Shown here: piece by piece, positions 1-64,000 of the stretch | Layout of the letters: every line of letters begins with the position of its first letter | How positions within the stretch are numbered: position 1 is the stretch's first letter | From: an uncultured Bacteroidia bacterium | GTDB lineage: Bacteria; Bacteroidota; Bacteroidia; Bacteroidales; F082 | NCBI GenBank assembly: GCA_902800965.1 | Contig: CADCGK010000014.1 | Span: 1 to 64,000, forward strand | Length of the DNA stretch: 64,000 bases | Direction of reading: 5' to 3' | The notes under the pieces: model-generated | What the model saw: the letters and a program-made list of their open reading frames with translations, nothing else | The model's database searches: none | Told to the model about the DNA's origin: nothing | Made by a program: the position numbers and the translations under genes

Positions 1-91
1 TTTTTCCTTTACGTGCAACTATTTTCGCAACTTTTTTTCATTTATTTTCAAATTATTTTCCTCCACCTTGACTATCAGCGAAATACAAACA

Positions 92-124
92 CAAAAAAAG
101 GCTGATCAATCATGATCAGCCTTT
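92..124 (-). terminator. Rho-independent terminator of mscL
   Basis: A perfect 12-bp stem (97-108 with 113-124, loop ATCA) lies just downstream of the mscL stop. Read on the minus strand it is followed by a run of U made by the A tract at 93-99. It ends mscL transcription. Confidence 0.85.
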
Positions 125-143
125 AAACTAGAGGGGGTTAGCC

Positions 144-563
144 TTAATCTTTCTTCAACAAATCGCGGATTTCGGTCAACAATTTGACATCCTCTGATGG
201 TTCAGCGGGAGCAGGCTCTGGAGCAGGCTCTTCTTTCTTCTTCATCTTATTCATGCCTTTAACCACCAAGAAGATGCAGAAGGCGATAATGATGAAGTCA
301 AAGATCACTTGGATGAAGTTACCCCAAGTAAGTGCCAGCTCGGGTTTGACAACTTCCTCCCCATTCATCACTGCTTCACGAATCACCCACTTCCAATCGG
401 TGAAAGTAAGTCCTCCCGTAGCTGCACTGATGAGTGGCATGATGATGTCAGACACCAACGAAGTGACAATCTTGCCAAATGCGCCACCGATGACAACACC
501 GATAGCCATGTCCACGACATTGCCCTTAACGGCAAATTCCTTGAATTCTTTTAAAAGTCCCAT
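144..563 (-). CDS. mscL: Large-conductance mechanosensitive channel MscL
   Basis: This 139-residue inner-membrane channel opens under membrane tension to release solutes during hypo-osmotic shock. The N-terminus ([20 protein letters not shown]) is the conserved MscL amphipathic helix leading into TM1 ([16 protein letters not shown]). TM2 follows around residues 80-103 ([20 protein letters not shown]). A Glu/Pro/Ala-rich linker and a C-terminal helix ([16 protein letters not shown]) match the cytoplasmic bundle. The length is normal. The gene has its own promoter-like TAnnTTTG element at 608-615 and its own terminator, so it is probably monocistronic. Confidence 0.97.
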
Positions 564-607
564 GATTAGAAATATTAAGTGTTATACCTTATAATAATAC
601 GTTTTTG

Positions 608-615
608 CAAAAATA
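608..615 (-). promoter_or_regulatory. Predicted -7 promoter element for mscL
   Basis: TATTTTTG on the minus strand fits the Bacteroidota -7 consensus TAnnTTTG. It lies 45 bases upstream of the mscL start, between the mscL start and the end of prfC. No clear -33 element was seen. Confidence 0.55.
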
Positions 616-632
616 GAAAAATAATACAAACA

Positions 633-2207
633 TCAAAACTCCGAAGTAAAATGAAATTCAATGTCAGGGTATTTTTCCATGGCAATCTGCAAAGCATACG
701 GCGATTCGGCCAGGAACACGTCTCTGCCTTCTTTGTCTTCGGCCAGATTCAAAGCCTTTCTGGTTTTAAAATCTTTCAATTGTTCATCATTCTCACTGGT
801 GATCCAGGCGGTTTTATACAGTGAGATGGGTTCGTAACGACAAGAAGCATTGTACTCATGCAGCAAACGGTACTGGATCACCTCAAATTGGAGTTCTCCC
901 ACCGTACCAATAATCTTCCTGCCAGTCATTTTGCCCGTGAAGAGTTGGGCAACGCCCTCATCCGTCAACTGCTCAAGGCCTTTGGCGAGCTGCTTTGCTT
1001 TCATTGGGTCGGCATTCTCAACATAACGGAATTGCTCTGGCGAAAAGCTCGGGATGCCTTTATAATTAAGGATCTCACCCTCAGTCAAAGTATCACCGAT
1101 CTTAAAGTTTCCCGCATCATACAAGCCCACAATGTCGCCAGGGTAAGCCTCATCGAGCACCGATTTCTTTTGAGCCATGAAAGCGGTGGGGTTGGCAAAC
1201 TTCAACTCACGACGTTGGCGCACATGGAAATAGTTCTTATTACGCTCAAATCGGCCCGATACCACTCTCACGAAAGCAATACGATCGCGATGGTTAGGAT
1301 CCATGTTGGCATGGATCTTAAAGACAAAACCCGTGAATTTTTCCTCTGTCGGCTCAATATGACGCTCTTCCGTATCGCGTCCAATTGGCGTGGGAGCAAT
1401 TTGAATAAAGCAATCCAGCAGCTCCTTGACACCGAAGTTATTCAACGCGGAACCAAAGAAGACAGGACAGATATCACCATTTAGATAAGCCTCACGCGAA
1501 AACTGATCGTACACTCCTTGAACAAGATCCGTCTCATTCCTTAAGGTCTCAGCATCCTCTCCAATCATCTTGTCCAACTCTGGATTATTCAAGTCATCAA
1601 AAGCGATGCCTTGTGTGATGTGCTGTTTGTCAGAATTGAAAAGATACAGGCTCTTGTCATAGATGCTGTAAACGCCTTTGAACTTCGGTCCCATGTTGAT
1701 CGGCCAGCTCAACGGCGTTAAACGGAGATTTAGTTTTTGCTCGATCTCGTCCAGCAATTCAAAAGCATCTTTGCCTGGACGATCCATTTTGTTGATGAAA
1801 ACAATGATGGGAGTGTTTCGCATCCGGCACACCTCAACCAACTTCTCGGTCTGCGACTCCACACCTTTGGCGGCATCGATCACCACGATCACACTATCAA
1901 CTGCAGTCAGCGTCCTAAAAGTATCCTCCGCAAAATCCTTGTGACCAGGGGTGTCCAAAATGTTAATTTTGATTCCCTGATAATCAAAGCCCATCACTGA
2001 AGTTGCAACCGAGATACCACGCTGTCTCTCAATCTCCATCCAGTCGGAAGTGGCAGTCTTACGTATCTTGTTCGACTTCACGGCACCAGCCACCTGAATA
2101 GCGCCGCCATAAAGCAAGAGTTTCTCTGTTAAGGTAGTCTTACCGGCGTCAGGGTGGCTCACGATGGCGAAGGTCCTGCGCCTGTTGATTTCATCAATAA
2201 ACGACAT
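633..2207 (-). CDS. prfC: Peptide chain release factor 3 (RF3)
   Basis: RF3 is the translational GTPase that removes RF1/RF2 from the ribosome after peptide release. The protein has 524 residues, the usual length. The P-loop SHPDAGKTT is at residues 17-25, the switch II motif DTPGH at 85-89 and NKMD at 139-142. The [23 protein letters not shown] switch I region is typical of RF3 rather than EF-G. The C-terminal half (from about residue 290) carries the RF3-specific domains 2 and 3. A TAnnTTTG element at 2233-2240 suggests its own promoter. Confidence 0.97.
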
Positions 2208-2232
2208 TATGATATTCCTTCAAAATAGTTTG

Positions 2233-2240
2233 CAAAAATA
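2233..2240 (-). promoter_or_regulatory. Predicted -7 promoter element for prfC
   Basis: TATTTTTG on the minus strand, 26 bases upstream of the prfC start codon, matches TAnnTTTG. Confidence 0.55.
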
Positions 2241-2265
2241 GCAATAAAAGAGACGCGAGGCAAAT

Positions 2266-3426
2266 TCAATCCGTCCACTTGTTGAAATTCGATAGACGTT
2301 TCGTCATATCTCCATGAAGCTTGAGCACAAACAAACTGTCGCTCTTCGGCAGGCTAAAATCATACCTATTATTAATATAAGGTATGGTTGGAATGATATA
2401 ATAATGGTACTTTCCGTGAATCTTCCCTTTATGAACATAATACGGCATGTAATCTGTCGCAATGACCCTTTTTGAAAAGCGGTTTACCTGTGCCCTGATC
2501 ATAATTCCACCTCTGGCATCGGCATCTTTTTGGTTCGAAATAAAGTTGCCCATAGAATAATAGGTAACCACGGGTTTCCCTTCAGGAGAAAACACAGTGT
2601 CCGCATCCTGAACAACATGAGGATGGCCTCCGATAATGAGATCCGCACCCTGACGAGCCAGAAATCGAGCATAAGCCTGCTGATAGCGATCCGCCTTTAA
2701 TTGGTATTCATTACCCCAATGGATATAAACCACTTTCAGATCCACCCCCAGTTCTTCAAGTTTTTGGAAATCGCGAGCCACTTCCAAGGTGTCCATCATG
2801 TTGATCACCGTAGGCGGCCTAACACTAATACCATTCGTACCGTAAGTCATATTGAGGAAGCCTATCCTCATCCCTTTCACTTCCACCACCAAAGGATAAG
2901 TGGTATCACGGCTCGCGGCGTCCACATAACTGCCGGCATGCAACATGCCGATGCTATCCAATTTCCGTATCGTTCGATCCACACCTTTTTTACCATGGTC
3001 CACCACGTGATTATTGGCAGTAAAGATCACATCAAAACCGACTTTCTGCAGGTCAAAAAGCAACTCATCAGGGAAAGAAAAACAGGGAAATGAGGTGTAT
3101 GGCTTCCCGGCCATGGTGTATTCCAAATTGGCCAAAGCCAGATCGGCCTCCTGAATATAAGGCTCTACAAATTGGAAACACTCTCGGAATTCAAAGATAC
3201 CAGTAGCAGGATTGAACGCGGCGGTCCGCATGGGAGAATGGCCCATGACATCTCCGGCAAAGACCAGTGTGACCACACTGTCGGCAAGATACGCCTCCCT
3301 ATCCTTGTACTCGCAACCACGCAAAGCCATCTCTTCATGGGTTAGACAGGTAAAAAGCACCACCCAAACCAAAACGACAAACGAAAGGCACAGCAACAGC
3401 TGCCGACTCTTAGCTTTTGTGTTCAT
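2266..3426 (-). CDS. CapA-family (PGA_cap) metallophosphatase-like protein
   Basis: The family is related to CapA/PgsA of poly-gamma-glutamate capsule synthesis and has a calcineurin-like phosphoesterase fold. Visible motifs are FAGDVMGHS (residues 56-64), ANLEYT (99-104), ANNHVVDHG (137-145) and GGHPHVVQ near residue 240. The N-terminus has one hydrophobic segment (about residues 9-26), so the protein is membrane-anchored or exported. I chose ATG 3426; a TTG two codons upstream is possible. No capB, capC or pgsE is nearby, so a role in capsule synthesis is not supported by context. The start codon lies only a few bases from the tRNA-Asp terminator. Confidence 0.85.
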   Translation of the reverse strand: MNTKAKSRQLLLCLSFVVLVWVVLFTCLTHEEMALRGCEYKDREAYLADSVVTLVFAGDVMGHSPMRTAAFNPATGIFEFRECFQFVEPYIQEADLALANLEYTMAGKPYTSFPCFSFPDELLFDLQKVGFDVIFTANNHVVDHGKKGVDRTIRKLDSIGMLHAGSYVDAASRDTTYPLVVEVKGMRIGFLNMTYGTNGISVRPPTVINMMDTLEVARDFQKLEELGVDLKVVYIHWGNEYQLKADRYQQAYARFLARQGADLIIGGHPHVVQDADTVFSPEGKPVVTYYSMGNFISNQKDADARGGIMIRAQVNRFSKRVIATDYMPYYVHKGKIHGKYHYYIIPTIPYINNRYDFSLPKSDSLFVLKLHGDMTKRLSNFNKWTD

Positions 3427-3430
3427 ATAC

Positions 3431-3461
3431 AAAAAAAGCGCAGGTCTTCGAGACTTGCGCT
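3431..3461 (-). terminator. Terminator of tRNA-Asp
   Basis: An 11-bp hairpin with one mismatch (arms 3437-3447 and 3451-3461) is followed on the minus strand by seven U residues (A tract 3431-3437). It lies 5 bases past the tRNA 3' end and directly before the CapA-family start codon. Confidence 0.8.
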
Positions 3462-3466
3462 TCAGC

Positions 3467-3540
3467 GGTCCGGACGAGGCTCGAACTCGCGACCTCCTGC
3501 GTGACAGGCAGGCATTCTAACCAAACTGAACTACCGGACC
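3467..3540 (-). tRNA. tRNA-Asp (anticodon GTC)
   Basis: This is a 74-nt cloverleaf on the minus strand. The 7-bp acceptor is GGTCCGG/CCGGACC, the anticodon stem is CCTGC/GCAGG with loop CTGTCAC (anticodon GTC), and the T arm contains GTTCGAG. CCA is not encoded. A promoter-like TACCTTTG sits at 3580-3587 with a TTG 19 bases further upstream. Confidence 0.96.
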
Positions 3541-3579
3541 AACCTTGAAAAAGAACCTTATTTCTTTGCTTTGCGGATG

Positions 3580-3587
3580 CAAAGGTA
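3580..3587 (-). promoter_or_regulatory. Predicted promoter of tRNA-Asp
   Basis: TACCTTTG (-7) on the minus strand has a TTG exactly 19 bases upstream, the spacing expected for a Bacteroidota sigma-ABfr promoter. It lies 40 bases upstream of the tRNA. Confidence 0.65.
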
Positions 3588-3655
3588 CTACCATTTTTGA
3601 AATGCACAAGCATTTTTTCTGTTTTTTTTGCAAAATTTTTATATTATGTTGATTA

Positions 3656-5770
3656 TCAGGAATATATTTTACACTCAAAATACCCGTCTTTAAGATTATG
3701 ATAAGGCACACCGTATTTTTCCGCCTGACGAATCCATTCACAGGCCAAATAATCCGGAACAGATCCGTCAATTAAAAGCATCCCAACTTGATATGAATTA
3801 TTAACACGACAAAGGTCGGGCCTTTGTTTCTCGCGAACCACCAGGTAATCAACGGCAACCCGTTGAGAGCAGCCATCAACAGCAATTACCGGATCCCAAA
3901 ATGCTGCCACCACACCTTTAAACGAAAACAACCACGCCTTTTTACACACTGATTCCGCAGAAAAATCATCATTCAATGTAAAACACGGAGGATTCATCGT
4001 CAAGTATTGCTTTGCCCAAAAACCTTTCAAACTATAATCAATCAAAGAAGGATCACTTAGCAATGACTCATCACACACCAAAACATGAGAGCCGTTAGAA
4101 ACAAAGTCTATGGCTGTGTGTTTACTCAATGAATAGAAAACAAGACGGTTTTCACTTAACGCTTTCTGGCTAGTGAACGCCAACGAAATCGAAAACACTG
4201 CTGATAATGCCAACAGTTCAATCATCATTCGTTTCTTTCTCAAATTCACAAACAGCCAAAACAGCAGCAGCAACAGCAAACTTAAACCAAACTGATAATC
4301 ATCCATATAAAGTCCTTTTACTAAGGAAAAAGGCAGCATTTTAACTCCTGAAACCACACCATTCATAAGACGAAGCATTAGCCAAACGATCTTCCCAAAA
4401 ACGACACCCAACATCGGAACCCAAGAAAACATCAGCAATAACATGCCAGCCAAAATCACCAAAAAAGAAAGAGGAGTCATGAAAAGATTACTCAACCAAA
4501 AATAAGGGGTGAACTGATTGAAATAATAAATAGTGAAGGGCATCGTAGATATTTGTGCGGCTATTGACACGGCAGTGATTTCCCAGAGTTTATCCAACAG
4601 CTTGTTTTTAATATAAAGCAGATTATATATCCTCTTTTGCAACAAGACAATTCCTATCACGGCAACATAAGAAAGCTGAAATCCAATAGCAAATAGGTTA
4701 TTCGGATTGATAAGCAACAACACAAAAGCGGACGCTCCGATTGAGTTCAAGGCAAAACCTTTCCGATGGACCAATTCACCAACAATCAAGAAAGAAATCA
4801 TCAGTGCGGAACGCATCACTGAAGGTGACAGTCCTGTCAATAAGGCGTAAAACCAGATCAAGACCAGCAAGGCCAACTTCTTGGCGAATGCCGCTTTCTT
4901 TCCTCTCCCCAAAAAGCCAAGGAAAAAGGAAGCCAACAAATAAACGATACCCACATGCATCCCCGATACGCAAAGGATATGCATGGCACCGGCAGCCACA
5001 AAATTCTGGCGCACTTGTGCGGGAAGGCTCTCGTCATAACCTAAAAGGATGGCTGCTCCTATACCAAATTCTTCTTCAGTAATGCCGTTACTTCGCAAAA
5101 CCTCCAGCAAACGGTCACGGAAACGATAAGCAAAAGCAAAAATCGGATTGCATTCCTGAAAACCAGTATTTTCCCAGCTCCCTTTTTTCAAATAGATCCT
5201 GCCCGTCACCCCTCTCCTTTCCAAATATTTACGATAATCAAATTCCTCAGGATTCAGTGGAGGGGGTACATCTTCAATTGGAGATGAGAAAAACAACATG
5301 TCACCATATTCCAGCCTCAAAGCTTCTTCAGACTTTTGGAAATAGGCTATCACTTTTCCCGAAACCTTGATTTCCAACGAGTCATTTCTAAAACCTTCCA
5401 ATTCCATTAATACTTTTACTGATTTCTCCTTTTCAGTTGGCGGATCATAAACACGAGCCATATATAGGCCACATTGTTCCGATAAATTGCCAAAGTATTC
5501 CCTTCGTGAAGTGACATCCTGCAAACAACATCGATAATACCCAAGATAAGCAAAAACGAGCATTGTCAGCACGCCAAACAGCCACCTACCATGATACTTC
5601 AAAGCACGAGAAAGAAGTATTTCCGAGGACAACAATACAAGCAACACAATAAAAAGCGAGATCTTATCATGGTTCACCACTCCAATGGCGTCAAACAACA
5701 GAACGCCAATGACCAATGGAATAACAAGCCTTAAAAAAGGATATTTGCTCCAATTCATAACCATTGCCAA
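3656..5770 (-). CDS. comEC: ComEC/Rec2-family DNA uptake channel protein
   Basis: ComEC forms the inner-membrane channel for single-stranded DNA in natural transformation. The 704-residue protein has an N-terminal DUF4131 region with three hydrophobic segments (residues 1-75) and a soluble OB-like part. The multi-helix Competence domain (about 225-530) contains the motif CVSGMHVGIVYLL. The C-terminal 150 residues lack the HxHxDH metallo-beta-lactamase motif found in long ComEC proteins. It is the last gene of a minus-strand run after lpxB (59-base gap). The DNA is visibly more AT-rich than the operon upstream. Confidence 0.88.
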   Translation of the reverse strand: MAMVMNWSKYPFLRLVIPLVIGVLLFDAIGVVNHDKISLFIVLLVLLSSEILLSRALKYHGRWLFGVLTMLVFAYLGYYRCCLQDVTSRREYFGNLSEQCGLYMARVYDPPTEKEKSVKVLMELEGFRNDSLEIKVSGKVIAYFQKSEEALRLEYGDMLFFSSPIEDVPPPLNPEEFDYRKYLERRGVTGRIYLKKGSWENTGFQECNPIFAFAYRFRDRLLEVLRSNGITEEEFGIGAAILLGYDESLPAQVRQNFVAAGAMHILCVSGMHVGIVYLLASFFLGFLGRGKKAAFAKKLALLVLIWFYALLTGLSPSVMRSALMISFLIVGELVHRKGFALNSIGASAFVLLLINPNNLFAIGFQLSYVAVIGIVLLQKRIYNLLYIKNKLLDKLWEITAVSIAAQISTMPFTIYYFNQFTPYFWLSNLFMTPLSFLVILAGMLLLMFSWVPMLGVVFGKIVWLMLRLMNGVVSGVKMLPFSLVKGLYMDDYQFGLSLLLLLLFWLFVNLRKKRMMIELLALSAVFSISLAFTSQKALSENRLVFYSLSKHTAIDFVSNGSHVLVCDESLLSDPSLIDYSLKGFWAKQYLTMNPPCFTLNDDFSAESVCKKAWLFSFKGVVAAFWDPVIAVDGCSQRVAVDYLVVREKQRPDLCRVNNSYQVGMLLIDGSVPDYLACEWIRQAEKYGVPYHNLKDGYFECKIYS

Positions 5771-5829
5771 AATTTTGGCGCAAGTTACGAATTATTAATT
5801 AAACATTAATATATTTAATTAATACATTA

Positions 5830-6945
5830 TTATTTTATCATATCAACTATCGCTTCAGCTGCTTTTTTTGAGGCCCCCGAATTACCCAATCGTTCTTTAA
5901 GTGTGTCAAGATCCTCAAGAAGACGCCGTTGTTTTTTCCCGTCTTTCAAAAGGCACTCCAGTTCCTTCGTCAGATTCTCTTCGCAAAAGTCTTTTTGGAT
6001 CAGTTCCTTCACCACCTCACGATCCATAATCAAGTTAACAAGACTGATGTATTTCACCTTGATCATGTTTTTGGCAATGAGATAGGAAATGTGGTTGGCT
6101 TTATAGCACACCACTTCGGGGACGGCAAGCAAAGCCGTCTCCAGCGTTGCTGTACCTGAAGTCACAAGTGCCGCACTCGAATTACGAAGCAATTCGTATG
6201 TTTGATTCTCAACCAAACGAACATCCTTGTCGCCGATCATCCGTTGATAAAGATTTTTGTCGAGAGACGAGACGCCAGCGATAACAAACTGATACTGCGG
6301 AAAATGCGGGATCACCTTCAACATTGAGCCAAGCATGCGCTCCACTTCCTGTTTCCTGCTCCCAGGAAGCAATGCTATGATTTCCTTCTTTTCCGAAAGA
6401 TTGTTGCGATGCACAAAACTCAGACGCGGTGTTGTATCAAGTTTCGACATCTCATCCAAGAGAGGATGCCCAACAAAGGTAACATTCACACCGTATTCCT
6501 TATAAAACGGCTCCTCAAAAGGAAGGATCACCAACATTTTATCAACGTATCTTTTGATTTTATACACACGATGTCGTTTCCATGCCCATACCTGAGGCGA
6601 GATGTAATAGCACACCCGCATGTTTTTCTTGTGGGCAAACTTGGCAATACGCAAATTAAACCCTGGGTAATCCACCAAAATCACGACATCTGGTTTGTAA
6701 GCTAGCAGATCAGCCTTGCATTCCTTGATATTGCTCAATACTTTGCCCAGGTTTGCGGCAACTTCCACGAAACCCATGAATGCCATGTGGCGATAGTGTT
6801 TGACCATAGTGGCACCTTGTTTACGCATCAAGTCTCCGCCCCAGGCTCTGAATTCTGCTTCTTTATCCTTTGCCTTGATCTCAGCAATCAGGTTGGCAGC
6901 ATGCAGATCTCCTGATGCCTCCCCTACGATGATATAATACTTCAT
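5830..6945 (-). CDS. lpxB: Lipid-A-disaccharide synthase
   Basis: LpxB joins UDP-2,3-diacylglucosamine and lipid X to form the lipid A disaccharide. It is a GT19 glycosyltransferase peripheral to the inner membrane. The N-terminal KYYIIVGEASGDLHAANL is diagnostic, with PGFNLRIAKF and YISPQVWAWK in the first half and LLPGSRKQEVERML and TSGTATLE in the second. I start it at ATG 6945 because homologs begin with MKYY; an ATG at 6969 would add eight residues. The 371-residue length is normal. It lies in the kdsC-maf-surE-lpxB operon. Confidence 0.96.
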   Translation of the reverse strand: MKYYIIVGEASGDLHAANLIAEIKAKDKEAEFRAWGGDLMRKQGATMVKHYRHMAFMGFVEVAANLGKVLSNIKECKADLLAYKPDVVILVDYPGFNLRIAKFAHKKNMRVCYYISPQVWAWKRHRVYKIKRYVDKMLVILPFEEPFYKEYGVNVTFVGHPLLDEMSKLDTTPRLSFVHRNNLSEKKEIIALLPGSRKQEVERMLGSMLKVIPHFPQYQFVIAGVSSLDKNLYQRMIGDKDVRLVENQTYELLRNSSAALVTSGTATLETALLAVPEVVCYKANHISYLIAKNMIKVKYISLVNLIMDREVVKELIQKDFCEENLTKELECLLKDGKKQRRLLEDLDTLKERLGNSGASKKAAEAIVDMIK

Positions 6946-6961
6946 GACATCATTCTTTCGT

Positions 6962-7207
6962 TCATACAAGGAAAAACACGAGAAGCATGCCGATAAAGGT
7001 AATCATAAGAATTCCCTTGCCGCATTTTTCCATGTTCCATTTTACCATTGCCATCCTGAAAAGGATAATGCCCGGTACAAACGCCAAGAGGTAAGGAGCT
7101 CTGGCATAGGCCTCACCCCATGAAATCAGGGACAGGAGCAAGAAACAAAGGGCAAACACCGCTGCTCCTATCAATAGTCCAATCCAAAATGTATCTTTAA
7201 TTCTCAT
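6962..7207 (-). CDS. Small two/three-helix membrane protein
   Basis: This is an 81-residue hydrophobic protein with apparent membrane segments at about residues 9-28, 38-52 and 65-80. It has no recognised domain. It sits between surE (overlapping its stop by 4 bases) and lpxB, a position where Bacteroidota genomes often carry a short uncharacterised membrane protein. The tight overlap implies translational coupling to surE. Function unknown; a link to envelope lipid synthesis is only suggested by context. Confidence 0.75.
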   Translation of the reverse strand: MRIKDTFWIGLLIGAAVFALCFLLLSLISWGEAYARAPYLLAFVPGIILFRMAMVKWNMEKCGKGILMITFIGMLLVFFLV

Positions 7208-8001
7208 ATCTGTTCAAATATATGTTCAAAACGGCTCATTTCTCCCAAATATTGTTTGGCAGTTAGATCGAAATGGGTCGGAACCAATGAAACATAATTA
7301 TTTTGTAATGCATAATAGTCAGTGTCATCACCATGATCGTCGTACACGAACTTGCCTCCAAGTTTCAGGCAAGTACCGCCTCTTTCATCCTGACATTCGC
7401 TGTAAACCTCAATCCATTTAGCCTTAGCCTGACGACAGATTTTCAATCCCTTGATCGGTTCCTCTCCTCGTTTTGGGAAGTTGACGTTCAAACAAACACC
7501 ATCGGGGAGGCCTTGTTCCAACACGTCTTTGGTAATGGCAGTGATATAAGGGTCAAGATGATCGAAATCGGCATCAAGGTCATAGCAGTCAAGGCTGAAA
7601 CCAATTGCGTTGATGCCATCCATGCATGCCTCGATGGCAGCCGCCATCGTGCCGGAATAAATAACATTGGTGGAGGCATTGGAACCGTGATTAATACCAG
7701 AAACCACTAAATCGGGGATGCGATCCGAAACCCATTGATAGGCAACCTTCACACAATCGACAGGTGTCCCATTGCAAAGATACTCTTTATAGCCGGGTCC
7801 ATGATCAATCAAAACGGCAGTCAAGGTGGGTGTCGTTGTGATGGAATGGCCTTTGGCTGACATCACCTTATCCGTTGAAATAACGAGAAGATCTCCCAAA
7901 GGCCTCATCAGGGAAATAAGTTTTCTCAGGCCTTTGGCCTGATAGCCGTCGTCATTGGTGATCAATATGAGGGGTTTAGCTTGTTCCACGATAACGTTCA
8001 T
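7204..8001 (-). CDS. surE: 5'/3'-nucleotidase SurE
   Basis: SurE is a metal-dependent nucleoside monophosphate phosphatase linked to stationary-phase survival. The metal-binding motif ILITNDDGYQAKGL lies at residues 12-25, and GINHGSNASTNVIYSGTMAAAIEA matches the active-site loop around residue 100. At 265 residues the length is usual. Its stop overlaps the next small gene and its start overlaps the maf stop by 4 bases, so the three are translated from one transcript. Confidence 0.96.
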   Translation of the reverse strand: MNVIVEQAKPLILITNDDGYQAKGLRKLISLMRPLGDLLVISTDKVMSAKGHSITTTPTLTAVLIDHGPGYKEYLCNGTPVDCVKVAYQWVSDRIPDLVVSGINHGSNASTNVIYSGTMAAAIEACMDGINAIGFSLDCYDLDADFDHLDPYITAITKDVLEQGLPDGVCLNVNFPKRGEEPIKGLKICRQAKAKWIEVYSECQDERGGTCLKLGGKFVYDDHGDDTDYYALQNNYVSLVPTHFDLTAKQYLGEMSRFEHIFEQI

Positions 8002-8582
8002 TTTAAACTTTTCAAGGTTTGATACAATTTTCGGGTGGGTAATCCCATGACATTATAGAATGACCCCTGTAGTCCAGAGATGCCCACATAGCCAATCCAT
8101 TCCTGAATGCCATAGGCACCGGCTTTGTCGTAGGGCTTGTAACGATCCACATAATATGCCATCTCCTCAAGATCCAACGGAGCGAAGGTGACTTTGGATA
8201 TGGCCGAGAACGTTTTTGTTTTATCTTTTGTCCTCACCGTGACTCCAGTCACAACATGATGCGACTTTCCAGAGAGTACGTGCAGCATTCTCATGGCATC
8301 CTCACGGTCAGCAGGTTTTCCCAGAATCTCGTTTTCAGCGATCACCACTGTATCAGCCGTGATCAGCAGATAGTTCGGAGGCAGCTCTTCATCGGTAAAA
8401 GCGAGGGACTTCTGCCGGCTCAGATACTCCGGTACCTTTTTGAAAGGCATTTCCGGATAATCCTCAGGTGTTTCTTTAGTTAGGCAAACAAAGCGCACCC
8501 CCATTCCTTTCAGCAACTCCTGACGGCGGGGAGATTTCGAAGCAAGGACTACCGTATAATTTTCAAGATGTTCCAACATCAT
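7998..8582 (-). CDS. maf: Maf-like nucleotide pyrophosphatase
   Basis: Maf proteins hydrolyse non-canonical or methylated nucleoside triphosphates and affect septum formation. The signature VLASKSPRRQELL is at about residues 11-23, followed by ADTVV (75-79) and GKP (87-89). The YDKAGAYGIQEW motif near residue 153 is typical of the YhdE-type dTTP/UTP pyrophosphatase branch. The length of 194 residues is normal. It lies 9 bases downstream of kdsC. Confidence 0.94.
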   Translation of the reverse strand: MMLEHLENYTVVLASKSPRRQELLKGMGVRFVCLTKETPEDYPEMPFKKVPEYLSRQKSLAFTDEELPPNYLLITADTVVIAENEILGKPADREDAMRMLHVLSGKSHHVVTGVTVRTKDKTKTFSAISKVTFAPLDLEEMAYYVDRYKPYDKAGAYGIQEWIGYVGISGLQGSFYNVMGLPTRKLYQTLKSLK

Positions 8583-8591
8583 TACTTGTTT

Positions 8592-9113
8592 TTACCATGA
8601 ATAAGCCTCGGCTGTCAGCCATTTCCCTTGTATCTTGAGTGTCCGCTCAATCACATCACGAACGCAACCGCGTCCTCCAGGGCAGTGGCTTATATAAGCA
8701 CTGATCTGTTTCACCTCCTCGGCGGCATCGGCAGGACATACGGGCACCCCTACCCTTTGCATCACCTTGAGATCGGGAATGTCATCCCCCATATAGATGA
8801 CTTGATTAGGGGTCAAGTGGTACTGCTCCATGTATTCTTCAAGTTTCAACACTTTATCGGGGACTCCTGTGAACACATCCTTGACGCCCAACATGTTCAG
8901 CCTTTTCGTAATGTTGGTAACGACTGCGCCAGAAATAACAGCGAGGTGAAAGCCCAGCTTACTTGCCAATTGAAGTGCGTATCCATCTTTCACATTGGAA
9001 GTCCTGAGCGGATCGCCGTTGCTGTCCATATATACCGTGCCATCGGTCATCACTCCATCATAATCAAAAATGAAAGTATTGACTTCCGACAACATTTTAT
9101 TCAGTTCGTTCAT
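8592..9113 (-). CDS. kdsC: KdsC-type HAD phosphatase (KDO-8-phosphate phosphatase)
   Basis: KdsC removes phosphate from 3-deoxy-D-manno-octulosonate 8-phosphate in the LPS core pathway. The catalytic motif FDYDGVMTDG has its aspartates at residues 17 and 19. SNVKDGYAL, VISG and GDDIPDLKVM are family motifs, and the tail GGRGCVRDVIE is characteristic of KdsC. ATG 9113 gives the usual 173 residues; an upstream in-frame ATG at 9182 would add an unconserved extension. It heads the operon running to comEC and is divergent from rsfS. Confidence 0.92.
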   Translation of the reverse strand: MNELNKMLSEVNTFIFDYDGVMTDGTVYMDSNGDPLRTSNVKDGYALQLASKLGFHLAVISGAVVTNITKRLNMLGVKDVFTGVPDKVLKLEEYMEQYHLTPNQVIYMGDDIPDLKVMQRVGVPVCPADAAEEVKQISAYISHCPGGRGCVRDVIERTLKIQGKWLTAEAYSW

Positions 9114-9197
9114 GCGTGCTTCTATTTGGATGCACGAAATTAGGCATTTTTTGCCATATCCCACTAAAAAAAATGGCAACAATCAAACTATTTTGTG

Positions 9198-9205
9198 TAC
9201 TTTTG
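9198..9205 (+). promoter_or_regulatory. Predicted -7 promoter element for rsfS-ftsH
   Basis: TACTTTTG matches TAnnTTTG and lies 35 bases before the rsfS start, in the short divergent region between kdsC and rsfS. Confidence 0.55.
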
Positions 9206-9239
9206 TATTTTATTAGAAAAACTAACGAAACATCTAACA

Positions 9240-9617
9240 ATGAGAATTAGACATCAGTCTGAAAACACTGAACAGCTTGTGGCCACCATTGTTGAGGCCA
9301 TGGATTCCTTAAAAGGAAAAGAAATCGTCACCCTAGATCTCAGGGAAACAGGCACCAATGTTACCGATTATTTTGTGATCTGTCATGCCAATTCCAAGAC
9401 CCAGGTCGATGCCATCGCCGATAAAATCATCGATGAAGTAAGAGACAAGGTCGGAATCAAGCCTTACCATATCGAAGGCAGGGACAACACCGAGTGGATT
9501 TTGATCGACTTCGTGGATGTCGTAGTACACGTGTTTTTGCAATCCATGCGCAGCTATTATCAGCTTGAAGAACTTTGGGCTGACGCAGAGAAGATTGTGA
9601 ACGGAGAAAACAACTGA
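9240..9617 (+). CDS. rsfS: Ribosomal silencing factor RsfS
   Basis: RsfS binds ribosomal protein uL14 and blocks subunit joining when nutrients are scarce. The 125-residue protein shows the family landmarks VTLDLRETGTNVTDYFVICH, the GRDNTEWILIDFVDVVVHVF core and the C-terminal YYQLEELWADA. ATG 9240 was chosen because upstream residues of the longer reading frame (from 9195) are not conserved. ftsH follows 13 bases downstream, a common Bacteroidota arrangement. Confidence 0.95.
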   Translation: MRIRHQSENTEQLVATIVEAMDSLKGKEIVTLDLRETGTNVTDYFVICHANSKTQVDAIADKIIDEVRDKVGIKPYHIEGRDNTEWILIDFVDVVVHVFLQSMRSYYQLEELWADAEKIVNGENN

Positions 9618-9630
9618 TTTTAGTATTTTT

Positions 9631-11571
9631 ATGGAAGAAAACAAGAATTCCAATATGCCTCAAAAGCCAGGCGGAAAGAGACGATTCAATTTCTATTGGA
9701 TTTACATCATCCTAACTGTTGTCCTTTTCGCCCTGTATTTTACTGGCAAAGACGAATCTCAGCGTGAAGAGATTGATATGGGTCAACTCATCGAATTGTT
9801 GAAAAACGGTGAGGTCTCCAAAATAGAGTTAGTCAACAAGGAAAATGCCGAGATCTATTTGGCGGCGGACCCGAAAGCGGTCAAATACACCTATCAAATC
9901 GGGTCGCTCGAACGGTTTGAAGAGACCGTCGAAAAGGTTCAGGAAGAAAACGGCATCACCGATCCAGTCTATATCAAAAATGTGCAACACAAGAGTTGGG
10001 GCTTGGATCTGTTGTTCACTTGGATCTTGCCTTTGCTGCTCGTGATCGCCATGTGGTTTATCTTCATGCGCGGATTAGGACGTAGCGGCATGGGCGGAGG
10101 AGGTCAAATCTTCAACATTGGTAAGTCCAAGGCACAATTGTTCGACAAGGACAATGTGCCCGTTAACGTTACCTTCAAAGACGTAGCAGGTCTTGAAGAA
10201 GCCAAGGTGGAAATCATGGAGATCGTGGACTTCCTGAAAAAGCCCGACAAATACACCAAGCTGGGTGGTAAGATTCCTAAGGGCGTATTGCTGGTAGGCC
10301 CTCCTGGAACAGGAAAGACCCTGTTGGCCAAATCCGTGGCTGGCGAAGCCAATGTGCCATTCTTCAGCATCTCCGGTTCAGACTTTGTGGAGATGTTTGT
10401 TGGCGTGGGCGCTTCCCGAGTTCGTGATTTATTCAATAACGCCAAGCAAAAAGCACCATGCATCATCTTTATCGATGAAATTGACGCTATTGGACGAGCA
10501 CGTGGCAAGAACCCCATCAACGGAGGCAACGATGAACGCGAAAGCACTTTGAATCAATTGCTTACTGAAATGGACGGCTTCGGCACCAACACAGGCGTTA
10601 TCGTTTTGGCCGCCACAAACCGTGCCGACATCCTCGACAAAGCCCTGATGCGTGCCGGCCGTTTCGACCGACAAATCTACGTCGAACTCCCCGACTTAAT
10701 CGGCAGAAAAGAGATTTTCGAAGTCCACATGCGCAACCTCAAGCTTGGTCCGGACGTTGACCGTGATTTTCTAGCCAAACAAACCCCCGGATTCTCAGGT
10801 GCTGACATCGCCAACGTGTGTAATGAGGCCGCTTTGATGGCTGCCCGCAAAAATAAAGACATGATTGGCAAACAAGACTTCTTGGACGCCATTGACCGCA
10901 TTATTGGAGGACTTGAAAAGAAGAACAAAATCATCACCGCTGACGAGAAGAAAGTCATTGCTTTCCACGAGGCTGGACATGCCACCACCAGTTGGTTGCT
11001 CCGGTACGCACATCCTCTGGTCAAGGTAACCATCGTACCAAGAGGCAAGTCATTGGGCGCAGCTTGGTATCTGCCTGAAGAGCGACAGATCACAACGAAA
11101 GAGCAGCTATACCACGAAATGGTTGCCACCATGGGCGGACGGGCCGCAGAGCAAGTCGTTTTCGGACAGATCTCTACCGGAGCGCTGTCCGATTTGGAAA
11201 AAGTCACCAAACAAGCCTATGCCATGGTCACCTACTACGGCCTTGACGATGTGATTGGCAATCTAAGCTACTACGACTCAACAGGACAACAAGAATACAG
11301 CCTGACCAGACCTTACAGCGAAAAGACAGCTGAGCTCATCGACAAACAAGTCAGCAAATTGGCCGAGCAAGCTTATCAGGAAGCTTTGACAATCTTGAAG
11401 GAGCATCAGGATGGACTGACGCAGCTTGCCAATAAACTCGTTGAAAAAGAAGTTATCTTTGGAGAAGACCTGGAGCTCATTTTCGGAAAGCGTCCATGGG
11501 ACAACAACAATGAAGAAAACACCAATGAACAAAAACTGGAGGAGCATCATGAAGGACAGGAAGGGGCTTGA
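9631..11571 (+). CDS. ftsH: ATP-dependent zinc metalloprotease FtsH
   Basis: FtsH is the membrane-anchored AAA+ protease for misfolded and regulatory membrane proteins. The 646-residue protein has TM1 at about 22-38, a periplasmic FtsH_ext domain, TM2 at about 130-149, the Walker A motif GPPGTGKT at 223-230, Walker [10 protein letters not shown], the second region of homology RAGRFDRQ, and the zinc site HEAGH at 446-450. The C-terminal tail is acidic and Gln/Glu-rich. The following LUD-domain gene starts inside its last codons. Confidence 0.98.
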
Positions 11572-12217
11572 TAAAGGCACTACCAACAAGGAGCAAATCC
11601 TTGCCATGATAAGAAATGCCATTATCGAAAAACCAGAAGCTATATTTCAGGATATTGATTTGCAGAGCGACACCTGGAAACCAATAAAAGAAGAGGATGG
11701 CAATGCCATCACCTTTGTCCAGAAATTCAAGGACATGGGCGGTATTTTCATTTATCTCGAAAATGAGGCTGAATTCGGCGATTGCATGAAACAATTAGCG
11801 CCTCAAAACGGATGGGACCCCTTATGGTGTTCAAGCCCAAAAATGCAACCTTTATTGGAAAAATACGGCTTGAATTATAGCGAAGAGCCTGTGGTAGAAG
11901 AAAAGCACAAACTCGTTAGCATCAACGATTGCGAGTACCTCATCGCCCAAACAGGAAGCATTGTCATTTCTGACTACAACACTGGTTCTCGGAAAGCCTA
12001 TACCGATGCTGATGTTCTGCTGATACTTGCACGAACTGATCAAATAGTCAGCAGTGTGAAAGAGGCTTTACAGCGCCTGAAAAGTAGGCTCAGCTCCCAA
12101 GAAGCCAGTCAAGCCGTCATCCTTACCGGTCAAACCTGGACTTATGACATTGAACAAGAATTGGTTCAGAATGTATTCGGCCCACGGCAGATTGCCGTAT
12201 TTCTTATTGATGAATAA
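11549..12217 (+). CDS. LUD-domain protein (LutC/YkgG family)
   Basis: The LUD domain occurs in LutC and LutB of lactate utilisation. Stand-alone versions such as this 222-residue protein are common beside ftsH in Bacteroidota and have no proven function. Supporting segments are YLIAQTGSIVISD and the C-terminal ILTGQTWTYDIEQELVQNVFGPRQIAVFLID. I chose ATG 11549, which follows a GGAGG-like sequence and overlaps the ftsH end by 23 bases; longer readings of the frame only cover ftsH. A cdsA gene often follows in relatives but is absent here. Confidence 0.85.
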   Translation: MKDRKGLDKGTTNKEQILAMIRNAIIEKPEAIFQDIDLQSDTWKPIKEEDGNAITFVQKFKDMGGIFIYLENEAEFGDCMKQLAPQNGWDPLWCSSPKMQPLLEKYGLNYSEEPVVEEKHKLVSINDCEYLIAQTGSIVISDYNTGSRKAYTDADVLLILARTDQIVSSVKEALQRLKSRLSSQEASQAVILTGQTWTYDIEQELVQNVFGPRQIAVFLIDE

Positions 12218-12460
12218 TTTATATTAATTCTAAATTACAATGTTAATATGTTGATTACTAATAATTTAAAATATGATAATGATATATATTCAATAAAATT
12301 ATTATTTAATCGACAATATGAATTATTATTTACTATATTTGCATTGTATAATTAGATTCTAGTCAAAAATAATAAGCTCAAAAGAAAGCAATAGGACATA
12401 CAAATAATCATTAGATATAACATTGGCATTGAAGCAGATGCCGACAAAACAACAATTAAC
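12218..12460 (+). other. AT-rich intergenic region upstream of the small HTH gene
   Basis: This 243-base gap is almost entirely A and T. It contains a 9-bp inverted repeat (12259-12267 with 12296-12304) and the promoter element TATATTTG at 12334-12341, leaving a 5' leader of about 110 bases before the HTH gene. I see no gene or RNA in it. Confidence 0.5.
12334..12341 (+). promoter_or_regulatory. Predicted -7 promoter element for the small HTH gene
   Basis: TATATTTG matches TAnnTTTG and lies 120 bases upstream of the start at 12461. Confidence 0.5.
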
Positions 12461-12781
12461 ATGGAAAACACTAACGAGATCAAAGAAACCAAAAAAGGCA
12501 CTAGAAAGCCCAGAGCTAAAAGGGCCACTGCCGCCGAAGGCGATGAAAACGCCATCTTCATCGGAACGCTCATCCAACAGGAGTTGAAGAATCAGGAACG
12601 CACTGTTTCGTGGCTCGCCCGTAAACTGGATTGCGACCGCACTAACGTGTACAACATTTTCCGCCGTCAGGACATTGATACAGAATTGTTGATGCGCATT
12701 TCCGTCATCCTTCACCGCGACTTTTTCTCCATCTTCTCCAAGGAAGCCAAGAGAAAAATCTCATCGAATCCAGCTATCTAA
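12461..12781 (+). CDS. Small helix-turn-helix DNA-binding protein
   Basis: This is a 106-residue protein with a basic, Lys/Arg/Ala-rich N-terminus (residues 8-24) and a XRE-like HTH in the middle: ERTVSWLARKLDCDRTNVYNIFRRQDIDTELLMRISVIL (about 46-84). The pattern of a recognition helix followed by RRQDIDTELL resembles small single-HTH regulators found widely in Bacteroidales. It has its own promoter and a strong terminator, so it is transcribed alone. The target genes are unknown. Confidence 0.75.
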   Translation: MENTNEIKETKKGTRKPRAKRATAAEGDENAIFIGTLIQQELKNQERTVSWLARKLDCDRTNVYNIFRRQDIDTELLMRISVILHRDFFSIFSKEAKRKISSNPAI

Positions 12782-12813
12782 GTTTTATAAGATAAATTTG
12801 GAAACAACTAAGC

Positions 12814-12846
12814 CAGCTTGGAGACTGAGTCTCCAAGCTGTTTTTA
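12814..12846 (+). terminator. Rho-independent terminator after the HTH gene
   Basis: A perfect 12-bp GC-containing stem (12814-12825 with 12829-12840, loop TGA) is followed by TTTTTA on the plus strand. The U tract overlaps the stop codon of the convergent MoxR gene. Confidence 0.9.
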
Positions 12847-13806
12847 TTTCATCAACTCGTTGATGATATTTTCGATACTGACCCCTTCTGCTTCAGCGGT
12901 ATAGTTCCTGATAATACGATGACGCAATATCGGAATCGCCACTTTTTGGACATCCTCGATGTCGGGAGAGTATTTGCCGTTCAACAAAGCATTCGCTTTA
13001 GCTCCAATAATCAGATACTGAGAAGCGCGAGGGCCTGCTCCCCAACTCAAAAAACGGTTTGCCCATTCATGTGCTTGAGTCGTATTTGGACGAGTCTTAG
13101 CGGACAAAGAAACGGCATACTGATACACATGATCTGAAACTGGAACACGACGTACCAACTGCTGAAAATACACAATCTCCTCAGGAGAGAGCACAGCGTT
13201 CACTTTCACGTCTTTCCCCACAGTTGTGCTTTTAACAATCTCCACCTCTTCTTCGTAGGAAGGATAATCCAACAGCAGATTGAACATGAAACGGTCCAAT
13301 TGAGCTTCAGGCAAAGGATAGGTTCCCTCCTGTTCTATTGGGTTCTGTGTAGCCAGAACAAAGAAAGGCTCTTGAAGTTGATATGTTTTCCCAGAAACCG
13401 TGACACTTTTTTCCTGCATAGCCTCAAGTAGAGCCGCTTGGGTTTTGGGAGGAGTACGGTTGATTTCGTCAGCTAAGATAATGTTAGAGAACACCGGGCC
13501 TTTGATGAAACGAAACTGACGGGATTCATCTAAAATTTCAGTGCCAATAATATCAGAAGGCATCAGGTCGGGAGTGAATTGGATACGACTAAAGCCCAAC
13601 CCTAAAGCTTGTCCGATGGTATTAACCAGCAAAGTCTTGGCAAGGCCAGGCACACCAACGAGCAACACATGACCCTGGCAAAAAATGGACAACACGGTGT
13701 GATGGATAACCTCGTCTTGGCCAACAATCACTTTCCCGATTTCTTTGCGCAGCCTTTCATATTTCTCAACCAAGGCTTTCGCACCTTCAACATCTGAACT
13801 GTACAT
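12844..13806 (-). CDS. MoxR-family AAA+ ATPase
   Basis: MoxR ATPases act as chaperone-like maturation factors and often partner with VWA proteins. Walker A GVPGLAKT is at residues 51-58 and Walker B IILADEINR near 115. EAQLDRFMF is the arginine-finger/sensor region, and the C-terminal lid includes RHRIIRNYTAEAEG. At 320 residues it is complete. Here it is the last gene of the peptidyl-prolyl isomerase operon, 21 bases after the SurA-like gene. The usual BatA/DUF58 partners are not in this window unless the truncated gene at 63836 is one. Confidence 0.92.
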   Translation of the reverse strand: MYSSDVEGAKALVEKYERLRKEIGKVIVGQDEVIHHTVLSIFCQGHVLLVGVPGLAKTLLVNTIGQALGLGFSRIQFTPDLMPSDIIGTEILDESRQFRFIKGPVFSNIILADEINRTPPKTQAALLEAMQEKSVTVSGKTYQLQEPFFVLATQNPIEQEGTYPLPEAQLDRFMFNLLLDYPSYEEEVEIVKSTTVGKDVKVNAVLSPEEIVYFQQLVRRVPVSDHVYQYAVSLSAKTRPNTTQAHEWANRFLSWGAGPRASQYLIIGAKANALLNGKYSPDIEDVQKVAIPILRHRIIRNYTAEAEGVSIENIINELMK

Positions 13807-13827
13807 TATCTTAGAAATCTAACCGTT

Positions 13828-15216
13828 TTACTTGCCCTGCCAATCAAACTGGAAACCACAATCAGCAAAATCTTCATCAATACGGATGAAAGCATTTTTG
13901 GCTTTTTTCCTGATCCAATCTTGAATCACTTGTTGATTCTTCTGGTTAAGCGCCCAAGTTTGAATACGCCAATAATCCTCCTCAATATTTGCTCTATGAG
14001 CAGGATATTTCTTTTTTACCATCACGAGTCGGAATGCATCTTTGTTGTCACTGGTAACCATAGGCACGGGATCACTCACTACATCTTCATTAAGTTTGCT
14101 GACAACAAATGCCAGATTCTTGAATTCATTGAATCCCGGATAATTCTCCAGTTCCTGTATATCCTGGAGCCCAATTCTATAGCCTCCCGCCATGGGATTG
14201 ACAATATATCCACCATTCGTCTTTGAGTCATCGTCGCTAAACTTTTTGCAAGCCTCTTCAAAAGACATATCACCATTGCGAATCAGCAAGGCAGCTGAAT
14301 CCAGTTCGTGTTGTGCTTTCTCAAGTGCCTCCACTGGCACTTTGGCCGTCATTAGAATGTGACGGCAATTTACATAATCTCCACGGCGTTCTATTAATTG
14401 GATGATATGGTAACCAAATTGAGTTTCAATAACTTCAGAGATTTCTCCATCACGAAGGTTAAAGGCTGCGGCTTCGAATTCAGGAGCAAACTCACCATGC
14501 CCAGTAAAGCCTAACTCACCGCCTTTTTTTGCCGAACCAGGGTCTTCGGAATATAGAATGGCCATGGTTGAAAAACTACTTTCACCTTCCAAAATACGTT
14601 TCCTGATTTCGTACAGCTGGTTTTTCACAGCTAGTTTCTCATCAATACTGATCGGAGGACGTTTCACAATTTGCATGATCTCGTACTCTGCGCCCACCAT
14701 TGGAAGGCTGTCTTCCGGAAGATTACGGTAGAACGATTTCACCTCGGCTGGGGTAACCACTACACCCTCAAGGATACCCGATCTCACTTTATCCTGCAAA
14801 ATCTTTTCCTTAACAAGACGGCGAAGCTCGTCTTTTATCTCCGACATGGTCTTATTAAAGATTGATTCCAGTTTCTCCTGAGAGCCGGCACGGCCAATCA
14901 GTTCGCTGATACGTCGACTAAGTTCGGATTCCACTTCGTTGTCTGAAACATTCACGCTGTCCATTTCTGCCTGATTCAACATCAGTTTTTGAAACAGCAA
15001 CTCTTCAAGAATGGCACAGCGCATGGCAGAACCGCTGCCTTCTATGTTTCCCTGCATACGATACTGCAAATACTGATTTTCCACGTCAGACTGCAAGATG
15101 ATATTTTTTCCAACCACAGCAACCACCTTATCAACTACTTGCGTCTTCTGCCCTTGAGCAAAGACAGTGACTGCAGTTAGAATCGCAACAAAAAACAGCA
15201 AAACTCTTTTCTCCAT
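13828..15216 (-). CDS. surA: SurA-like periplasmic peptidyl-prolyl isomerase/chaperone
   Basis: SurA helps outer-membrane proteins cross the periplasm to the BAM complex. The 462-residue protein begins with a signal peptide (MEKRVLLFFVAILTAVTVFAQ). It then has a SurA N-terminal domain (VVDKVVAVVGKNIILQSDVE) and two parvulin PPIC domains: one at about 150-255 (ILYSEDPGSAKKGGELGF, FGYHIIQLIERRGDY) and a more degenerate one to about 365. I start it at ATG 15216 because this makes the signal peptide N-terminal. A 10-base gap separates it from the preceding lipoprotein gene. Confidence 0.92.
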   Translation of the reverse strand: MEKRVLLFFVAILTAVTVFAQGQKTQVVDKVVAVVGKNIILQSDVENQYLQYRMQGNIEGSGSAMRCAILEELLFQKLMLNQAEMDSVNVSDNEVESELSRRISELIGRAGSQEKLESIFNKTMSEIKDELRRLVKEKILQDKVRSGILEGVVVTPAEVKSFYRNLPEDSLPMVGAEYEIMQIVKRPPISIDEKLAVKNQLYEIRKRILEGESSFSTMAILYSEDPGSAKKGGELGFTGHGEFAPEFEAAAFNLRDGEISEVIETQFGYHIIQLIERRGDYVNCRHILMTAKVPVEALEKAQHELDSAALLIRNGDMSFEEACKKFSDDDSKTNGGYIVNPMAGGYRIGLQDIQELENYPGFNEFKNLAFVVSKLNEDVVSDPVPMVTSDNKDAFRLVMVKKKYPAHRANIEEDYWRIQTWALNQKNQQVIQDWIRKKAKNAFIRIDEDFADCGFQFDWQGK

Positions 15217-15226
15217 GATTACAACT

Positions 15227-16078
15227 TTAGTATATTTCAAAAACCTTTTCATTTTTTGCTCTTTCATATAAGTCAGCATTCATCTGTTGAAGCAGTTCCT
15301 TTTTTCTCTTCAGCAATATGATACTTTTAATATTATCACTTTCCATTTCAAGAGGCGAAACGCTCTTTTCCATCAAATAATCCTCGAATCGCACCAAATA
15401 CACAAAATTATCTTTCTCAAAAGAAACGAAACGGTTCCTTTTCAAAAAACTTTCCGCATTGAAAATCTCCAAAGGAACCTTTGAAAGCAAATCGTCAAGT
15501 CTTACCCATTCATCCACATCCAGAAAACTCGAAACTGCATATTGTTCCACAAGCTCATCTAATTGGTTCATCATCAATGTATCACGTCTGCTCATCAACT
15601 GTTTAAAGTCTTTCATGAACTTGCAGCTCTCGTCCAAGATGACATAGGCCACTTTCACCATGGTTGACCTAAGTTGGAAATTCTCTTTGTGTTCCTCATA
15701 ATAGGTTTCGATTTCCTGTTCATTGACAATGGTATCCATATATTGTTCTATCAACTGGGATTCATAAGCATAAATAGTCAATGAATTGCGATAGTCCTGC
15801 AGCTGTTTTGAAAAGTCAAGTTGTTCCGGAGGCAGGTTGATTTCCGCCTGATGTATCAGAAGTTGAGTGCGTATCCAAGAATCGATAAATGCATTGACTC
15901 TGGAAAGGCTATCCATTCTACCGACATCAGCAGGAACCACCCCTTCCAAATCCTCGGCATACAGCTTATGTCCATAACACTCTGCCACCACAATACGGTC
16001 GGATTTCATCAGATAATCACGACAGCCAGCGGCGGACAACAGTAATATGACCGATAGCAGGAATCCAGAGATCCTCAT
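15227..16078 (-). CDS. SurA_N-like lipoprotein of the periplasmic folding operon
   Basis: This 283-residue protein starts with a lipoprotein signal (ILLLSAAGC, lipidated Cys about residue 19). The body resembles the helical N-terminal part of SurA/PpiD proteins, with VNAFIDSWIRTQLLIHQAEINL and EQEIETYYEEHKENFQLRSTMVKVAYVIL, but no parvulin domain is recognisable. Its start codon overlaps the stop of the upstream PpiC gene (ATGA, 16075-16078), so the two are translationally coupled. It probably serves as a membrane-tethered chaperone; that role is inferred from neighbours. Confidence 0.8.
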   Translation of the reverse strand: MRISGFLLSVILLLSAAGCRDYLMKSDRIVVAECYGHKLYAEDLEGVVPADVGRMDSLSRVNAFIDSWIRTQLLIHQAEINLPPEQLDFSKQLQDYRNSLTIYAYESQLIEQYMDTIVNEQEIETYYEEHKENFQLRSTMVKVAYVILDESCKFMKDFKQLMSRRDTLMMNQLDELVEQYAVSSFLDVDEWVRLDDLLSKVPLEIFNAESFLKRNRFVSFEKDNFVYLVRFEDYLMEKSVSPLEMESDNIKSIILLKRKKELLQQMNADLYERAKNEKVFEIY

Positions 16079-18093
16079 TGATAAAGTGCTCTGACTTTTT
16101 CAAGTACTTTCTCGTCAATAACCACCGGATACTTCTTGTGAAGCGCATCCATCCATTTTCCTTCAATTTCCAATTGGTAATCAGAGGTGACCAAACCTTT
16201 GGCTTCGCGCAGGGTCTTCGGTTCTGGCGATCTCACTTCAATAATAATTACAATCACTGTAGATTGATCCACCGTGGAGGGGATTTCTTTCATTACACCA
16301 GGCTTCCATGGAGTCTCATCAACAAACTGATTGTCACCTCTCTGGTAAAAACCATTATGAACCTTGACATATTTAATGTTATCGCGGTACAAAGTGCTTC
16401 TCAGACTGTCGAAGGACACACCCTCAGCAAGGTATTCTTTGACTTTGGGCAACGATTCCGGTTTGTCAACTGTGATGACGCAAGCCTTAACCCTCTCGTT
16501 CCACATGTAATTTGAAGCGTTTCTTGCATAGTAGTTTCTAAGACCAGCTGTGTCAGATACGGCCTTATTCCAAACCTCTTTGTTCATCAAATCGAACAAC
16601 AAAATTCCGTCATTATACTCTTTAACCAGCGCTTTGAATTCAGGATATCTTTCTTCCAGATGCTCATCAGCATAGTCCAAAATCCTTTTGCTCTGAAATG
16701 CTTCATAGAGTTGGTAAGCGTAAGTTTGAATGGATACATATCTCTGCGGAGTTTGTTTGCTTTTGATGTATTTCACAAAATCATCCACAGTAACATCAGT
16801 CTTTCCGATGCTGAAAAGCACTTCCGACATGTCCGCTTCTTTAGAGGGCACGTATGATCCAGTGAGGATGGTGCTGTCCACTGTGGACATGAATGCGGCG
16901 ACGTTCTTGTCGTTGGACTTGAAATTATAGTCTTTCATGATTTGCTTCAGCACAACATCTTCAGTTTTTTTGGAACGCATGTCCTTTTCCACACGCTCGG
17001 CAATAGCTTGTTTCTCCTTTTCAAAACTTCCCAACTTGGAGTTGCCAATGAGTTTTATGATGTGATACCCATAATTTGTACGTACAGGTTTAGAAAACTC
17101 ACCTGGTTTAAGTTGTTTCAATGCTTCCACAAATTCAGGGACAATGCGGCTTACAGTAAAAGGACTCAAAGTGCCGTCATGAGCAGCTGAGCCACGGTCA
17201 TCGGAATATCTCTTTACCAGGTCGTTCCAATTCTTTCCATTCTCCGCAACCAACTCATTATAAATGTTGTCCGCCTTGACTCTAGTATTGTTAATATCTT
17301 CTTCAGAGGCATCGAGAGGAATCTGAAGGAAGATATGTCCAGCATTGATAACGCCGAGCGCATCTGTTACACTGGTAACCTTGATAATATGGTATCCAAA
17401 ATCACTACGAATTGGCATGGAAATCTCACCTTCTTTTGTATTATAAGCTCCAGTCTCAAAAGGATAAACCATATCAAATACAGTGAAATAACCCAGATCA
17501 CCATGATTCCCAGGACGTGCCGGAGTCTTGTCTGTGGCTTTTTGTCCACGGGCAGAAGGATCTTGTGAATAAGTATCGGCCAACTTTGCAAAATCTTCAC
17601 CTTTCAAGGCTTTCTTTCTAATGTCCATAGCCTTGTTATATGCCTTCAAGGTATCAGAAGGCAACGCGTGCTTGTCACACGTAATGAGAATATGAGAGGC
17701 TCTGATGTCTTTCTGTTTTCGTTGATAAGCTTCTTCCACAAGCTCTTCACTAATCTCTTCGTTAGTGAAATACGGCTTTGCCAACTGCTTACGGTAGCCC
17801 TCTAATTCTTTTTTGAACTTCGCATTGGTATCAAGCTTCATCTCATACGCTTCCATGACCTTCATGCGGAAATTCACGAAAAGATCCAAATACTCGTCAA
17901 CAGTTTTTTTCTCGATGACATCACCTTTCATGTTGTTCTTTTCATACACATCGGTGAATTCTTTCACTGTGACTTTTTGGTCGCCAATGGTCATAAGCAC
18001 TTTCTTGTCGAGTTTGGACTGGGCTGATGCGCCAAGGACAGAGAATACAAAAACGGCTATGATTGCGGATTTGAAATTAAATATTCCTTTCAT
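16075..18093 (-). CDS. Periplasmic peptidyl-prolyl isomerase with two PPIC domains
   Basis: The 672-residue protein has a signal peptide (about residues 1-24, ending SAQS). Two well-preserved parvulin domains follow. The first is at about 125-245 (RASHILI, FAKLADTYSQDPSARGQ, FGYHIIKV) and the second at about 245-350 (AGHIFLQI, YSDDRGSAAHDGTLSPF, YGYHIIKL). The last 300 residues contain SurA-like helical segments. Two isomerase domains plus a long tail are common in Bacteroidota PpiD/SurA relatives that assist outer-membrane assembly. It lies 28 bases after guaB and lacks a visible promoter, so it is probably co-transcribed with guaB. Confidence 0.9.
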   Translation of the reverse strand: MKGIFNFKSAIIAVFVFSVLGASAQSKLDKKVLMTIGDQKVTVKEFTDVYEKNNMKGDVIEKKTVDEYLDLFVNFRMKVMEAYEMKLDTNAKFKKELEGYRKQLAKPYFTNEEISEELVEEAYQRKQKDIRASHILITCDKHALPSDTLKAYNKAMDIRKKALKGEDFAKLADTYSQDPSARGQKATDKTPARPGNHGDLGYFTVFDMVYPFETGAYNTKEGEISMPIRSDFGYHIIKVTSVTDALGVINAGHIFLQIPLDASEEDINNTRVKADNIYNELVAENGKNWNDLVKRYSDDRGSAAHDGTLSPFTVSRIVPEFVEALKQLKPGEFSKPVRTNYGYHIIKLIGNSKLGSFEKEKQAIAERVEKDMRSKKTEDVVLKQIMKDYNFKSNDKNVAAFMSTVDSTILTGSYVPSKEADMSEVLFSIGKTDVTVDDFVKYIKSKQTPQRYVSIQTYAYQLYEAFQSKRILDYADEHLEERYPEFKALVKEYNDGILLFDLMNKEVWNKAVSDTAGLRNYYARNASNYMWNERVKACVITVDKPESLPKVKEYLAEGVSFDSLRSTLYRDNIKYVKVHNGFYQRGDNQFVDETPWKPGVMKEIPSTVDQSTVIVIIIEVRSPEPKTLREAKGLVTSDYQLEIEGKWMDALHKKYPVVIDEKVLEKVRALYQ

Positions 18094-18121
18094 TGCTATT
18101 ATGAGATTAAATTTAGAAATA

Positions 18122-19597
<1,476 letters not shown>

Positions 19598-19617
19598 CTA
19601 TAATTGTAATTAATCTG

Positions 19618-19625
19618 CAAAGATA
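19618..19625 (-). promoter_or_regulatory. Predicted -7 promoter element for guaB and downstream operon
   Basis: TATCTTTG on the minus strand, 24 bases from the guaB start codon, fits TAnnTTTG. Confidence 0.6.
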
Positions 19626-19635
19626 AGAAAAAAAA

Positions 19636-21954
19636 TCAATTTACAACAATCTTCCTGCGGAGTTCAACCCCGTCTTCATCGACACAGCGCAAATCATAAC
19701 TGCCCTTCTCCACATCGATTGGCATCTGATGATTCAGACGCGTCTTTCCGATAAAGACGTCATTCAAAGTCCAATAGATGGTTTTCTTGGGATTCCGATG
19801 TGCGATTTCAAAAATCACCTGCTGCCGGTCACCTTTGATGCCGATAGGAATGCTAACGCGGGCATCCGACTTGGGATAGACGAAGGCCATCATCTCGTCT
19901 GGATGAGCGGTAGCGCAGCTGGGATACAATGCAGGAAGAGGGCGATACTTGGCGGAATGTTTCTTGTAGAACCACTCAAGGACTGGAGGAAGCACAAAAA
20001 ATGTTTCATAGCAACGCTGATCCACTGGATAACAATCAGGCAACACCTGATACTGCCTGGTGGGATCGAGAAACACCTTCTGATGGTAGGGACAGACACC
20101 TGTTTTGATTTCCACATTCGGCATCATGACCTTACGAACATCGCTGCAGATCTCCGAATTGGGATAACCCGATTCGGCACAAACCTCCACTTCAATCGCG
20201 GATGCTGTAGCTGCAGGATATGTGTAGCTGTCTTTCAGCAGTCCTGCCACGTCAAACATCAGTGGCGCTGCAGCGCCTACTCCCGTCAAGCCCGGCCTCC
20301 CCTCACCGTCAGCATTGCCAACCCACACACCGATGACATAACGGTCCGTCAACCCAATGGCCCAGGCATCCCTGAATCCGAAACTGGTACCTGTCTTCCA
20401 CGCCACCTGCTTGGAAGAAGAAAAACCGCTCCAACCAATCTGACTGGTCGGGCGTGTCAACCCCTTCATCACATCGAAAGTGATGGCAATGGCATCAGCT
20501 GAGAATGGGGAAATTCCTTCAGGGACTGGTTCCTTGAACTTCTCATTCACTGCGGCAGCAAGTTTCCTTCCCATCTTGCCGTACGCATTCACCAAATCAT
20601 AAAGTGAAGCCTCCGCACCACCGACAATCAGCGAAAGACCATAATGGTCGCTGTCGAACACAATGCCAGAGATGTCAAGACGCTTCAACAAAGAATGGAA
20701 GCGCTGATGGCCGTATTCCTTAAGGAGATGAACAAAGGGAGCGTTCAATGAATGTTGTAGTGCTTCATTAGCTGGAACCACACCCCAATACTGGCCGGAA
20801 TAATTCTTTGGGGTAAAGCCAGAAAGGCTCATCGGCACATCAGGAAGCAGCATGGTTGGCAGCAACGTGCCTTCATCCAACATGGCGGCAAACAAAAAGG
20901 GTTTCAAGATGCTGCCGGTGGATCGCTGCGCCTTGACCATATCCACCATGGACGCATCCTTGGCATTGGCATTGTTGCCCACGTAGGCCACCACTTCATT
21001 ATTAAGATAATCTATGACATACACGGCGGCATTTTCTATCTGATTCTGGGCATTGGCTTGATGATGCCGGTCCATGACGTCCATGATGCTCTGTTGGAGA
21101 TAATAATCCAGATCGGAATGGATCTGCTCACCTTTGTGTTTTTTTTCTTGACCCACAAGGTAATGATAAGCCAGCATTGGCATATCGAAAGGCTTGTCTG
21201 GCAAGCTTTCCAACATTGCCAACTCACAATCCTCCTTGCTCAACTTGGGAACATTATATCTTTTGGGGCAATAGACTTTCGACTCCGTCAGCCGCAGAAG
21301 CAATGCATCGCGCTTATCCAACAGTCTCCCCCTTGAACGTCCCGGATGGATCAATGCCGGAGAATTAGGAAGTACTGCAAGCAATGCCGCTTCGCTCCAG
21401 GTAAGGCGGTCGGGGGTGGTATGGAAATAACGCCACGCCGCCGCATCGATGCCCACCACATTGCCGCCGAAAGGTGCATGGGCAGCGTACATGTCAAGGA
21501 TACTCTTCTTCGAATAGTGCAGCTCCAGTCGCATGGCCAGTATGACCTCGAGAATCTTTTCGCCGTAGGTACGAGGTTTGTTTTTCCTGGCCAAGCGCAC
21601 CACTTGCATGGATATGGTGCTTCCTCCCCTGACCACCTTCCCCGCCCTGGAATTCTCGATCAAGGCCTGAATGAAAGCGACGGGGTTGAAACCGCCATGA
21701 CGGAAAAACTGCTGGTCTTCATACTCGAGAACGCATGCAATGTATTTCTCCGAATAGTTGTTCGTAGCTGGGAAACGCCATTGTCCATCATCGGCAATCC
21801 TTGCCCCAAGCAGTTCCCCATCCTTGGCAGTCAACACCGTGGAATAAGGATCTTCAAACTTGGGAACGGGGATACACAAAAAGAGGAGGAACAGGACGAG
21901 AGTCACCGCGCCTATGATTTTCAGAACACGATAGCCCTTCTTCCCGTTCCTCAT
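19636..21954 (-). CDS. pbpC: Penicillin-binding protein 1C
   Basis: PBP1C is a bifunctional-type peptidoglycan synthase. The 772-residue protein has one N-terminal TM (about 9-27), then a GT51 glycosyltransferase domain with EDQQFFRHGGFNP and RGGSTISMQVVRLA. The transpeptidase domain has S-I-L-K in RSTGSILKPF as the SxxK motif, SLN as SxN and KTGTS. A C-terminal BiPBP_C domain (about 680-772) defines the 1C subclass. The alpha-2-macroglobulin gene lies 33 bases upstream on the same strand, the classic bacterial pairing. Confidence 0.95.
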   Translation of the reverse strand: MRNGKKGYRVLKIIGAVTLVLFLLFLCIPVPKFEDPYSTVLTAKDGELLGARIADDGQWRFPATNNYSEKYIACVLEYEDQQFFRHGGFNPVAFIQALIENSRAGKVVRGGSTISMQVVRLARKNKPRTYGEKILEVILAMRLELHYSKKSILDMYAAHAPFGGNVVGIDAAAWRYFHTTPDRLTWSEAALLAVLPNSPALIHPGRSRGRLLDKRDALLLRLTESKVYCPKRYNVPKLSKEDCELAMLESLPDKPFDMPMLAYHYLVGQEKKHKGEQIHSDLDYYLQQSIMDVMDRHHQANAQNQIENAAVYVIDYLNNEVVAYVGNNANAKDASMVDMVKAQRSTGSILKPFLFAAMLDEGTLLPTMLLPDVPMSLSGFTPKNYSGQYWGVVPANEALQHSLNAPFVHLLKEYGHQRFHSLLKRLDISGIVFDSDHYGLSLIVGGAEASLYDLVNAYGKMGRKLAAAVNEKFKEPVPEGISPFSADAIAITFDVMKGLTRPTSQIGWSGFSSSKQVAWKTGTSFGFRDAWAIGLTDRYVIGVWVGNADGEGRPGLTGVGAAAPLMFDVAGLLKDSYTYPAATASAIEVEVCAESGYPNSEICSDVRKVMMPNVEIKTGVCPYHQKVFLDPTRQYQVLPDCYPVDQRCYETFFVLPPVLEWFYKKHSAKYRPLPALYPSCATAHPDEMMAFVYPKSDARVSIPIGIKGDRQQVIFEIAHRNPKKTIYWTLNDVFIGKTRLNHQMPIDVEKGSYDLRCVDEDGVELRRKIVVN

Positions 21955-21987
21955 CTAGAGATCGTTTAAAAGTTACTTCTCAGAACT

Positions 21988-24900
21988 TCAACGAACCACT
22001 ACCGGGCGAGCCGGCACCTGGTAGTAGATGTCGTTGTTGTACATGTCCTCGCAACGAACTGCGGGCAACATGAACGAGCCTTCGTAGGTGGCGTTCAGCT
22101 TGAGCTTGAAGGTCTTCTTTGATCTAGCGGAGAGGTCGAAGAAGAAGTAAGCTCTGTCATCACGGATATCCGTATGCTTGGCGGCTTGTGATTCAGAGCC
22201 ACCGTCCATCAGACGTTCATTGATGATTTCCCAGCCGGATGCCAGATAATATGACAGCGCCAGTTCAGTCACGCGGTAATCGCTAGGATTCTCCACGGTA
22301 ATCTCCACGGTGAAGTCCGTGCCCATCGGCAACGAAGCAGGATTGAGGGCGGCGCCTTGCTTGTCGAAGTAATCCACCTTCATCTTGATGAAGTTGCCGC
22401 TTTCCTGAGTTTCATATTCCGCAACAGCTGTCTTGGTATAAACCATGGCTGTCAGCTTCTGGTTGGAGTTGTTGGTAATCTCCACCTTGTTGTCGCCAAT
22501 CTTTGGAATGACGGCATAACCTGTTGAACCCATATTGGTGTTCAGCGTACGAGCGTCACCATTGAACTTGACAGAAGCAGAGATCGGGGAATTCGTAGCG
22601 CCAACCTTTTCCGCGTATTTACCCAAGACGAACAGGGCAAAAGCGGTGGACTGGGTATCGAGCCAACGGCCGCTGTTCAAGATCTGGCAGAGGTCGTTGA
22701 TATGGCCTTGGATCGACTTGTCGTCCTTGCTGCAGAGCATCTCCGAGTAAGTCATGAAGGCCAAGTCGCGAGTAGCAGAACCGAAGGAAGAGATGTAATC
22801 CGACATCTTCTCCCCTTCGTTGATGGCCGGCCAGAACTGGGCCACCATGTTCTTCTTACCCACTTGGGCGTAAGTGGCGGCGGTCAGCATGGATGACAGG
22901 CTGTAGTTCATCTTCAGCTCCTTGAAGCGGTTGAGGGCACCCATCTCAGGAGCACCACCCAACGCCAGCACAAAGAGGCGGTAAGCCTGGATGGTCTCGC
23001 CTTGCTTGAAGTCGGGATTCATATTCCATGCCTTGGCAACGTCAGCCTGATGCTTCATCATGCCATCGAGCAGATAGGCGGGGACGTCGAAGCCTTGGTT
23101 CTTGGCCTCCACAATGAAATGCAGGGCATAGATCTCCGTCCATGGATCGACATAACTGCCACCCACCCAGTTGGTGAGCGAGAAGTCGGATTTCTGGTAT
23201 GACTTCAGACTGGAGATGCCGTTCTGGATGGCGTCACGGGTCTTGTTCTCATCTTCCTCAGTCTGTTGGATGAAGTGGTTGATGTACAACTGCGGGAAGG
23301 CAGCTGAAACCACTTGCTCGAGGCAACCGTATGGATAGGTGGTGAGGTAATTCAGGCGGCTGTAGATGTCCACCGGAACGAGAGAAGCGACGGTGAGATT
23401 ACCTTCCTGAGTGCCTGCCAGACCTTGGATGTCGAAGTTGATTGCCTCTGTGGCATTGGGAGCGATTTCCTTAGTATAGGTCTTGCGTTTCTCGGCATAC
23501 GGCATACGGATCGGGATCTCAGTCGTGGTCTGGGCATCATAGCCGGCACCCGAGACCTTGACATCCATCGTAGCATTGCCTAAGGTATTCGGCACTTTGA
23601 CCTTCATGACCAGCATGGCCTCGCCATTGTTGTCCACCTTCACAGTAGAAGGAATCGAGCCGATTGCATCGAGATTCTTGTTGTTCACAGTAACGGCAAG
23701 GTCTTTGCCCTTCATGGTGGGCGCCAATACTTGGACTTTAAGGTTCATTTCATCGCCAGGAGCTGTGACACGTGGTGCCGAAGCATAGAGCGTAATCGGG
23801 TCGATCACCTTCATCTGCTTTTCAGCGGCACCAAACGACTTGCCTTGTCCCTTTGCCACCACCATGAAACGGAGAGCGCCAGAGCATTGAGGCACCTCGA
23901 ATTCATGCGTGTTGACCGATCCCTTACCAGCTTTCAGTTCGAAAGGTCCTAAGGTCACTGCGTAAGCCTTGAAGCGTTTGTCAAGGGTGACTTCCTGGTT
24001 GATGAAGCCGTCACCACCGATGGCGTAAACCGTGCCAAGCTCACCAGAGAAGGCGTCAATAACGTACTTGTAGTTATCCCAGGTACGTACTTTCAACGAC
24101 TGTTTCGCATTGAAGTAGTTGTAAGGATTCGGAGTGGAGTAATTGGTCAAGCCGAGGATGCCTTCATCCACGATGGCCAAGGTATAGGTCATCGCCTTAG
24201 CGTTCTCTTCCTGAACGGTCACTTGGATCTTCTTCTTGGTATTGGAGCTCTCAGGAACATTCAGCACCGGCTTCAGTTGCAAGTTGCTGTCTTCCACCTT
24301 CACCGGAACGACGCCATACATGCGGAGCGGCATGTCGTTGCCAGCGTCGCGAGGCTGCAAGAGCGACACATAGACATAGACATTCGGGATCATCTCCTCA
24401 GTGGCTTTGATCTCCACTTTGCCTTCAGTGCCAAGGTTGTCCAGCACCATGCTTTGAAGCACTCTGTCGTTGGACTCTACCGTGACCAAAGCTCTTGATT
24501 TCTCATTGGATGGGAAGTTCACGACGATGTTCTCACCCACCTTATAGCTCTCTTGCGTGCTGCTCATTGCCAGCTGCATCGGGGCGTCGGAACTTCCTGT
24601 CGAGTGGATGGCACCATAATTCCAGTCGAAGCGCATGACCTTGGCAAAGGTGTTGCCGCCGATTTTGTCGTTCACGACCAACAGATACAAGCCCCATTTC
24701 TCGTCCGGGACGTTGATTTGCAGTTGGGTCTTGCCGTTGTTGCAAGTCAGGACACCATTCATCTCAGGATGTTTGTAGGTGCCTCTGACGTATTTTTGGA
24801 GTGCGTATGCATCTTCGCTTGACCACCACCAATAGCCATCGAGCTTATAGAGTTGATATTCCAACGCGATGGTTGATCTGGCCAGTTCGCCGTCCTCTTT

Positions 24901-27180
24901 TACCACTGCGATCGGGAAGGTCCAATTCCGATTGGTGAAATAATAGCTACCATACTTGGATTCAGTTTCAGGCATCTCAACGCCCACATACCTTTCGTAG
25001 GGAGACAGCTTTGCAGTTGAAGAAGCCAGGCTGAAATCGCCTCCAGCTTCAAAGACAGTCATCGCAAAAGTGGCATTGATCATCTGGTCGGCACGGAGTG
25101 TCTTCAAAGGATCAAAGCTGATATTGGCATTGCCTTGACCATCAAGCGGTCCGTTGAACAAGGTCAACTCATCGGAATAATAGCTTTCTGAATCGTTACC
25201 GAAGGTGTAGGTTGGGAATCCTTTGAAGGTGGTCTGTCCTTGACGAATCTTGACATCGATGTTAGCCTTGAGGCCTGAAGCGGTTAGGCCGTTGAGCCAT
25301 TTTGCATTCAGCTGGGCGTTCCGCGGATTGGTAAGGCTGATGACGTCTGGCGTCTCGAATTTGATTTCCAATCTATTGGGTTTCACGGTTTCTACTCTCA
25401 GATACTTATTGATGACGGTGTTACCGACTTTGAAACAAGCTCTCCATAAGCCAGTCTCGTCGTTCGGGCTGGTCTTGACATTATAGGTGTAGATACCGCC
25501 GACCGGGCTATTGTTAGATAGGCGGGAATAGAGGCGGTTGGAGGCATCATAAACTTCCATGACCACCGGATAGTCGGCGGGCAGCTTGGAGTCCAGATCG
25601 GAAAGCATGAGGTTGAGTTGGAGCTCATCGCCGGGACGCCACACACCACGGTTGGTATAGGCAAACGCTGCGATACCCTTTTCAATGGTCTCACCACCGA
25701 TGTCAAACTTACTGTATGACAACGACTCACCATTGTTTGTCTTAATGTACGACTGGCCTCCCTGTTTGTCTTTGGCCACTACGAAGGCAGGACGGTTAGC
25801 GCAGGTCAGATGAGCATGACCTTTACCGTCAGTGCGGGCGGTAGTGATCAGCTGTCGTTGGTAGTTATAGGCGCTGACTTCCGTTCCCGAGACTGGCTTA
25901 GCGTCTGAGATGCTGAAGACATACACATCGATGGCATCTTCGGCGCCCATCTTGGCGGTCACAGCGAGATCGGTAACCAGGACATTCTTCTTCTGCTCCA
26001 CATAATTATAATAGGTGGCGCTTAAGGGGTCATTCCAATCACCGTTATAATCCTGAAGTTTGAAGTCGTATGATTCTCCGTCCCAATAGCTAGCTTCCAG
26101 CGCCTCATCCTCGAGCGAAAGTTTCTTGGATTCTTCGGTCGCAAAAGCATAGTCTGCCGGGCCAAAGTCAAGGATGAGCTGGTACATGTCACCTGCCTTC
26201 ACATCGACATAGTCGGATAGCACGATGGGGAAAGTCTTCCACTGTTGTGGATTCGGGTTATCGAGAGCAATGGTTACCTTTTTCTCCAAACGACCTGCTC
26301 TTCTGATGCCATATTCATCGTCGAGATCGTTCTCTTGGAAGAAGGCCAGGATGTTGTCGTCATAGACACGAACCACACGAAGGACCACCGAGTTCAAGCA
26401 GATAGCGTCGAAATATACCGTGGCGTCGCCGACTTCAGGAACAATCACACCCTTTTCAGTCCACCTTACCTTGGGTTTCAGATCAGTGAGATCGAAAGTG
26501 AAGGTCTTGGCTTCCTTAAGTGAATTGCCCTCCACATCCTTAATTCCGCCAGCAACTTTGAGTTTGACATTCGCAAGCTCACCACTTGAAATGTTTGACT
26601 TATCAAGATAAAACACGATCTTGTTACCAACGATTTCAGTACGGAAGCCCATTTGAGGTGTCACATCCACAAAACCGTCAATGTTGGTTTGTTTAATAGG
26701 CTGGGTAAAGAAGACGGTGGCCACGCAGTTTTCCTTGTCAACCTTGATATCGACAGCTTCGAACTTGCTTTTGGCATACACTGTCAGTTCCTTACTGACC
26801 TTTGATTTCGATTTCAACGGTTTGCCATCGAGCACCATCTCTATTTTCGTAGTAGCGTTCCCTCTCTTGATATTGTTCAGCGAGAAGTTGTACCTTCTAT
26901 CGCCAAGATAGTTGGCCGTCACCTCGTATTGTTTCACAAAATCAGGATCGAAGATCTTCAAAGCCTCTTCTTCCTCAACGGGTTGGGTAAAGAAGACTTT
27001 GACGTCAAATTGAACCTGATCAGCGGTGTAATTAGGTTCAACATCAATCAGGCTGAAATTTTGCACTGGTCCTTGGGAGCCTTGTTTTCCGCCTTTGGTA
27101 CACGAGGCCATCATGCACAAAAGAACCACTCCCATGAAAAGCACAAAAATGCGGGGCAGTTTCAATGTTTTCATTTTCAA
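21988..27180 (-). CDS. Bacterial alpha-2-macroglobulin lipoprotein
   Basis: Bacterial alpha-2-macroglobulins are periplasmic lipoproteins thought to trap foreign proteases and protect the envelope while PBP1C repairs peptidoglycan. This protein has 1730 residues, a lipobox (MMASC, Cys about 27), several MG domains, an N-terminal MG1-like region and a bait region before residue 1000. The thioester motif GCLEQ near residue 1285 predicts covalent capture of proteases. The alpha-alpha barrel TED domain and a C-terminal receptor-binding-like domain follow. The promoter is at 27235-27242; pbpC is co-transcribed. Confidence 0.95.
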   Translation of the reverse strand: MKMKTLKLPRIFVLFMGVVLLCMMASCTKGGKQGSQGPVQNFSLIDVEPNYTADQVQFDVKVFFTQPVEEEEALKIFDPDFVKQYEVTANYLGDRRYNFSLNNIKRGNATTKIEMVLDGKPLKSKSKVSKELTVYAKSKFEAVDIKVDKENCVATVFFTQPIKQTNIDGFVDVTPQMGFRTEIVGNKIVFYLDKSNISSGELANVKLKVAGGIKDVEGNSLKEAKTFTFDLTDLKPKVRWTEKGVIVPEVGDATVYFDAICLNSVVLRVVRVYDDNILAFFQENDLDDEYGIRRAGRLEKKVTIALDNPNPQQWKTFPIVLSDYVDVKAGDMYQLILDFGPADYAFATEESKKLSLEDEALEASYWDGESYDFKLQDYNGDWNDPLSATYYNYVEQKKNVLVTDLAVTAKMGAEDAIDVYVFSISDAKPVSGTEVSAYNYQRQLITTARTDGKGHAHLTCANRPAFVVAKDKQGGQSYIKTNNGESLSYSKFDIGGETIEKGIAAFAYTNRGVWRPGDELQLNLMLSDLDSKLPADYPVVMEVYDASNRLYSRLSNNSPVGGIYTYNVKTSPNDETGLWRACFKVGNTVINKYLRVETVKPNRLEIKFETPDVISLTNPRNAQLNAKWLNGLTASGLKANIDVKIRQGQTTFKGFPTYTFGNDSESYYSDELTLFNGPLDGQGNANISFDPLKTLRADQMINATFAMTVFEAGGDFSLASSTAKLSPYERYVGVEMPETESKYGSYYFTNRNWTFPIAVVKEDGELARSTIALEYQLYKLDGYWWWSSEDAYALQKYVRGTYKHPEMNGVLTCNNGKTQLQINVPDEKWGLYLLVVNDKIGGNTFAKVMRFDWNYGAIHSTGSSDAPMQLAMSSTQESYKVGENIVVNFPSNEKSRALVTVESNDRVLQSMVLDNLGTEGKVEIKATEEMIPNVYVYVSLLQPRDAGNDMPLRMYGVVPVKVEDSNLQLKPVLNVPESSNTKKKIQVTVQEENAKAMTYTLAIVDEGILGLTNYSTPNPYNYFNAKQSLKVRTWDNYKYVIDAFSGELGTVYAIGGDGFINQEVTLDKRFKAYAVTLGPFELKAGKGSVNTHEFEVPQCSGALRFMVVAKGQGKSFGAAEKQMKVIDPITLYASAPRVTAPGDEMNLKVQVLAPTMKGKDLAVTVNNKNLDAIGSIPSTVKVDNNGEAMLVMKVKVPNTLGNATMDVKVSGAGYDAQTTTEIPIRMPYAEKRKTYTKEIAPNATEAINFDIQGLAGTQEGNLTVASLVPVDIYSRLNYLTTYPYGCLEQVVSAAFPQLYINHFIQQTEEDENKTRDAIQNGISSLKSYQKSDFSLTNWVGGSYVDPWTEIYALHFIVEAKNQGFDVPAYLLDGMMKHQADVAKAWNMNPDFKQGETIQAYRLFVLALGGAPEMGALNRFKELKMNYSLSSMLTAATYAQVGKKNMVAQFWPAINEGEKMSDYISSFGSATRDLAFMTYSEMLCSKDDKSIQGHINDLCQILNSGRWLDTQSTAFALFVLGKYAEKVGATNSPISASVKFNGDARTLNTNMGSTGYAVIPKIGDNKVEITNNSNQKLTAMVYTKTAVAEYETQESGNFIKMKVDYFDKQGAALNPASLPMGTDFTVEITVENPSDYRVTELALSYYLASGWEIINERLMDGGSESQAAKHTDIRDDRAYFFFDLSARSKKTFKLKLNATYEGSFMLPAVRCEDMYNNDIYYQVPARPVVVR

Positions 27181-27234
27181 TAAGATTTTTCGGTTATTAT
27201 TTTTGGAAATTTTTAAGTCTAATACTCATTATTG

Positions 27235-27242
27235 CAAAAATA
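27235..27242 (-). promoter_or_regulatory. Predicted -7 promoter element for the A2M-pbpC operon
   Basis: TATTTTTG on the minus strand, 55 bases upstream of the A2M start, fits TAnnTTTG. Confidence 0.55.
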
Positions 27243-27286
27243 GTGAAAAACTATGCGTTTGGGGAAACTTTTTTTTGAGTTTTTAT

Positions 27287-27323
27287 GAAAAAAATAATTC
27301 CCGCCTTCATCAGGCGGGAATTA
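27287..27323 (-). terminator. Rho-independent terminator of gyrB
   Basis: A perfect 12-bp stem (27295-27306 with 27312-27323, loop TCATC) is GC-rich at its centre. On the minus strand it is followed by seven U (A tract 27288-27294). It lies 28 bases after the gyrB stop. Confidence 0.9.
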
Positions 27324-27351
27324 ACGCAAAATACTATGAAAAAAAAAACAA

Positions 27352-29337
<1,986 letters not shown>

Positions 29338-29370
29338 TCAATAAAAATTGTTGTGCTTTTTTTGAAGGAG

Positions 29371-29378
29371 CAAAGATA
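29371..29378 (-). promoter_or_regulatory. Predicted -7 promoter element for gyrB
   Basis: TATCTTTG on the minus strand, 43 bases upstream of the gyrB start, fits TAnnTTTG; a TTG lies about 22 bases further upstream. Confidence 0.55.
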
Positions 29379-29474
29379 AGCAATTTTGGCGAATGTACGC
29401 CAAAAAAGTTGAAAAAATTGTTTTCAATTGAAAATGCCTTAAAAGGCAGAAAAATGGGCAAAAATCAAAATCAA

Positions 29475-31136
29475 TCAAAATGACATTTTCATTCCCGCAA
29501 AGAACTCGATACCCGTAACCGGGTAGTCATAAAAGAGCTGATACTTCTGGTTGAGCAGGTTGTCAAGCCGGGCAAACACAGATAGCTGTTCATTGATATG
29601 GTAGTCGGCACCAAGACCTAGGTCGAAGACATCTTTCAGTTTAAATGCACTGCCATTGTATGGCTTGGCATAGCGTCCACCTTGATAAAGGAAGGTAGTG
29701 CAAAAGGCCAAGTTTTCATTAGCATCGTAGGTCAGTTTCAATTTGCCTTCTGTTGTGGGGCGATACCAAGCGCATTCCGCTACTGTCGGGGAGCAGTTGT
29801 TATAGACAAATCCCAAATCGGCAGTGAGGCTGTTGCGCAGTTTCACACGCGTGTCAACCAACACACTAACCGTTTGTGTTTCGTCATAAGCCATCATAAA
29901 CGTGTTGTCGTCATAAGGAATATACAAAGGATCATTCTCGACACGACGGTAGCGAACACCCAGATGCAGATCGACTACTTCCATGATGTTGGTACGCACA
30001 CCCCCGTCAAAACCAAGCTTGACATTTTGGAACAGCAGTGGCGTCCAATGTCCCATAAAGGGATTCTCTTCAATGATCTGGCTAAACGTCAGCATCTTGA
30101 AACCACCATTTAACCCAGCATAGAACTCCAATTTCTTGTTCAAGACGAAAAGGCTACCGCTCAAATCAGGGCGGATGCACAAATGCTTATCCTCTCCATT
30201 GATTCCGAAATCGAAACGGAAACCAAGATGCAAGCGATAGAACTCGTCTTTCATCTCAAAGAACGGATTGGTTTTTAACAAGATACGATGATTCAAGGAG
30301 GAACCTTCATTCATCACTAAACCCCCATATTGGAAACTCAAATCCATGCCAATCCTCTGAGGATGGTTCTTGTTGCCCCACCAATTTTGGTTATAGGCAA
30401 GGCCATACCCTAATCCAGCATAATGCTCACTTGCATAAGTATTATTAAACGTATAGCTATAATCCAAATCAAGTTTATGGTTCAGTTCCCCCACTCGTGT
30501 GGAGGTAGGAATCACTCCAAAATGAGCGCCAATGGTATTGTAGGTCTGGCGGGGACATAATTGTTCGATTTCCTGCTCTGACAATGGATGTTCCGTCAGG
30601 TTAACGCCATAGTAATGATACATGTCGTTCTTGTAATACACATTGCCTCCAAGCTGGACGTCTTTATACTTACTGCTGGTAAGTCCGATGTCGAAAGCAT
30701 TGTTCATGAACCCGGAAGGAGCATAATCCTTAATGCCAAGCCAAGAGGAAAAGTGCTTGATACCCACGCCCAGACCCAAGTTCTTGGTCAGGTTGGAATT
30801 GTGTTTATATAGGAAAACAGGGGATATCCGAGTGCCCAAGCCCGCCATCAAGAAGTTCTTCGCAGCGTCATCGCCCTGGCCCTTCCTGTTATTGTAATTC
30901 AAAGGGCTCAACTTATCAAGATGGAGACGAAAACGGTGATCGACGTCCAAGACATTCACCTCTGTATTTGGCATCTCAATACTCTGTTTAGGAGTCTCGG
31001 GATTCATGAGGATCTTATTTACCTTATTGACTTTGGGCCGATAGGTTCCCTCGATGGTAACTTCCTCGTTATGCTGGGCAAAAGCGCCCAAACTCAGGGT
31101 TATGCTTAAAGCCAGAAGAATATGTTTAACATGCAT
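29475..31136 (-). CDS. Outer-membrane beta-barrel protein (TonB-receptor-like)
   Basis: The 553-residue protein starts with a signal peptide ending AFAQ (about residue 21). A short N-terminal TYRPKVNKVNKILM segment follows. The rest is alternating amphipathic strands with many Tyr/Trp/Asn residues, as in TonB-dependent receptor barrels, but no plug domain is visible. The last residues (FFAGMKMSF) end in the aromatic residue expected for BAM recognition. It lies 23 bases downstream of the large TPR gene, so the two probably form an envelope complex. The substrate is unknown. Confidence 0.8.
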   Translation of the reverse strand: MHVKHILLALSITLSLGAFAQHNEEVTIEGTYRPKVNKVNKILMNPETPKQSIEMPNTEVNVLDVDHRFRLHLDKLSPLNYNNRKGQGDDAAKNFLMAGLGTRISPVFLYKHNSNLTKNLGLGVGIKHFSSWLGIKDYAPSGFMNNAFDIGLTSSKYKDVQLGGNVYYKNDMYHYYGVNLTEHPLSEQEIEQLCPRQTYNTIGAHFGVIPTSTRVGELNHKLDLDYSYTFNNTYASEHYAGLGYGLAYNQNWWGNKNHPQRIGMDLSFQYGGLVMNEGSSLNHRILLKTNPFFEMKDEFYRLHLGFRFDFGINGEDKHLCIRPDLSGSLFVLNKKLEFYAGLNGGFKMLTFSQIIEENPFMGHWTPLLFQNVKLGFDGGVRTNIMEVVDLHLGVRYRRVENDPLYIPYDDNTFMMAYDETQTVSVLVDTRVKLRNSLTADLGFVYNNCSPTVAECAWYRPTTEGKLKLTYDANENLAFCTTFLYQGGRYAKPYNGSAFKLKDVFDLGLGADYHINEQLSVFARLDNLLNQKYQLFYDYPVTGIEFFAGMKMSF

Positions 31137-31159
31137 GGTATGCTGGTTTTATCTAAAAA

Positions 31160-34100
31160 TTATTCTTTGATATGATCCAAACGATGTTGCGCCTCATCTT
31201 TCAGCTCTTGGATGGAACAGTTGTCGATGATGCTGCGTAGCGTCTCCTTAGCCTGGAACGCATTGTCTTTGGCGACATAGACATCCGCAAGCAGGATGAA
31301 GGACTTTGCCACCCAGTATTCATGTGACGAGAATCTATCCGAGATGTTGAACACCTTGTTTTCGGCGTCATCGAGATTATTCAATTTGAATGAGGCCAGT
31401 GCCGAATAATAGGCGCTTTCCGCTCCATAAACCGTCCTGTCGGCATTAGCACTCTTGTCAAGCCAAGTCGCAGCCGTTGCATAATTGCCTTTCATCACAT
31501 ACGACTTTCCAACGATATGGTTGATCTGGTTGACTTGTTCTGGAGTCAGATCCCTTGATTGGCTCAGGCTCTCTCCCATCTCGATGGCGCTGTCATAGTT
31601 CTCCATGAAGAAATTGCTCTTCATGCCACCCTCAAGTGCCTCAAGCTTACGCAGAGGTTCTTCTGTGATATTTGCGAGTCGGCCGTAATATTGTCCAGCC
31701 TTACTATAGTTGGCATGATCGTATTCGATGCGTGCCAGTTTCAGCAATGCGTTATCGGTATAGTCGTTAAGCGATTGGTTCACGATATAGTTCAAATGCG
31801 TCTTTACATCCGCTTCGGTTCCCACCTTTTCCGCACATTCCGAAGCATAGTAGTGGGCCTTCAAGGAATAGGCTCCTCTCGGGAAATGATCGAAGTAATA
31901 TTTTAATGCTTTTTCCGCATCCTGATAGCGGCCGGCGAGATAGAAGTTCTCAGCATTGGCAAAGGCCAAGGAATCCTGCTGGGTGACTTGAACTTGCCCT
32001 GATCCTGACGATTCGACGTAGCCGAAATAGGCATTCAGGTTGTTCTGCTCCATGTAGATATTGCGGATGATCGACATGGCTTCACGCGATTCGTCGGTGT
32101 TCGGATAGGTTTGGACAAGGGTCTTGAGATTGGTCAACGCTTGATCGTATTGGTTGTTGTTGTAATAGATCATACCGACCTTCATCAGTGCCTGACGCGT
32201 ATAGGACGAGCGCGGGCGTTCCCTGATCAGTCGGTTGAAGGCTGCTATGGCGGAACGTTTGTCGCCATAAACCAGGTGTGTATTGCCGATCTCGAACAAG
32301 GCCCTATCGTAATAGTTGGTGCTGGGATAAGTCCTCATCATCTCGTCCAGCATGTTGATTTTCTGATTCGAATTACCTTTGGCACCGTAACAAAGAGCCT
32401 GTTGGAACAAAGCGTAGTCCGCATTTCTCTTGTTGATACGGGTGGCCAGATCATAATAATTCATGGCTTGGTCATAGCTGCGGTCCACGAAGAAGCAGTC
32501 GCCAAGACGGATATAGGCATCGCTCTTCAGGTCTGATTGTCGATCGTCACAACGCTGTACAAAACTTCTGAAATTGGCAATTGCCTCATCGTAATCCGGC
32601 TTCTGGTAGTTGACATAGCCCAAGCCGTAATCTGCCATTGTCGCCAGCTCACGGCTTGAGGAGGCGTTACTTTTGACTTGTTTGAAATAGCGTTCGGCGG
32701 TAGAGAAATCCTGCGCAGCGTAGGCAGATTCAGCTAACCAAAATGTTGCCTCGGCTTTTCTGTTGCCAGGTTGGTTGCCTTTGAGGATTTTGGAGAAACA
32801 AGACTGCGCCTTGTCATAGCGCTGATTTTGGAAATGATCTATACCTGTGGAGAACAGCAACTCATCGTAGGCAGCTTTCAGTTCCAGACTCTTCTTGCGC
32901 ATCTTCTCCAATCGCGCCAGTGCCTGGTCGTTGTTTTTCGTATTGAGCAACAAGTAAACTGCCAGTTCTTCCGCTTCGGCACGACGTTGAGAACGAGGAT
33001 TCTCGGCGATGAAGGCATCCAGGTGGGCAACGGCCTCATTGAAAGGATCGGCACCAGGCGTCATACTGAGATGAGCATAGTTGAACAAGGCATCTTCACT
33101 GATCTGCTTGTCGAATCCGGCGGAATAGGCAGAATAGAAAGCATTACGGGCAAATTTGGGTTGGTCGGCATCGGCATAGCACGAAGCCAAATAATACGAG
33201 GCATATTGTCCAATGGTATCCTTGTCGCTGGCCGCCTTCTGCAAATCAGCAATTGCACCCTTAAGGTTATTCGTCCTCATTTTGCTGACGCCCATCTGAT
33301 AAAAGATCTCGCGGGTCATGGCCTTTCCTGTGCTGTTGCGCGAAAAGATATCGTAGTATTCCAATGCCTTTTGGTAGTTTTTATCCTGGAAGCAAGCATC
33401 CGCCACCATCAATGCCACCTCACCTTTACGTTTGTTATCAGCATTTCTCACTGCATCTGGGCCATCTTGTAACACAGCTTGGTAATTGCCATTGCGGTAA
33501 TTGATCTGCATGATGTAGGCAGGGACAATCTTGGCATAAACCGACTGGCTACGAAGTTGTTCGAAATAGCGAAGGGCTTCCAAGTCGTTCCCCTTTAAAT
33601 ACTGGATATGGGCGTAATAGTATTTGGCATCCTGTTGGTATTTCCCTTCGTTGAGCGCTGTTGCATGGAAAAGTGGCAAGGCCTTGTCAACTTCATTTAG
33701 TTGCAAATAAGAATACGCCATGTTAAACTGCATCTGCTGAGCCTCTGTTCTCGTCAGCGTCTCCGAGGGCGTCTTGGCATAAAGCGCAAGGGCTTCGGCG
33801 TATTTCCTTTTGCCGAACTGCACGTTGCCATACAGGAAGTTGGCATGTCGCGCCCAGGTGCTACCAGGGTTGTCATTCACGAAAGCTGTGATCTTGGCCT
33901 CAGCATCGCTTTGGCCGGCATAGAGGGAACTAACGGCGACATAATACTGGGCGTCCACCGCTTTTTGGAGCTTCTTATCCTCCACAAGATCCAGATACTT
34001 CGAAAACGATTCCAAAGCCGCTCCGTATTCACCATGGTTGAACAAGGTCAATCCTTGGTCATAAAGCGCTTCCGGATCATAATTGGCGATATGCTTTTGG

Positions 34101-34168
34101 GCTGGTAATGAATTAGCTGACAATGTTAGTAAAAGCACGATGGCGATATGTAAAAACCGTATTTTCAT
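31160..34168 (-). CDS. Large secreted tetratricopeptide-repeat protein
   Basis: This protein of about 1002 residues has a signal peptide (residues 1-23, ending LPAQ). More than fifteen TPR or TPR-like helical pairs follow, from about residue 25 to the end, for example YDQGLTLFNHGEYGAALESFSKYL and RQALMKVGMIYYNNNQYDQALTNL. It probably scaffolds protein interactions at the periplasmic face of the outer membrane. ATG 34168 was chosen because it places the signal peptide first. The barrel gene downstream is likely its partner. No catalytic motif is visible. Confidence 0.85.
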   Translation of the reverse strand: MKIRFLHIAIVLLLTLSANSLPAQKHIANYDPEALYDQGLTLFNHGEYGAALESFSKYLDLVEDKKLQKAVDAQYYVAVSSLYAGQSDAEAKITAFVNDNPGSTWARHANFLYGNVQFGKRKYAEALALYAKTPSETLTRTEAQQMQFNMAYSYLQLNEVDKALPLFHATALNEGKYQQDAKYYYAHIQYLKGNDLEALRYFEQLRSQSVYAKIVPAYIMQINYRNGNYQAVLQDGPDAVRNADNKRKGEVALMVADACFQDKNYQKALEYYDIFSRNSTGKAMTREIFYQMGVSKMRTNNLKGAIADLQKAASDKDTIGQYASYYLASCYADADQPKFARNAFYSAYSAGFDKQISEDALFNYAHLSMTPGADPFNEAVAHLDAFIAENPRSQRRAEAEELAVYLLLNTKNNDQALARLEKMRKKSLELKAAYDELLFSTGIDHFQNQRYDKAQSCFSKILKGNQPGNRKAEATFWLAESAYAAQDFSTAERYFKQVKSNASSSRELATMADYGLGYVNYQKPDYDEAIANFRSFVQRCDDRQSDLKSDAYIRLGDCFFVDRSYDQAMNYYDLATRINKRNADYALFQQALCYGAKGNSNQKINMLDEMMRTYPSTNYYDRALFEIGNTHLVYGDKRSAIAAFNRLIRERPRSSYTRQALMKVGMIYYNNNQYDQALTNLKTLVQTYPNTDESREAMSIIRNIYMEQNNLNAYFGYVESSGSGQVQVTQQDSLAFANAENFYLAGRYQDAEKALKYYFDHFPRGAYSLKAHYYASECAEKVGTEADVKTHLNYIVNQSLNDYTDNALLKLARIEYDHANYSKAGQYYGRLANITEEPLRKLEALEGGMKSNFFMENYDSAIEMGESLSQSRDLTPEQVNQINHIVGKSYVMKGNYATAATWLDKSANADRTVYGAESAYYSALASFKLNNLDDAENKVFNISDRFSSHEYWVAKSFILLADVYVAKDNAFQAKETLRSIIDNCSIQELKDEAQHRLDHIKE

Positions 34169-34237
34169 TTGACAAAAATTTGGCACGAAGATACGCATAG
34201 TTTTTTAGAAAACGGTAGGAAAATCAAAAAATTGTTT

Positions 34238-34267
34238 GGATTGCTTTGCTACGCTTACAATGACGAG
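34238..34267 (+). repeat. Dispersed GGATTGCTTYGCT...CAATGACG repeat, copy A
   Basis: This 30-base sequence resembles the copies at 41996-42024 and 62171-62199, with a few substitutions. It lies just beyond the RNase P RNA 3' end, between rnpB and the TPR gene. Confidence 0.65.
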
Positions 34268-34271
34268 AAAA

Positions 34272-34645
34272 AGGCGATGAGAGTGGTAAGCGGGATTCTG
34301 TTCCCCTTGCGGGGCGACTGTCATTTCTCTAGGTCTGCGGTCACCCGCAGACTCAAGCGCCCTACCCTGAGGCGACGGACGAGCAGCCCGTTCGGCCGCC
34401 GAAGCGGCCATTGCCTCTATACTTGGACTTGCAGCCCATAAGGTTTACCCCATCGGAATGTCGCCATCCGATGCGTGAGCTCTTGCCTCACGTTTTCACC
34501 CTTACCTCAAAAGAGGCGGTTGTTTTCTGTGGCACTTGCTGTTACCCTTTCGGGCACCTTCCTGTTGGGAAGTACGGTGCTCTGTGCTGTCCCGACTTTC
34601 CTCGCGCCGGCTTTCCCGACCCGCGACAGTCCCTCTCATCGCCGC
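34272..34645 (-). ncRNA. rnpB: RNase P RNA (bacterial type A)
   Basis: This catalytic RNA trims tRNA 5' leaders. On the minus strand the 5' and 3' ends pair in an 11-bp P1 helix (GGCGATGAGAG with CTCTCATCGCC). The conserved 5' core GAGGAAAGTCGGGACAGCAC, the ACAGAAAACAACCGCC segment, GGTAAGGGTGAAA and the 3' core ACAGAATCCCGCTTACC are all present. The length is about 370 nt. A U-rich stretch directly after P1 may serve as terminator. Exact ends are estimated from the P1 helix and the promoter at 34648-34655. Confidence 0.95.
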
Positions 34646-34647
34646 GG

Positions 34648-34655
34648 CAAAAGTA
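34648..34655 (-). promoter_or_regulatory. Predicted -7 promoter element for rnpB
   Basis: TACTTTTG on the minus strand ends 3 bases before the estimated RNase P RNA 5' end, consistent with transcription starting at the RNA itself. Confidence 0.65.
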
Positions 34656-34698
34656 AGATTTTTTTAGAAGCAAGAAGATAGAAGTAAGAAGAAAGAAG

Positions 34699-34706
34699 TA
34701 ATTTTG
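34699..34706 (+). promoter_or_regulatory. Predicted -7 promoter element for the subtilisin gene
   Basis: TAATTTTG fits TAnnTTTG and lies 20 bases before the start codon at 34727, giving a leader of only about 13 bases. Confidence 0.6.
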
Positions 34707-34726
34707 CAGCAACAAATCCAAACACA

Positions 34727-37264
34727 ATGAGAAAAGCATTCCTTTCAGCACTTCTCTTTTTCTGCTTCGGCATGATGTTCGGACAGAACAAAGAGCTCCA
34801 TCACGTTATCGTGGTTATGACAGAACAGTACGACGAAATCGGCATGGCCCGCAAGACCCAGTTCATGGACAAGGCACAGCGCCGCGAATTCGTCATCAAA
34901 GATCATCAGGCCTTTTGCAAGGCCTCCCAAGAAGGCGTGATCCATTTACTTGGCAGCCTCAACGAAGATGTTCAGGACGTTGAACCTTTCTGGGCTTTCA
35001 ACGGCATCGCTTGCATGGCTACCGACAATGCCATCGAGCAGCTAGCAGCCCGCAGCGACGTTGACTATGTCTATCGTGACGAGCCAAGAAAGATGGTCCC
35101 CGACTTTGGAAAGGGAAATCCCGTGAATTCCAAGGACAACGCTTGGCATGTCGACAAGGTGAACGCCCCAGCTGTCTGGAACTATAATGGTGGCACAGGC
35201 TACGATGGCAGCGGCATTGTTGTTGCCGTCATCGACTCCGGTGTTGACTATAACCACGTTGACATTGCCGGAAGCATGTGGGACGGCGGTACGGACTGGC
35301 CTCATCACGGCTGCGATATGGTCCACAACGACAACGACCCGATGGATGACTTTTGCCACGGAACCCATGTGGCTGGCATCATCGCGGGACAAGGCAACGG
35401 TGGCACACAAACCGGCATTGCACCTGGCGCTAAGATCATGGCCATCAAAGTACTGGATGAAACCGGTTACGGAACAGATGCCGATGTCATTTCAGGCGTC
35501 CACTTTGCCATGAACCATGGTGCCGACATCATCAACATCTCTGCAGGTGAACCCGGCGTTGGAGGAATGGGCATTTACCGCGAGGTGTTTGAATCCGTCA
35601 ACGAAGCCGGCATAGCGACGGCTGTGGCAGCAGGCAATGTAGGAGATGCCCAATATGCCAACCCCATACCAAACAACATCAACGCACCCGGCAACTGTCC
35701 CCCACCTTGGCTCCATCCTGACCAAATCAATCTTATCTCCGGTGGCAAAACCGCTGTGATCTGCATCGGGGCAACCGACAACAACGACGCACATTGCAAC
35801 TTTTCATCAATAGGCCCCGTGACATGGACATCTGGTGATCTCATTGGCGATTACAATGATTATCCATATCAGAATGGAGATGCCTCCCAGCCAGGTCTTA
35901 TTCGTCCCGACATCTCCGCTCCCGGAAAGAATATCACTTCGTTGAATTATCAGACTGGCAACGGTTATATTGAATATGACGGCACCTCCATGGCGACACC
36001 TTGCGCCTCAGGTGTGATGGCTTTGCTACTTCAAGCCGAGCCCAACTTGAGCCCCGCCCAGATCGACTCCATCATCGAGCTCACCGCCGTGAAAATCGGA
36101 AATTACAAAAAGAACAACATCACAGGTTCAGGCCGCATCGACGCTTTGGCCGCCATCAACGCGCTATTCTATCATGGCCCCACCCAACTTACCGCCGACT
36201 TCAATGGCGAACAGGTTGAGCTGAACTGGGAAGCACCCGCCATGGCCGTCTCATACGAGGTCTATCGCAACGGGCTGCGCATCGCCAACGGCCTCACCGA
36301 GGAACATTACATCGACCATCTGAATTACGGTGGCCGTTATACCTATTACGTCAATGCCATTCTCGACAACGGCATTACCACCCTGCCTTCCAACTACGTG
36401 CTTGTTGAAAAAGCGGTTGAGATCGATGCCGAAGTCATCAATAACCAGCGCGTGGAGCTATCTTGGAATATGCCCAACAGCATCTATGACGGCTTCGAGT
36501 CGGGCGACTTCTATCAGAACTTGTGGCTCAACGACGCCACCAGCCCTTGGGTGATTACCACCAACAATCCGCACAGTGGCAACTATTGCGCCAAGTCAAC
36601 CAACACGGGAATGTTCTCCTCAAGCAGCCTCAGTTTGGCAGTCAACGTGCCCATCCCTTGCGTCATCAGCTATGAAGCCCGCATCAGCTGTTTCCCGCTC
36701 AACGGCGGCGGATTCCTCATCGACAATGTGCTGCAAGGAGAAGCCATTAAGGACTCCGTGCCTTGGACCCACTTCTCGTTCCCGCTGTCACCAGGCAACC
36801 ACCAACTTGAGTGGAAATACGCCAACCAACTTGCCGAGGGCGAATATGACAACGCCTTCTATATCGACGATATTACTGTAGGCAATCCGTTCAATGTGTA
36901 TCGTGACGACTGCACTGGCAACAACCCACAGCTGATCGCTGAAAACGTCACCGAAGCGCATTATATGGACTATGGTTGGGATGCTCTTCCAGTTGGACAA
37001 TATAAATACGGTATCAGCAACGATCGCGGGCAAAGCATCGCTTGGTCGGAATGCCTTGACAAAACCGTCATGGCTGTTGAAGAGAACATCGAGCTGACCT
37101 ACATCAAGAGAATTACCATCGTCAACACGTTGGGACAGGTCATCTATGACGCCAGCACCAATACAGACAACTCCGAACAGGTCTTGAAACGATTCCCTGA
37201 GGGAATCTATGTAATCAAATTCCTGACGGAACAAGGAGTAGTGACCAGGAAGATTAAGAGATAA
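34727..37264 (+). CDS. T9SS-exported subtilisin-like serine protease
   Basis: The 845-residue protein has a signal peptide ending MMFGQ (about residue 20), an inhibitor I9-like propeptide (about 22-115) and an S8 catalytic domain. The triad is Asp170 (AVIDSGVD), His211 (HGTHVAGI) and Ser421 (GTSMATP). A fibronectin-type segment (about 485-570) and a choice-of-anchor/MAM-like jelly roll (YDGFESGDF to DDITVGN, about 590-725) follow. The C-terminal 75 residues (ITIVNTLGQVIYDA to GVVTRKIKR) are a type A T9SS sorting domain. It should be secreted or attached to the cell surface. The 3' end overlaps convergent prmC by 11 bases. Confidence 0.93.
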   Translation: MRKAFLSALLFFCFGMMFGQNKELHHVIVVMTEQYDEIGMARKTQFMDKAQRREFVIKDHQAFCKASQEGVIHLLGSLNEDVQDVEPFWAFNGIACMATDNAIEQLAARSDVDYVYRDEPRKMVPDFGKGNPVNSKDNAWHVDKVNAPAVWNYNGGTGYDGSGIVVAVIDSGVDYNHVDIAGSMWDGGTDWPHHGCDMVHNDNDPMDDFCHGTHVAGIIAGQGNGGTQTGIAPGAKIMAIKVLDETGYGTDADVISGVHFAMNHGADIINISAGEPGVGGMGIYREVFESVNEAGIATAVAAGNVGDAQYANPIPNNINAPGNCPPPWLHPDQINLISGGKTAVICIGATDNNDAHCNFSSIGPVTWTSGDLIGDYNDYPYQNGDASQPGLIRPDISAPGKNITSLNYQTGNGYIEYDGTSMATPCASGVMALLLQAEPNLSPAQIDSIIELTAVKIGNYKKNNITGSGRIDALAAINALFYHGPTQLTADFNGEQVELNWEAPAMAVSYEVYRNGLRIANGLTEEHYIDHLNYGGRYTYYVNAILDNGITTLPSNYVLVEKAVEIDAEVINNQRVELSWNMPNSIYDGFESGDFYQNLWLNDATSPWVITTNNPHSGNYCAKSTNTGMFSSSSLSLAVNVPIPCVISYEARISCFPLNGGGFLIDNVLQGEAIKDSVPWTHFSFPLSPGNHQLEWKYANQLAEGEYDNAFYIDDITVGNPFNVYRDDCTGNNPQLIAENVTEAHYMDYGWDALPVGQYKYGISNDRGQSIAWSECLDKTVMAVEENIELTYIKRITIVNTLGQVIYDASTNTDNSEQVLKRFPEGIYVIKFLTEQGVVTRKIKR

Positions 37265-38123
37265 GCGGCAGTCGCAACGACGCAAAGCGCGGCTTTCCGT
37301 TATAATCTTCCAATAATTCAACATTATAGTCCAGCTCACTGGAAAGCCGGACCATCTCCTCTCCCATGGCCTCGTTAATCTCAAACCAAACGACGCCATG
37401 GGAGTTTAATTGAGGCTGGGCCAAAGTGAGAATCTGCCGATAGAAAAGCAAAGGATCGTCATCAGGGACGAACAATGCGGCTGAAGGTTCATGATCAACG
37501 ACATTGCGATCCATAGAAGATCGCTCGCAATCTCTGATATAAGGAGGATTGCTCACTACCACATCCACGGGCTGGTTCCAACTTTCCGACTGGGGATGCA
37601 GCACATCATCACAGATGAAATCTATATCCACGCCATTCCGTTCAGCATTTCCACGGGCAACCACGAGTGCCAGTTCCGAAACATCGAAGGCCTTTACTTC
37701 AGCATTCGGAAAACGTTTCGACAAGGCAATGGCGATACACCCCGACCCTGTGCCGATATCCCATATCCGAATGGGGCGATCCGACGGGAGGCACTCCGAC
37801 ATTTTTTGCACCAACTCCTCCGTCTCAGGCCGCGGAATCAACACGGATTCATCCAGATGGAGAAGCAAGCCGTCAAACCAAGCCTTGCCAGTGACGTATT
37901 GAACGGGCTTCCCTTCGAGTAACGCTTCCACGGCATGATTAAGCTGTGCATATTGGAACTCATCGATACGCAATTTCGGTTCCATCAGCTGGCGCTTCAA
38001 GTCGATGTCGAAAAGATCCTCCAGCAGGATGCGCATCAGCTGCTCCGCTTCACGTTGAGGGAACTGATCTGCAAGCATTTCGATAAAATGCCGTTTCGCT
38101 TTATTGAGATTAAAACCTATCAC
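37254..38123 (-). CDS. prmC: Release factor glutamine methyltransferase PrmC/HemK
   Basis: PrmC methylates the GGQ glutamine of RF1 and RF2. The 289-residue protein has a helical N-terminal domain (about 1-80), the SAM motif IWDIGTGSGCIAIAL and the catalytic motif VVSNPPYIR. The predicted start is GTG 38123. The promoter element TATTTTTG at 38128-38135 would place the transcript start almost on this codon, so the mRNA may be leaderless; a downstream ATG (MLADQ) would remove part of the conserved N-terminal domain. Confidence 0.95.
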   Translation of the reverse strand: MIGFNLNKAKRHFIEMLADQFPQREAEQLMRILLEDLFDIDLKRQLMEPKLRIDEFQYAQLNHAVEALLEGKPVQYVTGKAWFDGLLLHLDESVLIPRPETEELVQKMSECLPSDRPIRIWDIGTGSGCIAIALSKRFPNAEVKAFDVSELALVVARGNAERNGVDIDFICDDVLHPQSESWNQPVDVVVSNPPYIRDCERSSMDRNVVDHEPSAALFVPDDDPLLFYRQILTLAQPQLNSHGVVWFEINEAMGEEMVRLSSELDYNVELLEDYNGKPRFASLRLPLIS

Positions 38124-38127
38124 AACG

Positions 38128-38135
38128 CAAAAATA
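38128..38135 (-). promoter_or_regulatory. Predicted -7 promoter element for prmC
   Basis: TATTTTTG on the minus strand lies 4 bases before the GTG start of prmC. Confidence 0.5.
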
Positions 38136-38178
38136 CTTCTTTCTTCCGACATCTGTCTTCTGACTTCCAAATTCTTTT

Positions 38179-38186
38179 TATCTTTG
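38179..38186 (+). promoter_or_regulatory. Predicted -7 promoter element for the EamA-yigZ pair
   Basis: TATCTTTG fits TAnnTTTG and ends 7 bases before the ATG at 38194, so the transcript would be leaderless or nearly so. Confidence 0.55.
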
Positions 38187-38193
38187 CCCCATT

Positions 38194-39066
38194 ATGATCT
38201 ACTTGATTCTCGCCATTCTGTTTTCGACCGCCATCTTCGTGGTCATGCGCCTGTTCAAGCGTTTTGAACTCGACAACCACCAAGCATTGGCTTGGAATTA
38301 CGCCACAGCTACGGTCATCGGCTTTGCAATGAGTGCTGCCAATGGAGCCCTCACCTCACCCGTATCGGAGCCTTGGTTTCCGCTCTCCACCCTGACTGGT
38401 TTCTGGTTCATCCTGACCTACGTGCTGATGGTAGTCTCCAGCCAACGTTCAGGCGTTACTGTCACCTCGCTTTCAAGCAAGCTTTCGGTAGTCATCCCCA
38501 CCTTGTTTGGCGTCATCTTCCTAAAGGAAGCCCTTGGATTGACACAGGTCGCGGGCATCGTACTGGCCCTAACAGCCTTGTTTTTGGTCGTGGGTGGCAA
38601 GGATAAAAAACAAGTCAATACTGAAAAGACGACCCTTATCGTCTTATTACCTATTTTAATATTCTTCGGCACGGGCATTGGCGATGTCTTAATGAAGATC
38701 ACCGAAACCGCAAATGGACACGAAAACGACCCCACCTTCATGGTTGCCTTCATCTATGGTGTTTCCTTTGTATTCAGTGTGCTACTCATGGGATACGACC
38801 TGCTGAAGGGCAAATCGAAATGGCAGTGGAAAAACGCCTTAGGAGGTGTCGTGCTGGGTGCGGTCAACTTCTTCTCCACTTATTCGGTATATCAAGCCAT
38901 GCGTGTGTTCGACAACGTGGTGCTCTTCCCGGTTTACAACATCGGAGTCGTTTGCCTTACTGCTTTGGCTGGATGGCTCCTATTCAAGGAAAAGCTCACT
39001 TGGACCAACTATCTCGGCCTAGTCATTGCCATCATCGCAGTACTATTAATAACGATGAATCCATGA
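38194..39066 (+). CDS. EamA/DMT-family transporter
   Basis: This 290-residue inner-membrane protein has about ten hydrophobic helices arranged as two EamA repeats (about 1-132 and 147-290). The repeat ends FLKEALGLTQVAGIVLALTALFLVV and LFKEKLTWTNYLGLVIAIIAVLLI show the typical Lys-Glu pair before the last helix of each repeat. The family exports metabolites or amino acids; the substrate cannot be inferred. Its stop overlaps the next gene's start (ATGA, 39063-39066). Confidence 0.88.
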   Translation: MIYLILAILFSTAIFVVMRLFKRFELDNHQALAWNYATATVIGFAMSAANGALTSPVSEPWFPLSTLTGFWFILTYVLMVVSSQRSGVTVTSLSSKLSVVIPTLFGVIFLKEALGLTQVAGIVLALTALFLVVGGKDKKQVNTEKTTLIVLLPILIFFGTGIGDVLMKITETANGHENDPTFMVAFIYGVSFVFSVLLMGYDLLKGKSKWQWKNALGGVVLGAVNFFSTYSVYQAMRVFDNVVLFPVYNIGVVCLTALAGWLLFKEKLTWTNYLGLVIAIIAVLLITMNP

Positions 39067-39677
39067 TGTTCGACGACACCTATAAGATGTTGGACGCCCC
39101 AGGAGAAGGGCTGTACAAAGAGAAAGGAAGCAAGTTCATCGCTTCTGCCTTCACGGTGATGTGCGAAGACGATGTAAAAAAAGCCCTGGCCGAGGTAAAA
39201 AAGAAGTATTTCGATGCGCGGCACCATTGCTACGCCTACATGATTGGCCCCGACAAGTCCTGTTACCGTTCCTCCGATGACGGCGAGCCATCCGGCACCG
39301 CAGGAAAGCCGATCCTGAACCAAATCCTATCAAAAGACGTCACTAACGTCTGCGTCATCGTCGTCAGATATTTCGGTGGCATCAAACTCGGAGTCAGCGG
39401 GCTGATCAACGCCTACAAGACGGCAGCCCGTGAAGCCCTCGACAATGCCCAAATCGTCGAAAAAACCGTTAACGAAATTTATAGTTTAGAATTCCCCTAC
39501 ACCTTGATGAATGACGTGATGCGCATCATGAAAGAGGAGAATTTGGAGCAGCTGAACCCCCGCTTCGAAATGGACTGTTACCTAGAGTTTTCAACAAGAA
39601 AGAACGAGGCAGAGAGAATTGTGGCCAAATTTAAAAACATTTTCGGTCTCACAGTAACTTTTCTTAAAACAATGTAA
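39063..39677 (+). CDS. YigZ/IMPACT-family protein
   Basis: The 204-residue protein matches the UPF0029/IMPACT family. The N-terminal KGSKFIASAF, then YFDARHHCYAYMIG, the signature SSDDGEPSGTAGKPIL and VRYFGGIKLGVSGLINAYKTAA are all present. A C-terminal DUF1949-like ferredoxin fold covers about 140-204. The role is probably linked to translation under starvation, by analogy with eukaryotic IMPACT. ATG 39063 overlaps the EamA stop codon; ATG 39066 is one codon later. Confidence 0.92.
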   Translation: MMFDDTYKMLDAPGEGLYKEKGSKFIASAFTVMCEDDVKKALAEVKKKYFDARHHCYAYMIGPDKSCYRSSDDGEPSGTAGKPILNQILSKDVTNVCVIVVRYFGGIKLGVSGLINAYKTAAREALDNAQIVEKTVNEIYSLEFPYTLMNDVMRIMKEENLEQLNPRFEMDCYLEFSTRKNEAERIVAKFKNIFGLTVTFLKTM

Positions 39678-39835
39678 ATCAGTTATTTACATTTTGAATA
39701 ATTTTTTACAACACTTGACCTTCGTATTTTATGCATAAAAAACTACAAAGTCAATAGCAAAAAAAATTTTTTATTAACTTTTTCTTACGATCTTTGCAGT
39801 CTCAAAACAAGCGAAAAAAACGACTTCAAAGATCC
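39673..39835 (+). other. AT-rich region upstream of dnaA
   Basis: The region between yigZ and dnaA is strongly AT-rich. It begins with a perfect 7-bp inverted repeat (39673-39679 with 39685-39691) whose arms TTATTTACA and TGATTTACA resemble degenerate DnaA boxes; it could instead be a weak terminator for yigZ. A GATCTTTG sequence at 39789-39796 is one base off the promoter consensus. No cluster of good DnaA boxes was seen, so an origin here is not supported. Confidence 0.4.
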
Positions 39836-41257
39836 ATGGTCAAGAACCACAATGAGATATGGAGAAAATGCCTTGAAATCATCAAGGACAACACTTCGGA
39901 GCAGGTGTATGCTACGTGGTTCATGCCCATCGTCCCCATCGCTTTTTTGAACAACGTGCTGACCATCCAAGTCCCGAGTCAGTTCTTCTATGAATGGCTT
40001 GAGGAGCACTATCTCGACTTGTTGAAAAAGACCATCAAGAAGGTGCTTGGCACGGAAGGCAAGCTGGAATACAGCATCATCATGGACAGCAGCGACCAGA
40101 CCTATCGCATTGTTGTCCCCGGCACCAACCGTAACGATGTCAAGAACAACACGTTGGGGAGGCCAGCTCCTGAGAACCTGTCGGAGAATCCAGTAAATCC
40201 CTTCATCTTCCCTGGTCTGAAAAAGATGGAGATCGATTCCCAGCTCAACGAAAACTATTCGTTCGACAACTTCATCGAGGGCGACTGCAACCGTTTGGCG
40301 CGTTCCGCAGGTCTCGCGATCGCAGAGAATCCCGGAAAGACGGCATTCAACCCCCTGCTGATCTACAGCCAGACCGGATTGGGCAAAACCCATCTTTGCC
40401 ACGCCATCGGCCTGCATGTCAAACATAAGTTCCCCGACAAGACCGTCTTGTACGTCCAAACCGAGCAATTCATCAACCAGTTTGTCAACGCTTCGAAGAA
40501 CAACAACCTGAACGACTTCGTCCATTTCTATCAGATGATTGACGTGTTGCTCATCGACGACATCCAGTTCCTCGCCAAGAAGACCAGGACCCAGGAGACC
40601 TTCTTCCACATCTTCAACTATCTGCATCAGAATGGCAAGCAGTTAGTGCTGACCAGCGACAAGCTCCCTGTGGATTTGCAAGACATGGAGCCCCGCCTGC
40701 TCTCCCGTTTCAAATGGGGTCTCACGGCCGACCTTCAGATGCCCGATGCCTCCACCCGCGCCGCCATCTTGAAGAACAAGCTTTACACCAACGGCATCGT
40801 CCTTCCCGACGAGATCATCGAGTACATCGCCTCCACTGTACGGACCAACATCCGTGAGCTTGAAGGCGTGCTGATCTCATTGGTCGCACAGTCCTCATTG
40901 AATAAAAAAGCAATTACCATCGAGCTCGCCCAGCAAATCATCGAGCGTTTCATCCGCAACTCGGTGAAAGAAGTCTCAGTGGAATACATCATGAACGTAG
41001 TGTGCGACTTCTTCTCCATCCCCATGGAGACCTTGTCGCAAAACACCCGCAAGCACGAGGTGGTGCAAGCCCGCCAGATCGTCATGTATTTCTCCAAGAA
41101 GTACTCCAACTGCAGCCTCGCGGTCATCGGACAACAATGCGGCAACAAGGACCACGCCACCGTGCATCACGCCTGCAAGACCGTCTCTGACCGCATCGAC
41201 ACCGACAAGCAGTTCAAGGCGATGATGGCTGAAATCGAAAAGAAAATCCTCATCTGA
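39836..41257 (+). CDS. dnaA: Chromosomal replication initiator DnaA
   Basis: DnaA opens the replication origin. The 473-residue protein has domain I (IWRKCLEIIKDNTSEQVYATWF), a short linker, and the AAA+ domain with Walker A TGLGKTH near residue 180 and Walker B LLIDDIQ near 240. The RFKWGLTADLQMPD sequence and domain IV with CGNKDHATVHHACKTV follow. I start at ATG 39836, which aligns with homologs; a TTG at 39794 would add 14 basic residues. The rsmI-like gene starts 6 bases downstream. Confidence 0.97.
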   Translation: MVKNHNEIWRKCLEIIKDNTSEQVYATWFMPIVPIAFLNNVLTIQVPSQFFYEWLEEHYLDLLKKTIKKVLGTEGKLEYSIIMDSSDQTYRIVVPGTNRNDVKNNTLGRPAPENLSENPVNPFIFPGLKKMEIDSQLNENYSFDNFIEGDCNRLARSAGLAIAENPGKTAFNPLLIYSQTGLGKTHLCHAIGLHVKHKFPDKTVLYVQTEQFINQFVNASKNNNLNDFVHFYQMIDVLLIDDIQFLAKKTRTQETFFHIFNYLHQNGKQLVLTSDKLPVDLQDMEPRLLSRFKWGLTADLQMPDASTRAAILKNKLYTNGIVLPDEIIEYIASTVRTNIRELEGVLISLVAQSSLNKKAITIELAQQIIERFIRNSVKEVSVEYIMNVVCDFFSIPMETLSQNTRKHEVVQARQIVMYFSKKYSNCSLAVIGQQCGNKDHATVHHACKTVSDRIDTDKQFKAMMAEIEKKILI

Positions 41258-41263
41258 TCTCCC

Positions 41264-41980
41264 ATGGTTTTCGGAAAGCTTTATCTGGTACCCAACCTGT
41301 TAGGGGCGACAAAACCCGAACAGGTGCTGCCCGCTGGCACACTGGACATAGTCAAAAAGCTCAAGCATTTCGTGGTGGAAAACACCCGCACCTCTCGCCG
41401 TGTGCTGAGCCGTATCGGGATGGACAATCCCATTGACGACATCGAGTTCATCGAACTTGACAAACACAACGCCCACAACCTCGACTTGATGGAGCACCTC
41501 GGCGCCTGTCTGCAAGGCGAGGATATGGGACTGATGTCGGAAGCCGGTACCCCCTGCGTGGCCGATCCAGGTGCATTGGTCGTGGATCTTGCCCATTCCG
41601 CCGGCATCAAGGTGGTGCCGCTGGTTGGCCCCAACGCCATGATTTTGGCACTGATGGCTTCAGGCTTCAACGGACAGGCCTTTGCCTTCCACGGCTACCT
41701 GCCCATCAAGAGCCCTGAAAGGCAGAACGCTATCAAGAACCTTGAACGGCGCTCCATGACCAACAACGAGACCGAGCTTTTCATCGAGACGCCTTTCAGA
41801 AACAACGCCATGATCGCCGATTTATGCAAGAACCTCCACCCTTCCACCCAAGTGTGCGTCGCCTGTAACCTTACCTGCGAGGACGAACTGATCATCAGTC
41901 AGGACGTTGCCGAATGGAAGAAGTTCAAAGGGGATCTGAACAAGAAACCGGCGGTTTTTCTTATTTATAGTGGACGATAG
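41264..41980 (+). CDS. RsmI-like SAM-dependent methyltransferase
   Basis: This 238-residue protein belongs to the tetrapyrrole methylase/RsmI group. RsmI 2'-O-methylates C1402 of 16S rRNA. Recognisable parts are the N-terminal LYLVPNLLGA, the motif SEAGTPCVADPGA (about 88-100) and GPNAMILALMASGFNGQAFAFHGYLP. It is shorter than E. coli RsmI (286 residues), and Bacteroidota carry both a long RsmI and a short paralog like this one, so the rRNA target is uncertain. Repeat copy B lies directly after it. Confidence 0.85.
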   Translation: MVFGKLYLVPNLLGATKPEQVLPAGTLDIVKKLKHFVVENTRTSRRVLSRIGMDNPIDDIEFIELDKHNAHNLDLMEHLGACLQGEDMGLMSEAGTPCVADPGALVVDLAHSAGIKVVPLVGPNAMILALMASGFNGQAFAFHGYLPIKSPERQNAIKNLERRSMTNNETELFIETPFRNNAMIADLCKNLHPSTQVCVACNLTCEDELIISQDVAEWKKFKGDLNKKPAVFLIYSGR

Positions 41981-41995
41981 CAGTCGCTGCGGGTT

Positions 41996-42024
41996 GGATT
42001 GCTTCGCTATCGCTCGCAATGACG
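41996..42024 (+). repeat. Dispersed GGATTGCTTCGCT...GCAATGACG repeat, copy B
   Basis: This 29-base copy differs from copy C at one or two positions. It fills the gap between the convergent ends of the RsmI-like gene (stop at 41980) and queE (stop at 42026). Confidence 0.75.
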
Positions 42025-42025
42025 A

Positions 42026-42616
42026 TTACCGGATGTTGAGGATACGATGGGTTTGGAGGGAAAGTCGCCAGCCGGGGTTGTTCAATACCGCATCCACACA
42101 AGCTTTCATGTTAGCCTGACGTTGCATTTCATTCTCCGAGAAACAAGGTTGAAGGAATCGATAGGTGGCTGTGATGCCATCGTATTGTTTGAGATCCTGA
42201 CCGAGATAGACCACCTTCAATTCATCGCATTGCTTTAAAACACATGGTGCTGCGTCTCCCCCGTCGAATCCAGTTTTAGGTGAGAAGGTCACCCAGTCGA
42301 GGTTATTTGGCAATGCTCGCGTGCCATTGGTCTCGATGGCAATACGTTTGCCTGTCTTCTGCTTTAGTTCCGCGACAAAGGACTCATCGATAAACAAAGA
42401 AGGTTCGCCTCCCGTCAAGACGATCAGCGGGGCATTTGGATAATTGTTGACCTCATCGATGATTGCTTGGGTGGTCATCATTTTCCCTGATTGATGCTGC
42501 GTATCACAAAAAGCGCAGTGCAAGTTACAGCCGCTGAAGCGCACAAAGACAGCGGGCGTCCCGGTGTGGAAGCCCTCGCCCTGAAGAGAGTGGAATATTT
42601 CGTTTATCTTATACAT
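42026..42616 (-). CDS. queE: 7-carboxy-7-deazaguanine synthase QueE
   Basis: QueE is a radical SAM enzyme that converts 6-carboxytetrahydropterin to 7-carboxy-7-deazaguanine in queuosine synthesis. The 196-residue protein starts with INEIFHSLQGEGFHTGTPAVFVRFSGCN. It has the short CX3CX2C cluster motif (CNLHCAFC, about 30-37), VLTGGEPSLF, and the ending LQTHRILNIR. The other three preQ0/preQ1 genes lie just upstream on the same strand. Confidence 0.96.
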   Translation of the reverse strand: MYKINEIFHSLQGEGFHTGTPAVFVRFSGCNLHCAFCDTQHQSGKMMTTQAIIDEVNNYPNAPLIVLTGGEPSLFIDESFVAELKQKTGKRIAIETNGTRALPNNLDWVTFSPKTGFDGGDAAPCVLKQCDELKVVYLGQDLKQYDGITATYRFLQPCFSENEMQRQANMKACVDAVLNNPGWRLSLQTHRILNIR

Positions 42617-42629
42617 GGGATGGAAGAGA

Positions 42630-42727
42630 GGAACGGCGAATGTTACGAATTAAACCGAACGGCGAATTTTACGAATTAAACGAATTGACTCGATTAGGTT
42701 CGTAAAATTCGTTTAATTCGCCGTTCC
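42630..42727. repeat. Inverted repeat between queE and queD
   Basis: The ends GGAACGGCGAA (42630-42640) and TTCGCCGTTCC (42717-42727) are perfect inverted copies. Inside, the 13-base unit CGAATTTTACGAA (42663-42675) recurs inverted as TTCGTAAAATTCG (42699-42711), and ATTAAACGAATT is also repeated in inverted form. The whole could fold into a long imperfect hairpin in the queD-queE spacer. Confidence 0.7.
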
Positions 42728-42728
42728 A

Positions 42729-43082
42729 TTAATCAAAGTTCTGCGGCGCATCGTCTTTGATGTACGACGCCTTATTATCCCTCGACTCCCACACGTCGGC
42801 ACGATAGCAGTTCGGGACGGTATCGACGATCCAATGGGCCAGGTTTTCGGCCGTCGGGTTGAAGTCCAGCACCTCGTTGATGTTGGTATGATCGATCTTG
42901 CCATGGATAAGCTTTTTGATCAAGGTGAAGTCGCACACCATGCCATTGCTGTCGAGATGTTCGGCACGGCAATACACGTTGATCTTCCAGTTGTGGCCAT
43001 GAAGGTTTTCGCACTTGCTCTCATAGTCGAGGTAGAGCTGGTGGCAAGCAGATATTTCAAGGGTTTTTCTTACGTAATACAT
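42729..43082 (-). CDS. queD: 6-carboxytetrahydropterin synthase QueD
   Basis: QueD turns dihydroneopterin triphosphate into 6-carboxytetrahydropterin, the QueE substrate. The 117-residue protein has the zinc-binding histidines in SACHQL and LHGHNW, the catalytic Cys in SKCENLHGHNW, and DFTLIK and DHTNINE motifs. It sits between queC and queE in the operon. The 46-base gap to queC contains short CAGTTGGT tandem repeats. Confidence 0.94.
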   Translation of the reverse strand: MYYVRKTLEISACHQLYLDYESKCENLHGHNWKINVYCRAEHLDSNGMVCDFTLIKKLIHGKIDHTNINEVLDFNPTAENLAHWIVDTVPNCYRADVWESRDNKASYIKDDAPQNFD

Positions 43083-43084
43083 AT

Positions 43085-43124
43085 TCAGTTGGTCAGTTAA
43101 TCAGTTGATCAGTTGGTCAGTTAC
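43085..43124. repeat. Short tandem repeat between queD and queC
   Basis: About four imperfect copies of a 9-11-base unit built on CAGTTGRTCAGTTR fill most of the queC-queD spacer. Confidence 0.6.
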
Positions 43125-43128
43125 CCCG

Positions 43129-43800
43129 TTAGGGGTTATAGCTCGGTAGGGTTTCATATTCGGTAGTGTCTTCGATGCCGGCGTCACGGAGGGCTTGGAT
43201 GCGTTCGCGGCAGGTGCCGCATTTGCCGCAGTGCTTCTCACCGCCTTTGTAGCAGGAATAGGTCTCGCTATAATCCAGGCCAAGAGCCTTGCCGTGTTCG
43301 GCAATTTCTTTCTTGCTCAGATACGTGTAAGGCGCCCACACCTTGATGTTATCATACGTTCCTGCCGACATGGCCTCTGACATCGCATTGACGAAGGTTG
43401 GGCGACAGTCTGGATAGATGGAATGGTCCCCGGCGTGGTTGGCAATCATCACACGCTTCAGTCCGTTACTCTCGGCGATGCCTGCAGCGATGGCCAGCAT
43501 GATACCGTTGCGGAAAGGCACTACCGTTGACTTCATGTTCTCATCATCGTAATTGCCATCAGGGATGTCGGCAGCGGTCATCAGCAGGGCGCTCTTGAAA
43601 TAGCGGTGCATAAACTCCAGTGGCACCACGATATGCTTGATACCCAAGCGTTGGCAGTGCGTGATGGCGCAGATCCGCTCACGTCCGTTCTGGGTGGAAC
43701 CGTAATCAAAGGTGATGGCCAACGCGATCTCGTCCTTGAATTCGTACAACATCGTAGTGGAATCCATGCCTCCCGATATGATAATCACCGCGTCTTTCAT
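43129..43800 (-). CDS. queC: 7-cyano-7-deazaguanine synthase QueC
   Basis: QueC uses ATP and ammonia to make preQ0 from 7-carboxy-7-deazaguanine. The 223-residue protein has the PP-loop SGGMDSTT (residues 9-16), [26 protein letters not shown], and the zinc-binding cysteines in [19 protein letters not shown] near residue 195. Its start overlaps the queF stop by 4 bases, indicating translational coupling. Confidence 0.96.
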
Positions 43801-44267
43801 GAGTTGTGGAATGCTGAAATTAAACGTTGCTTCACCAAGTCCTGATGATCGGCGTCGCCATAGTTGGCGAAAGGCTTGATGGAGATGCCGCCACGAGGAT
43901 TGAACAGGCCGATGACCTCCAGGTATTTGGGATCCATCAGTTTGACCAGGTCCTTCATGATGATGTTCACGCAGTCTTCATGAAAGTCGCCATGGTTGCG
44001 GAAGCTGAAGAGATAGAGCTTCAGGCTCTTGCTCTCCACCATCAGCGTGCGAGGAATGTAATTAATTATAATGTGTCCGAAGTCAGGCTGACCCGTCTTG
44101 GGGCACAGTGAGGTAAACTCTGGACAGTCGAGGGTCACCAGATAATCGTTCTCCGGGTGTTTGTTCTCGAAAGTCTCCAGCACCTCGGGGGTATAGTCGT
44201 AGCTGTAATGGGTGTTTTGGTTCCCTAACAGCGTGACACCTTGAAGTTCTTGTTCGTTTCTAGACAT
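43797..44267 (-). CDS. queF: NADPH-dependent 7-cyano-7-deazaguanine reductase QueF
   Basis: QueF reduces preQ0 to preQ1, which is then inserted in tRNA. The 156-residue protein is the short YkvM-type form. The catalytic Cys and Asp lie in [12 protein letters not shown] (about 53-64), the substrate-binding [20 protein letters not shown] follows, and NPRGGISI closes the core. It is the first gene of queF-queC-queD-queE. Promoter element at 44285-44292 gives a leader of about 10 bases, too short for a preQ1 riboswitch. Confidence 0.96.
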
Positions 44268-44284
44268 GGGATGGAATTTGGTTG

Positions 44285-44292
44285 CAAAAATA
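44285..44292 (-). promoter_or_regulatory. Predicted -7 promoter element for the que operon
   Basis: TATTTTTG on the minus strand, 17 bases upstream of the queF start codon, fits TAnnTTTG. Confidence 0.6.
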
Positions 44293-44342
44293 GCAAAATG
44301 TTCTCAATCAAGGTAATTTTAGCAAGAAGCAACCCGTGGCCG

Positions 44343-44525
44343 TCAAATTTTAATCAAGTCCTCACCCAGTACAATTGATATTTTGGCGAGAGTGCGTAGT
44401 GTGAAGTTGTGTGTTCCGCCAAGCCATCGTGACACTTCGGCTTCAGTCTTTTTCGTGCTTCTAGCGAGGTCCCGTTGCGACATTCCCCGCTTCTTTAACA
44501 TCCCATCTAGTTTAGGGATTGTCGT
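44343..44525 (-). pseudogene. Truncated XRE-family antitoxin (HigA-like)
   Basis: An open frame of about 60 codons reads MLKKRGMSQRDLARSTKKT, then EAEVSRWLGGTHNFTLRTLAKISIVLGEDLIKI and a stop at 44343-44345. The HTH and the phrase SRWLGGTHNFT are typical of Bacteroidota HigA/XRE antitoxins. These normally have 30-40 more residues before the HTH. Here a stop codon lies just upstream and the best start is ATG 44501, so the gene seems 5'-truncated or frameshifted. No toxin gene is found beside it. It could still be a short functional HTH. Confidence 0.6.
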
Positions 44526-44527
44526 TT

Positions 44528-44785
44528 AATTCTTTCTGTTTGACTAAACTGGTTGTTTGTTTTTGTGGTGTCGCCACAAGTGGCTGGGTTTTGGCCGTTT
44601 TTTACATCAAATCCCGAGGAGTCTAGTCAACAATCTGGCGAAGCAACTCTCTCCCTTTTGTGTCTTGTTTTATGGTGCCACAAAGGTATAACAATTTTAA
44701 AAATTACCTTATAAAGTAAGTTTCTTCAAACAATAAGATAATCCGAGAAACACCGCGATCTCAAAATCAATCCCCTATTTGTCGA
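44528..44785. other. Non-coding region between the antitoxin remnant and the SUMF1 gene
   Basis: I find no gene in this stretch. It contains TTGACTAAAC (44540-44549) and an inverted near-copy (44621-44630), a short palindrome TTGTGGTGTCGCCACAA-like at about 44563-44579, and a minus-strand promoter element TACCTTTG at 44681-44688. It may hold the remains of a toxin-antitoxin promoter region. Confidence 0.45.
44681..44688 (-). promoter_or_regulatory. Predicted -7 promoter element upstream of the XRE remnant
   Basis: TACCTTTG on the minus strand fits TAnnTTTG and would drive transcription toward the antitoxin remnant. Confidence 0.45.
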
Positions 44786-45901
44786 TTATCTATAATCCAT
44801 GACCAAACGAAGTCCATAACAAGTATCCCTATAACTGGGATCAAGTTTATGGCGCTTCGATACACGACAAAAAGAAGATTGAGAGTACCAACTGCCGCCA
44901 CGTACCACACGTTTCGATCCACTTGAAGGGCCTGAGGGATCAGTTTGAGACCCTGTATTGTAACAACCATACCAGTCCTGACACCATTCCCACACGTTAC
45001 CACTCATATCGTAAAGACCAAGTGGATTTGGCGATTTGCTCTTCACAGGATGAGACGAAACATTGCTATTTTCAGTATACCAGGCCACACTACTGAGGCT
45101 ATAGCTACCAGAATACACAAATCCATTTCTATTGTTTCCTCCCCCTGCCGCATATTCCCACTCAGCTTCTGTGGGCAAACGAAAGTTTGCTCCCGTAAGT
45201 TGGTTCAGTCTGTAGATGAAATCTTGGCACTCATACCAATTTACATAATAAATAGGATAACTGTCCCCTACACCTCGCAATGGCTTTGAGTGTTCGACCA
45301 TATCACGCTGATGACTGACCGATGTTCCAACAACAGCTTTCCACAAAGCCTGTGTCACTTCTGTCTCACACATATAGAAAGAATTCACAGTCACACTATG
45401 AACAGGTCTTTCGTCATTATCAGTTTCATAATCGCCACTGCCCATTTGAAACGTACCACCTTCGACAAGTTTCATCACGAAAGATACACCTCCCACTGTG
45501 AAAAAGGGATCGCCTGTTGAGGTGGTCTGTTTCCTTTTTTGAGAGGCCACCCCTACATTACTTTTCCCATTGATATCATTTAACACAAAAAACAAGGTTG
45601 CAACCACAGCAATCAGACATAAACTACTGATTAAAAATATCGGCCACTTTTTTCGACACTTCGTTTGAGCTACTTCTATCTGTTGTGATTGGAGTACAAT
45701 AGGTCGTTGAATGGAAGTGTCTGCCTTAGAATTAATCTCATTGAAAAGACTCGCTATTTCAGGCACTGTTTTGGCTTTCTCCCATTTCTCCATGCCTTTA
45801 CGCCAAATCAAAGTGTCAGGTTCAACACCATGAGCGAGAAGTTCTTCTTGCGGGAAAGGACCTTGTCGAGATCTGTTTTTATCAACAAAATAATAGTTCA
45901 T
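44786..45901 (-). CDS. GYF_2-TM-SUMF1 (FGE-sulfatase domain) membrane protein
   Basis: This 371-residue protein has three parts. Residues 1-53 are a GYF_2-type domain (YYFVDKNRSRQGPFPQEELL, LIWRKGMEKWEKA). A single TM follows at about 87-107. A formylglycine-generating-enzyme-like domain spans about 132-371 (VEGGTFQMGS, ETEVTQALWKAV, RLPTEAEWEYAA, YDMSGNVWEWCQDWYG, RVVRGGSWYSQSSFC). Compared with true FGE, the first catalytic Cys is replaced by Ser (GGSWYSQSSFC), so sulfatase-activating chemistry is unlikely. It is the last gene of the seven-gene operon and may act as a membrane adaptor. Confidence 0.85.
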   Translation of the reverse strand: MNYYFVDKNRSRQGPFPQEELLAHGVEPDTLIWRKGMEKWEKAKTVPEIASLFNEINSKADTSIQRPIVLQSQQIEVAQTKCRKKWPIFLISSLCLIAVVATLFFVLNDINGKSNVGVASQKRKQTTSTGDPFFTVGGVSFVMKLVEGGTFQMGSGDYETDNDERPVHSVTVNSFYMCETEVTQALWKAVVGTSVSHQRDMVEHSKPLRGVGDSYPIYYVNWYECQDFIYRLNQLTGANFRLPTEAEWEYAAGGGNNRNGFVYSGSYSLSSVAWYTENSNVSSHPVKSKSPNPLGLYDMSGNVWEWCQDWYGCYNTGSQTDPSGPSSGSKRVVRGGSWYSQSSFCRVSKRHKLDPSYRDTCYGLRLVMDYR

Positions 45902-45912
45902 CTAAATCATAT

Positions 45913-46884
45913 TTACATAGTCCTAGCAAATTGTTCTATGCTAAACGAACCATCAAGGTTTTTCACCTTAATCTTTCCCAAAAGAATGTCAAAGAAAAAG
46001 GCTCGAATACGTTCTATTGTCAAAACTGCAGGTTTCCCATCACTATCTACACCAAGGTCATATGTCTTGAGAAGCTGTGACCCAAGTGCTGCCGCTGTGA
46101 GCAAGAAATGATTTTGGAACTTATCTGTGTCTATCAAATCCGCAGCCAAAACCTTACCCACAACGCTATAGCTATGAAGTGAACGTTGTTGTTCTCCATC
46201 AGTAAGCGTTGTACGCAAATCATCCGATGCTAGATTGATTTCTATCTTTCCACTTTCTGCACTTTCATCTTTATGACGATATAAAGATCCGAGGTCAGCT
46301 AATGCAAGCGAGAATAGACGTGTCGTCTTTGTATAGTTTACACGCTCTACGCTAAATACAGAAGGCAACAAAAGATTCACTTCACCATCCAATTCAACGA
46401 ACGGAGAAATGAAAGTGCCAAGAATGCAATCTTTTGCAAATAGAGACTGGGTGGCAAAGACGCCACCAATGACAACACAATTTTCAAGGACGATTTCATC
46501 GCCATACAGACTGCCCGATACAAAAGTGTTGCATAGCGTAATACTTTTCGCATTGACATCCGAGCAAAAAGTTGTGTTGCATCTCATGGCTCTTGTAACC
46601 ACCGAAGAGGCTGACCCAACTGCTTTGCGGAACATCACATCACCCACAACGTCATTATTAATATACAGTTCACGTTGGGTGAAAACTGCACCCTTCACTT
46701 CAAGTGGAGCAGCCTCTATTGTCAACTTATTGGCATAGATAGGTCCTTCAACTACAGTCTCGCCTACAACTGTAACTGTACGTGATAGTTCCGACATCTT
46801 ATTGGGTAAAATGCCACCTTTAACTATATTATTGTCAAGTCGGAGATTTGTATCCGTGACATGAACTTCTTTCAAATTACTCAT
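45913..46884 (-). CDS. Bactofilin-like beta-helix protein
   Basis: The 323-residue protein has no signal peptide. Residues 35-180 are a run of short beta-strand turns (TVVGETVVEGPIYANKLTIE, LEVKGAVFTQRELYINNDVVGDVMF, FVSGSLYGDEIVLENCVVIGGVFAT). These resemble the right-handed helix of bactofilins and other polymer-forming cytoskeletal proteins. The C-terminal 140 residues are unlike anything I recognise. It is located 11 bases after the SUMF1 gene's upstream neighbour boundary, inside the operon. A filament or scaffold role is an inference from the fold pattern. Confidence 0.6.
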   Translation of the reverse strand: MSNLKEVHVTDTNLRLDNNIVKGGILPNKMSELSRTVTVVGETVVEGPIYANKLTIEAAPLEVKGAVFTQRELYINNDVVGDVMFRKAVGSASSVVTRAMRCNTTFCSDVNAKSITLCNTFVSGSLYGDEIVLENCVVIGGVFATQSLFAKDCILGTFISPFVELDGEVNLLLPSVFSVERVNYTKTTRLFSLALADLGSLYRHKDESAESGKIEINLASDDLRTTLTDGEQQRSLHSYSVVGKVLAADLIDTDKFQNHFLLTAAALGSQLLKTYDLGVDSDGKPAVLTIERIRAFFFDILLGKIKVKNLDGSFSIEQFARTM

Positions 46885-46894
46885 ATTTACTAAT

Positions 46895-47920
46895 TTATTT
46901 GTTTAACATCTGATTTATCATTTCCCTGACTCGCCGAGAATGGTTATCATCGCCTGCAATATTGTTGGCTATTTCCGTTTGAATATATGAATTCAATAGT
47001 TCAATATTATTCTCACTATCTCCTTCCCAATTCACATTTTCAAGACAATCGCATAGTTTTTTCTGCAATCCAGAATTCTTAAAAGAATAATAACTAGGTG
47101 TTATGCATTGGCTTTCGATATTTTGGTTTTCGGACACAGTCTTCAAATAGCAAACAGGTACAAGATAAGAGTCGTTACCTGAACCTTCAATACACGACTC
47201 CAAAATTGTTCTCTCTGTTCTCGCTTTAGACACGAGAAAATCTTGGACTTTATTCATCGATTCCAAAGCGTGATGCTTGACCGTTGCCGCGCTAATCTGT
47301 GCTTGGAGCATGCTGCTTTCCTTACTCATTGTTACCGCAGTCTGAACCATGTCAGTGTGAAGCATTCTGTCGCTTTGTGTGTCCACTTCTTTCACTAAAT
47401 CAAACACAGGCTGATCAGCTTGATGAACTCGAACAGAAAGTTCATTATTCAAGTCGGCGAACAATTTCTGATACCTTGCAGTTGTACGGGCATAATCTTC
47501 CGCCATTGTCTTTTGTTTCTCTTTAAGGGAAGCTGCTTGTTGCCGCAGAAGTATCAACCTCGCTTCGATAGTCTGTTCCAATTCCACCTTTTGAGTTGAC
47601 AAATCAGTTCTGACCGTATGGAAAAAACCATCAATAATGGTTTTCGATACTTTTTCAGCATTATCTGCAATGGCCACACACTGCGCGGTATTCAATGCTC
47701 CAACGCTTGCAGTCAAACCATTGATGTGTTGGTTGCAATTCACTACACTCGAATCAAACGGAGAAGTGTCAACATGAATATCTACTTCTACAAGTTCCCG
47801 TGCAGTTCCACGAACAGTTACTGGCATGCTGCCACCGTTTTGTGAAGCTGGGTATCTAACTATTTCTGTCTTCTCATATGGAACTTCTACGGTTCTCCTA
47901 AAACGTCTACTATAACTCAT
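46895..47920 (-). CDS. Coiled-coil protein, paralog 2 of the SPFH operon
   Basis: I do not recognise this 341-residue family. Residues 95-190 are strongly coiled-coil (LSTQKVELEQTIEARLILLRQQAASL and following). It shares a layout with the next upstream gene: a VDTSP motif near the N-terminus, a GFFHTVRTDLS segment before the coil, a ELSVRVHQADQPVFDLV block after it, and a C-terminal VREMIN helix. There is no signal peptide or TM, so it is predicted cytoplasmic. Gaps of 10-11 bases separate it from both neighbours. Confidence 0.7.
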   Translation of the reverse strand: MSYSRRFRRTVEVPYEKTEIVRYPASQNGGSMPVTVRGTARELVEVDIHVDTSPFDSSVVNCNQHINGLTASVGALNTAQCVAIADNAEKVSKTIIDGFFHTVRTDLSTQKVELEQTIEARLILLRQQAASLKEKQKTMAEDYARTTARYQKLFADLNNELSVRVHQADQPVFDLVKEVDTQSDRMLHTDMVQTAVTMSKESSMLQAQISAATVKHHALESMNKVQDFLVSKARTERTILESCIEGSGNDSYLVPVCYLKTVSENQNIESQCITPSYYSFKNSGLQKKLCDCLENVNWEGDSENNIELLNSYIQTEIANNIAGDDNHSRRVREMINQMLNK

Positions 47921-47931
47921 AACTGCATTTA

Positions 47932-48840
47932 TTATAGTGTTTCAAAATCAGCAGACGCATACATCTTTTTGATCATGTCTTTCACACGGGGCGACACGTT
48001 CGATGCTTCTAAGATTCGGCTAAACTCTTCAGATACCATAGCGTTTGCTTCCGTTTGTTTCCATTTTAATTCATCCGAATCTCTTACCGTATTGAAGATT
48101 TGGCTAGCATTAGTAGCAGATAATCCATCAGGAGTCGATACATCTGTCCGAGGAATGCCAGCAACATCATTGATGGTCTCACAAATCACAACAGGAATTT
48201 GACAAGTTTGCTCGGCATTGCCTTTTGGATTGGATATCAAAATCTTTTCTGTCAGAGCGCGTTGTTCTCCGATTTGAGCTAGAAAATCTGTTGATTGTTC
48301 CAAAGCAAGCTGTGTATTGCGCTTCATCTTGGAAACAAGAATTTGCTGACTTTGTTCAATTCCTTCAGTCTGTGAAGTCACAACCCATGAAGTCAAGGCA
48401 TTCATTCTGTTAGACGAAGTTGCCATGTGTTTGTTCACCAACTCAAATACAGGTTGGTCAACTTGACGGATTCTCTGTTCCAATTCTTTGTTGACACTTG
48501 TGAATATCTTCAAGTACCTTTCTGCTATACGGCCGTACTCACGCTCCATATTAGACTTAATACTTATCAATTGCCGTTTCTGTTGGCCTAATTGCATAAG
48601 CAATGCCTCCACGCGGCTTTGTTTGTTGGCAATTTTTTGGGATATTTGAGACCGTACCAAAGTAAAGAAACCTCTATTAACATTGCTGCAAACTTTATTT
48701 GCACTTTGTATCTCTGCGGCAACAACAGCACTCTGCATGGTCACAACCGCTGCTGTAGTACCCTTAACATGGTTGGAAACACTTTGTATTTCAGCCGCCA
48801 TAGGAGTGGTATCAACCTCACAAGGAATTAATGTAGCCAT
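47932..48840 (-). CDS. Coiled-coil protein, paralog 1 of the SPFH operon
   Basis: This 302-residue protein is a diverged duplicate of the gene at 46895-47920. Matching features are VDTTP near residue 10, GFFTLVRSQIS, the coil VEALLMQLGQQKRQLISIKSN, the nearly identical block ELEQRIRQVDQPVFELV, and VKDMIKKMY at the end. It has no signal peptide, TM or catalytic motif. The two paralogs could form a heteromeric coiled-coil structure in the cytoplasm. Family unknown to me. Confidence 0.7.
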   Translation of the reverse strand: MATLIPCEVDTTPMAAEIQSVSNHVKGTTAAVVTMQSAVVAAEIQSANKVCSNVNRGFFTLVRSQISQKIANKQSRVEALLMQLGQQKRQLISIKSNMEREYGRIAERYLKIFTSVNKELEQRIRQVDQPVFELVNKHMATSSNRMNALTSWVVTSQTEGIEQSQQILVSKMKRNTQLALEQSTDFLAQIGEQRALTEKILISNPKGNAEQTCQIPVVICETINDVAGIPRTDVSTPDGLSATNASQIFNTVRDSDELKWKQTEANAMVSEEFSRILEASNVSPRVKDMIKKMYASADFETL

Positions 48841-48858
48841 ATTCTTTACTCCTATTCA

Positions 48859-50934
48859 TTATAATGTGTTGTTATCTTCCTCTTCAGGAATGCTTGGGAT
48901 GTCGTCATCTTCATCCTCCGGAATATCAAGGGCATCCTCTTCTTCATTCTCATTTTCATCTTCTGGTATATCAGGGACATCCTCATCTTCCGGAATATTA
49001 GGCATCATCGCCTCGTCATTTTCAGGAATCGAATGAACATCGTTTTGTTCCTCAAACACACCGTCATCCTTAAATGTTTGTTTCGCGTCTTCAACAGCAA
49101 TGCGACTAACAGCATCCAAAGCATTGACTGCAATAGAAGGAAGATTGAGTGACAAATGCTCATAAGTCATCTCTTCGACACTTGGCTCTGGCAACAAAAC
49201 AGATTCTTTTGCGAGGAGAGGATTTGTCATAGCGAGAGGTTTACGGCGTTCATCAAGGTTTTGAACCTCCGAAGCGGCAACTGCCATCGAATTGGAATAG
49301 CCATCTTGCAAGCGCGCGTCATAGAACTCAACATGGCCAAATCTTTCAGCCTTAAGTGCAATATCCTCTTGGAGGCGATCCATATAGTCGCTAAACTCTT
49401 CCTGCACTTTCTTGAATTCTTGTGCTTGCATCTCAAATGCAGTCAAAACCTCCATACTGTTTTCTTGTTTCTCCACAATGGTTTTATCCAACGATGCGCC
49501 TTCTTCGCCCATACTGTCGAGGGTTTTTTGAAGCTGTGACAGAGTGTTATACGCTTCCACATATTCGCTTAATGTCTGCTGCATATTATTAATAATGTCA
49601 GCGCTCTCGGCATGGTTGGAACGGTAGAATGCATCAACATCCTGATGCCATTTGTTCAGATAACTGATTTTTTGGTCGTGGATTTGACCATAGATACGAA
49701 TACGTTCAACTCGGTTTTCCATCATAAGACGTTGAACCATAGGTGCTACGATTTCCTCATAAATCTGATGGACACCAAAAGGAACGCTTGCATGGCTGTT
49801 ATCCTCGGCAGTCCATTCATCAGCGAACAAATTATAACGCACTCTGGAACTCTCTCGTAGTTGGAATGGTTCATATCCTTGAATCGAATCAGAATAATCA
49901 AAATGTTCATTCCTTATTCGTCTGATTTCCTCAGCTTCCAAAAGCGGTGAATAATGGTTGTATGGTGCCTTTAATATCCTAAACAACAAATCGTTTGAAC
50001 TGTTTACCACTTTGTCTGTAGATGCCAACTTCATTGCTGAAATTGTCTGCACCGACATTGCCATCGTGTGCATCAGATGCTTAAGAATGTCTTCAAATTG
50101 TTCTGTATCACTCGACAAGGAATCCTTTAGTTTGTTCAACTTGCAGAAATCATCTATTTCTCTGCTATAGCGTTTATCATCAAACACATTGACAACTGGG
50201 TGTCCCGCAGGGTCGTTTGTGGAATGTTCATTCAAAAAAGTGAGATATTCACTATTGTCAGCCACCAAAGGCAAATCGACGGACTTAACTTCCGTATCAT
50301 TCATGCAAAAGGAAATTGTTCGGATTGAGCGGTCAAGTTTTCCGATATAGTCACTTTGACTTACCTCCTGAATAGAAAGAGAATAATCGTTGGTATCAAT
50401 GTTCTCCGCTTCATTGGATGTTTCCACTATTGGAGCTTCCGTCGTGAGTTTCTCCAATTGCGACATCGTCTCAACAAGTAAGTCGTTCTGACGCGACATT
50501 TGCAAACTCACACGAGAATTGGGTACATTGCCTGCATAATCAACGACAAAGCACTTGTCTTCATAGGCTATCTGTTGGGCAACTGGGACATAGGCCACAC
50601 CCATTTTGGTGACCTTATAATCCCTGAAAATGTTATCGTATTCTTTTTTCTTGTCTGCAATCTTTCCATCAATAGCTTCAATCTGTTTGTCGTATTGGTT
50701 TTTACGGACAAAATACATAAAAAAAGCTATTATCGTAAGGAACCATTTCCAAGCGCCACTCTTTTGAAGTTCAACTTTGTCTCTATCCTCTTTTAATTCT
50801 TGGATTTGTTTTTCAAGAGCCTCTTCCTGGCGAACCACACGTTCTGCGGCTTGTTCATAGTAATTGAATAATAGTTTTGCCTGATCCTGATAAATATTAC
50901 TAGAATCATCAAAAATTTTTCCTGTTGATGCCAT
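48859..50934 (-). CDS. Large coiled-coil protein with membrane segment and acidic IPE-repeat tail
   Basis: This 691-residue protein is of unknown family. Residues 28-62 form a coiled coil, 67-84 a hydrophobic stretch (WKWFLTIIAFFMYFV) and 85-110 a second coil, so a hairpin or single membrane anchor is likely. The middle (150-420) is mostly helical without known motifs. Another long coil covers about 430-560. The last 55 residues hold five repeats of the type D-I-P-E-D-E-D, giving a highly acidic tail. It may bridge the membrane and the SPFH protein. Confidence 0.7.
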   Translation of the reverse strand: MASTGKIFDDSSNIYQDQAKLLFNYYEQAAERVVRQEEALEKQIQELKEDRDKVELQKSGAWKWFLTIIAFFMYFVRKNQYDKQIEAIDGKIADKKKEYDNIFRDYKVTKMGVAYVPVAQQIAYEDKCFVVDYAGNVPNSRVSLQMSRQNDLLVETMSQLEKLTTEAPIVETSNEAENIDTNDYSLSIQEVSQSDYIGKLDRSIRTISFCMNDTEVKSVDLPLVADNSEYLTFLNEHSTNDPAGHPVVNVFDDKRYSREIDDFCKLNKLKDSLSSDTEQFEDILKHLMHTMAMSVQTISAMKLASTDKVVNSSNDLLFRILKAPYNHYSPLLEAEEIRRIRNEHFDYSDSIQGYEPFQLRESSRVRYNLFADEWTAEDNSHASVPFGVHQIYEEIVAPMVQRLMMENRVERIRIYGQIHDQKISYLNKWHQDVDAFYRSNHAESADIINNMQQTLSEYVEAYNTLSQLQKTLDSMGEEGASLDKTIVEKQENSMEVLTAFEMQAQEFKKVQEEFSDYMDRLQEDIALKAERFGHVEFYDARLQDGYSNSMAVAASEVQNLDERRKPLAMTNPLLAKESVLLPEPSVEEMTYEHLSLNLPSIAVNALDAVSRIAVEDAKQTFKDDGVFEEQNDVHSIPENDEAMMPNIPEDEDVPDIPEDENENEEEDALDIPEDEDDDIPSIPEEEDNNTL

Positions 50935-50952
50935 GGGGATTTGTTTTATGAG

Positions 50953-51651
50953 TTAGTATTTCTTTCTTCTTGCCAAGATTCTTTCCAGTCGTCCGACCTC
51001 TTCCTCTATTCTTTCCTTATTCATTGTGGTGTTTCTCACCAAAACCTTTAGGTCTTCCACTGACTGGACAAATTGTCCATCGAAGTTTTTTGCTTCGTTG
51101 CTATCTGAAGGCGTGATAAAGCGCATCGATTCATGGAGAGACTGAAGCCGTTGTGTAATTAATGGATCCAAATCCTTAACAGCAGCCAAATAGTCCATGA
51201 GATTATCCATAACAATTCGAAGCGACACTTTACCCTTCATAATATTCTGCTCCTTATCATAAATCTGTTGGACTTTTTCACCTGAACGGAATGTCGCATA
51301 ACGCCCAATGAAAAGAATGAAAAGGATAGCCAATTGTCCTATCAATTGGTGTTTGAAAGGTATCTGAAACAGCATACCACAAATCATCCATCCCAATGCT
51401 AACAACGAGAAGATATTCATCGTTACCAGATGGATTCCCAGCATACCCACCTCTTTTTGTGCAGGTTTGCTAAGATTAAGCAACGGGAAAATAGTAAATA
51501 TAGCGAATTGGGTAAAGACCAAACAGGTTATTATGATGTCAAGTATCCTTACATTCTTTTCAAGTGATTGGCCAAAAAGAATAAAACAGGCAATAATAAG
51601 CCCATAACCTAATAGTATGGCTAAAGTACGATATATCTTTTTTGCGTTCAT
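50953..51651 (-). CDS. Four-helix membrane protein with C-terminal coiled coil
   Basis: This 232-residue protein has four probable TM helices at about 9-27, 36-58, 72-98 and 104-122. A cytoplasmic C-terminal half (about 125-232) follows, predicted helical and ending in a coil rich in charged residues (MNKERIEEEVGRLERILARRKK). I chose ATG 51651; the longer frame upstream overlaps the preceding gene. No family assigned. Its place right after the SPFH gene suggests it is the integral-membrane partner of the complex. Confidence 0.7.
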   Translation of the reverse strand: MNAKKIYRTLAILLGYGLIIACFILFGQSLEKNVRILDIIITCLVFTQFAIFTIFPLLNLSKPAQKEVGMLGIHLVTMNIFSLLALGWMICGMLFQIPFKHQLIGQLAILFILFIGRYATFRSGEKVQQIYDKEQNIMKGKVSLRIVMDNLMDYLAAVKDLDPLITQRLQSLHESMRFITPSDSNEAKNFDGQFVQSVEDLKVLVRNTTMNKERIEEEVGRLERILARRKKY

Positions 51652-51668
51652 AATGTTGATTATTTTGA

Positions 51669-52979
51669 TTAAATTTTCTGTCCACACTTTGGGCAAAATC
51701 TTGATGAAGGGGGAATTGCGGCTCCGCATCGGGTGCAAACATTTCCAATTGGAGCAGCATTTTGCTGACTACCACACTGAGGGCAGAACAACGCACCTGG
51801 AGCAAGAGGAGCCCCACAAGAGCAACAAACCGCCCCTGAAGTTTGTTGCTGCATGAGAGTAGTTCCGCAAGAAACGCATCTGCGTGCCGTTTTTAGATTA
51901 TCCGAACCGCATTTAGGACATGGATTGTATTCGCTACCACAATAAGGGCAAAAACGCTCTGTCGTTAAATGCTTTTTTGAACAATTGGCGCAATATACTT
52001 CTCGCACACCCATTTTAGGATTGTTTTGTGGCATTGCTCCCATACTACCTTGAGGCATTACCCCTCCTCCTTGAGAGCCAGAGAACGTAGGTTGATTATA
52101 TTGTGTTTGCATCATTCCAGAACCAATACTACCGCCCATACCACCGCCCATCATATTAATGGCCATAATACCCGCAAGAAGTCCATTGCCTCCTGATGCG
52201 TTACCTATTTGATCAACAGCATTGTTCGCCATGTCAAACATTTGTTCTTGCTGCCATGAATGGCCAGTAATAGACATAGTCGCTTGTTTGGCAATTGCAT
52301 CTGATATTTCCCTCCCTTTTTGAGTATTTGTATCGATTGAAATATCATTCACATAGAATTTTGTCATATTCAAGCCGTACTCTTGCCAAAACGGTAATAA
52401 GTTATTCTTGATATAATCTGACAAGGCATCAAGATGCGCAGATACACTTTTAAGGCCAACTCTTTGGGCAGTCATGAACTTGACTATTGCACTTTTCGAT
52501 TTTGTAGAAAACTCCCCATACGCCTGAGAAAGCATATCCGATTCAGTGAACACATCTTTGGTTCCAACCATTTTAATTAAAAATTTCTCGGAATCAGAAA
52601 CTTGAATTCCATATTGTCCATTAGCTTGCAACGGAATCATGGTTTGGTAATCAGCATCATGCACAGGCATGTTATTTACCGACCAATTCAAATTTGCAGG
52701 AAACAGCTTGTTGACTATCCACACTTCCGCAGTAAACGGATTTTTCCCTCCAAATGGAATTCCAAACAACGAGCGTAGAATAGGTAGGTTCTCTGTGTCT
52801 AGTGTATGCTTTCCTGGGCCAAATTTTCCCATAAGCTGCCCTTTACTAAAAAGGAGAGCTTCCTGAGACTCATATACAATTAATTGAGTATAAGTACTCA
52901 AATTGGTTTGAGGATAGCGGTATGCAAAAACAAACTCGTTGCTTTTAGGTTTCCAACTTGCGCAATCAATTAATGCCAT
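51669..52979 (-). CDS. SPFH-domain protein with four C-terminal zinc ribbons (YdjI/virion-core-like)
   Basis: The N-terminal 250 residues are an SPFH-type domain of the YdjI group (NEFVFAYRYPQ, VYESQEALLFSKGQLMGKFGPGKHTL, NPFTAEVWIVNK). A glycine/methionine-rich linker spans about 265-325. From residue 330 to the end eight CxxC pairs form four zinc ribbons (CANC/CPYC, CPKC/CVSC, CCSC/CPQC, CTRC/CPKC). YdjI relatives work with membrane-stress PspA systems in Bacillus. No PspA gene is present here. It is the first gene of the operon; the ATG at 52979 or 52988 may be the start. Confidence 0.85.
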   Translation of the reverse strand: MALIDCASWKPKSNEFVFAYRYPQTNLSTYTQLIVYESQEALLFSKGQLMGKFGPGKHTLDTENLPILRSLFGIPFGGKNPFTAEVWIVNKLFPANLNWSVNNMPVHDADYQTMIPLQANGQYGIQVSDSEKFLIKMVGTKDVFTESDMLSQAYGEFSTKSKSAIVKFMTAQRVGLKSVSAHLDALSDYIKNNLLPFWQEYGLNMTKFYVNDISIDTNTQKGREISDAIAKQATMSITGHSWQQEQMFDMANNAVDQIGNASGGNGLLAGIMAINMMGGGMGGSIGSGMMQTQYNQPTFSGSQGGGVMPQGSMGAMPQNNPKMGVREVYCANCSKKHLTTERFCPYCGSEYNPCPKCGSDNLKTARRCVSCGTTLMQQQTSGAVCCSCGAPLAPGALFCPQCGSQQNAAPIGNVCTRCGAAIPPSSRFCPKCGQKI

Positions 52980-52988
52980 AACTATCAA

Positions 52989-53431
52989 TTACTTGTTTAC
53001 ATGGAATTCCCTATCCGTGTCGGGTTCCCATTTTCCCGCCTATAGTTTCCCTGATTCAGCACAATACAAAAGAAGGCTAGGAAACTCATTCGTAGCTATT
53101 TTCGACATGCAGGCTCTGGATACCTAGTAAATAAAAATAGTACACGTTTACCTAGCCTGTATGTGCAATTGATTGAACACACAAAAGGCTGGCAAACTCG
53201 TGTCATCTATCCTATTTACTTAATTTTCCAGATTAGCATGTCAGGATAAAAGCACAAATTGCCTTCAACTATCCGGATTTCTCCCCGGACAATCAAAGGC
53301 AAATATACAAATTATTTGATAGAAAACCGTTTTTCAGAGAAAAAAGACAAACAATTGTGGGATTGAAGACGCTTATGCGCCAAAAATTTTCGGCTTCAAT
53401 CTTTATCAGGCAGAAAGAAGGATTGTGTTGT
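52989..53431 (-). other. Long leader/intergenic region upstream of the SPFH operon
   Basis: This 443-base stretch has no credible gene. It contains a GGCTAGG/CCTAGCC inverted pair (53075-53081 and 53151-53157) and an imperfect direct repeat AAGGCTRGSAAACTC (about 53074-53088 and 53185-53199). A promoter element at 53300-53307 predicts a 5' leader of roughly 300 bases, far longer than others in the window. Confidence 0.5.
53300..53307 (-). promoter_or_regulatory. Predicted -7 promoter element for the SPFH operon
   Basis: TATATTTG on the minus strand fits TAnnTTTG. It is the best candidate upstream of the operon; no convincing match lies closer to the SPFH start. Confidence 0.45.
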
Positions 53432-53782
53432 TTATTCCTCTAAAGACGATAGGTAATTCAGCACATTGGCCTTCAATGCAGGAAGATCATCCTTAATGGT
53501 CAGCCAAAGCACTTCGGGTAAAATCCGGTAGTAACCATGTACTAACACATGGCGCATCTTTTCAATCTGAAGCCAAGGAGTATCAAGATGCTCATCTTTG
53601 AATTCCGGACTCAACATATAGGCTGCCTCACCGACAATCTCAACATTTTTTACGACAGCAAAATACAAAATCCTATCTTTTATGAAACGATCATAATCAT
53701 AGCCCTCAACAAACTCCTCAACGTTGTTGATGGCATCAAGCATGTGCTCAAGCCTTCCTCTATCGTTAACTCGCTCTCTCAT
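53432..53782 (-). CDS. hepT: HepT-family toxin (HEPN domain, DUF86)
   Basis: HepT is a HEPN ribonuclease toxin neutralised by AMPylation by its MntA partner. The 116-residue protein carries the RX4HXY catalytic motif as RHVLVHGY (Arg77, His82, Tyr84). ILYFAVVKNVEIVGEAA near residues 38-54 is typical of DUF86. The start overlaps the mntA end by 17 bases, as usual for this toxin-antitoxin pair. All key residues are intact, so it is probably functional. Confidence 0.9.
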   Translation of the reverse strand: MRERVNDRGRLEHMLDAINNVEEFVEGYDYDRFIKDRILYFAVVKNVEIVGEAAYMLSPEFKDEHLDTPWLQIEKMRHVLVHGYYRILPEVLWLTIKDDLPALKANVLNYLSSLEE

Positions 53783-54065
53783 AAATCAATATTTTATCTT
53801 CATCGGCAGTCTTAGCAGCAAACGGGAGTAAACTTCCCTCCTGAACCAAATCGACTTTCTTGCCCATTGCGGCTTCAAGTGAAAGAATAATAGCCGCATA
53901 CTTAAACAATGAAATACGGGCATCGGCATCAAAACGAACCAGTAAATCAATGTCGCTTTCAGGATTCTCCTCCCCACGGGAATATGAGCCAAACAACCAT
54001 GCTTTTTCGATGGGTAGGGTTGTTAAACAATCTTGAAGCTTATGTATTATTTCCGCGTTGAGCAT
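53766..54065 (-). CDS. mntA: MntA-family minimal nucleotidyltransferase antitoxin
   Basis: MntA antitoxins transfer AMP to the tyrosine of the HepT HEPN motif. The 99-residue protein has the GSX10DXD signature (Gly26-Ser27 to Asp38 and Asp40) and a third carboxylate in KKVDLV. ATG 54065 was chosen; the frame upstream to 54119 lacks family similarity and contains the promoter. A TATCTTTG element lies at 54090-54097. Confidence 0.9.
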   Translation of the reverse strand: MLNAEIIHKLQDCLTTLPIEKAWLFGSYSRGEENPESDIDLLVRFDADARISLFKYAAIILSLEAAMGKKVDLVQEGSLLPFAAKTADEDKILIYERAS

Positions 54066-54089
54066 GTTATAATCAATTACATGTAACCG

Positions 54090-54097
54090 CAAAGATA
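54090..54097 (-). promoter_or_regulatory. Predicted -7 promoter element for mntA-hepT
   Basis: TATCTTTG on the minus strand, 24 bases upstream of the mntA start, fits TAnnTTTG. Confidence 0.55.
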
Positions 54098-54142
54098 CAT
54101 TATTTTTCTGAAAACACAATAACTACCACTATAAAAACCAAA

Positions 54143-54177
54143 CCCACTAGTTTGACAAAAAGCCAGGTACTAGTGGG
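54143..54177 (-). terminator. Possible terminator after the second POT gene
   Basis: A perfect 9-bp stem (CCCACTAGT 54143-54151 with ACTAGTGGG 54169-54177) has a 17-base loop. On the minus strand it is followed by TTTGGTTTTT. It lies 25 bases after the POT stop. The large loop lowers confidence. Confidence 0.5.
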
Positions 54178-54202
54178 ATTCAAGGTTTAAGTAGTTTGAT
54201 TC

Positions 54203-55885
54203 TCAGCATCCCTGCGTAGCCTTCTCCAACCGCTTCATGATCGAGAAGATGAAGACCGCGGAGAGGAGGCAGAGCACTACGAGGACGCCCCAGACCATCC
54301 AGAGTGGCATGCCGGTGCCCCAGATGCGGGCTATGACGCTGGTGAGGTAGTTGCCGATGGCCGTCACGCAGAACCAGAGACCCATCATCATGCCCTTGTA
54401 CTTGGGAGGGGCCACCTTCGTGACGAAGGAGATGCCGATGGGGCTCAGCAACAGCTCGGCGAAGGTCAGCACGAGATAGGTGCTGATGAGCCAGTTGGGC
54501 GAGACCAGCGTGCTGCTCACGCCGCCTTGTGCCTTCAGCTCGGCCGGGCTGGCCAGTGAGAAGGAACAGATGACCAAGATGAGGAAACCAAGGGCAGCAA
54601 CGATCATACCCATGCCGATCTTACGCGGCGAGGACGGCTCCTTCCCTCTCCTCGCTAAGGCGCCGAACACCGCCATCGAGACAGGCGTCAGAGCCACCAC
54701 AAAGAAGGGGTTGAACTGCTGGAACTGCTGCGGCAGGATGTTGATGGTGTCAGGCATGGTCTTATAAAGCATTATTGCCATGATCCACAGGAAGGTAGTA
54801 ACCCCGCACAGGATACCACGGTTCATGGGCTTGGTGGCTTGGGCGGCACCGAACATCGTATAGATCGAGATGGCTATCAAAGTCAACGACCAGATATTGA
54901 AGCCAAACCGAGTGAAACCCGAGACGGTGCTTTGCGTGTAGTCACGTGCGAAGTAGGTCAGGCAGAGACCTGCCTGCTGGAACGACATCCAGAAGAAGAT
55001 GACGACGGCAAAGACCATCACCAAAGCGGTGATACGCTCGCGGGTCTGCTCCTTGGAAAGTTCCTGCACGTTCACAGTAGTGTTTTCCATCTTCTTGGCC
55101 TGTTTGGTGTTGACATCAGCGTGCTTGAACCACTTGCGGCAGCTCAAATAGATGGCCATGGAGAGAATCAGAGAGATGCAAGCCACACCGAAGCCGTAGT
55201 TATAGGCTCCAGAGAGGGCGTCGATATAGCTGTTGGCAAAGCCCGCCAAGTCGTTGACGTTGCCCCCTTGCTGTACGGCCAAGGCTTCAAAATTCGATAA
55301 TGCATCGGCACTGATGGTACCGTCGAGGTACTGGTGCGCTAATGAAGGGATCTGCGGGACGTAGGTGTAACCCGCCTTCCCGAGAAAGAGGTCGGTGACC
55401 TTGGTAGCTGCCATGGGGGCGAACATCGAGCCGATGTTGATGGCCATGTAGAACAGGCTGAAGCCATTGTCACGGAAGGCGCTGTACTTGGCTTCGTCGT
55501 AAAGGTTGCCCACCATCACCTGGAGGTTGCCTTTGAAGAGGCCCGTTCCGATGGCGATCAGGGCCAAGGCGGAGAACATGGTGATTTTTGCCGTTGAGGT
55601 GGCCATCGGAACCGCCAATAGCAGGTAGCCGAGGAACATGACCACAATACCCGACTTCACCATCTTGCCATAGCCGAAACGGTCGGCCAGCATACCACCG
55701 ATAAGGGGCATGAAATAGACGCAACCGAGGAAGATGCCGTAGATGTTACCAGCCTGTGCTTCGTTGTAGCCGAACTTGGCTTGCAGGAAAAGCACAAAGA
55801 TGGCCAACATGGTATAATAGCCAAAGCGCTCGCCCGTGTTGGCGAGGGCGAGCGCATAGAGGCCTTTAGGATGACCCTTAAACAT
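54203..55885 (-). CDS. POT-family proton-dependent peptide transporter (distal copy)
   Basis: This 560-residue protein imports di- and tripeptides by proton symport. It has about 14 TM helices, the N-terminal POT signature as NTGERFGYYTM, the GLFKGNLQVMVGNLYDE stretch (TM3-TM4 region), and a YMAINIGSMFAP motif in TM5. The C-terminal half contains WMSFQQAGLCLTYFARDY. It is a tandem paralog of the gene at 55917-57599, separated by a 31-base spacer built of AGGGTTAAAGGTTA repeats. Confidence 0.93.
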   Translation of the reverse strand: MFKGHPKGLYALALANTGERFGYYTMLAIFVLFLQAKFGYNEAQAGNIYGIFLGCVYFMPLIGGMLADRFGYGKMVKSGIVVMFLGYLLLAVPMATSTAKITMFSALALIAIGTGLFKGNLQVMVGNLYDEAKYSAFRDNGFSLFYMAINIGSMFAPMAATKVTDLFLGKAGYTYVPQIPSLAHQYLDGTISADALSNFEALAVQQGGNVNDLAGFANSYIDALSGAYNYGFGVACISLILSMAIYLSCRKWFKHADVNTKQAKKMENTTVNVQELSKEQTRERITALVMVFAVVIFFWMSFQQAGLCLTYFARDYTQSTVSGFTRFGFNIWSLTLIAISIYTMFGAAQATKPMNRGILCGVTTFLWIMAIMLYKTMPDTINILPQQFQQFNPFFVVALTPVSMAVFGALARRGKEPSSPRKIGMGMIVAALGFLILVICSFSLASPAELKAQGGVSSTLVSPNWLISTYLVLTFAELLLSPIGISFVTKVAPPKYKGMMMGLWFCVTAIGNYLTSVIARIWGTGMPLWMVWGVLVVLCLLSAVFIFSIMKRLEKATQGC

Positions 55886-55886
55886 A

Positions 55887-55916
55887 GTTGTAGGGTTAAA
55901 GGTTAAGGGTTAAAGG
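55887..55916. repeat. Short GGTTAAAGGTTA tandem repeat between the POT genes
   Basis: Two to three copies of a 14-base unit (AGGGTTAAAGGTTA) fill the spacer between the two POT genes. Confidence 0.6.
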
Positions 55917-57599
55917 TTAGGCGGTGACGCGTTCAAGCCATTTCACCATACCCAACATGATCGACATGGAGACGATGCAGACGGCGAAGAACACGGTCCA
56001 GCAGACCCAGATCGGCCATGCGTTGTACATGAGAGGTCCAACGAAGATGAAGAGGTTGCCGATGGCGGTGGCAGCGAGCCACAGACCTTGGCAGAGACCT
56101 TGGAGGTGACGCGGGGCGACCTTCGACACGAACGACAGACCCAGCGGTGAGATGAACAGCTCAGCCACCGTTAGGAAGAAATAGACAACGAACATCACCC
56201 AATAGCCTTGTTTGTGCAACCCAGCGGCAGCCATTGTGGCGCTGTCCATGGCGCGGAATTCTTCGCCTGACGGATAACCGTTGGCCAGCGAAAGCAGCAT
56301 CAAGAAGAGGTAAGCGATGCCTGCAATGAACATACCCAACGCAATTTTACGCGGCGTAGAAACACCTTTGCCCTTTCTGACCAAGGCAGCGAAGATACCC
56401 ATGACGATAGGTGTCAGGATGATTACGAACAAGGGATTCAATGCCTGAGTAATCTCAGGAGCAAGCCACTCGGAGTTGACGAAGTCGCGGGCAAACACCA
56501 TCAGCGACTGACCGTTTTGGTGGAACGAGAGCCAGAAGAACACGGCGATACCCAACACAGCGAACAGGGCAGCCATACGCTGCTTGATTTCCTTAGCCAT
56601 GGCAGCCTTCTCTTCAGGCGTATAGCCAGCCACTTCGGCGGCCAGTTTCTTGCCAGGTTGTGGGAATTTCTTCTTTTGGGAGATGAACACAATCAAGGAA
56701 ATCATCATGGCAATCATCGAAGCGATGAAAGCGAAGTGGATACCTTGGTTATAGACACCGATATAATCCGAGCAGAACTGCGTCAGGTCGGTAGCGGCAC
56801 TGGCATCAATCACGGAGTTGCTCATGGTTTCGGTGAACTTGGTGGTCACCTGACCGTCTTTCAGGAACTGGTGACAGAGGGCCGGCATATCGGCATTATA
56901 AAGGAAGTTATGAATCTTCAACCACCAAACACGCAGCAACGGAGCCACGAAGGGGGCGATCACACCACCGATGTTGATGAACACATAGAAAATCTGGAAA
57001 CCGCTGTCGCGACGGTCCTTGGCTTCAGCCAGAGCTTCAGGGCCTTTCTTGGCAGCTTCTGCCTCGAAGTTGTCGTACAACTGACCGACTAAGGCTTGCA
57101 GGTTGCCTTTGAAAAGGCCGTTACCGAAGGCAATCATGAGCAAGGCCACGCAGGTGAAGATCAAGATACCCCACCAAGCGCCAGTACCATCGGCGATAAT
57201 GCCTTGTGCATCACGGCTGAAGAGCGGGATGGCAAGGGCCACATAACCCACAGCCATGATAATCAAGCCCCACTGGATGGTGCCGTGATAGTTCTGCGTA
57301 CGGTCGGCGATGATACCGCCCACCAAGGCAAGCACATAGATGCCGAAATAGAACACCGAATAGATGAGGCCTGCAGTGCCATCGGGCAGACCGAACTTGG
57401 AAACTAGGAACAACAGCAGGATGGCGTTCATGATGTAGTAGCCGAAACGCTCACCCATGTTGCTGAGTGCCGCTGCGATCAAACCTTTCGGATGATAACG
57501 CTTCGCTGTACGAAGGTAATAGATCAGGAAGGGGATCACAATGGCCAGAATCACGCACAACAGTACGATCATCAGGTTTTCTTTCAAAAAATCCATCAT
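55917..57599 (-). CDS. POT-family proton-dependent peptide transporter (proximal copy)
   Basis: This second peptide transporter also has 560 residues. It has an extra N-terminal membrane segment (MIVLLCVILAIVIPFLIYYL), then the POT signature NMGERFGYYIM. NGLFKGNLQALVGQLYD and FYVFINIGGVIAPFVAP mark the conserved helices, and FFWLSFHQNGQSLMVFARDFV is in TM7. Two paralogs of different sequence suggest different peptide ranges. Promoter at 57674-57681 probably serves both genes. Confidence 0.93.
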   Translation of the reverse strand: MMDFLKENLMIVLLCVILAIVIPFLIYYLRTAKRYHPKGLIAAALSNMGERFGYYIMNAILLLFLVSKFGLPDGTAGLIYSVFYFGIYVLALVGGIIADRTQNYHGTIQWGLIIMAVGYVALAIPLFSRDAQGIIADGTGAWWGILIFTCVALLMIAFGNGLFKGNLQALVGQLYDNFEAEAAKKGPEALAEAKDRRDSGFQIFYVFINIGGVIAPFVAPLLRVWWLKIHNFLYNADMPALCHQFLKDGQVTTKFTETMSNSVIDASAATDLTQFCSDYIGVYNQGIHFAFIASMIAMMISLIVFISQKKKFPQPGKKLAAEVAGYTPEEKAAMAKEIKQRMAALFAVLGIAVFFWLSFHQNGQSLMVFARDFVNSEWLAPEITQALNPLFVIILTPIVMGIFAALVRKGKGVSTPRKIALGMFIAGIAYLFLMLLSLANGYPSGEEFRAMDSATMAAAGLHKQGYWVMFVVYFFLTVAELFISPLGLSFVSKVAPRHLQGLCQGLWLAATAIGNLFIFVGPLMYNAWPIWVCWTVFFAVCIVSMSIMLGMVKWLERVTA

Positions 57600-57673
57600 A
57601 ATACTTTGATTTTAATAATATTTGTTATTTGTCGTTTCAGATTAAAGCTCTCCGTTTTCTATTCAATAAGGTG

Positions 57674-57681
57674 CAAAAGTA
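57674..57681 (-). promoter_or_regulatory. Predicted -7 promoter element for the POT operon
   Basis: TACTTTTG on the minus strand, 75 bases upstream of the first POT gene, fits TAnnTTTG. Confidence 0.5.
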
Positions 57682-57761
57682 AGAAGGTTTCCTTAAAAAT
57701 CCAAATTTTTAGTTCGCCTTAAAGCGTCCTATCTTCAAGGAATCCCCTAGATCCAAAAGTC

Positions 57762-58853
57762 TTATTGCAGCACCTCGGCGAGCTTCGCCTCAAGTTCCTC
57801 ACCACGAAGACCCTTGGCGATCATTACGCCATTGGCGTCAAAGAGGAAGTTGGAAGGGATGTATTGGATCATGTAGTCGGTGGAAGCGGTATTGTCAACA
57901 TCGCGCACCTGAATCCAAGTCATTCCGTCATCGGCTACTGCCTTCTGCCATGCAGCCTCGTCCTGGTCAACGCTGACACCAACGATCTCAAAACCGTTGG
58001 CATGATACTTCTCGTAAGCGGCTTTCACGAAGGGGTTCTCGCCACGGCAAGGTCCGCACCATGAAGCCCAGAAGTCAACCAGCACCACACGGTTACTATT
58101 GATGACCTTCTCCAAATTGACTTCCTCACCTTCGGCGGTCTTCAAGGTAAAGTCTATGAACTTCGCCCCGACTTCCACCTTAGCATGTGCTTCAATGTAA
58201 TCGTTAATCCGTTTACTATACACCGACTCTGTAGTAAAGCTCTTGGCCACTTCCTTCACCTTCTCATATCCGAACTCATCCGCACTCTGAAGCAGCATGA
58301 AATGAGCCATGTAGCTGTCAGGGTGGTTTTTGATGTAGTCGATACGGAAGTTCTCATAGTCTTTCATACCATCTTCGAGTTGCTTCTGCAATTCTGCCGC
58401 CTTTACCGTGTCACCAGCCATAAAGGCTTCCTGCGCTTCACCGAAGGTTCCCATCAGCACCTCTTCCATGGGCAAAAGCTCTTCACGATAGGCATTGTAA
58501 GCATCCATAGTGGGGCAGCCTTTCACCACCCAATTCTGAGCAGCTTCCTTGTCGCCAGTAATGGTAGTGTTTTGGTTCTCCGTGAAGAACGGGAAAGCAC
58601 CACATCTTTCAGCCGGGTCGAATTTAACGATATAGCAGGTCTGTGGATCGGCGAAATCAGCCTTCAGAACAGCTTGCTTTCCAGCGAAAACGGCCGTGTC
58701 GATGCATACCTCCTTGCCGTCAACATCCTTGAACAGATAGACGTTCTTTTGGTCGGCATTGTCGAGGTTAAGGGTAACTGTGAATTGTTTAGTCTTGTCG
58801 CAGCCACTCAGGAAGAACAAGGCTGCCATCAGTGTTAAGAATAGCTTTTTCAT
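57762..58853 (-). CDS. TlpA-like thiol-disulfide lipoprotein with DUF4369
   Basis: This 363-residue lipoprotein (lipobox FFLSGC, Cys18) has an N-terminal DUF4369 domain (about 22-120), a helical linker, and a C-terminal TlpA/redoxin thioredoxin fold. The active site is WCGPC at 265-269 in DFWASWCGPCRGENPF. Such proteins reduce or exchange disulfides in the periplasm of Bacteroidota. The start codon lies 65 bases inside the preceding HAD gene, an unusually long same-strand overlap. Confidence 0.92.
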   Translation of the reverse strand: MKKLFLTLMAALFFLSGCDKTKQFTVTLNLDNADQKNVYLFKDVDGKEVCIDTAVFAGKQAVLKADFADPQTCYIVKFDPAERCGAFPFFTENQNTTITGDKEAAQNWVVKGCPTMDAYNAYREELLPMEEVLMGTFGEAQEAFMAGDTVKAAELQKQLEDGMKDYENFRIDYIKNHPDSYMAHFMLLQSADEFGYEKVKEVAKSFTTESVYSKRINDYIEAHAKVEVGAKFIDFTLKTAEGEEVNLEKVINSNRVVLVDFWASWCGPCRGENPFVKAAYEKYHANGFEIVGVSVDQDEAAWQKAVADDGMTWIQVRDVDNTASTDYMIQYIPSNFLFDANGVMIAKGLRGEELEAKLAEVLQ

Positions 58854-59424
58854 TTTTTATCATGTTTTTATTAAACAAAATTCCTTTGATACCCAGTTCA
58901 CAAGCGGCTTGGACATTGGCTGGATTGTCGTCAAGGAAAATCGTCTCCTCGGCTTTAATCCCGAACCTGTTCAGCGCCAACTCAAAGATGCGGTGGTCAG
59001 GCTTCATCACCTTTTCGACGCCCGAAATGACCATGTCCTCCATCAGGTTCAGCACAGGATACACTGGGCGCACCAAGGCAAAGGTTTCCACCGACCAGTT
59101 GGACAGTCCAAACACCCTATAACCATTAACCTTTAACCCTTTAACCAACTCCTCCATACCCGGAATCTGTCCCCCCATCATCTTCATAAAATCATCGTAA
59201 TACAGGCGGATTTCCCTCTCCCATTCTGGGTGCTCAGCAATCAGTTCGGCTGTGCCTTCTGCAATGGGCTTCCCATTATCATGCTGGGCGTTCCATTCAT
59301 ACGTGCAGATATTGTTAAGGAACCACTCGGCTTTTTCAACGTCACCAAAATAAGGATCATAAAGGTAATGCGGGTTCCAGTCCAAGAGCACTCCGCCGTA
59401 GTCGAAGATGATGTTTTTGATCAT
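58789..59424 (-). CDS. HAD-family phosphatase (YihX-like)
   Basis: The 211-residue protein has the HAD nucleophile motif FDYGGVLLDW (about 8-17), motif II GLSNWS near 105, Lys in KVMKPDHRIF and the acidic motif IFLDDNPANV near 165. It most resembles sugar-phosphate phosphatases of the YihX type. Its last 21 codons read through the signal-peptide region of the TlpA gene in another frame, so the C-terminal tail from about NEKAILNT is not expected to be conserved. Confidence 0.9.
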   Translation of the reverse strand: MIKNIIFDYGGVLLDWNPHYLYDPYFGDVEKAEWFLNNICTYEWNAQHDNGKPIAEGTAELIAEHPEWEREIRLYYDDFMKMMGGQIPGMEELVKGLKVNGYRVFGLSNWSVETFALVRPVYPVLNLMEDMVISGVEKVMKPDHRIFELALNRFGIKAEETIFLDDNPANVQAACELGIKGILFNKNMIKNEKAILNTDGSLVLPEWLRQD

Positions 59425-59443
59425 TCAGGGTGAGATTTTGGTG

Positions 59444-59451
59444 CAAAAATA
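59444..59451 (-). promoter_or_regulatory. Predicted -7 promoter element for the HAD-TlpA operon
   Basis: TATTTTTG on the minus strand, 19 bases upstream of the HAD gene start, fits TAnnTTTG; it is divergent from the valS promoter. Confidence 0.6.
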
Positions 59452-59474
59452 GAAAATATGCCCGAAAAAAATCT

Positions 59475-59482
59475 TATTTTTG
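59475..59482 (+). promoter_or_regulatory. Predicted -7 promoter element for valS
   Basis: TATTTTTG fits TAnnTTTG and lies 21 bases before the ATG at 59504. Confidence 0.6.
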
Positions 59483-59503
59483 CCGTTTGTTTTAATTAGA
59501 ACT

Positions 59504-62077
<2,574 letters not shown>

Positions 62078-62103
62078 AGGTGACCAAATAGTAGCCGCTA
62101 ATA

Positions 62104-62199
62104 CGTCATTGCGAGGAGGAACGACGAAGCAATCCACATTTTCGTAGAATTATCTTCTTTGCTAATATATGGATTGCTTCGCTTTCGCTCGCAATGACG
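62104..62199. repeat. Head-to-head pair of the dispersed repeat, copy C
   Basis: The left arm (62104-62135, CGTCATTGCGAGGAGGAACG and on to AAGCAATCC) is an inverted counterpart of the right arm (62171-62199, GGATTGCTTCGC to GCAATGACG). The 35-base centre is AT-rich. The unit could form a long hairpin between valS and the convergent lipoprotein gene and may act as a bidirectional transcription stop or as a MITE-like element. Confidence 0.8.
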
Positions 62200-62247
62200 A
62201 CTATCGCCCAACCTTTTGGGGCATACTCTTCACATTTTTCTCCAAAC

Positions 62248-62799
62248 TTAATATGCTGTAAGAGCAAGTAATAACAACAATAATCCAACAGTAATTCCTC
62301 CACCAACCAGATAGGTGTTTACAGCATTAATCCTTTTAACCATTTGGTCTTTGGGGAGAGAATTGAATTGTTTGACAACGGATTCATCACCGCACATTCT
62401 TTCAAAGTCTTTGGGGTTACTTGTTTCACATCCACAGAGTTCTATGTTTTCAACAAAAGCTTCTCCTTGGGTTGTCCGTCTAGCCTGATATGAAACAGAA
62501 TAATTCATGGTATTACCAAGACTATCAGCGAACCGATAAGTGTCCTGAGTGATATAGTTGTTTTTCATCGCCGAACCATACCCAGTATATTCGGAATAAG
62601 ACACCCCGGTAACAACAGGTTCATTCCGTGTGTTGGTACTAGTTCCAGTCAAATCGAACCCCTGACTCGCTAATTGGGATTGTACTGAACGGACAGCCTT
62701 ATCAAAAGTTGCATTTTTCGTCACGTAAAACGTATCCATACAGCTTGACATGCCAAACAATACAATTAATAAAAGGAATAACAAACGAACTTTTTTCAT
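62248..62799 (-). CDS. Hypothetical lipoprotein with C-terminal membrane helix
   Basis: This 183-residue protein has a lipoprotein signal (FGMSSC, Cys20) and a C-terminal hydrophobic helix (YLVGGGITVGLLLLLLALTAY). The middle contains no motif I recognise, although a CGCET segment has two close cysteines. The base composition is more AT-rich than that of valS. It has its own promoter element (62852-62859) and is convergent with valS. Function unknown. Confidence 0.75.
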   Translation of the reverse strand: MKKVRLLFLLLIVLFGMSSCMDTFYVTKNATFDKAVRSVQSQLASQGFDLTGTSTNTRNEPVVTGVSYSEYTGYGSAMKNNYITQDTYRFADSLGNTMNYSVSYQARRTTQGEAFVENIELCGCETSNPKDFERMCGDESVVKQFNSLPKDQMVKRINAVNTYLVGGGITVGLLLLLLALTAY

Positions 62800-62851
62800 A
62801 ATACAATGCTTTAATTACAAGTCGGGAACACTTTTTTTTTAATCTTAACTG

Positions 62852-62859
62852 CAAAGATA
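62852..62859 (-). promoter_or_regulatory. Predicted -7 promoter element for the hypothetical lipoprotein
   Basis: TATCTTTG on the minus strand, 52 bases upstream of the start, fits TAnnTTTG. Confidence 0.55.
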
Positions 62860-62873
62860 ATAAAAAATACAAT

Positions 62874-62881
62874 TACCTTTG
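62874..62881 (+). promoter_or_regulatory. Predicted -7 promoter element for the small secreted protein
   Basis: TACCTTTG, 25 bases before the ATG at 62907, fits TAnnTTTG; divergent from the preceding element. Confidence 0.6.
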
Positions 62882-62906
62882 CAAGGTTCCAAACATCTTC
62901 AACACC

Positions 62907-63284
62907 ATGAAAAAAACCATATTCTTTATCTTCATCGCGCTGTTTTTGACGGTCGGAGCGGTCAAAGCACAAGAATTCACCGGCAAAATCGGCGAATATG
63001 AGATCACCATGAAGATCTATTTCGCAGACTTTGACGGCGACAGTATCGGCTATTATTATTACAACAGCAGGCCACAGACCTTGTTCAAGCTGGTGCAAAC
63101 CAAATTGGAAGCCATCAACCTCCATGGGTCAATGCATGTCGTGTTGGAAGAATACACACCCAAAGGCAACCACACAGGCACCTTCGACGGACAACTGGAA
63201 TGTCGGGGCGACAGCTTTGAGGGCACCTTCACCAATAGCAAAGGAAAGAAGTTCGATTTTGAACTACATGAAAAACTTGAATGA
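62907..63284 (+). CDS. Small secreted protein of unknown function
   Basis: This 125-residue protein begins with a clear signal peptide (MKKTIFFIFIALFLTVGAVKA, cleavage before QEF). The mature part of about 103 residues is predicted beta-rich (IGEYEITMKIYFADFDGDSIGYYYY, GNHTGTFDGQLECRGDSFEG), resembling small beta-barrel or lipocalin-like exported proteins. No family is assigned. Its stop codon directly abuts the stop of the convergent SlyD-like gene with no spacer. Confidence 0.8.
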   Translation: MKKTIFFIFIALFLTVGAVKAQEFTGKIGEYEITMKIYFADFDGDSIGYYYYNSRPQTLFKLVQTKLEAINLHGSMHVVLEEYTPKGNHTGTFDGQLECRGDSFEGTFTNSKGKKFDFELHEKLE

Positions 63285-63794
63285 TCAATGACATCCTGAG
63301 CAACCCTCGCAGCTACCGCCGCAGCTGTCATTGAAGTCTTCATCGGTCGATTCACGAACGTCGAGGATCTCGCCGCTGAAGCAGAGATGCACACCTGCTA
63401 GGTCGTGGTTGAAGTCCATCTTCACATGCTTGTCGCCGATCTCGCGGACGATACCCATGATCGGGCGGCCATCGGCGGTCTGCATCATCAGCTGGGCACC
63501 TTCCTTCACCATGTCCATCAGGACATCGTTCTGCATGAACATCTTCTTGTCGAGGTCCATCACATAGTTCTCGTCACGCTCGCCATAACCCTCCTCTGGA
63601 GTCAAGTAGAAGCAATACTTGTCGCCCGGCTCCTTGCCCATCAGGTTTTCCTCAAACTTGGGAAGCAATTGTTTCATGCCAAAGATGGCAACAAACGGGT
63701 TTTCCTTGGTGGCCTCTTGGATGATACGGCCGTTTTCGTCTTTTTCGCGCAGGACGTAAGTCATCGTCACCACGGCTTGATCTTGAATTTTCAT
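63285..63794 (-). CDS. slyD: SlyD-like FKBP-type peptidyl-prolyl isomerase
   Basis: The 169-residue protein has a split FKBP domain (VTMTYVLREKDENGRII, then LMGKEPGDKYCFYLTPEEGYGERDE) with an insert-in-flap chaperone domain between about residues 70 and 120. FNHDLAGVHLCFSGEILDV closes the FKBP part. The C-terminus CGGSCEGCSGCH is a metal-binding tail as in SlyD. It assists folding and may bind nickel or zinc. The truncated membrane-protein gene lies 41 bases upstream. Confidence 0.93.
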   Translation of the reverse strand: MKIQDQAVVTMTYVLREKDENGRIIQEATKENPFVAIFGMKQLLPKFEENLMGKEPGDKYCFYLTPEEGYGERDENYVMDLDKKMFMQNDVLMDMVKEGAQLMMQTADGRPIMGIVREIGDKHVKMDFNHDLAGVHLCFSGEILDVRESTDEDFNDSCGGSCEGCSGCH

Positions 63795-63835
63795 GATTTA
63801 AAGATTTAATATTTAAAGATTTAAAGATTTTCCAT

Positions 63836-64000
63836 TTAATAAGTTCCGAACATTTTCCGCAATATCCATTCGACGGCAGCGAGACCAATCAGCACAAACA
63901 AAAGCCACTTGGAATGGATCAAGTCCTCGAAGCGGGTTTCATGGTGCTCCACAGAAGTGATCCGGGTGTCGGCCTTCAGGTCTTCCAAGAGTTTCGGCAG
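63836..64000 (-). CDS. C-terminal end of a membrane protein (partial)
   Basis: Only the last 54 codons are inside the window; the gene continues past base 64000. The frame reads LPKLLEDLKADTRITSVEHH, ETRFEDLIHSKWLLFVLIGL, then AAVEWILRKMFGTY and a TAA stop. One TM helix (WLLFVLIGLAAVEWIL) near the C-terminus followed by RK(M/Y)xGxY resembles the tail of large Bacteroidota membrane proteins with VWA or glutamine-amidotransferase-like domains. The assignment is tentative because most of the gene is missing. Confidence 0.65.
   Translation of the reverse strand: MPKLLEDLKADTRITSVEHHETRFEDLIHSKWLLFVLIGLAAVEWILRKMFGTY

Follow-up and report, generated by a model that had tools for sequence, protein, structure and literature searches.

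The window, a stretch of 64,000 nucleotides from an uncultured bacterium of the Bacteroidales, contains an operon of seven ORFs, which we call A to G and which lie on the minus strand between positions 52979 and 44786 (Table 1). The gaps from A–B to F–G are 17, 18, 18, 11, 10, and 11 bases, and the seven same-strand genes with gaps of 10–20 bases described in the first-pass annotation are thus present, the measured range being 10–18. The GC content of the operon is 40.8%, as compared with 47.6% for the rest of the window. No RNA element shared by the loci described below was matched in Rfam, and the DNA upstream of the operon showed no conservation across them. The operon lies directly upstream of four genes that, by inspection, form a putative queuosine-precursor cluster (QueE, QueD, QueC, and QueF; positions 42026–44267, minus strand), and a toxin–antitoxin pair consisting of a HepT-like protein and an MNT nucleotidyltransferase precedes A by 450 bases in the same orientation (positions 53432–54119).

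Table 1. Features of the operon, in window positions
Feature	Length (aa)	Position	Strand	Basis
A: SPFH (Band_7_1) and four C-terminal zinc ribbons	436 (439 if read from an upstream TTG)	51669..52979	-	PF13421, Zn_Ribbon_1
B: 4-TM protein with cytoplasmic coil	232	50953..51651	-	four hydrophobic segments
C: helical protein of no known family	691	48859..50934	-	no significant Pfam, NCBIfam, or PDB match
C, residues 60–78: hydrophobic aromatic tip between two N-terminal helices		50701..50757	-	model; all loci
C tail, residues 613–691: acidic Ile/Leu-Pro repeats, variable adaptor region		48859..49098	-	7 motifs
D: long-helix protein, paralogue of E	302	47932..48840	-	sequence comparison; model
E: paralogue of D with N-terminal extension	341	46895..47920	-	sequence comparison
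F: most conserved core member, no known family	323	45913..46884	-	78–87% identity within clade 1
G: GYF_2, TM, and FGE-sulfatase; exchangeable, non-core	371	44786..45901	-	PF14237, PF03781
GYF_2 domain of G		45758..45895	-	sole GYF_2 in genome

The inferred product of A contains a Band_7_1 domain (E=6e-36), followed by four stretches matched by Zn_Ribbon_1 in Pfam, and is, as had been proposed, a YdjI-type SPFH protein with four zinc ribbons. Also in keeping with the earlier description, hydropathy analysis revealed the four membrane segments of B, and D and E are paralogues (29.7% identity, E=3e-29) that arose, as judged from their tree, by a duplication older than every locus seen. No homology of D or E to C was found. 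The structural model of D, which is weak (pTM 0.25), displays a helix of 135 residues (pLDDT 68). No family in Pfam or NCBIfam matched B through F above the cut-off, PADLOC and PHROGs gave no match for these proteins that holds up, and searches of the PDB with profiles of C, D/E, and F returned nothing convincing. C, D, E, and F thus match no family in any of these collections. As for C, the first-pass annotation had assigned it a membrane segment; no transmembrane helix exceeded the hydropathy threshold, and what remains of the assignment is a short hydrophobic tip between long N-terminal helices. These helices (residues 14–64 and 68–113) are the only region of the AlphaFold model that is better than poor, the model as a whole (pLDDT 39) being unusable for fold searches. 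The tip is hydrophobic in all loci, and from the model its residues (60–78) are likely to contact the membrane.

Two candidate identities were examined, and neither gained support. F had been described as bactofilin-like, a claim that found no support: Pfam gave nothing at E<=1, the bactofilin domain PF04519 included, the PDB search returned bactofilin A at E=0.8 only, profile–profile comparison with true bactofilins (hhalign) gave a probability of 8%, and the repeat periodicity of the sequence was not significant. F may be beta-rich, as bactofilins are, and even a beta-helix, but with no significant sequence or profile match to them it is not assigned to that family; a canonical bactofilin is encoded elsewhere in the host genome (C12:25797–26087). 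For D and E as PspA/ESCRT-III proteins there was no sequence match and, with a weak model (pTM 0.25), no PDB match at E<=0.001. The observation that no PspA is present at the locus proved stronger than originally claimed: PF04012 is absent from the whole genome, whereas control genomes were positive.

The same genes recur elsewhere. Scanning species genomes with E yielded eight loci in which the order and strand of A–F are kept as far as the contigs reach, at 52–87% identity (43–59% for B). A profile of F yielded seven further genomes from other families of the order, again with A–F in the same order and with A, C, and F at approximately 51–63% identity (45% for one truncated A), and a search of the class with F added one match outside the order, a genome of a different order (G1178) that has E and F where a contig ends. 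The order and strand of A–F are thus common to 16 other Bacteroidota genomes, far more than chance would produce, and are incomplete only at contig ends; including the window, there are 17 loci, of which contig ends truncate four and leave 13 complete. The unit is rare, being carried by one of 173 genomes in the host's own family and by eight of the order's 393, with one fragment in addition, and C as a query revealed no further carrier in a sample of the phylum; all of these searches covered the Bacteroidota. The cluster is seen in too many genomes for misassembly to explain it, though many carriers are metagenome-assembled genomes (MAGs), which calls for caution with neighbors known from a single locus. 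No named operon with such content was found in the family libraries or open-access papers searched; the literature retrieved on SPFH proteins (zinc ribbon, bactofilin, GYF, and YdjI) comprised work on Psp, on ESCRT, and on conflict systems, in none of which it is described. The A–F set is real and apparently undescribed. Co-occurrence in other Bacteroidota, which the first-pass annotation had put forward as a check, was therefore found, with the difference that the conserved unit is a core of six genes, A to F, and that the SUMF1 gene, G, is exchangeable. In genome G194, 37 residues resembling the middle of F lie at a contig end and are not preceded in frame by any earlier part of F (L027:9956–10063); this stretch, which was left out of the carrier count, is possibly a remnant of the operon.

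Does the distribution of the core reflect descent or transfer? We compared rpoB across all 17 carrier genomes. In the tree of the core genes the window is nested (support 96/95 and 99/97) within a group of loci, clade 1, to which its A, C, and F are 74–82%, 71–84%, and 78–87% identical, respectively; B is the fastest-evolving core gene (43–59% within clade 1). F is only 54–57% identical to its counterparts in clade 2. Meanwhile, the rpoB gene of the host is 67–71% identical to that of the clade-1 carriers and more similar, up to 74%, to that of several clade-2 carriers. Forcing the window to group beside its rpoB relatives lowered the log-likelihood by 1493 units (AU p=6e-4), and monophyly of the clade-1 hosts was rejected by rpoB (p=4e-46). 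AU tests thus reject vertical descent of the core. A MAG named Alistipes (L003) is a second case of conflict between core and rpoB. With B left out, the correlations of the core genes among themselves were 0.86–0.97, as against 0.35–0.38 with rpoB, which indicates that they moved as a block. As to vehicles, phages gave no match to C, plasmids none to C, E, or F, and viral contigs none to F, and a phage or plasmid origin was accordingly rejected.

The gene that follows F, in contrast to the core, varies. G has the domain architecture previously assigned to it, a GYF_2 domain (E=3e-13), one transmembrane segment, and a SUMF1-type FGE-sulfatase domain (E=7e-49). At other loci GYF_2 and the transmembrane segment are followed by FGE-sulfatase (L006b, as in the window), YARHG (L002b and L004), SH3 (L006a), weak L12-like matches (L002a and L003), or a C-terminal part of no known kind (L005), and at L025 the GYF_2 gene is replaced by zinc-ribbon genes, one with SH3. 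L006 contains a tandem duplication (585 bp, 96%; L006:5620–7909) that runs from the end of F into the start of G, the two copies of G sharing 121 identical N-terminal residues and then continuing into unrelated C-termini. Cassette exchange is thus seen directly in one genome. No repeat of the 3' end of G, such as a diversity-generating retroelement (DGR) template, was found within positions 40000–50000 of the window. Cassettes with YARHG resemble previously described zinc ribbon–TM–YARHG proteins (PMC3355149) in having a cytosolic adaptor, one transmembrane segment, and a periplasmic YARHG domain (in two cassettes), for which peptidoglycan binding has been proposed (PMC3355149), but differ in carrying GYF_2 where those proteins have the zinc ribbon and in being linked to an SPFH operon.

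The tail of C varies as well. In most of clade 1 it consists of acidic Ile/Leu-Pro repeats, whereas L008 (C at L008:6773–9052) has in their place a genuine C-terminal domain of ribosomal protein L7/L12 (E=3e-17), L021 a LEM match (E=4.5e-6), and L024 three zinc ribbons; at other loci C ends in a plain acidic tail. The Ile/Leu-Pro tail is present at six of six loci with a GYF_2 gene and at none of the seven scorable loci without one (L007 and L021, where the sequence ends too early, and L009, which has no C, were left out). The two states track the tree closely, and hence the association reflects few independent events, maybe one or two.

GYF domains bind proline-rich peptides, and the GYF_2 domain of G is the only one in the host genome. 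In relatives that lack the operon (13 genomes), GYF_2 is found at the C-terminus of SPFH proteins: all ten proteins scanned in the host's own family are such fusions, as are 29 of the 30 best-scoring GYF_2 proteins of the order, which end in proline runs (lower-scoring hits are mostly shorter). GYF_2 therefore looks, from these sequences, like an adaptor of SPFH systems, and the position of the proline tail beside GYF_2 suggests that the fusion proteins may bind themselves head to tail. Fusions of this kind (Band_7_1–GYF_2 with poly-proline C-termini) are common in the Bacteroidales (L049–L061 and L070–L099). Their loci resemble the operon in using the same SPFH Pfam family and GYF_2, several with a B-like 4-TM neighbor, but carry GYF_2 on the SPFH protein itself instead of on a bitopic neighbor such as G. 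Some of the fusion genes in the host's family are followed by a 4-TM gene that matches the B profile with a probability of 94.5, a score that membrane proteins can inflate; none of C to F was seen in the short stretches surrounding the fusions.

SPFH proteins oligomerize on membranes. Starting from what was observed (a conserved unit with a shared history, its horizontal transfer, the exchange of cassettes, the association of tail and GYF_2, and the fusion of SPFH to GYF_2 elsewhere), we propose, with about even confidence for and against, that A–F is a mobile inner-membrane SPFH scaffold that docks exchangeable, envelope-facing proteins. The scaffold would lie on the cytoplasmic side of the inner membrane. 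A, whose family is oligomeric, would be held there by B and by the hydrophobic hairpin tip of C, and C, D, E, and F would make up the bulk of the complex. Docking surfaces would be provided by the zinc ribbons of A and by the C-terminal tail of C, which would be free. In the clade that includes the window, the GYF_2 domain of the bitopic G would bind the acidic Ile/Leu-Pro repeats of the C tail and thereby gather at the platform a periplasmic domain (FGE-sulfatase here; YARHG, SH3, L12-like, or of no known kind elsewhere) that may sense or act on the envelope. Recombination would swap G while the scaffold stays constant. A membrane-surface scaffold had been suggested by the first-pass annotation; it is consistent with all of the data and is something that we infer rather than observe. 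The role at the envelope, which could be upkeep or conflict, is the weakest step. Against the proposal as a whole, the link between tail and GYF_2 follows the tree, the structural models available for C and D are weak, the operon has no linked stress-response gene or regulator, and its patchiness and the defense-type neighbors at three loci fit a role in conflict at least as well.

Could the operon instead be a variant of the Psp response? In Bacillus subtilis the SPFH protein YdjI requires the membrane partners YdjG and YdjH for its localization (PMC8581546), and pspA-ydjGHI combines, in a single operon, a PF13421-type SPFH protein, membrane partners, and a zinc-ribbon partner (PMC8581546). 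By analogy, A and B would correspond to YdjI and YdjG/H, D and E would stand in for PspA in membrane repair, and G would be a sensor. Membership of A in the YdjI family, the absence of PspA from the genome, the long helices of D and E, and the adjacent 4-TM partner all favor this idea, which we nonetheless consider improbable. D and E show no sequence match to PspA and, in a search at E<=0.001 with a weak model, no fold match, the Psp system has nothing that corresponds to C and F, and rarity and mobility distinguish the operon from Psp. Unlike pspA-ydjGHI, moreover, the operon resides in a genome without PspA, includes C, D, E, and F, which have no counterpart there, carries a swappable GYF_2 cassette, and is transferred horizontally as a block. 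Very improbable, in our judgment, is a morphogenetic cytoskeleton in which F, as a divergent bactofilin, would position the enzymes of the wall. Bactofilins do cooperate with wall endopeptidases in other bacteria (PMC10945521), some cassettes bear the wall-related modules YARHG and SH3, and L002 has an M15 peptidase gene, but F could not be shown to belong to the bactofilins, of which the genome encodes a canonical member at another site, and patchiness within a genus would be atypical of a shape determinant.

A conflict or anti-phage system, in which the core would detect infection or damage to the membrane and the tail and cassette would be recognition or effector modules, is likelier than these two, although we still judge it unlikely. 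The operon is rare, patchy, and horizontally moved, its core is constant and its periphery variable, and FGE-sulfatase (FGS), L12/ClpS, and GYF domains are also found in described variable-effector conflict systems (PMC7159879). These systems share with the operon a conserved core with a periphery of variable domains, drawn from an overlapping repertoire, but are defined by an NTPase core (vWA-MoxR, STAND, or GTPase) that is missing here. Neither an NTPase nor a nuclease nor any other toxic enzyme is encoded in the core, which has no match in PADLOC and gave none in phages (searched with C) or plasmids (searched with C, E, and F). In L003 the operon and its GYF_2 gene are immediately followed, in the same orientation, by a type II Zorya system (ZorA2, ZorB2, and ZorE2; L003:13265–16231), a restriction-helicase protein is encoded near the operon in L022, and the HepT/MNT pair lies upstream of A in the window. 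Neighbors of this kind occur in just three of approximately 15 loci, and the other neighbors are ordinary; we regard them as a lead and not as evidence. A defense role of the operon, which the first-pass annotation had raised, is possible. A bolder version, which we consider distinctly doubtful, is that A–F is an undescribed six-protein mobile machine of the Bacteroidota inner membrane, with four proteins of families new to the libraries, that acts as a docking base on which GYF_2, zinc-ribbon, L12, and LEM codes pick the exchangeable transmembrane effector assembled on an SPFH ring for use in conflict with other bacteria or phages.

Under the reading that we prefer, that of a scaffold with exchangeable clients, the operon bears on a wider question. 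Little is known of the partners of SPFH–zinc ribbon proteins beyond the Psp response, and here is a strictly conserved set, four core proteins of which lie outside every library searched and which moves as a block between bacterial families. The natural swaps of tail and cassette make what SPFH platforms recruit, and how, testable with few proteins, and the operon suggests a job, that of SPFH-system adaptor, for the uncharacterized GYF_2 domain.

Finally, we note two gene arrangements found next to the core. A GYF_2-YARHG gene is followed by a gene for an M15 D-Ala-D-Ala carboxypeptidase-like protein in L002 (L002:9648–10487, by Pfam) and in L004 (L004:13501–14367, by sequence likeness). Directly upstream of A in L024 (L024:1409–3124) is a zinc ribbon–TM–GldM chimera with all four GldM domains, that is, the periplasmic part of the gliding and type IX motor protein GldM mounted on a zinc-ribbon anchor.

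Follow-up and report, generated by a model that had tools for sequence, protein, structure and literature searches.

Two neighbouring genes, here called A and B, raise the question of whether their products form one heteromeric structure and, if so, what that structure serves. They lie in the window, by which we mean the whole stretch of 64,000 nucleotides that was analysed. A first-pass annotation had described them as tandem coiled-coil genes of an unrecognised family, clearly duplicates and strongly diverged, and had suggested that they act as a heteromeric pair inside the complex of their operon.

Two divergent paralogues

The genes are where that annotation placed them, both on the minus strand (Table 1), with 11 bases separating the end of A (47932) from the start of B (47920). 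BLASTP aligns the two proteins over 300 columns at 30% identity (E 4e-30), in keeping with both the duplication and the strong divergence that had been claimed. The profile-profile comparison, which had been set beforehand as the check on kinship, detected the similarity with a probability of 100 and an E value of 9.5e-51; it was made by hhalign with profiles built from 59 A proteins and 63 B proteins, and the 294 aligned columns extend between the VDT block and the C-terminal helix. Judged by their sequences, A and B are paralogues. No convincing match was obtained for either protein with the models of Pfam, NCBIfam or PADLOC (best rows E 0.019–0.94, the best NCBIfam row being far under its cut-off), and the family, as had been surmised, has no name in these three model libraries.

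The landmarks on which the first reading relied are real in both genes, but their forms across the family differ slightly from those in the window. In the consensus sequences, the VDT landmark is VDTxPMA in A and VDTxPFD in B, and the GFF landmark is GFYTLIRSQISQK in A and GFFxTVRSEISQQ in B. The QPVF block of the window corresponds to ELDxP in both, and the motif near the C terminus is RVKxM in A and RVRxxI in B. An N-terminal extension of about 45 residues occurs in B only and is absent from A.

Predicted structures of A and B

Both structural models contain a first helix of about 140 residues and a second of about 50. In A, helices 12–152 and 155–200 are followed by a small C-terminal alpha/beta domain (pLDDT 79.6, pTM 0.30); in B, helices 53–186 and 192–242 are preceded by an N-terminal beta hairpin (3–50), predicted with moderate confidence (pLDDT 53–77 in blocks of ten), and followed by a C-terminal alpha/beta domain (pLDDT 77.9, pTM 0.25). 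Because the pTM values are low, the models do not fix how the helices are placed relative to each other. No transmembrane-like stretch was found in either protein.

The description of A and B as coiled-coil proteins holds in that the long helices are present in the models, but a classical heptad coiled coil is not supported, the long helices lacking the period of 3.5. The hydrophobic period peaks at 3.66 over the whole long helix and, over its second half, at 3.62 in A and 3.60 in B; the power at 3.5 is 0.37 (A) and 2.45 (B), compared with peaks of 7.8 and 12.1, respectively. The peak of A exceeds the 95% level of shuffled sequences (5.4) but not the highest shuffle (8.0); that of B lies above all 500 shuffles (highest 7.6). 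Amphipathic helices packed side by side would fit these periods. A hendecad (11-residue repeat), suggested by the whole-helix peak, was set aside in view of the lower peaks of the second half.

With the models as queries, Foldseek gave no match in the PDB at E 0.001 or better, and VIA-align, applied to the same low-pTM models, reached best Z scores of 5.5 (A) and 5.1 (B). Two resemblances of B were rejected. A COMM domain is suggested by weak Foldseek rows (COMMD9, E 1.2; a COMMD-like bacterial protein, E 4.7) and is absent among the 50 matches listed in a second structural comparison, which makes it unsupported rather than excluded. A likeness to pore-forming toxins comes from PDB rows that cover the beta hairpin alone, and we read it as that of a generic hairpin.

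A six-gene cassette

A scan of contigs, with one genome per species, gave 109 loci, the best 80 of which were kept; counts of genes and taxa by locus refer to these 80. A and B prove to be the fourth and fifth genes of a six-gene cassette, which agrees with their proposed position inside an operon. The order is SPFH–zinc-ribbon protein, TM protein, 691-residue protein (CC691), A, B and bactofilin-like protein, and the gaps between open reading frames (ORFs) within the cassette are short, with medians of 5 to 20.5 bases; the median for the gap from A to B is 5 bases.

Table 1. The insert that carries genes A and B, and the features within it (coordinates of the window).
Feature	Position	Strand	Description
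Accessory gene	44786..45901	(-)	GYF_2 domain, one transmembrane-like stretch, FGE-sulfatase domain
Bactofilin-like protein	45913..46884	(-)	323 aa; family matches Pfam Bactofilin
Gene B	46895..47920	(-)	341 aa; paralogue of A
Gene A	47932..48840	(-)	302 aa; paralogue of B; upstream member of the pair
CC691, 691-aa protein	48859..50934	(-)	conserved; acidic C-terminal tail
TM protein	50953..51651	(-)	several transmembrane-like stretches in N-terminal part
SPFH (Band_7_1) protein	51669..52988	(-)	PF13421, E 6.5e-36; C-terminal zinc ribbons; no transmembrane-like stretch
MNT/HepT-type toxin–antitoxin pair	53432..54119	(-)	HepT 53432-53782; nucleotidyltransferase 53766-54119
Insert	44502..54202, approximate		between QueF (43797-44267) and a transporter gene (54203-55885)

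The TM protein has 232 residues if it starts at the ATG at 51651, or 261 if it starts at the TTG at 51738. CC691 matches no Pfam family over its cut-off and, in profile comparisons, shows no similarity to A, B, the TM protein or TelA; a hydrophobic stretch at residues ~61–76, noted by eye, falls below the transmembrane threshold used. The product of the sixth gene weakly resembles the bactofilins (PF04519), in that the Pfam model is matched by 28 of 37 members of its family with an E value of 0.1 or lower (best E 8.2e-6). It departs from them in its length, in that the window's own member has no match to that model, and in that the family profile finds a single PDB row, Bactofilin A, at E 0.2 and over profile positions 58–135 only. 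In the window's member, a single transmembrane-like stretch only just passes the threshold (1.61, compared with 1.6).

Within the best 80 of the 109 loci, A is present in 80, B in 78, the 691-residue protein in 77, the bactofilin-like protein in 76, the TM protein in 66 and the SPFH protein in 64. The first-pass annotation had proposed to count how often A and B occur together, and both are found in 78 of the 80. One of the two exceptions, L050, has a contig that ends 10 bases past A; in the other, L008, A is directly followed by an unrelated ORF of 403 residues (1773–2984), presumably transposase-like, and this locus is probably a broken copy of the cassette. The three loci without the 691-residue protein all begin ≤418 bases from the cassette, at contig ends, and three of the four without the bactofilin-like gene end within 103 bases, the fourth being L008. 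The SPFH gene is missing from 16 loci. In 11 of these the contig starts no more than 418 bases away from the first cassette gene; the other five (L023, L051, L056, L081 and L087) have 2.4–8.1 kb of upstream DNA and yet no SPFH gene there, and all except L051 are also without the TM gene. From this pattern of contig ends it follows that 691–A–B–bactofilin is the firmest core, and that SPFH and TM can be absent from the locus. The joint conservation of A and B is thus confirmed, but the pair is too narrow a unit, as it is the whole cassette that is conserved.

Downstream of the cassette, the accessory gene varies. Relatives of the window's accessory protein occur in seven of the best 80 of the 109 loci, and other genes occupy the place elsewhere, among them genes combining GYF_2 with YARHG, SH3_3 or zinc ribbons; at some loci the accessory protein starts with a zinc ribbon instead of GYF_2. 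One such gene (L031, 13520–15844) continues with nine WG repeats and an SH3_3 domain, and a similar gene with a zinc-ribbon start is found in L034 (10972–13281).

Distribution and age

According to the record titles, all of the best 80 of the 109 loci are from Bacteroidota: 61 from Bacteroidales, seven from Flavobacteriales, five from other orders and seven without an order. Bacteria of gut and of environmental habitats are both among the scattered carriers. The genes are rare. In the order, eight of 393 genomes are positive, the window's own included, and each of the eight has two matches. Among 149 relatives searched there are three positives, namely the window's own genome and two from other families, and the other genomes of the window's genus in this sample have no A/B match; in an even sample of the phylum, the window's own genome is the only positive of 395. 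Two draft genomes contain two module loci each (L022 with L029, and L061 with L064), and it may be that some genomes hold two copies of the module or that the drafts hold duplicates.

A FastTree phylogeny of 81 A and 78 B proteins places all B proteins in one clade (support 1.0), apart from all A proteins. Only complete B proteins entered this tree and the 78-locus Mantel test described below; L069, where B is cut by the contig end, was left out. Within one locus A and B are 22–34% identical; between loci, the average identity is 49% for A and 43% for B. The clean split in the tree points to one duplication before the spread of all the loci seen.

The insertion site

The cassette occupies a variable site, bracketed by QueF and the transporter gene. 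In the window, the G+C content between 44 and 54 kb is 39.5–44%, compared with 44–55% to the left and 48–54% to the right. The same site was read in nine stretches from relatives (L127–L135). QueF and the transporter gene lie <90 bases apart in L130 and L132, where the site is nearly empty, and about 200 bases apart in L133. Other DNA, 1.8–3.6 kb long, fills the site in L127, L129 and L131, and one filled site carries what we take to be an ORF6N/KilA-N-like protein and a small helix-turn-helix gene. In L128 and L134 only more distant relatives of the transporter adjoin QueF, and in L135 none does. A piece of this small gene is kept in the window as a 52-residue ORF (44343–44501), which is, with one difference, the end of a 97-residue gene that adjoins QueF in L127 and therefore probably belongs to the older content of the site. 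Immediately upstream of the cassette, and still inside the low-G+C insert, is the MNT/HepT pair; relatives of HepT or of the nucleotidyltransferase were not found in the best 80 of the 109 loci.

Such a setting brings to mind an anti-phage defence system, in which an SPFH/bactofilin-like assembly would sense at the membrane and the effector would come from the variable accessory gene. The low-G+C insert at a variable site beside a toxin–antitoxin pair, the rare and scattered occurrence of A and B (eight positives among 393 genomes in the order) and the varying accessory genes are all compatible with this. The neighbourhoods of the other loci were examined through the 239 nearest ORFs (two per side), of which 163 were of 110–520 residues; 153 remained after four near-duplicate loci had been dropped, and 150, from 65 loci, were used. 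Among the 25 listed of the 35 models that match these ORFs are some of defence type: ZorA, ThsB, REase_II, PDC-S01, PDC-S10 and PDC-M64 with one member each, and DEDDh with two. As the matches are few and were counted in cassette neighbourhoods alone, the defence-island signal is weak; moreover, no defence family was recognised among the 25 most frequent of the 150 Pfam families in the flanking ORFs. The cassette itself also argues against a defence role. The best PADLOC row for its seven proteins (E 0.0093) covers a 37-residue stretch of the 691-residue protein, so that none matches a known anti-phage protein below E 0.009, and no nuclease or known toxic domain in the core is over the cut-off in Pfam or NCBIfam. 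No relative was found when A, as a single protein, was searched in viral contigs, plasmids and phages, or when the profiles of A and of the 691-residue protein were searched in viral contigs. We consider defence unlikely as the function of the cassette.

Associations among the cassette proteins

Over 78 loci, the evolutionary distances of A and B are correlated at 0.93 (Mantel test). Since the other pairs of cassette genes reach 0.80–0.92, this value alone shows common descent. Partial distance correlations, in which the other four genes are removed, were calculated for the 51 non-redundant loci that a filter on A left of the 60 in which all six genes are complete. The highest values are those of A with the bactofilin-like protein (0.495), SPFH with the 691-residue protein (0.484) and A with B (0.46), followed by TM with SPFH (0.285) and A with TM (0.223), each of these reached by 0 of 1000 permutations; A with the 691-residue protein gives 0.201 (5 of 1000). 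Values near zero were obtained for A with SPFH (0.054), B with the bactofilin-like protein (0.085), the 691-residue protein with TM (-0.073) and SPFH with the bactofilin-like protein (0.033). In neither of the two strongest pairs do the genes lie next to each other on the DNA, and A is linked to the bactofilin-like gene as tightly as to B. The six proteins can be read, tentatively and from their sequence distances, as a membrane block (SPFH, TM and the 691-residue protein) and a rod-and-filament block (A, B and the bactofilin-like protein), with A between the two, a picture that the values for A with the 691-residue protein and with TM blur. It should be noted that such correlations can also arise from a common history and common rates instead of contact.

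Coupling between columns of A and B was calculated from 69 of the 78 pairs after a 90% filter (effective number 43.5); the control inside A gives a helix-like signal at offsets 3, 4 and 7. Between A and B, the best single diagonal is antiparallel (3.67) and lies above every parallel one; the best single parallel offset is 52, and offset 0 is without signal. The in-register band ranks 19, 8 and 1 of 161 at half-widths of 2, 4 and 7, respectively, and its value at half-width 4 is reached by two of 200 free shuffles and seven of 200 within-clade shuffles. As the in-register signal depends on the width of the band and the best diagonal is antiparallel, the support for side-by-side contact of A and B is weak.

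The heteromeric pair proposed at the outset is nevertheless likely: the two genes co-occur in 78 of 80 loci, both copies are present in all eight positive genomes of the order, the split between them is old, and their partial correlation is 0.46. A different arrangement can also be argued. After the duplication, A and B might have become separate homo-oligomers with different posts in one assembly, kept since both posts are needed; A might, for example, lie against the bactofilin-like filament, and B, with its beta hairpin, elsewhere. The association of A with the bactofilin-like protein, which is as high as that with B, the low value for B with the same partner and the N-terminal extension in B alone would suit this arrangement, as would the weak in-register coupling. 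It accounts less readily for the A–B partial correlation, which persists after the other genes have been removed, and for the pairing of A and B with only a few bases between them. We regard separate homo-oligomers as possible, though rather doubtful.

A model for a proposed A/B heteromer

Scattered over the Bacteroidota and present at a variable site, the cassette encodes SPFH and bactofilin-like parts, which A and B would connect. SPFH proteins are organisers of membrane patches; the hallmark of bactofilins is the formation of filaments without nucleotide. Our preferred reading, to which we assign a rough probability of 0.45, is that A and B form a heteromeric rod, which would connect a filament of the bactofilin-like protein with an SPFH platform at the membrane. 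The SPFH–zinc-ribbon protein, the membrane protein and the 691-residue protein would together build this platform at the inner membrane, and the bactofilin-like protein would form a filament or patch. The rod would be an obligate heteromer with A and B as its subunits, which would probably lie side by side along their long helices with the C-terminal domains at one end, and it would link platform and filament mainly through A. The accessory proteins with GYF or zinc-ribbon ends (in the window, GYF with FGE-sulfatase) would be variable clients. By analogy with YdjI and PspA in Bacillus subtilis, the likely use would be to protect or organise a membrane patch under stress.

More broadly, and only tentatively, the cassette may represent an unrecognised, horizontally spread kind of bacterial membrane scaffold. 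Its obligate A/B rod, belonging to a new protein family, would span the distance from SPFH platform to bactofilin-like filament, and the GYF or zinc-ribbon clients would be exchangeable. As far as our literature search shows, a system with both SPFH and bactofilin-like parts is undescribed: no paper with both 'SPFH' and 'bactofilin' was returned, and none was recognised as dealing with this cassette. A single cassette that ties the two parts together via a paired family would be a compact system for testing parts and contacts.

Comparison with known systems

The closest parallel considered is the pspA-ydjGHI operon of B. subtilis. The cassette shares with it a Band_7_1 SPFH protein without a membrane segment of its own and a TM gene that adjoins the SPFH gene. 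Band_7_1 also matches the B. subtilis genome, used as a control, and we take the matching protein to be YdjI; YdjI carries zinc ribbons. The cassette differs in having no PspA (PF04012), which is absent from its proteins and has no match in the window's genome; two paralogous helical proteins, the 691-residue protein and the bactofilin-like protein are found instead. PspA of B. subtilis reaches the membrane with the help of the SPFH protein YdjI, which needs membrane partners, and of YdjG/H (PMC8581546); to that extent the systems are alike, in that the SPFH protein of the cassette also has a membrane partner and helical proteins encoded alongside.

This similarity of setting, with an SPFH protein, membrane partners and a helical protein (PMC8581546), together with the lack of a PspA match in the window's genome, could suggest that A and B themselves belong, as distant relatives, to the PspA/ESCRT-III or TelA helical families and act directly in membrane remodelling. 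For TelA there is some likeness of arrangement, in that L110 has a long protein beside a membrane protein, and one of 40 members of the TM-protein family weakly matches Halogen_Hydrol (E 0.0033), a family found beside TelA. A and B, however, show no profile similarity to either: hhalign gave probabilities of 0.5 (A) and 0.2 (B) with PspA (E 0.13 and 0.3; a small profile of three rows) and of 0.1 and 0.4 with TelA (E 0.47 and 0.14; four rows). TelA (PF05816) was not found in the window's genome, and the lack of a fold match for A and B at E 0.001 points the same way. Such membership is not supported by these comparisons, and we judge it highly improbable. A kinship of the TM protein with the membrane protein adjacent to TelA in L110 was also rejected (probability 7, over 41 columns of membrane segment only).

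SPFH proteins of the Band_7_1 type are common in the order, being present in 60 of 198 genomes at E 0.001 and in 50 over the curated cut-off; A and B thus mark one special class. Among the subfamilies of an earlier classification, SPFH8 and SPFH9 are described as most likely soluble, and 6–12 as having no documented member (PMC2636767). Nine other SPFH neighbourhoods of Bacteroidales (L136–L144), picked by hand from weaker Band_7_1 rows and including one contig of only 4.9 kb (L137), contain no A, B, 691-residue or bactofilin-like gene at E below 0.03; in one of them (L141), the SPFH gene lies beside a relative of the TM protein (E 6e-7). Four of the A/B loci (L023, L056, L081 and L087) keep the genes for the 691-residue protein, A, B and the bactofilin-like protein, with no SPFH or TM gene directly upstream. 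The window's genome encodes a second SPFH protein of 417 residues (L136, 10930–12183), with no A, B or bactofilin-like gene in the 19 kb read around it. Another class of SPFH operon in Bacteroidales is seen in L137, L138, L139 and L140, where the neighbouring protein has an ALADGEVTEKE-like start that, in our estimation, resembles TerB.
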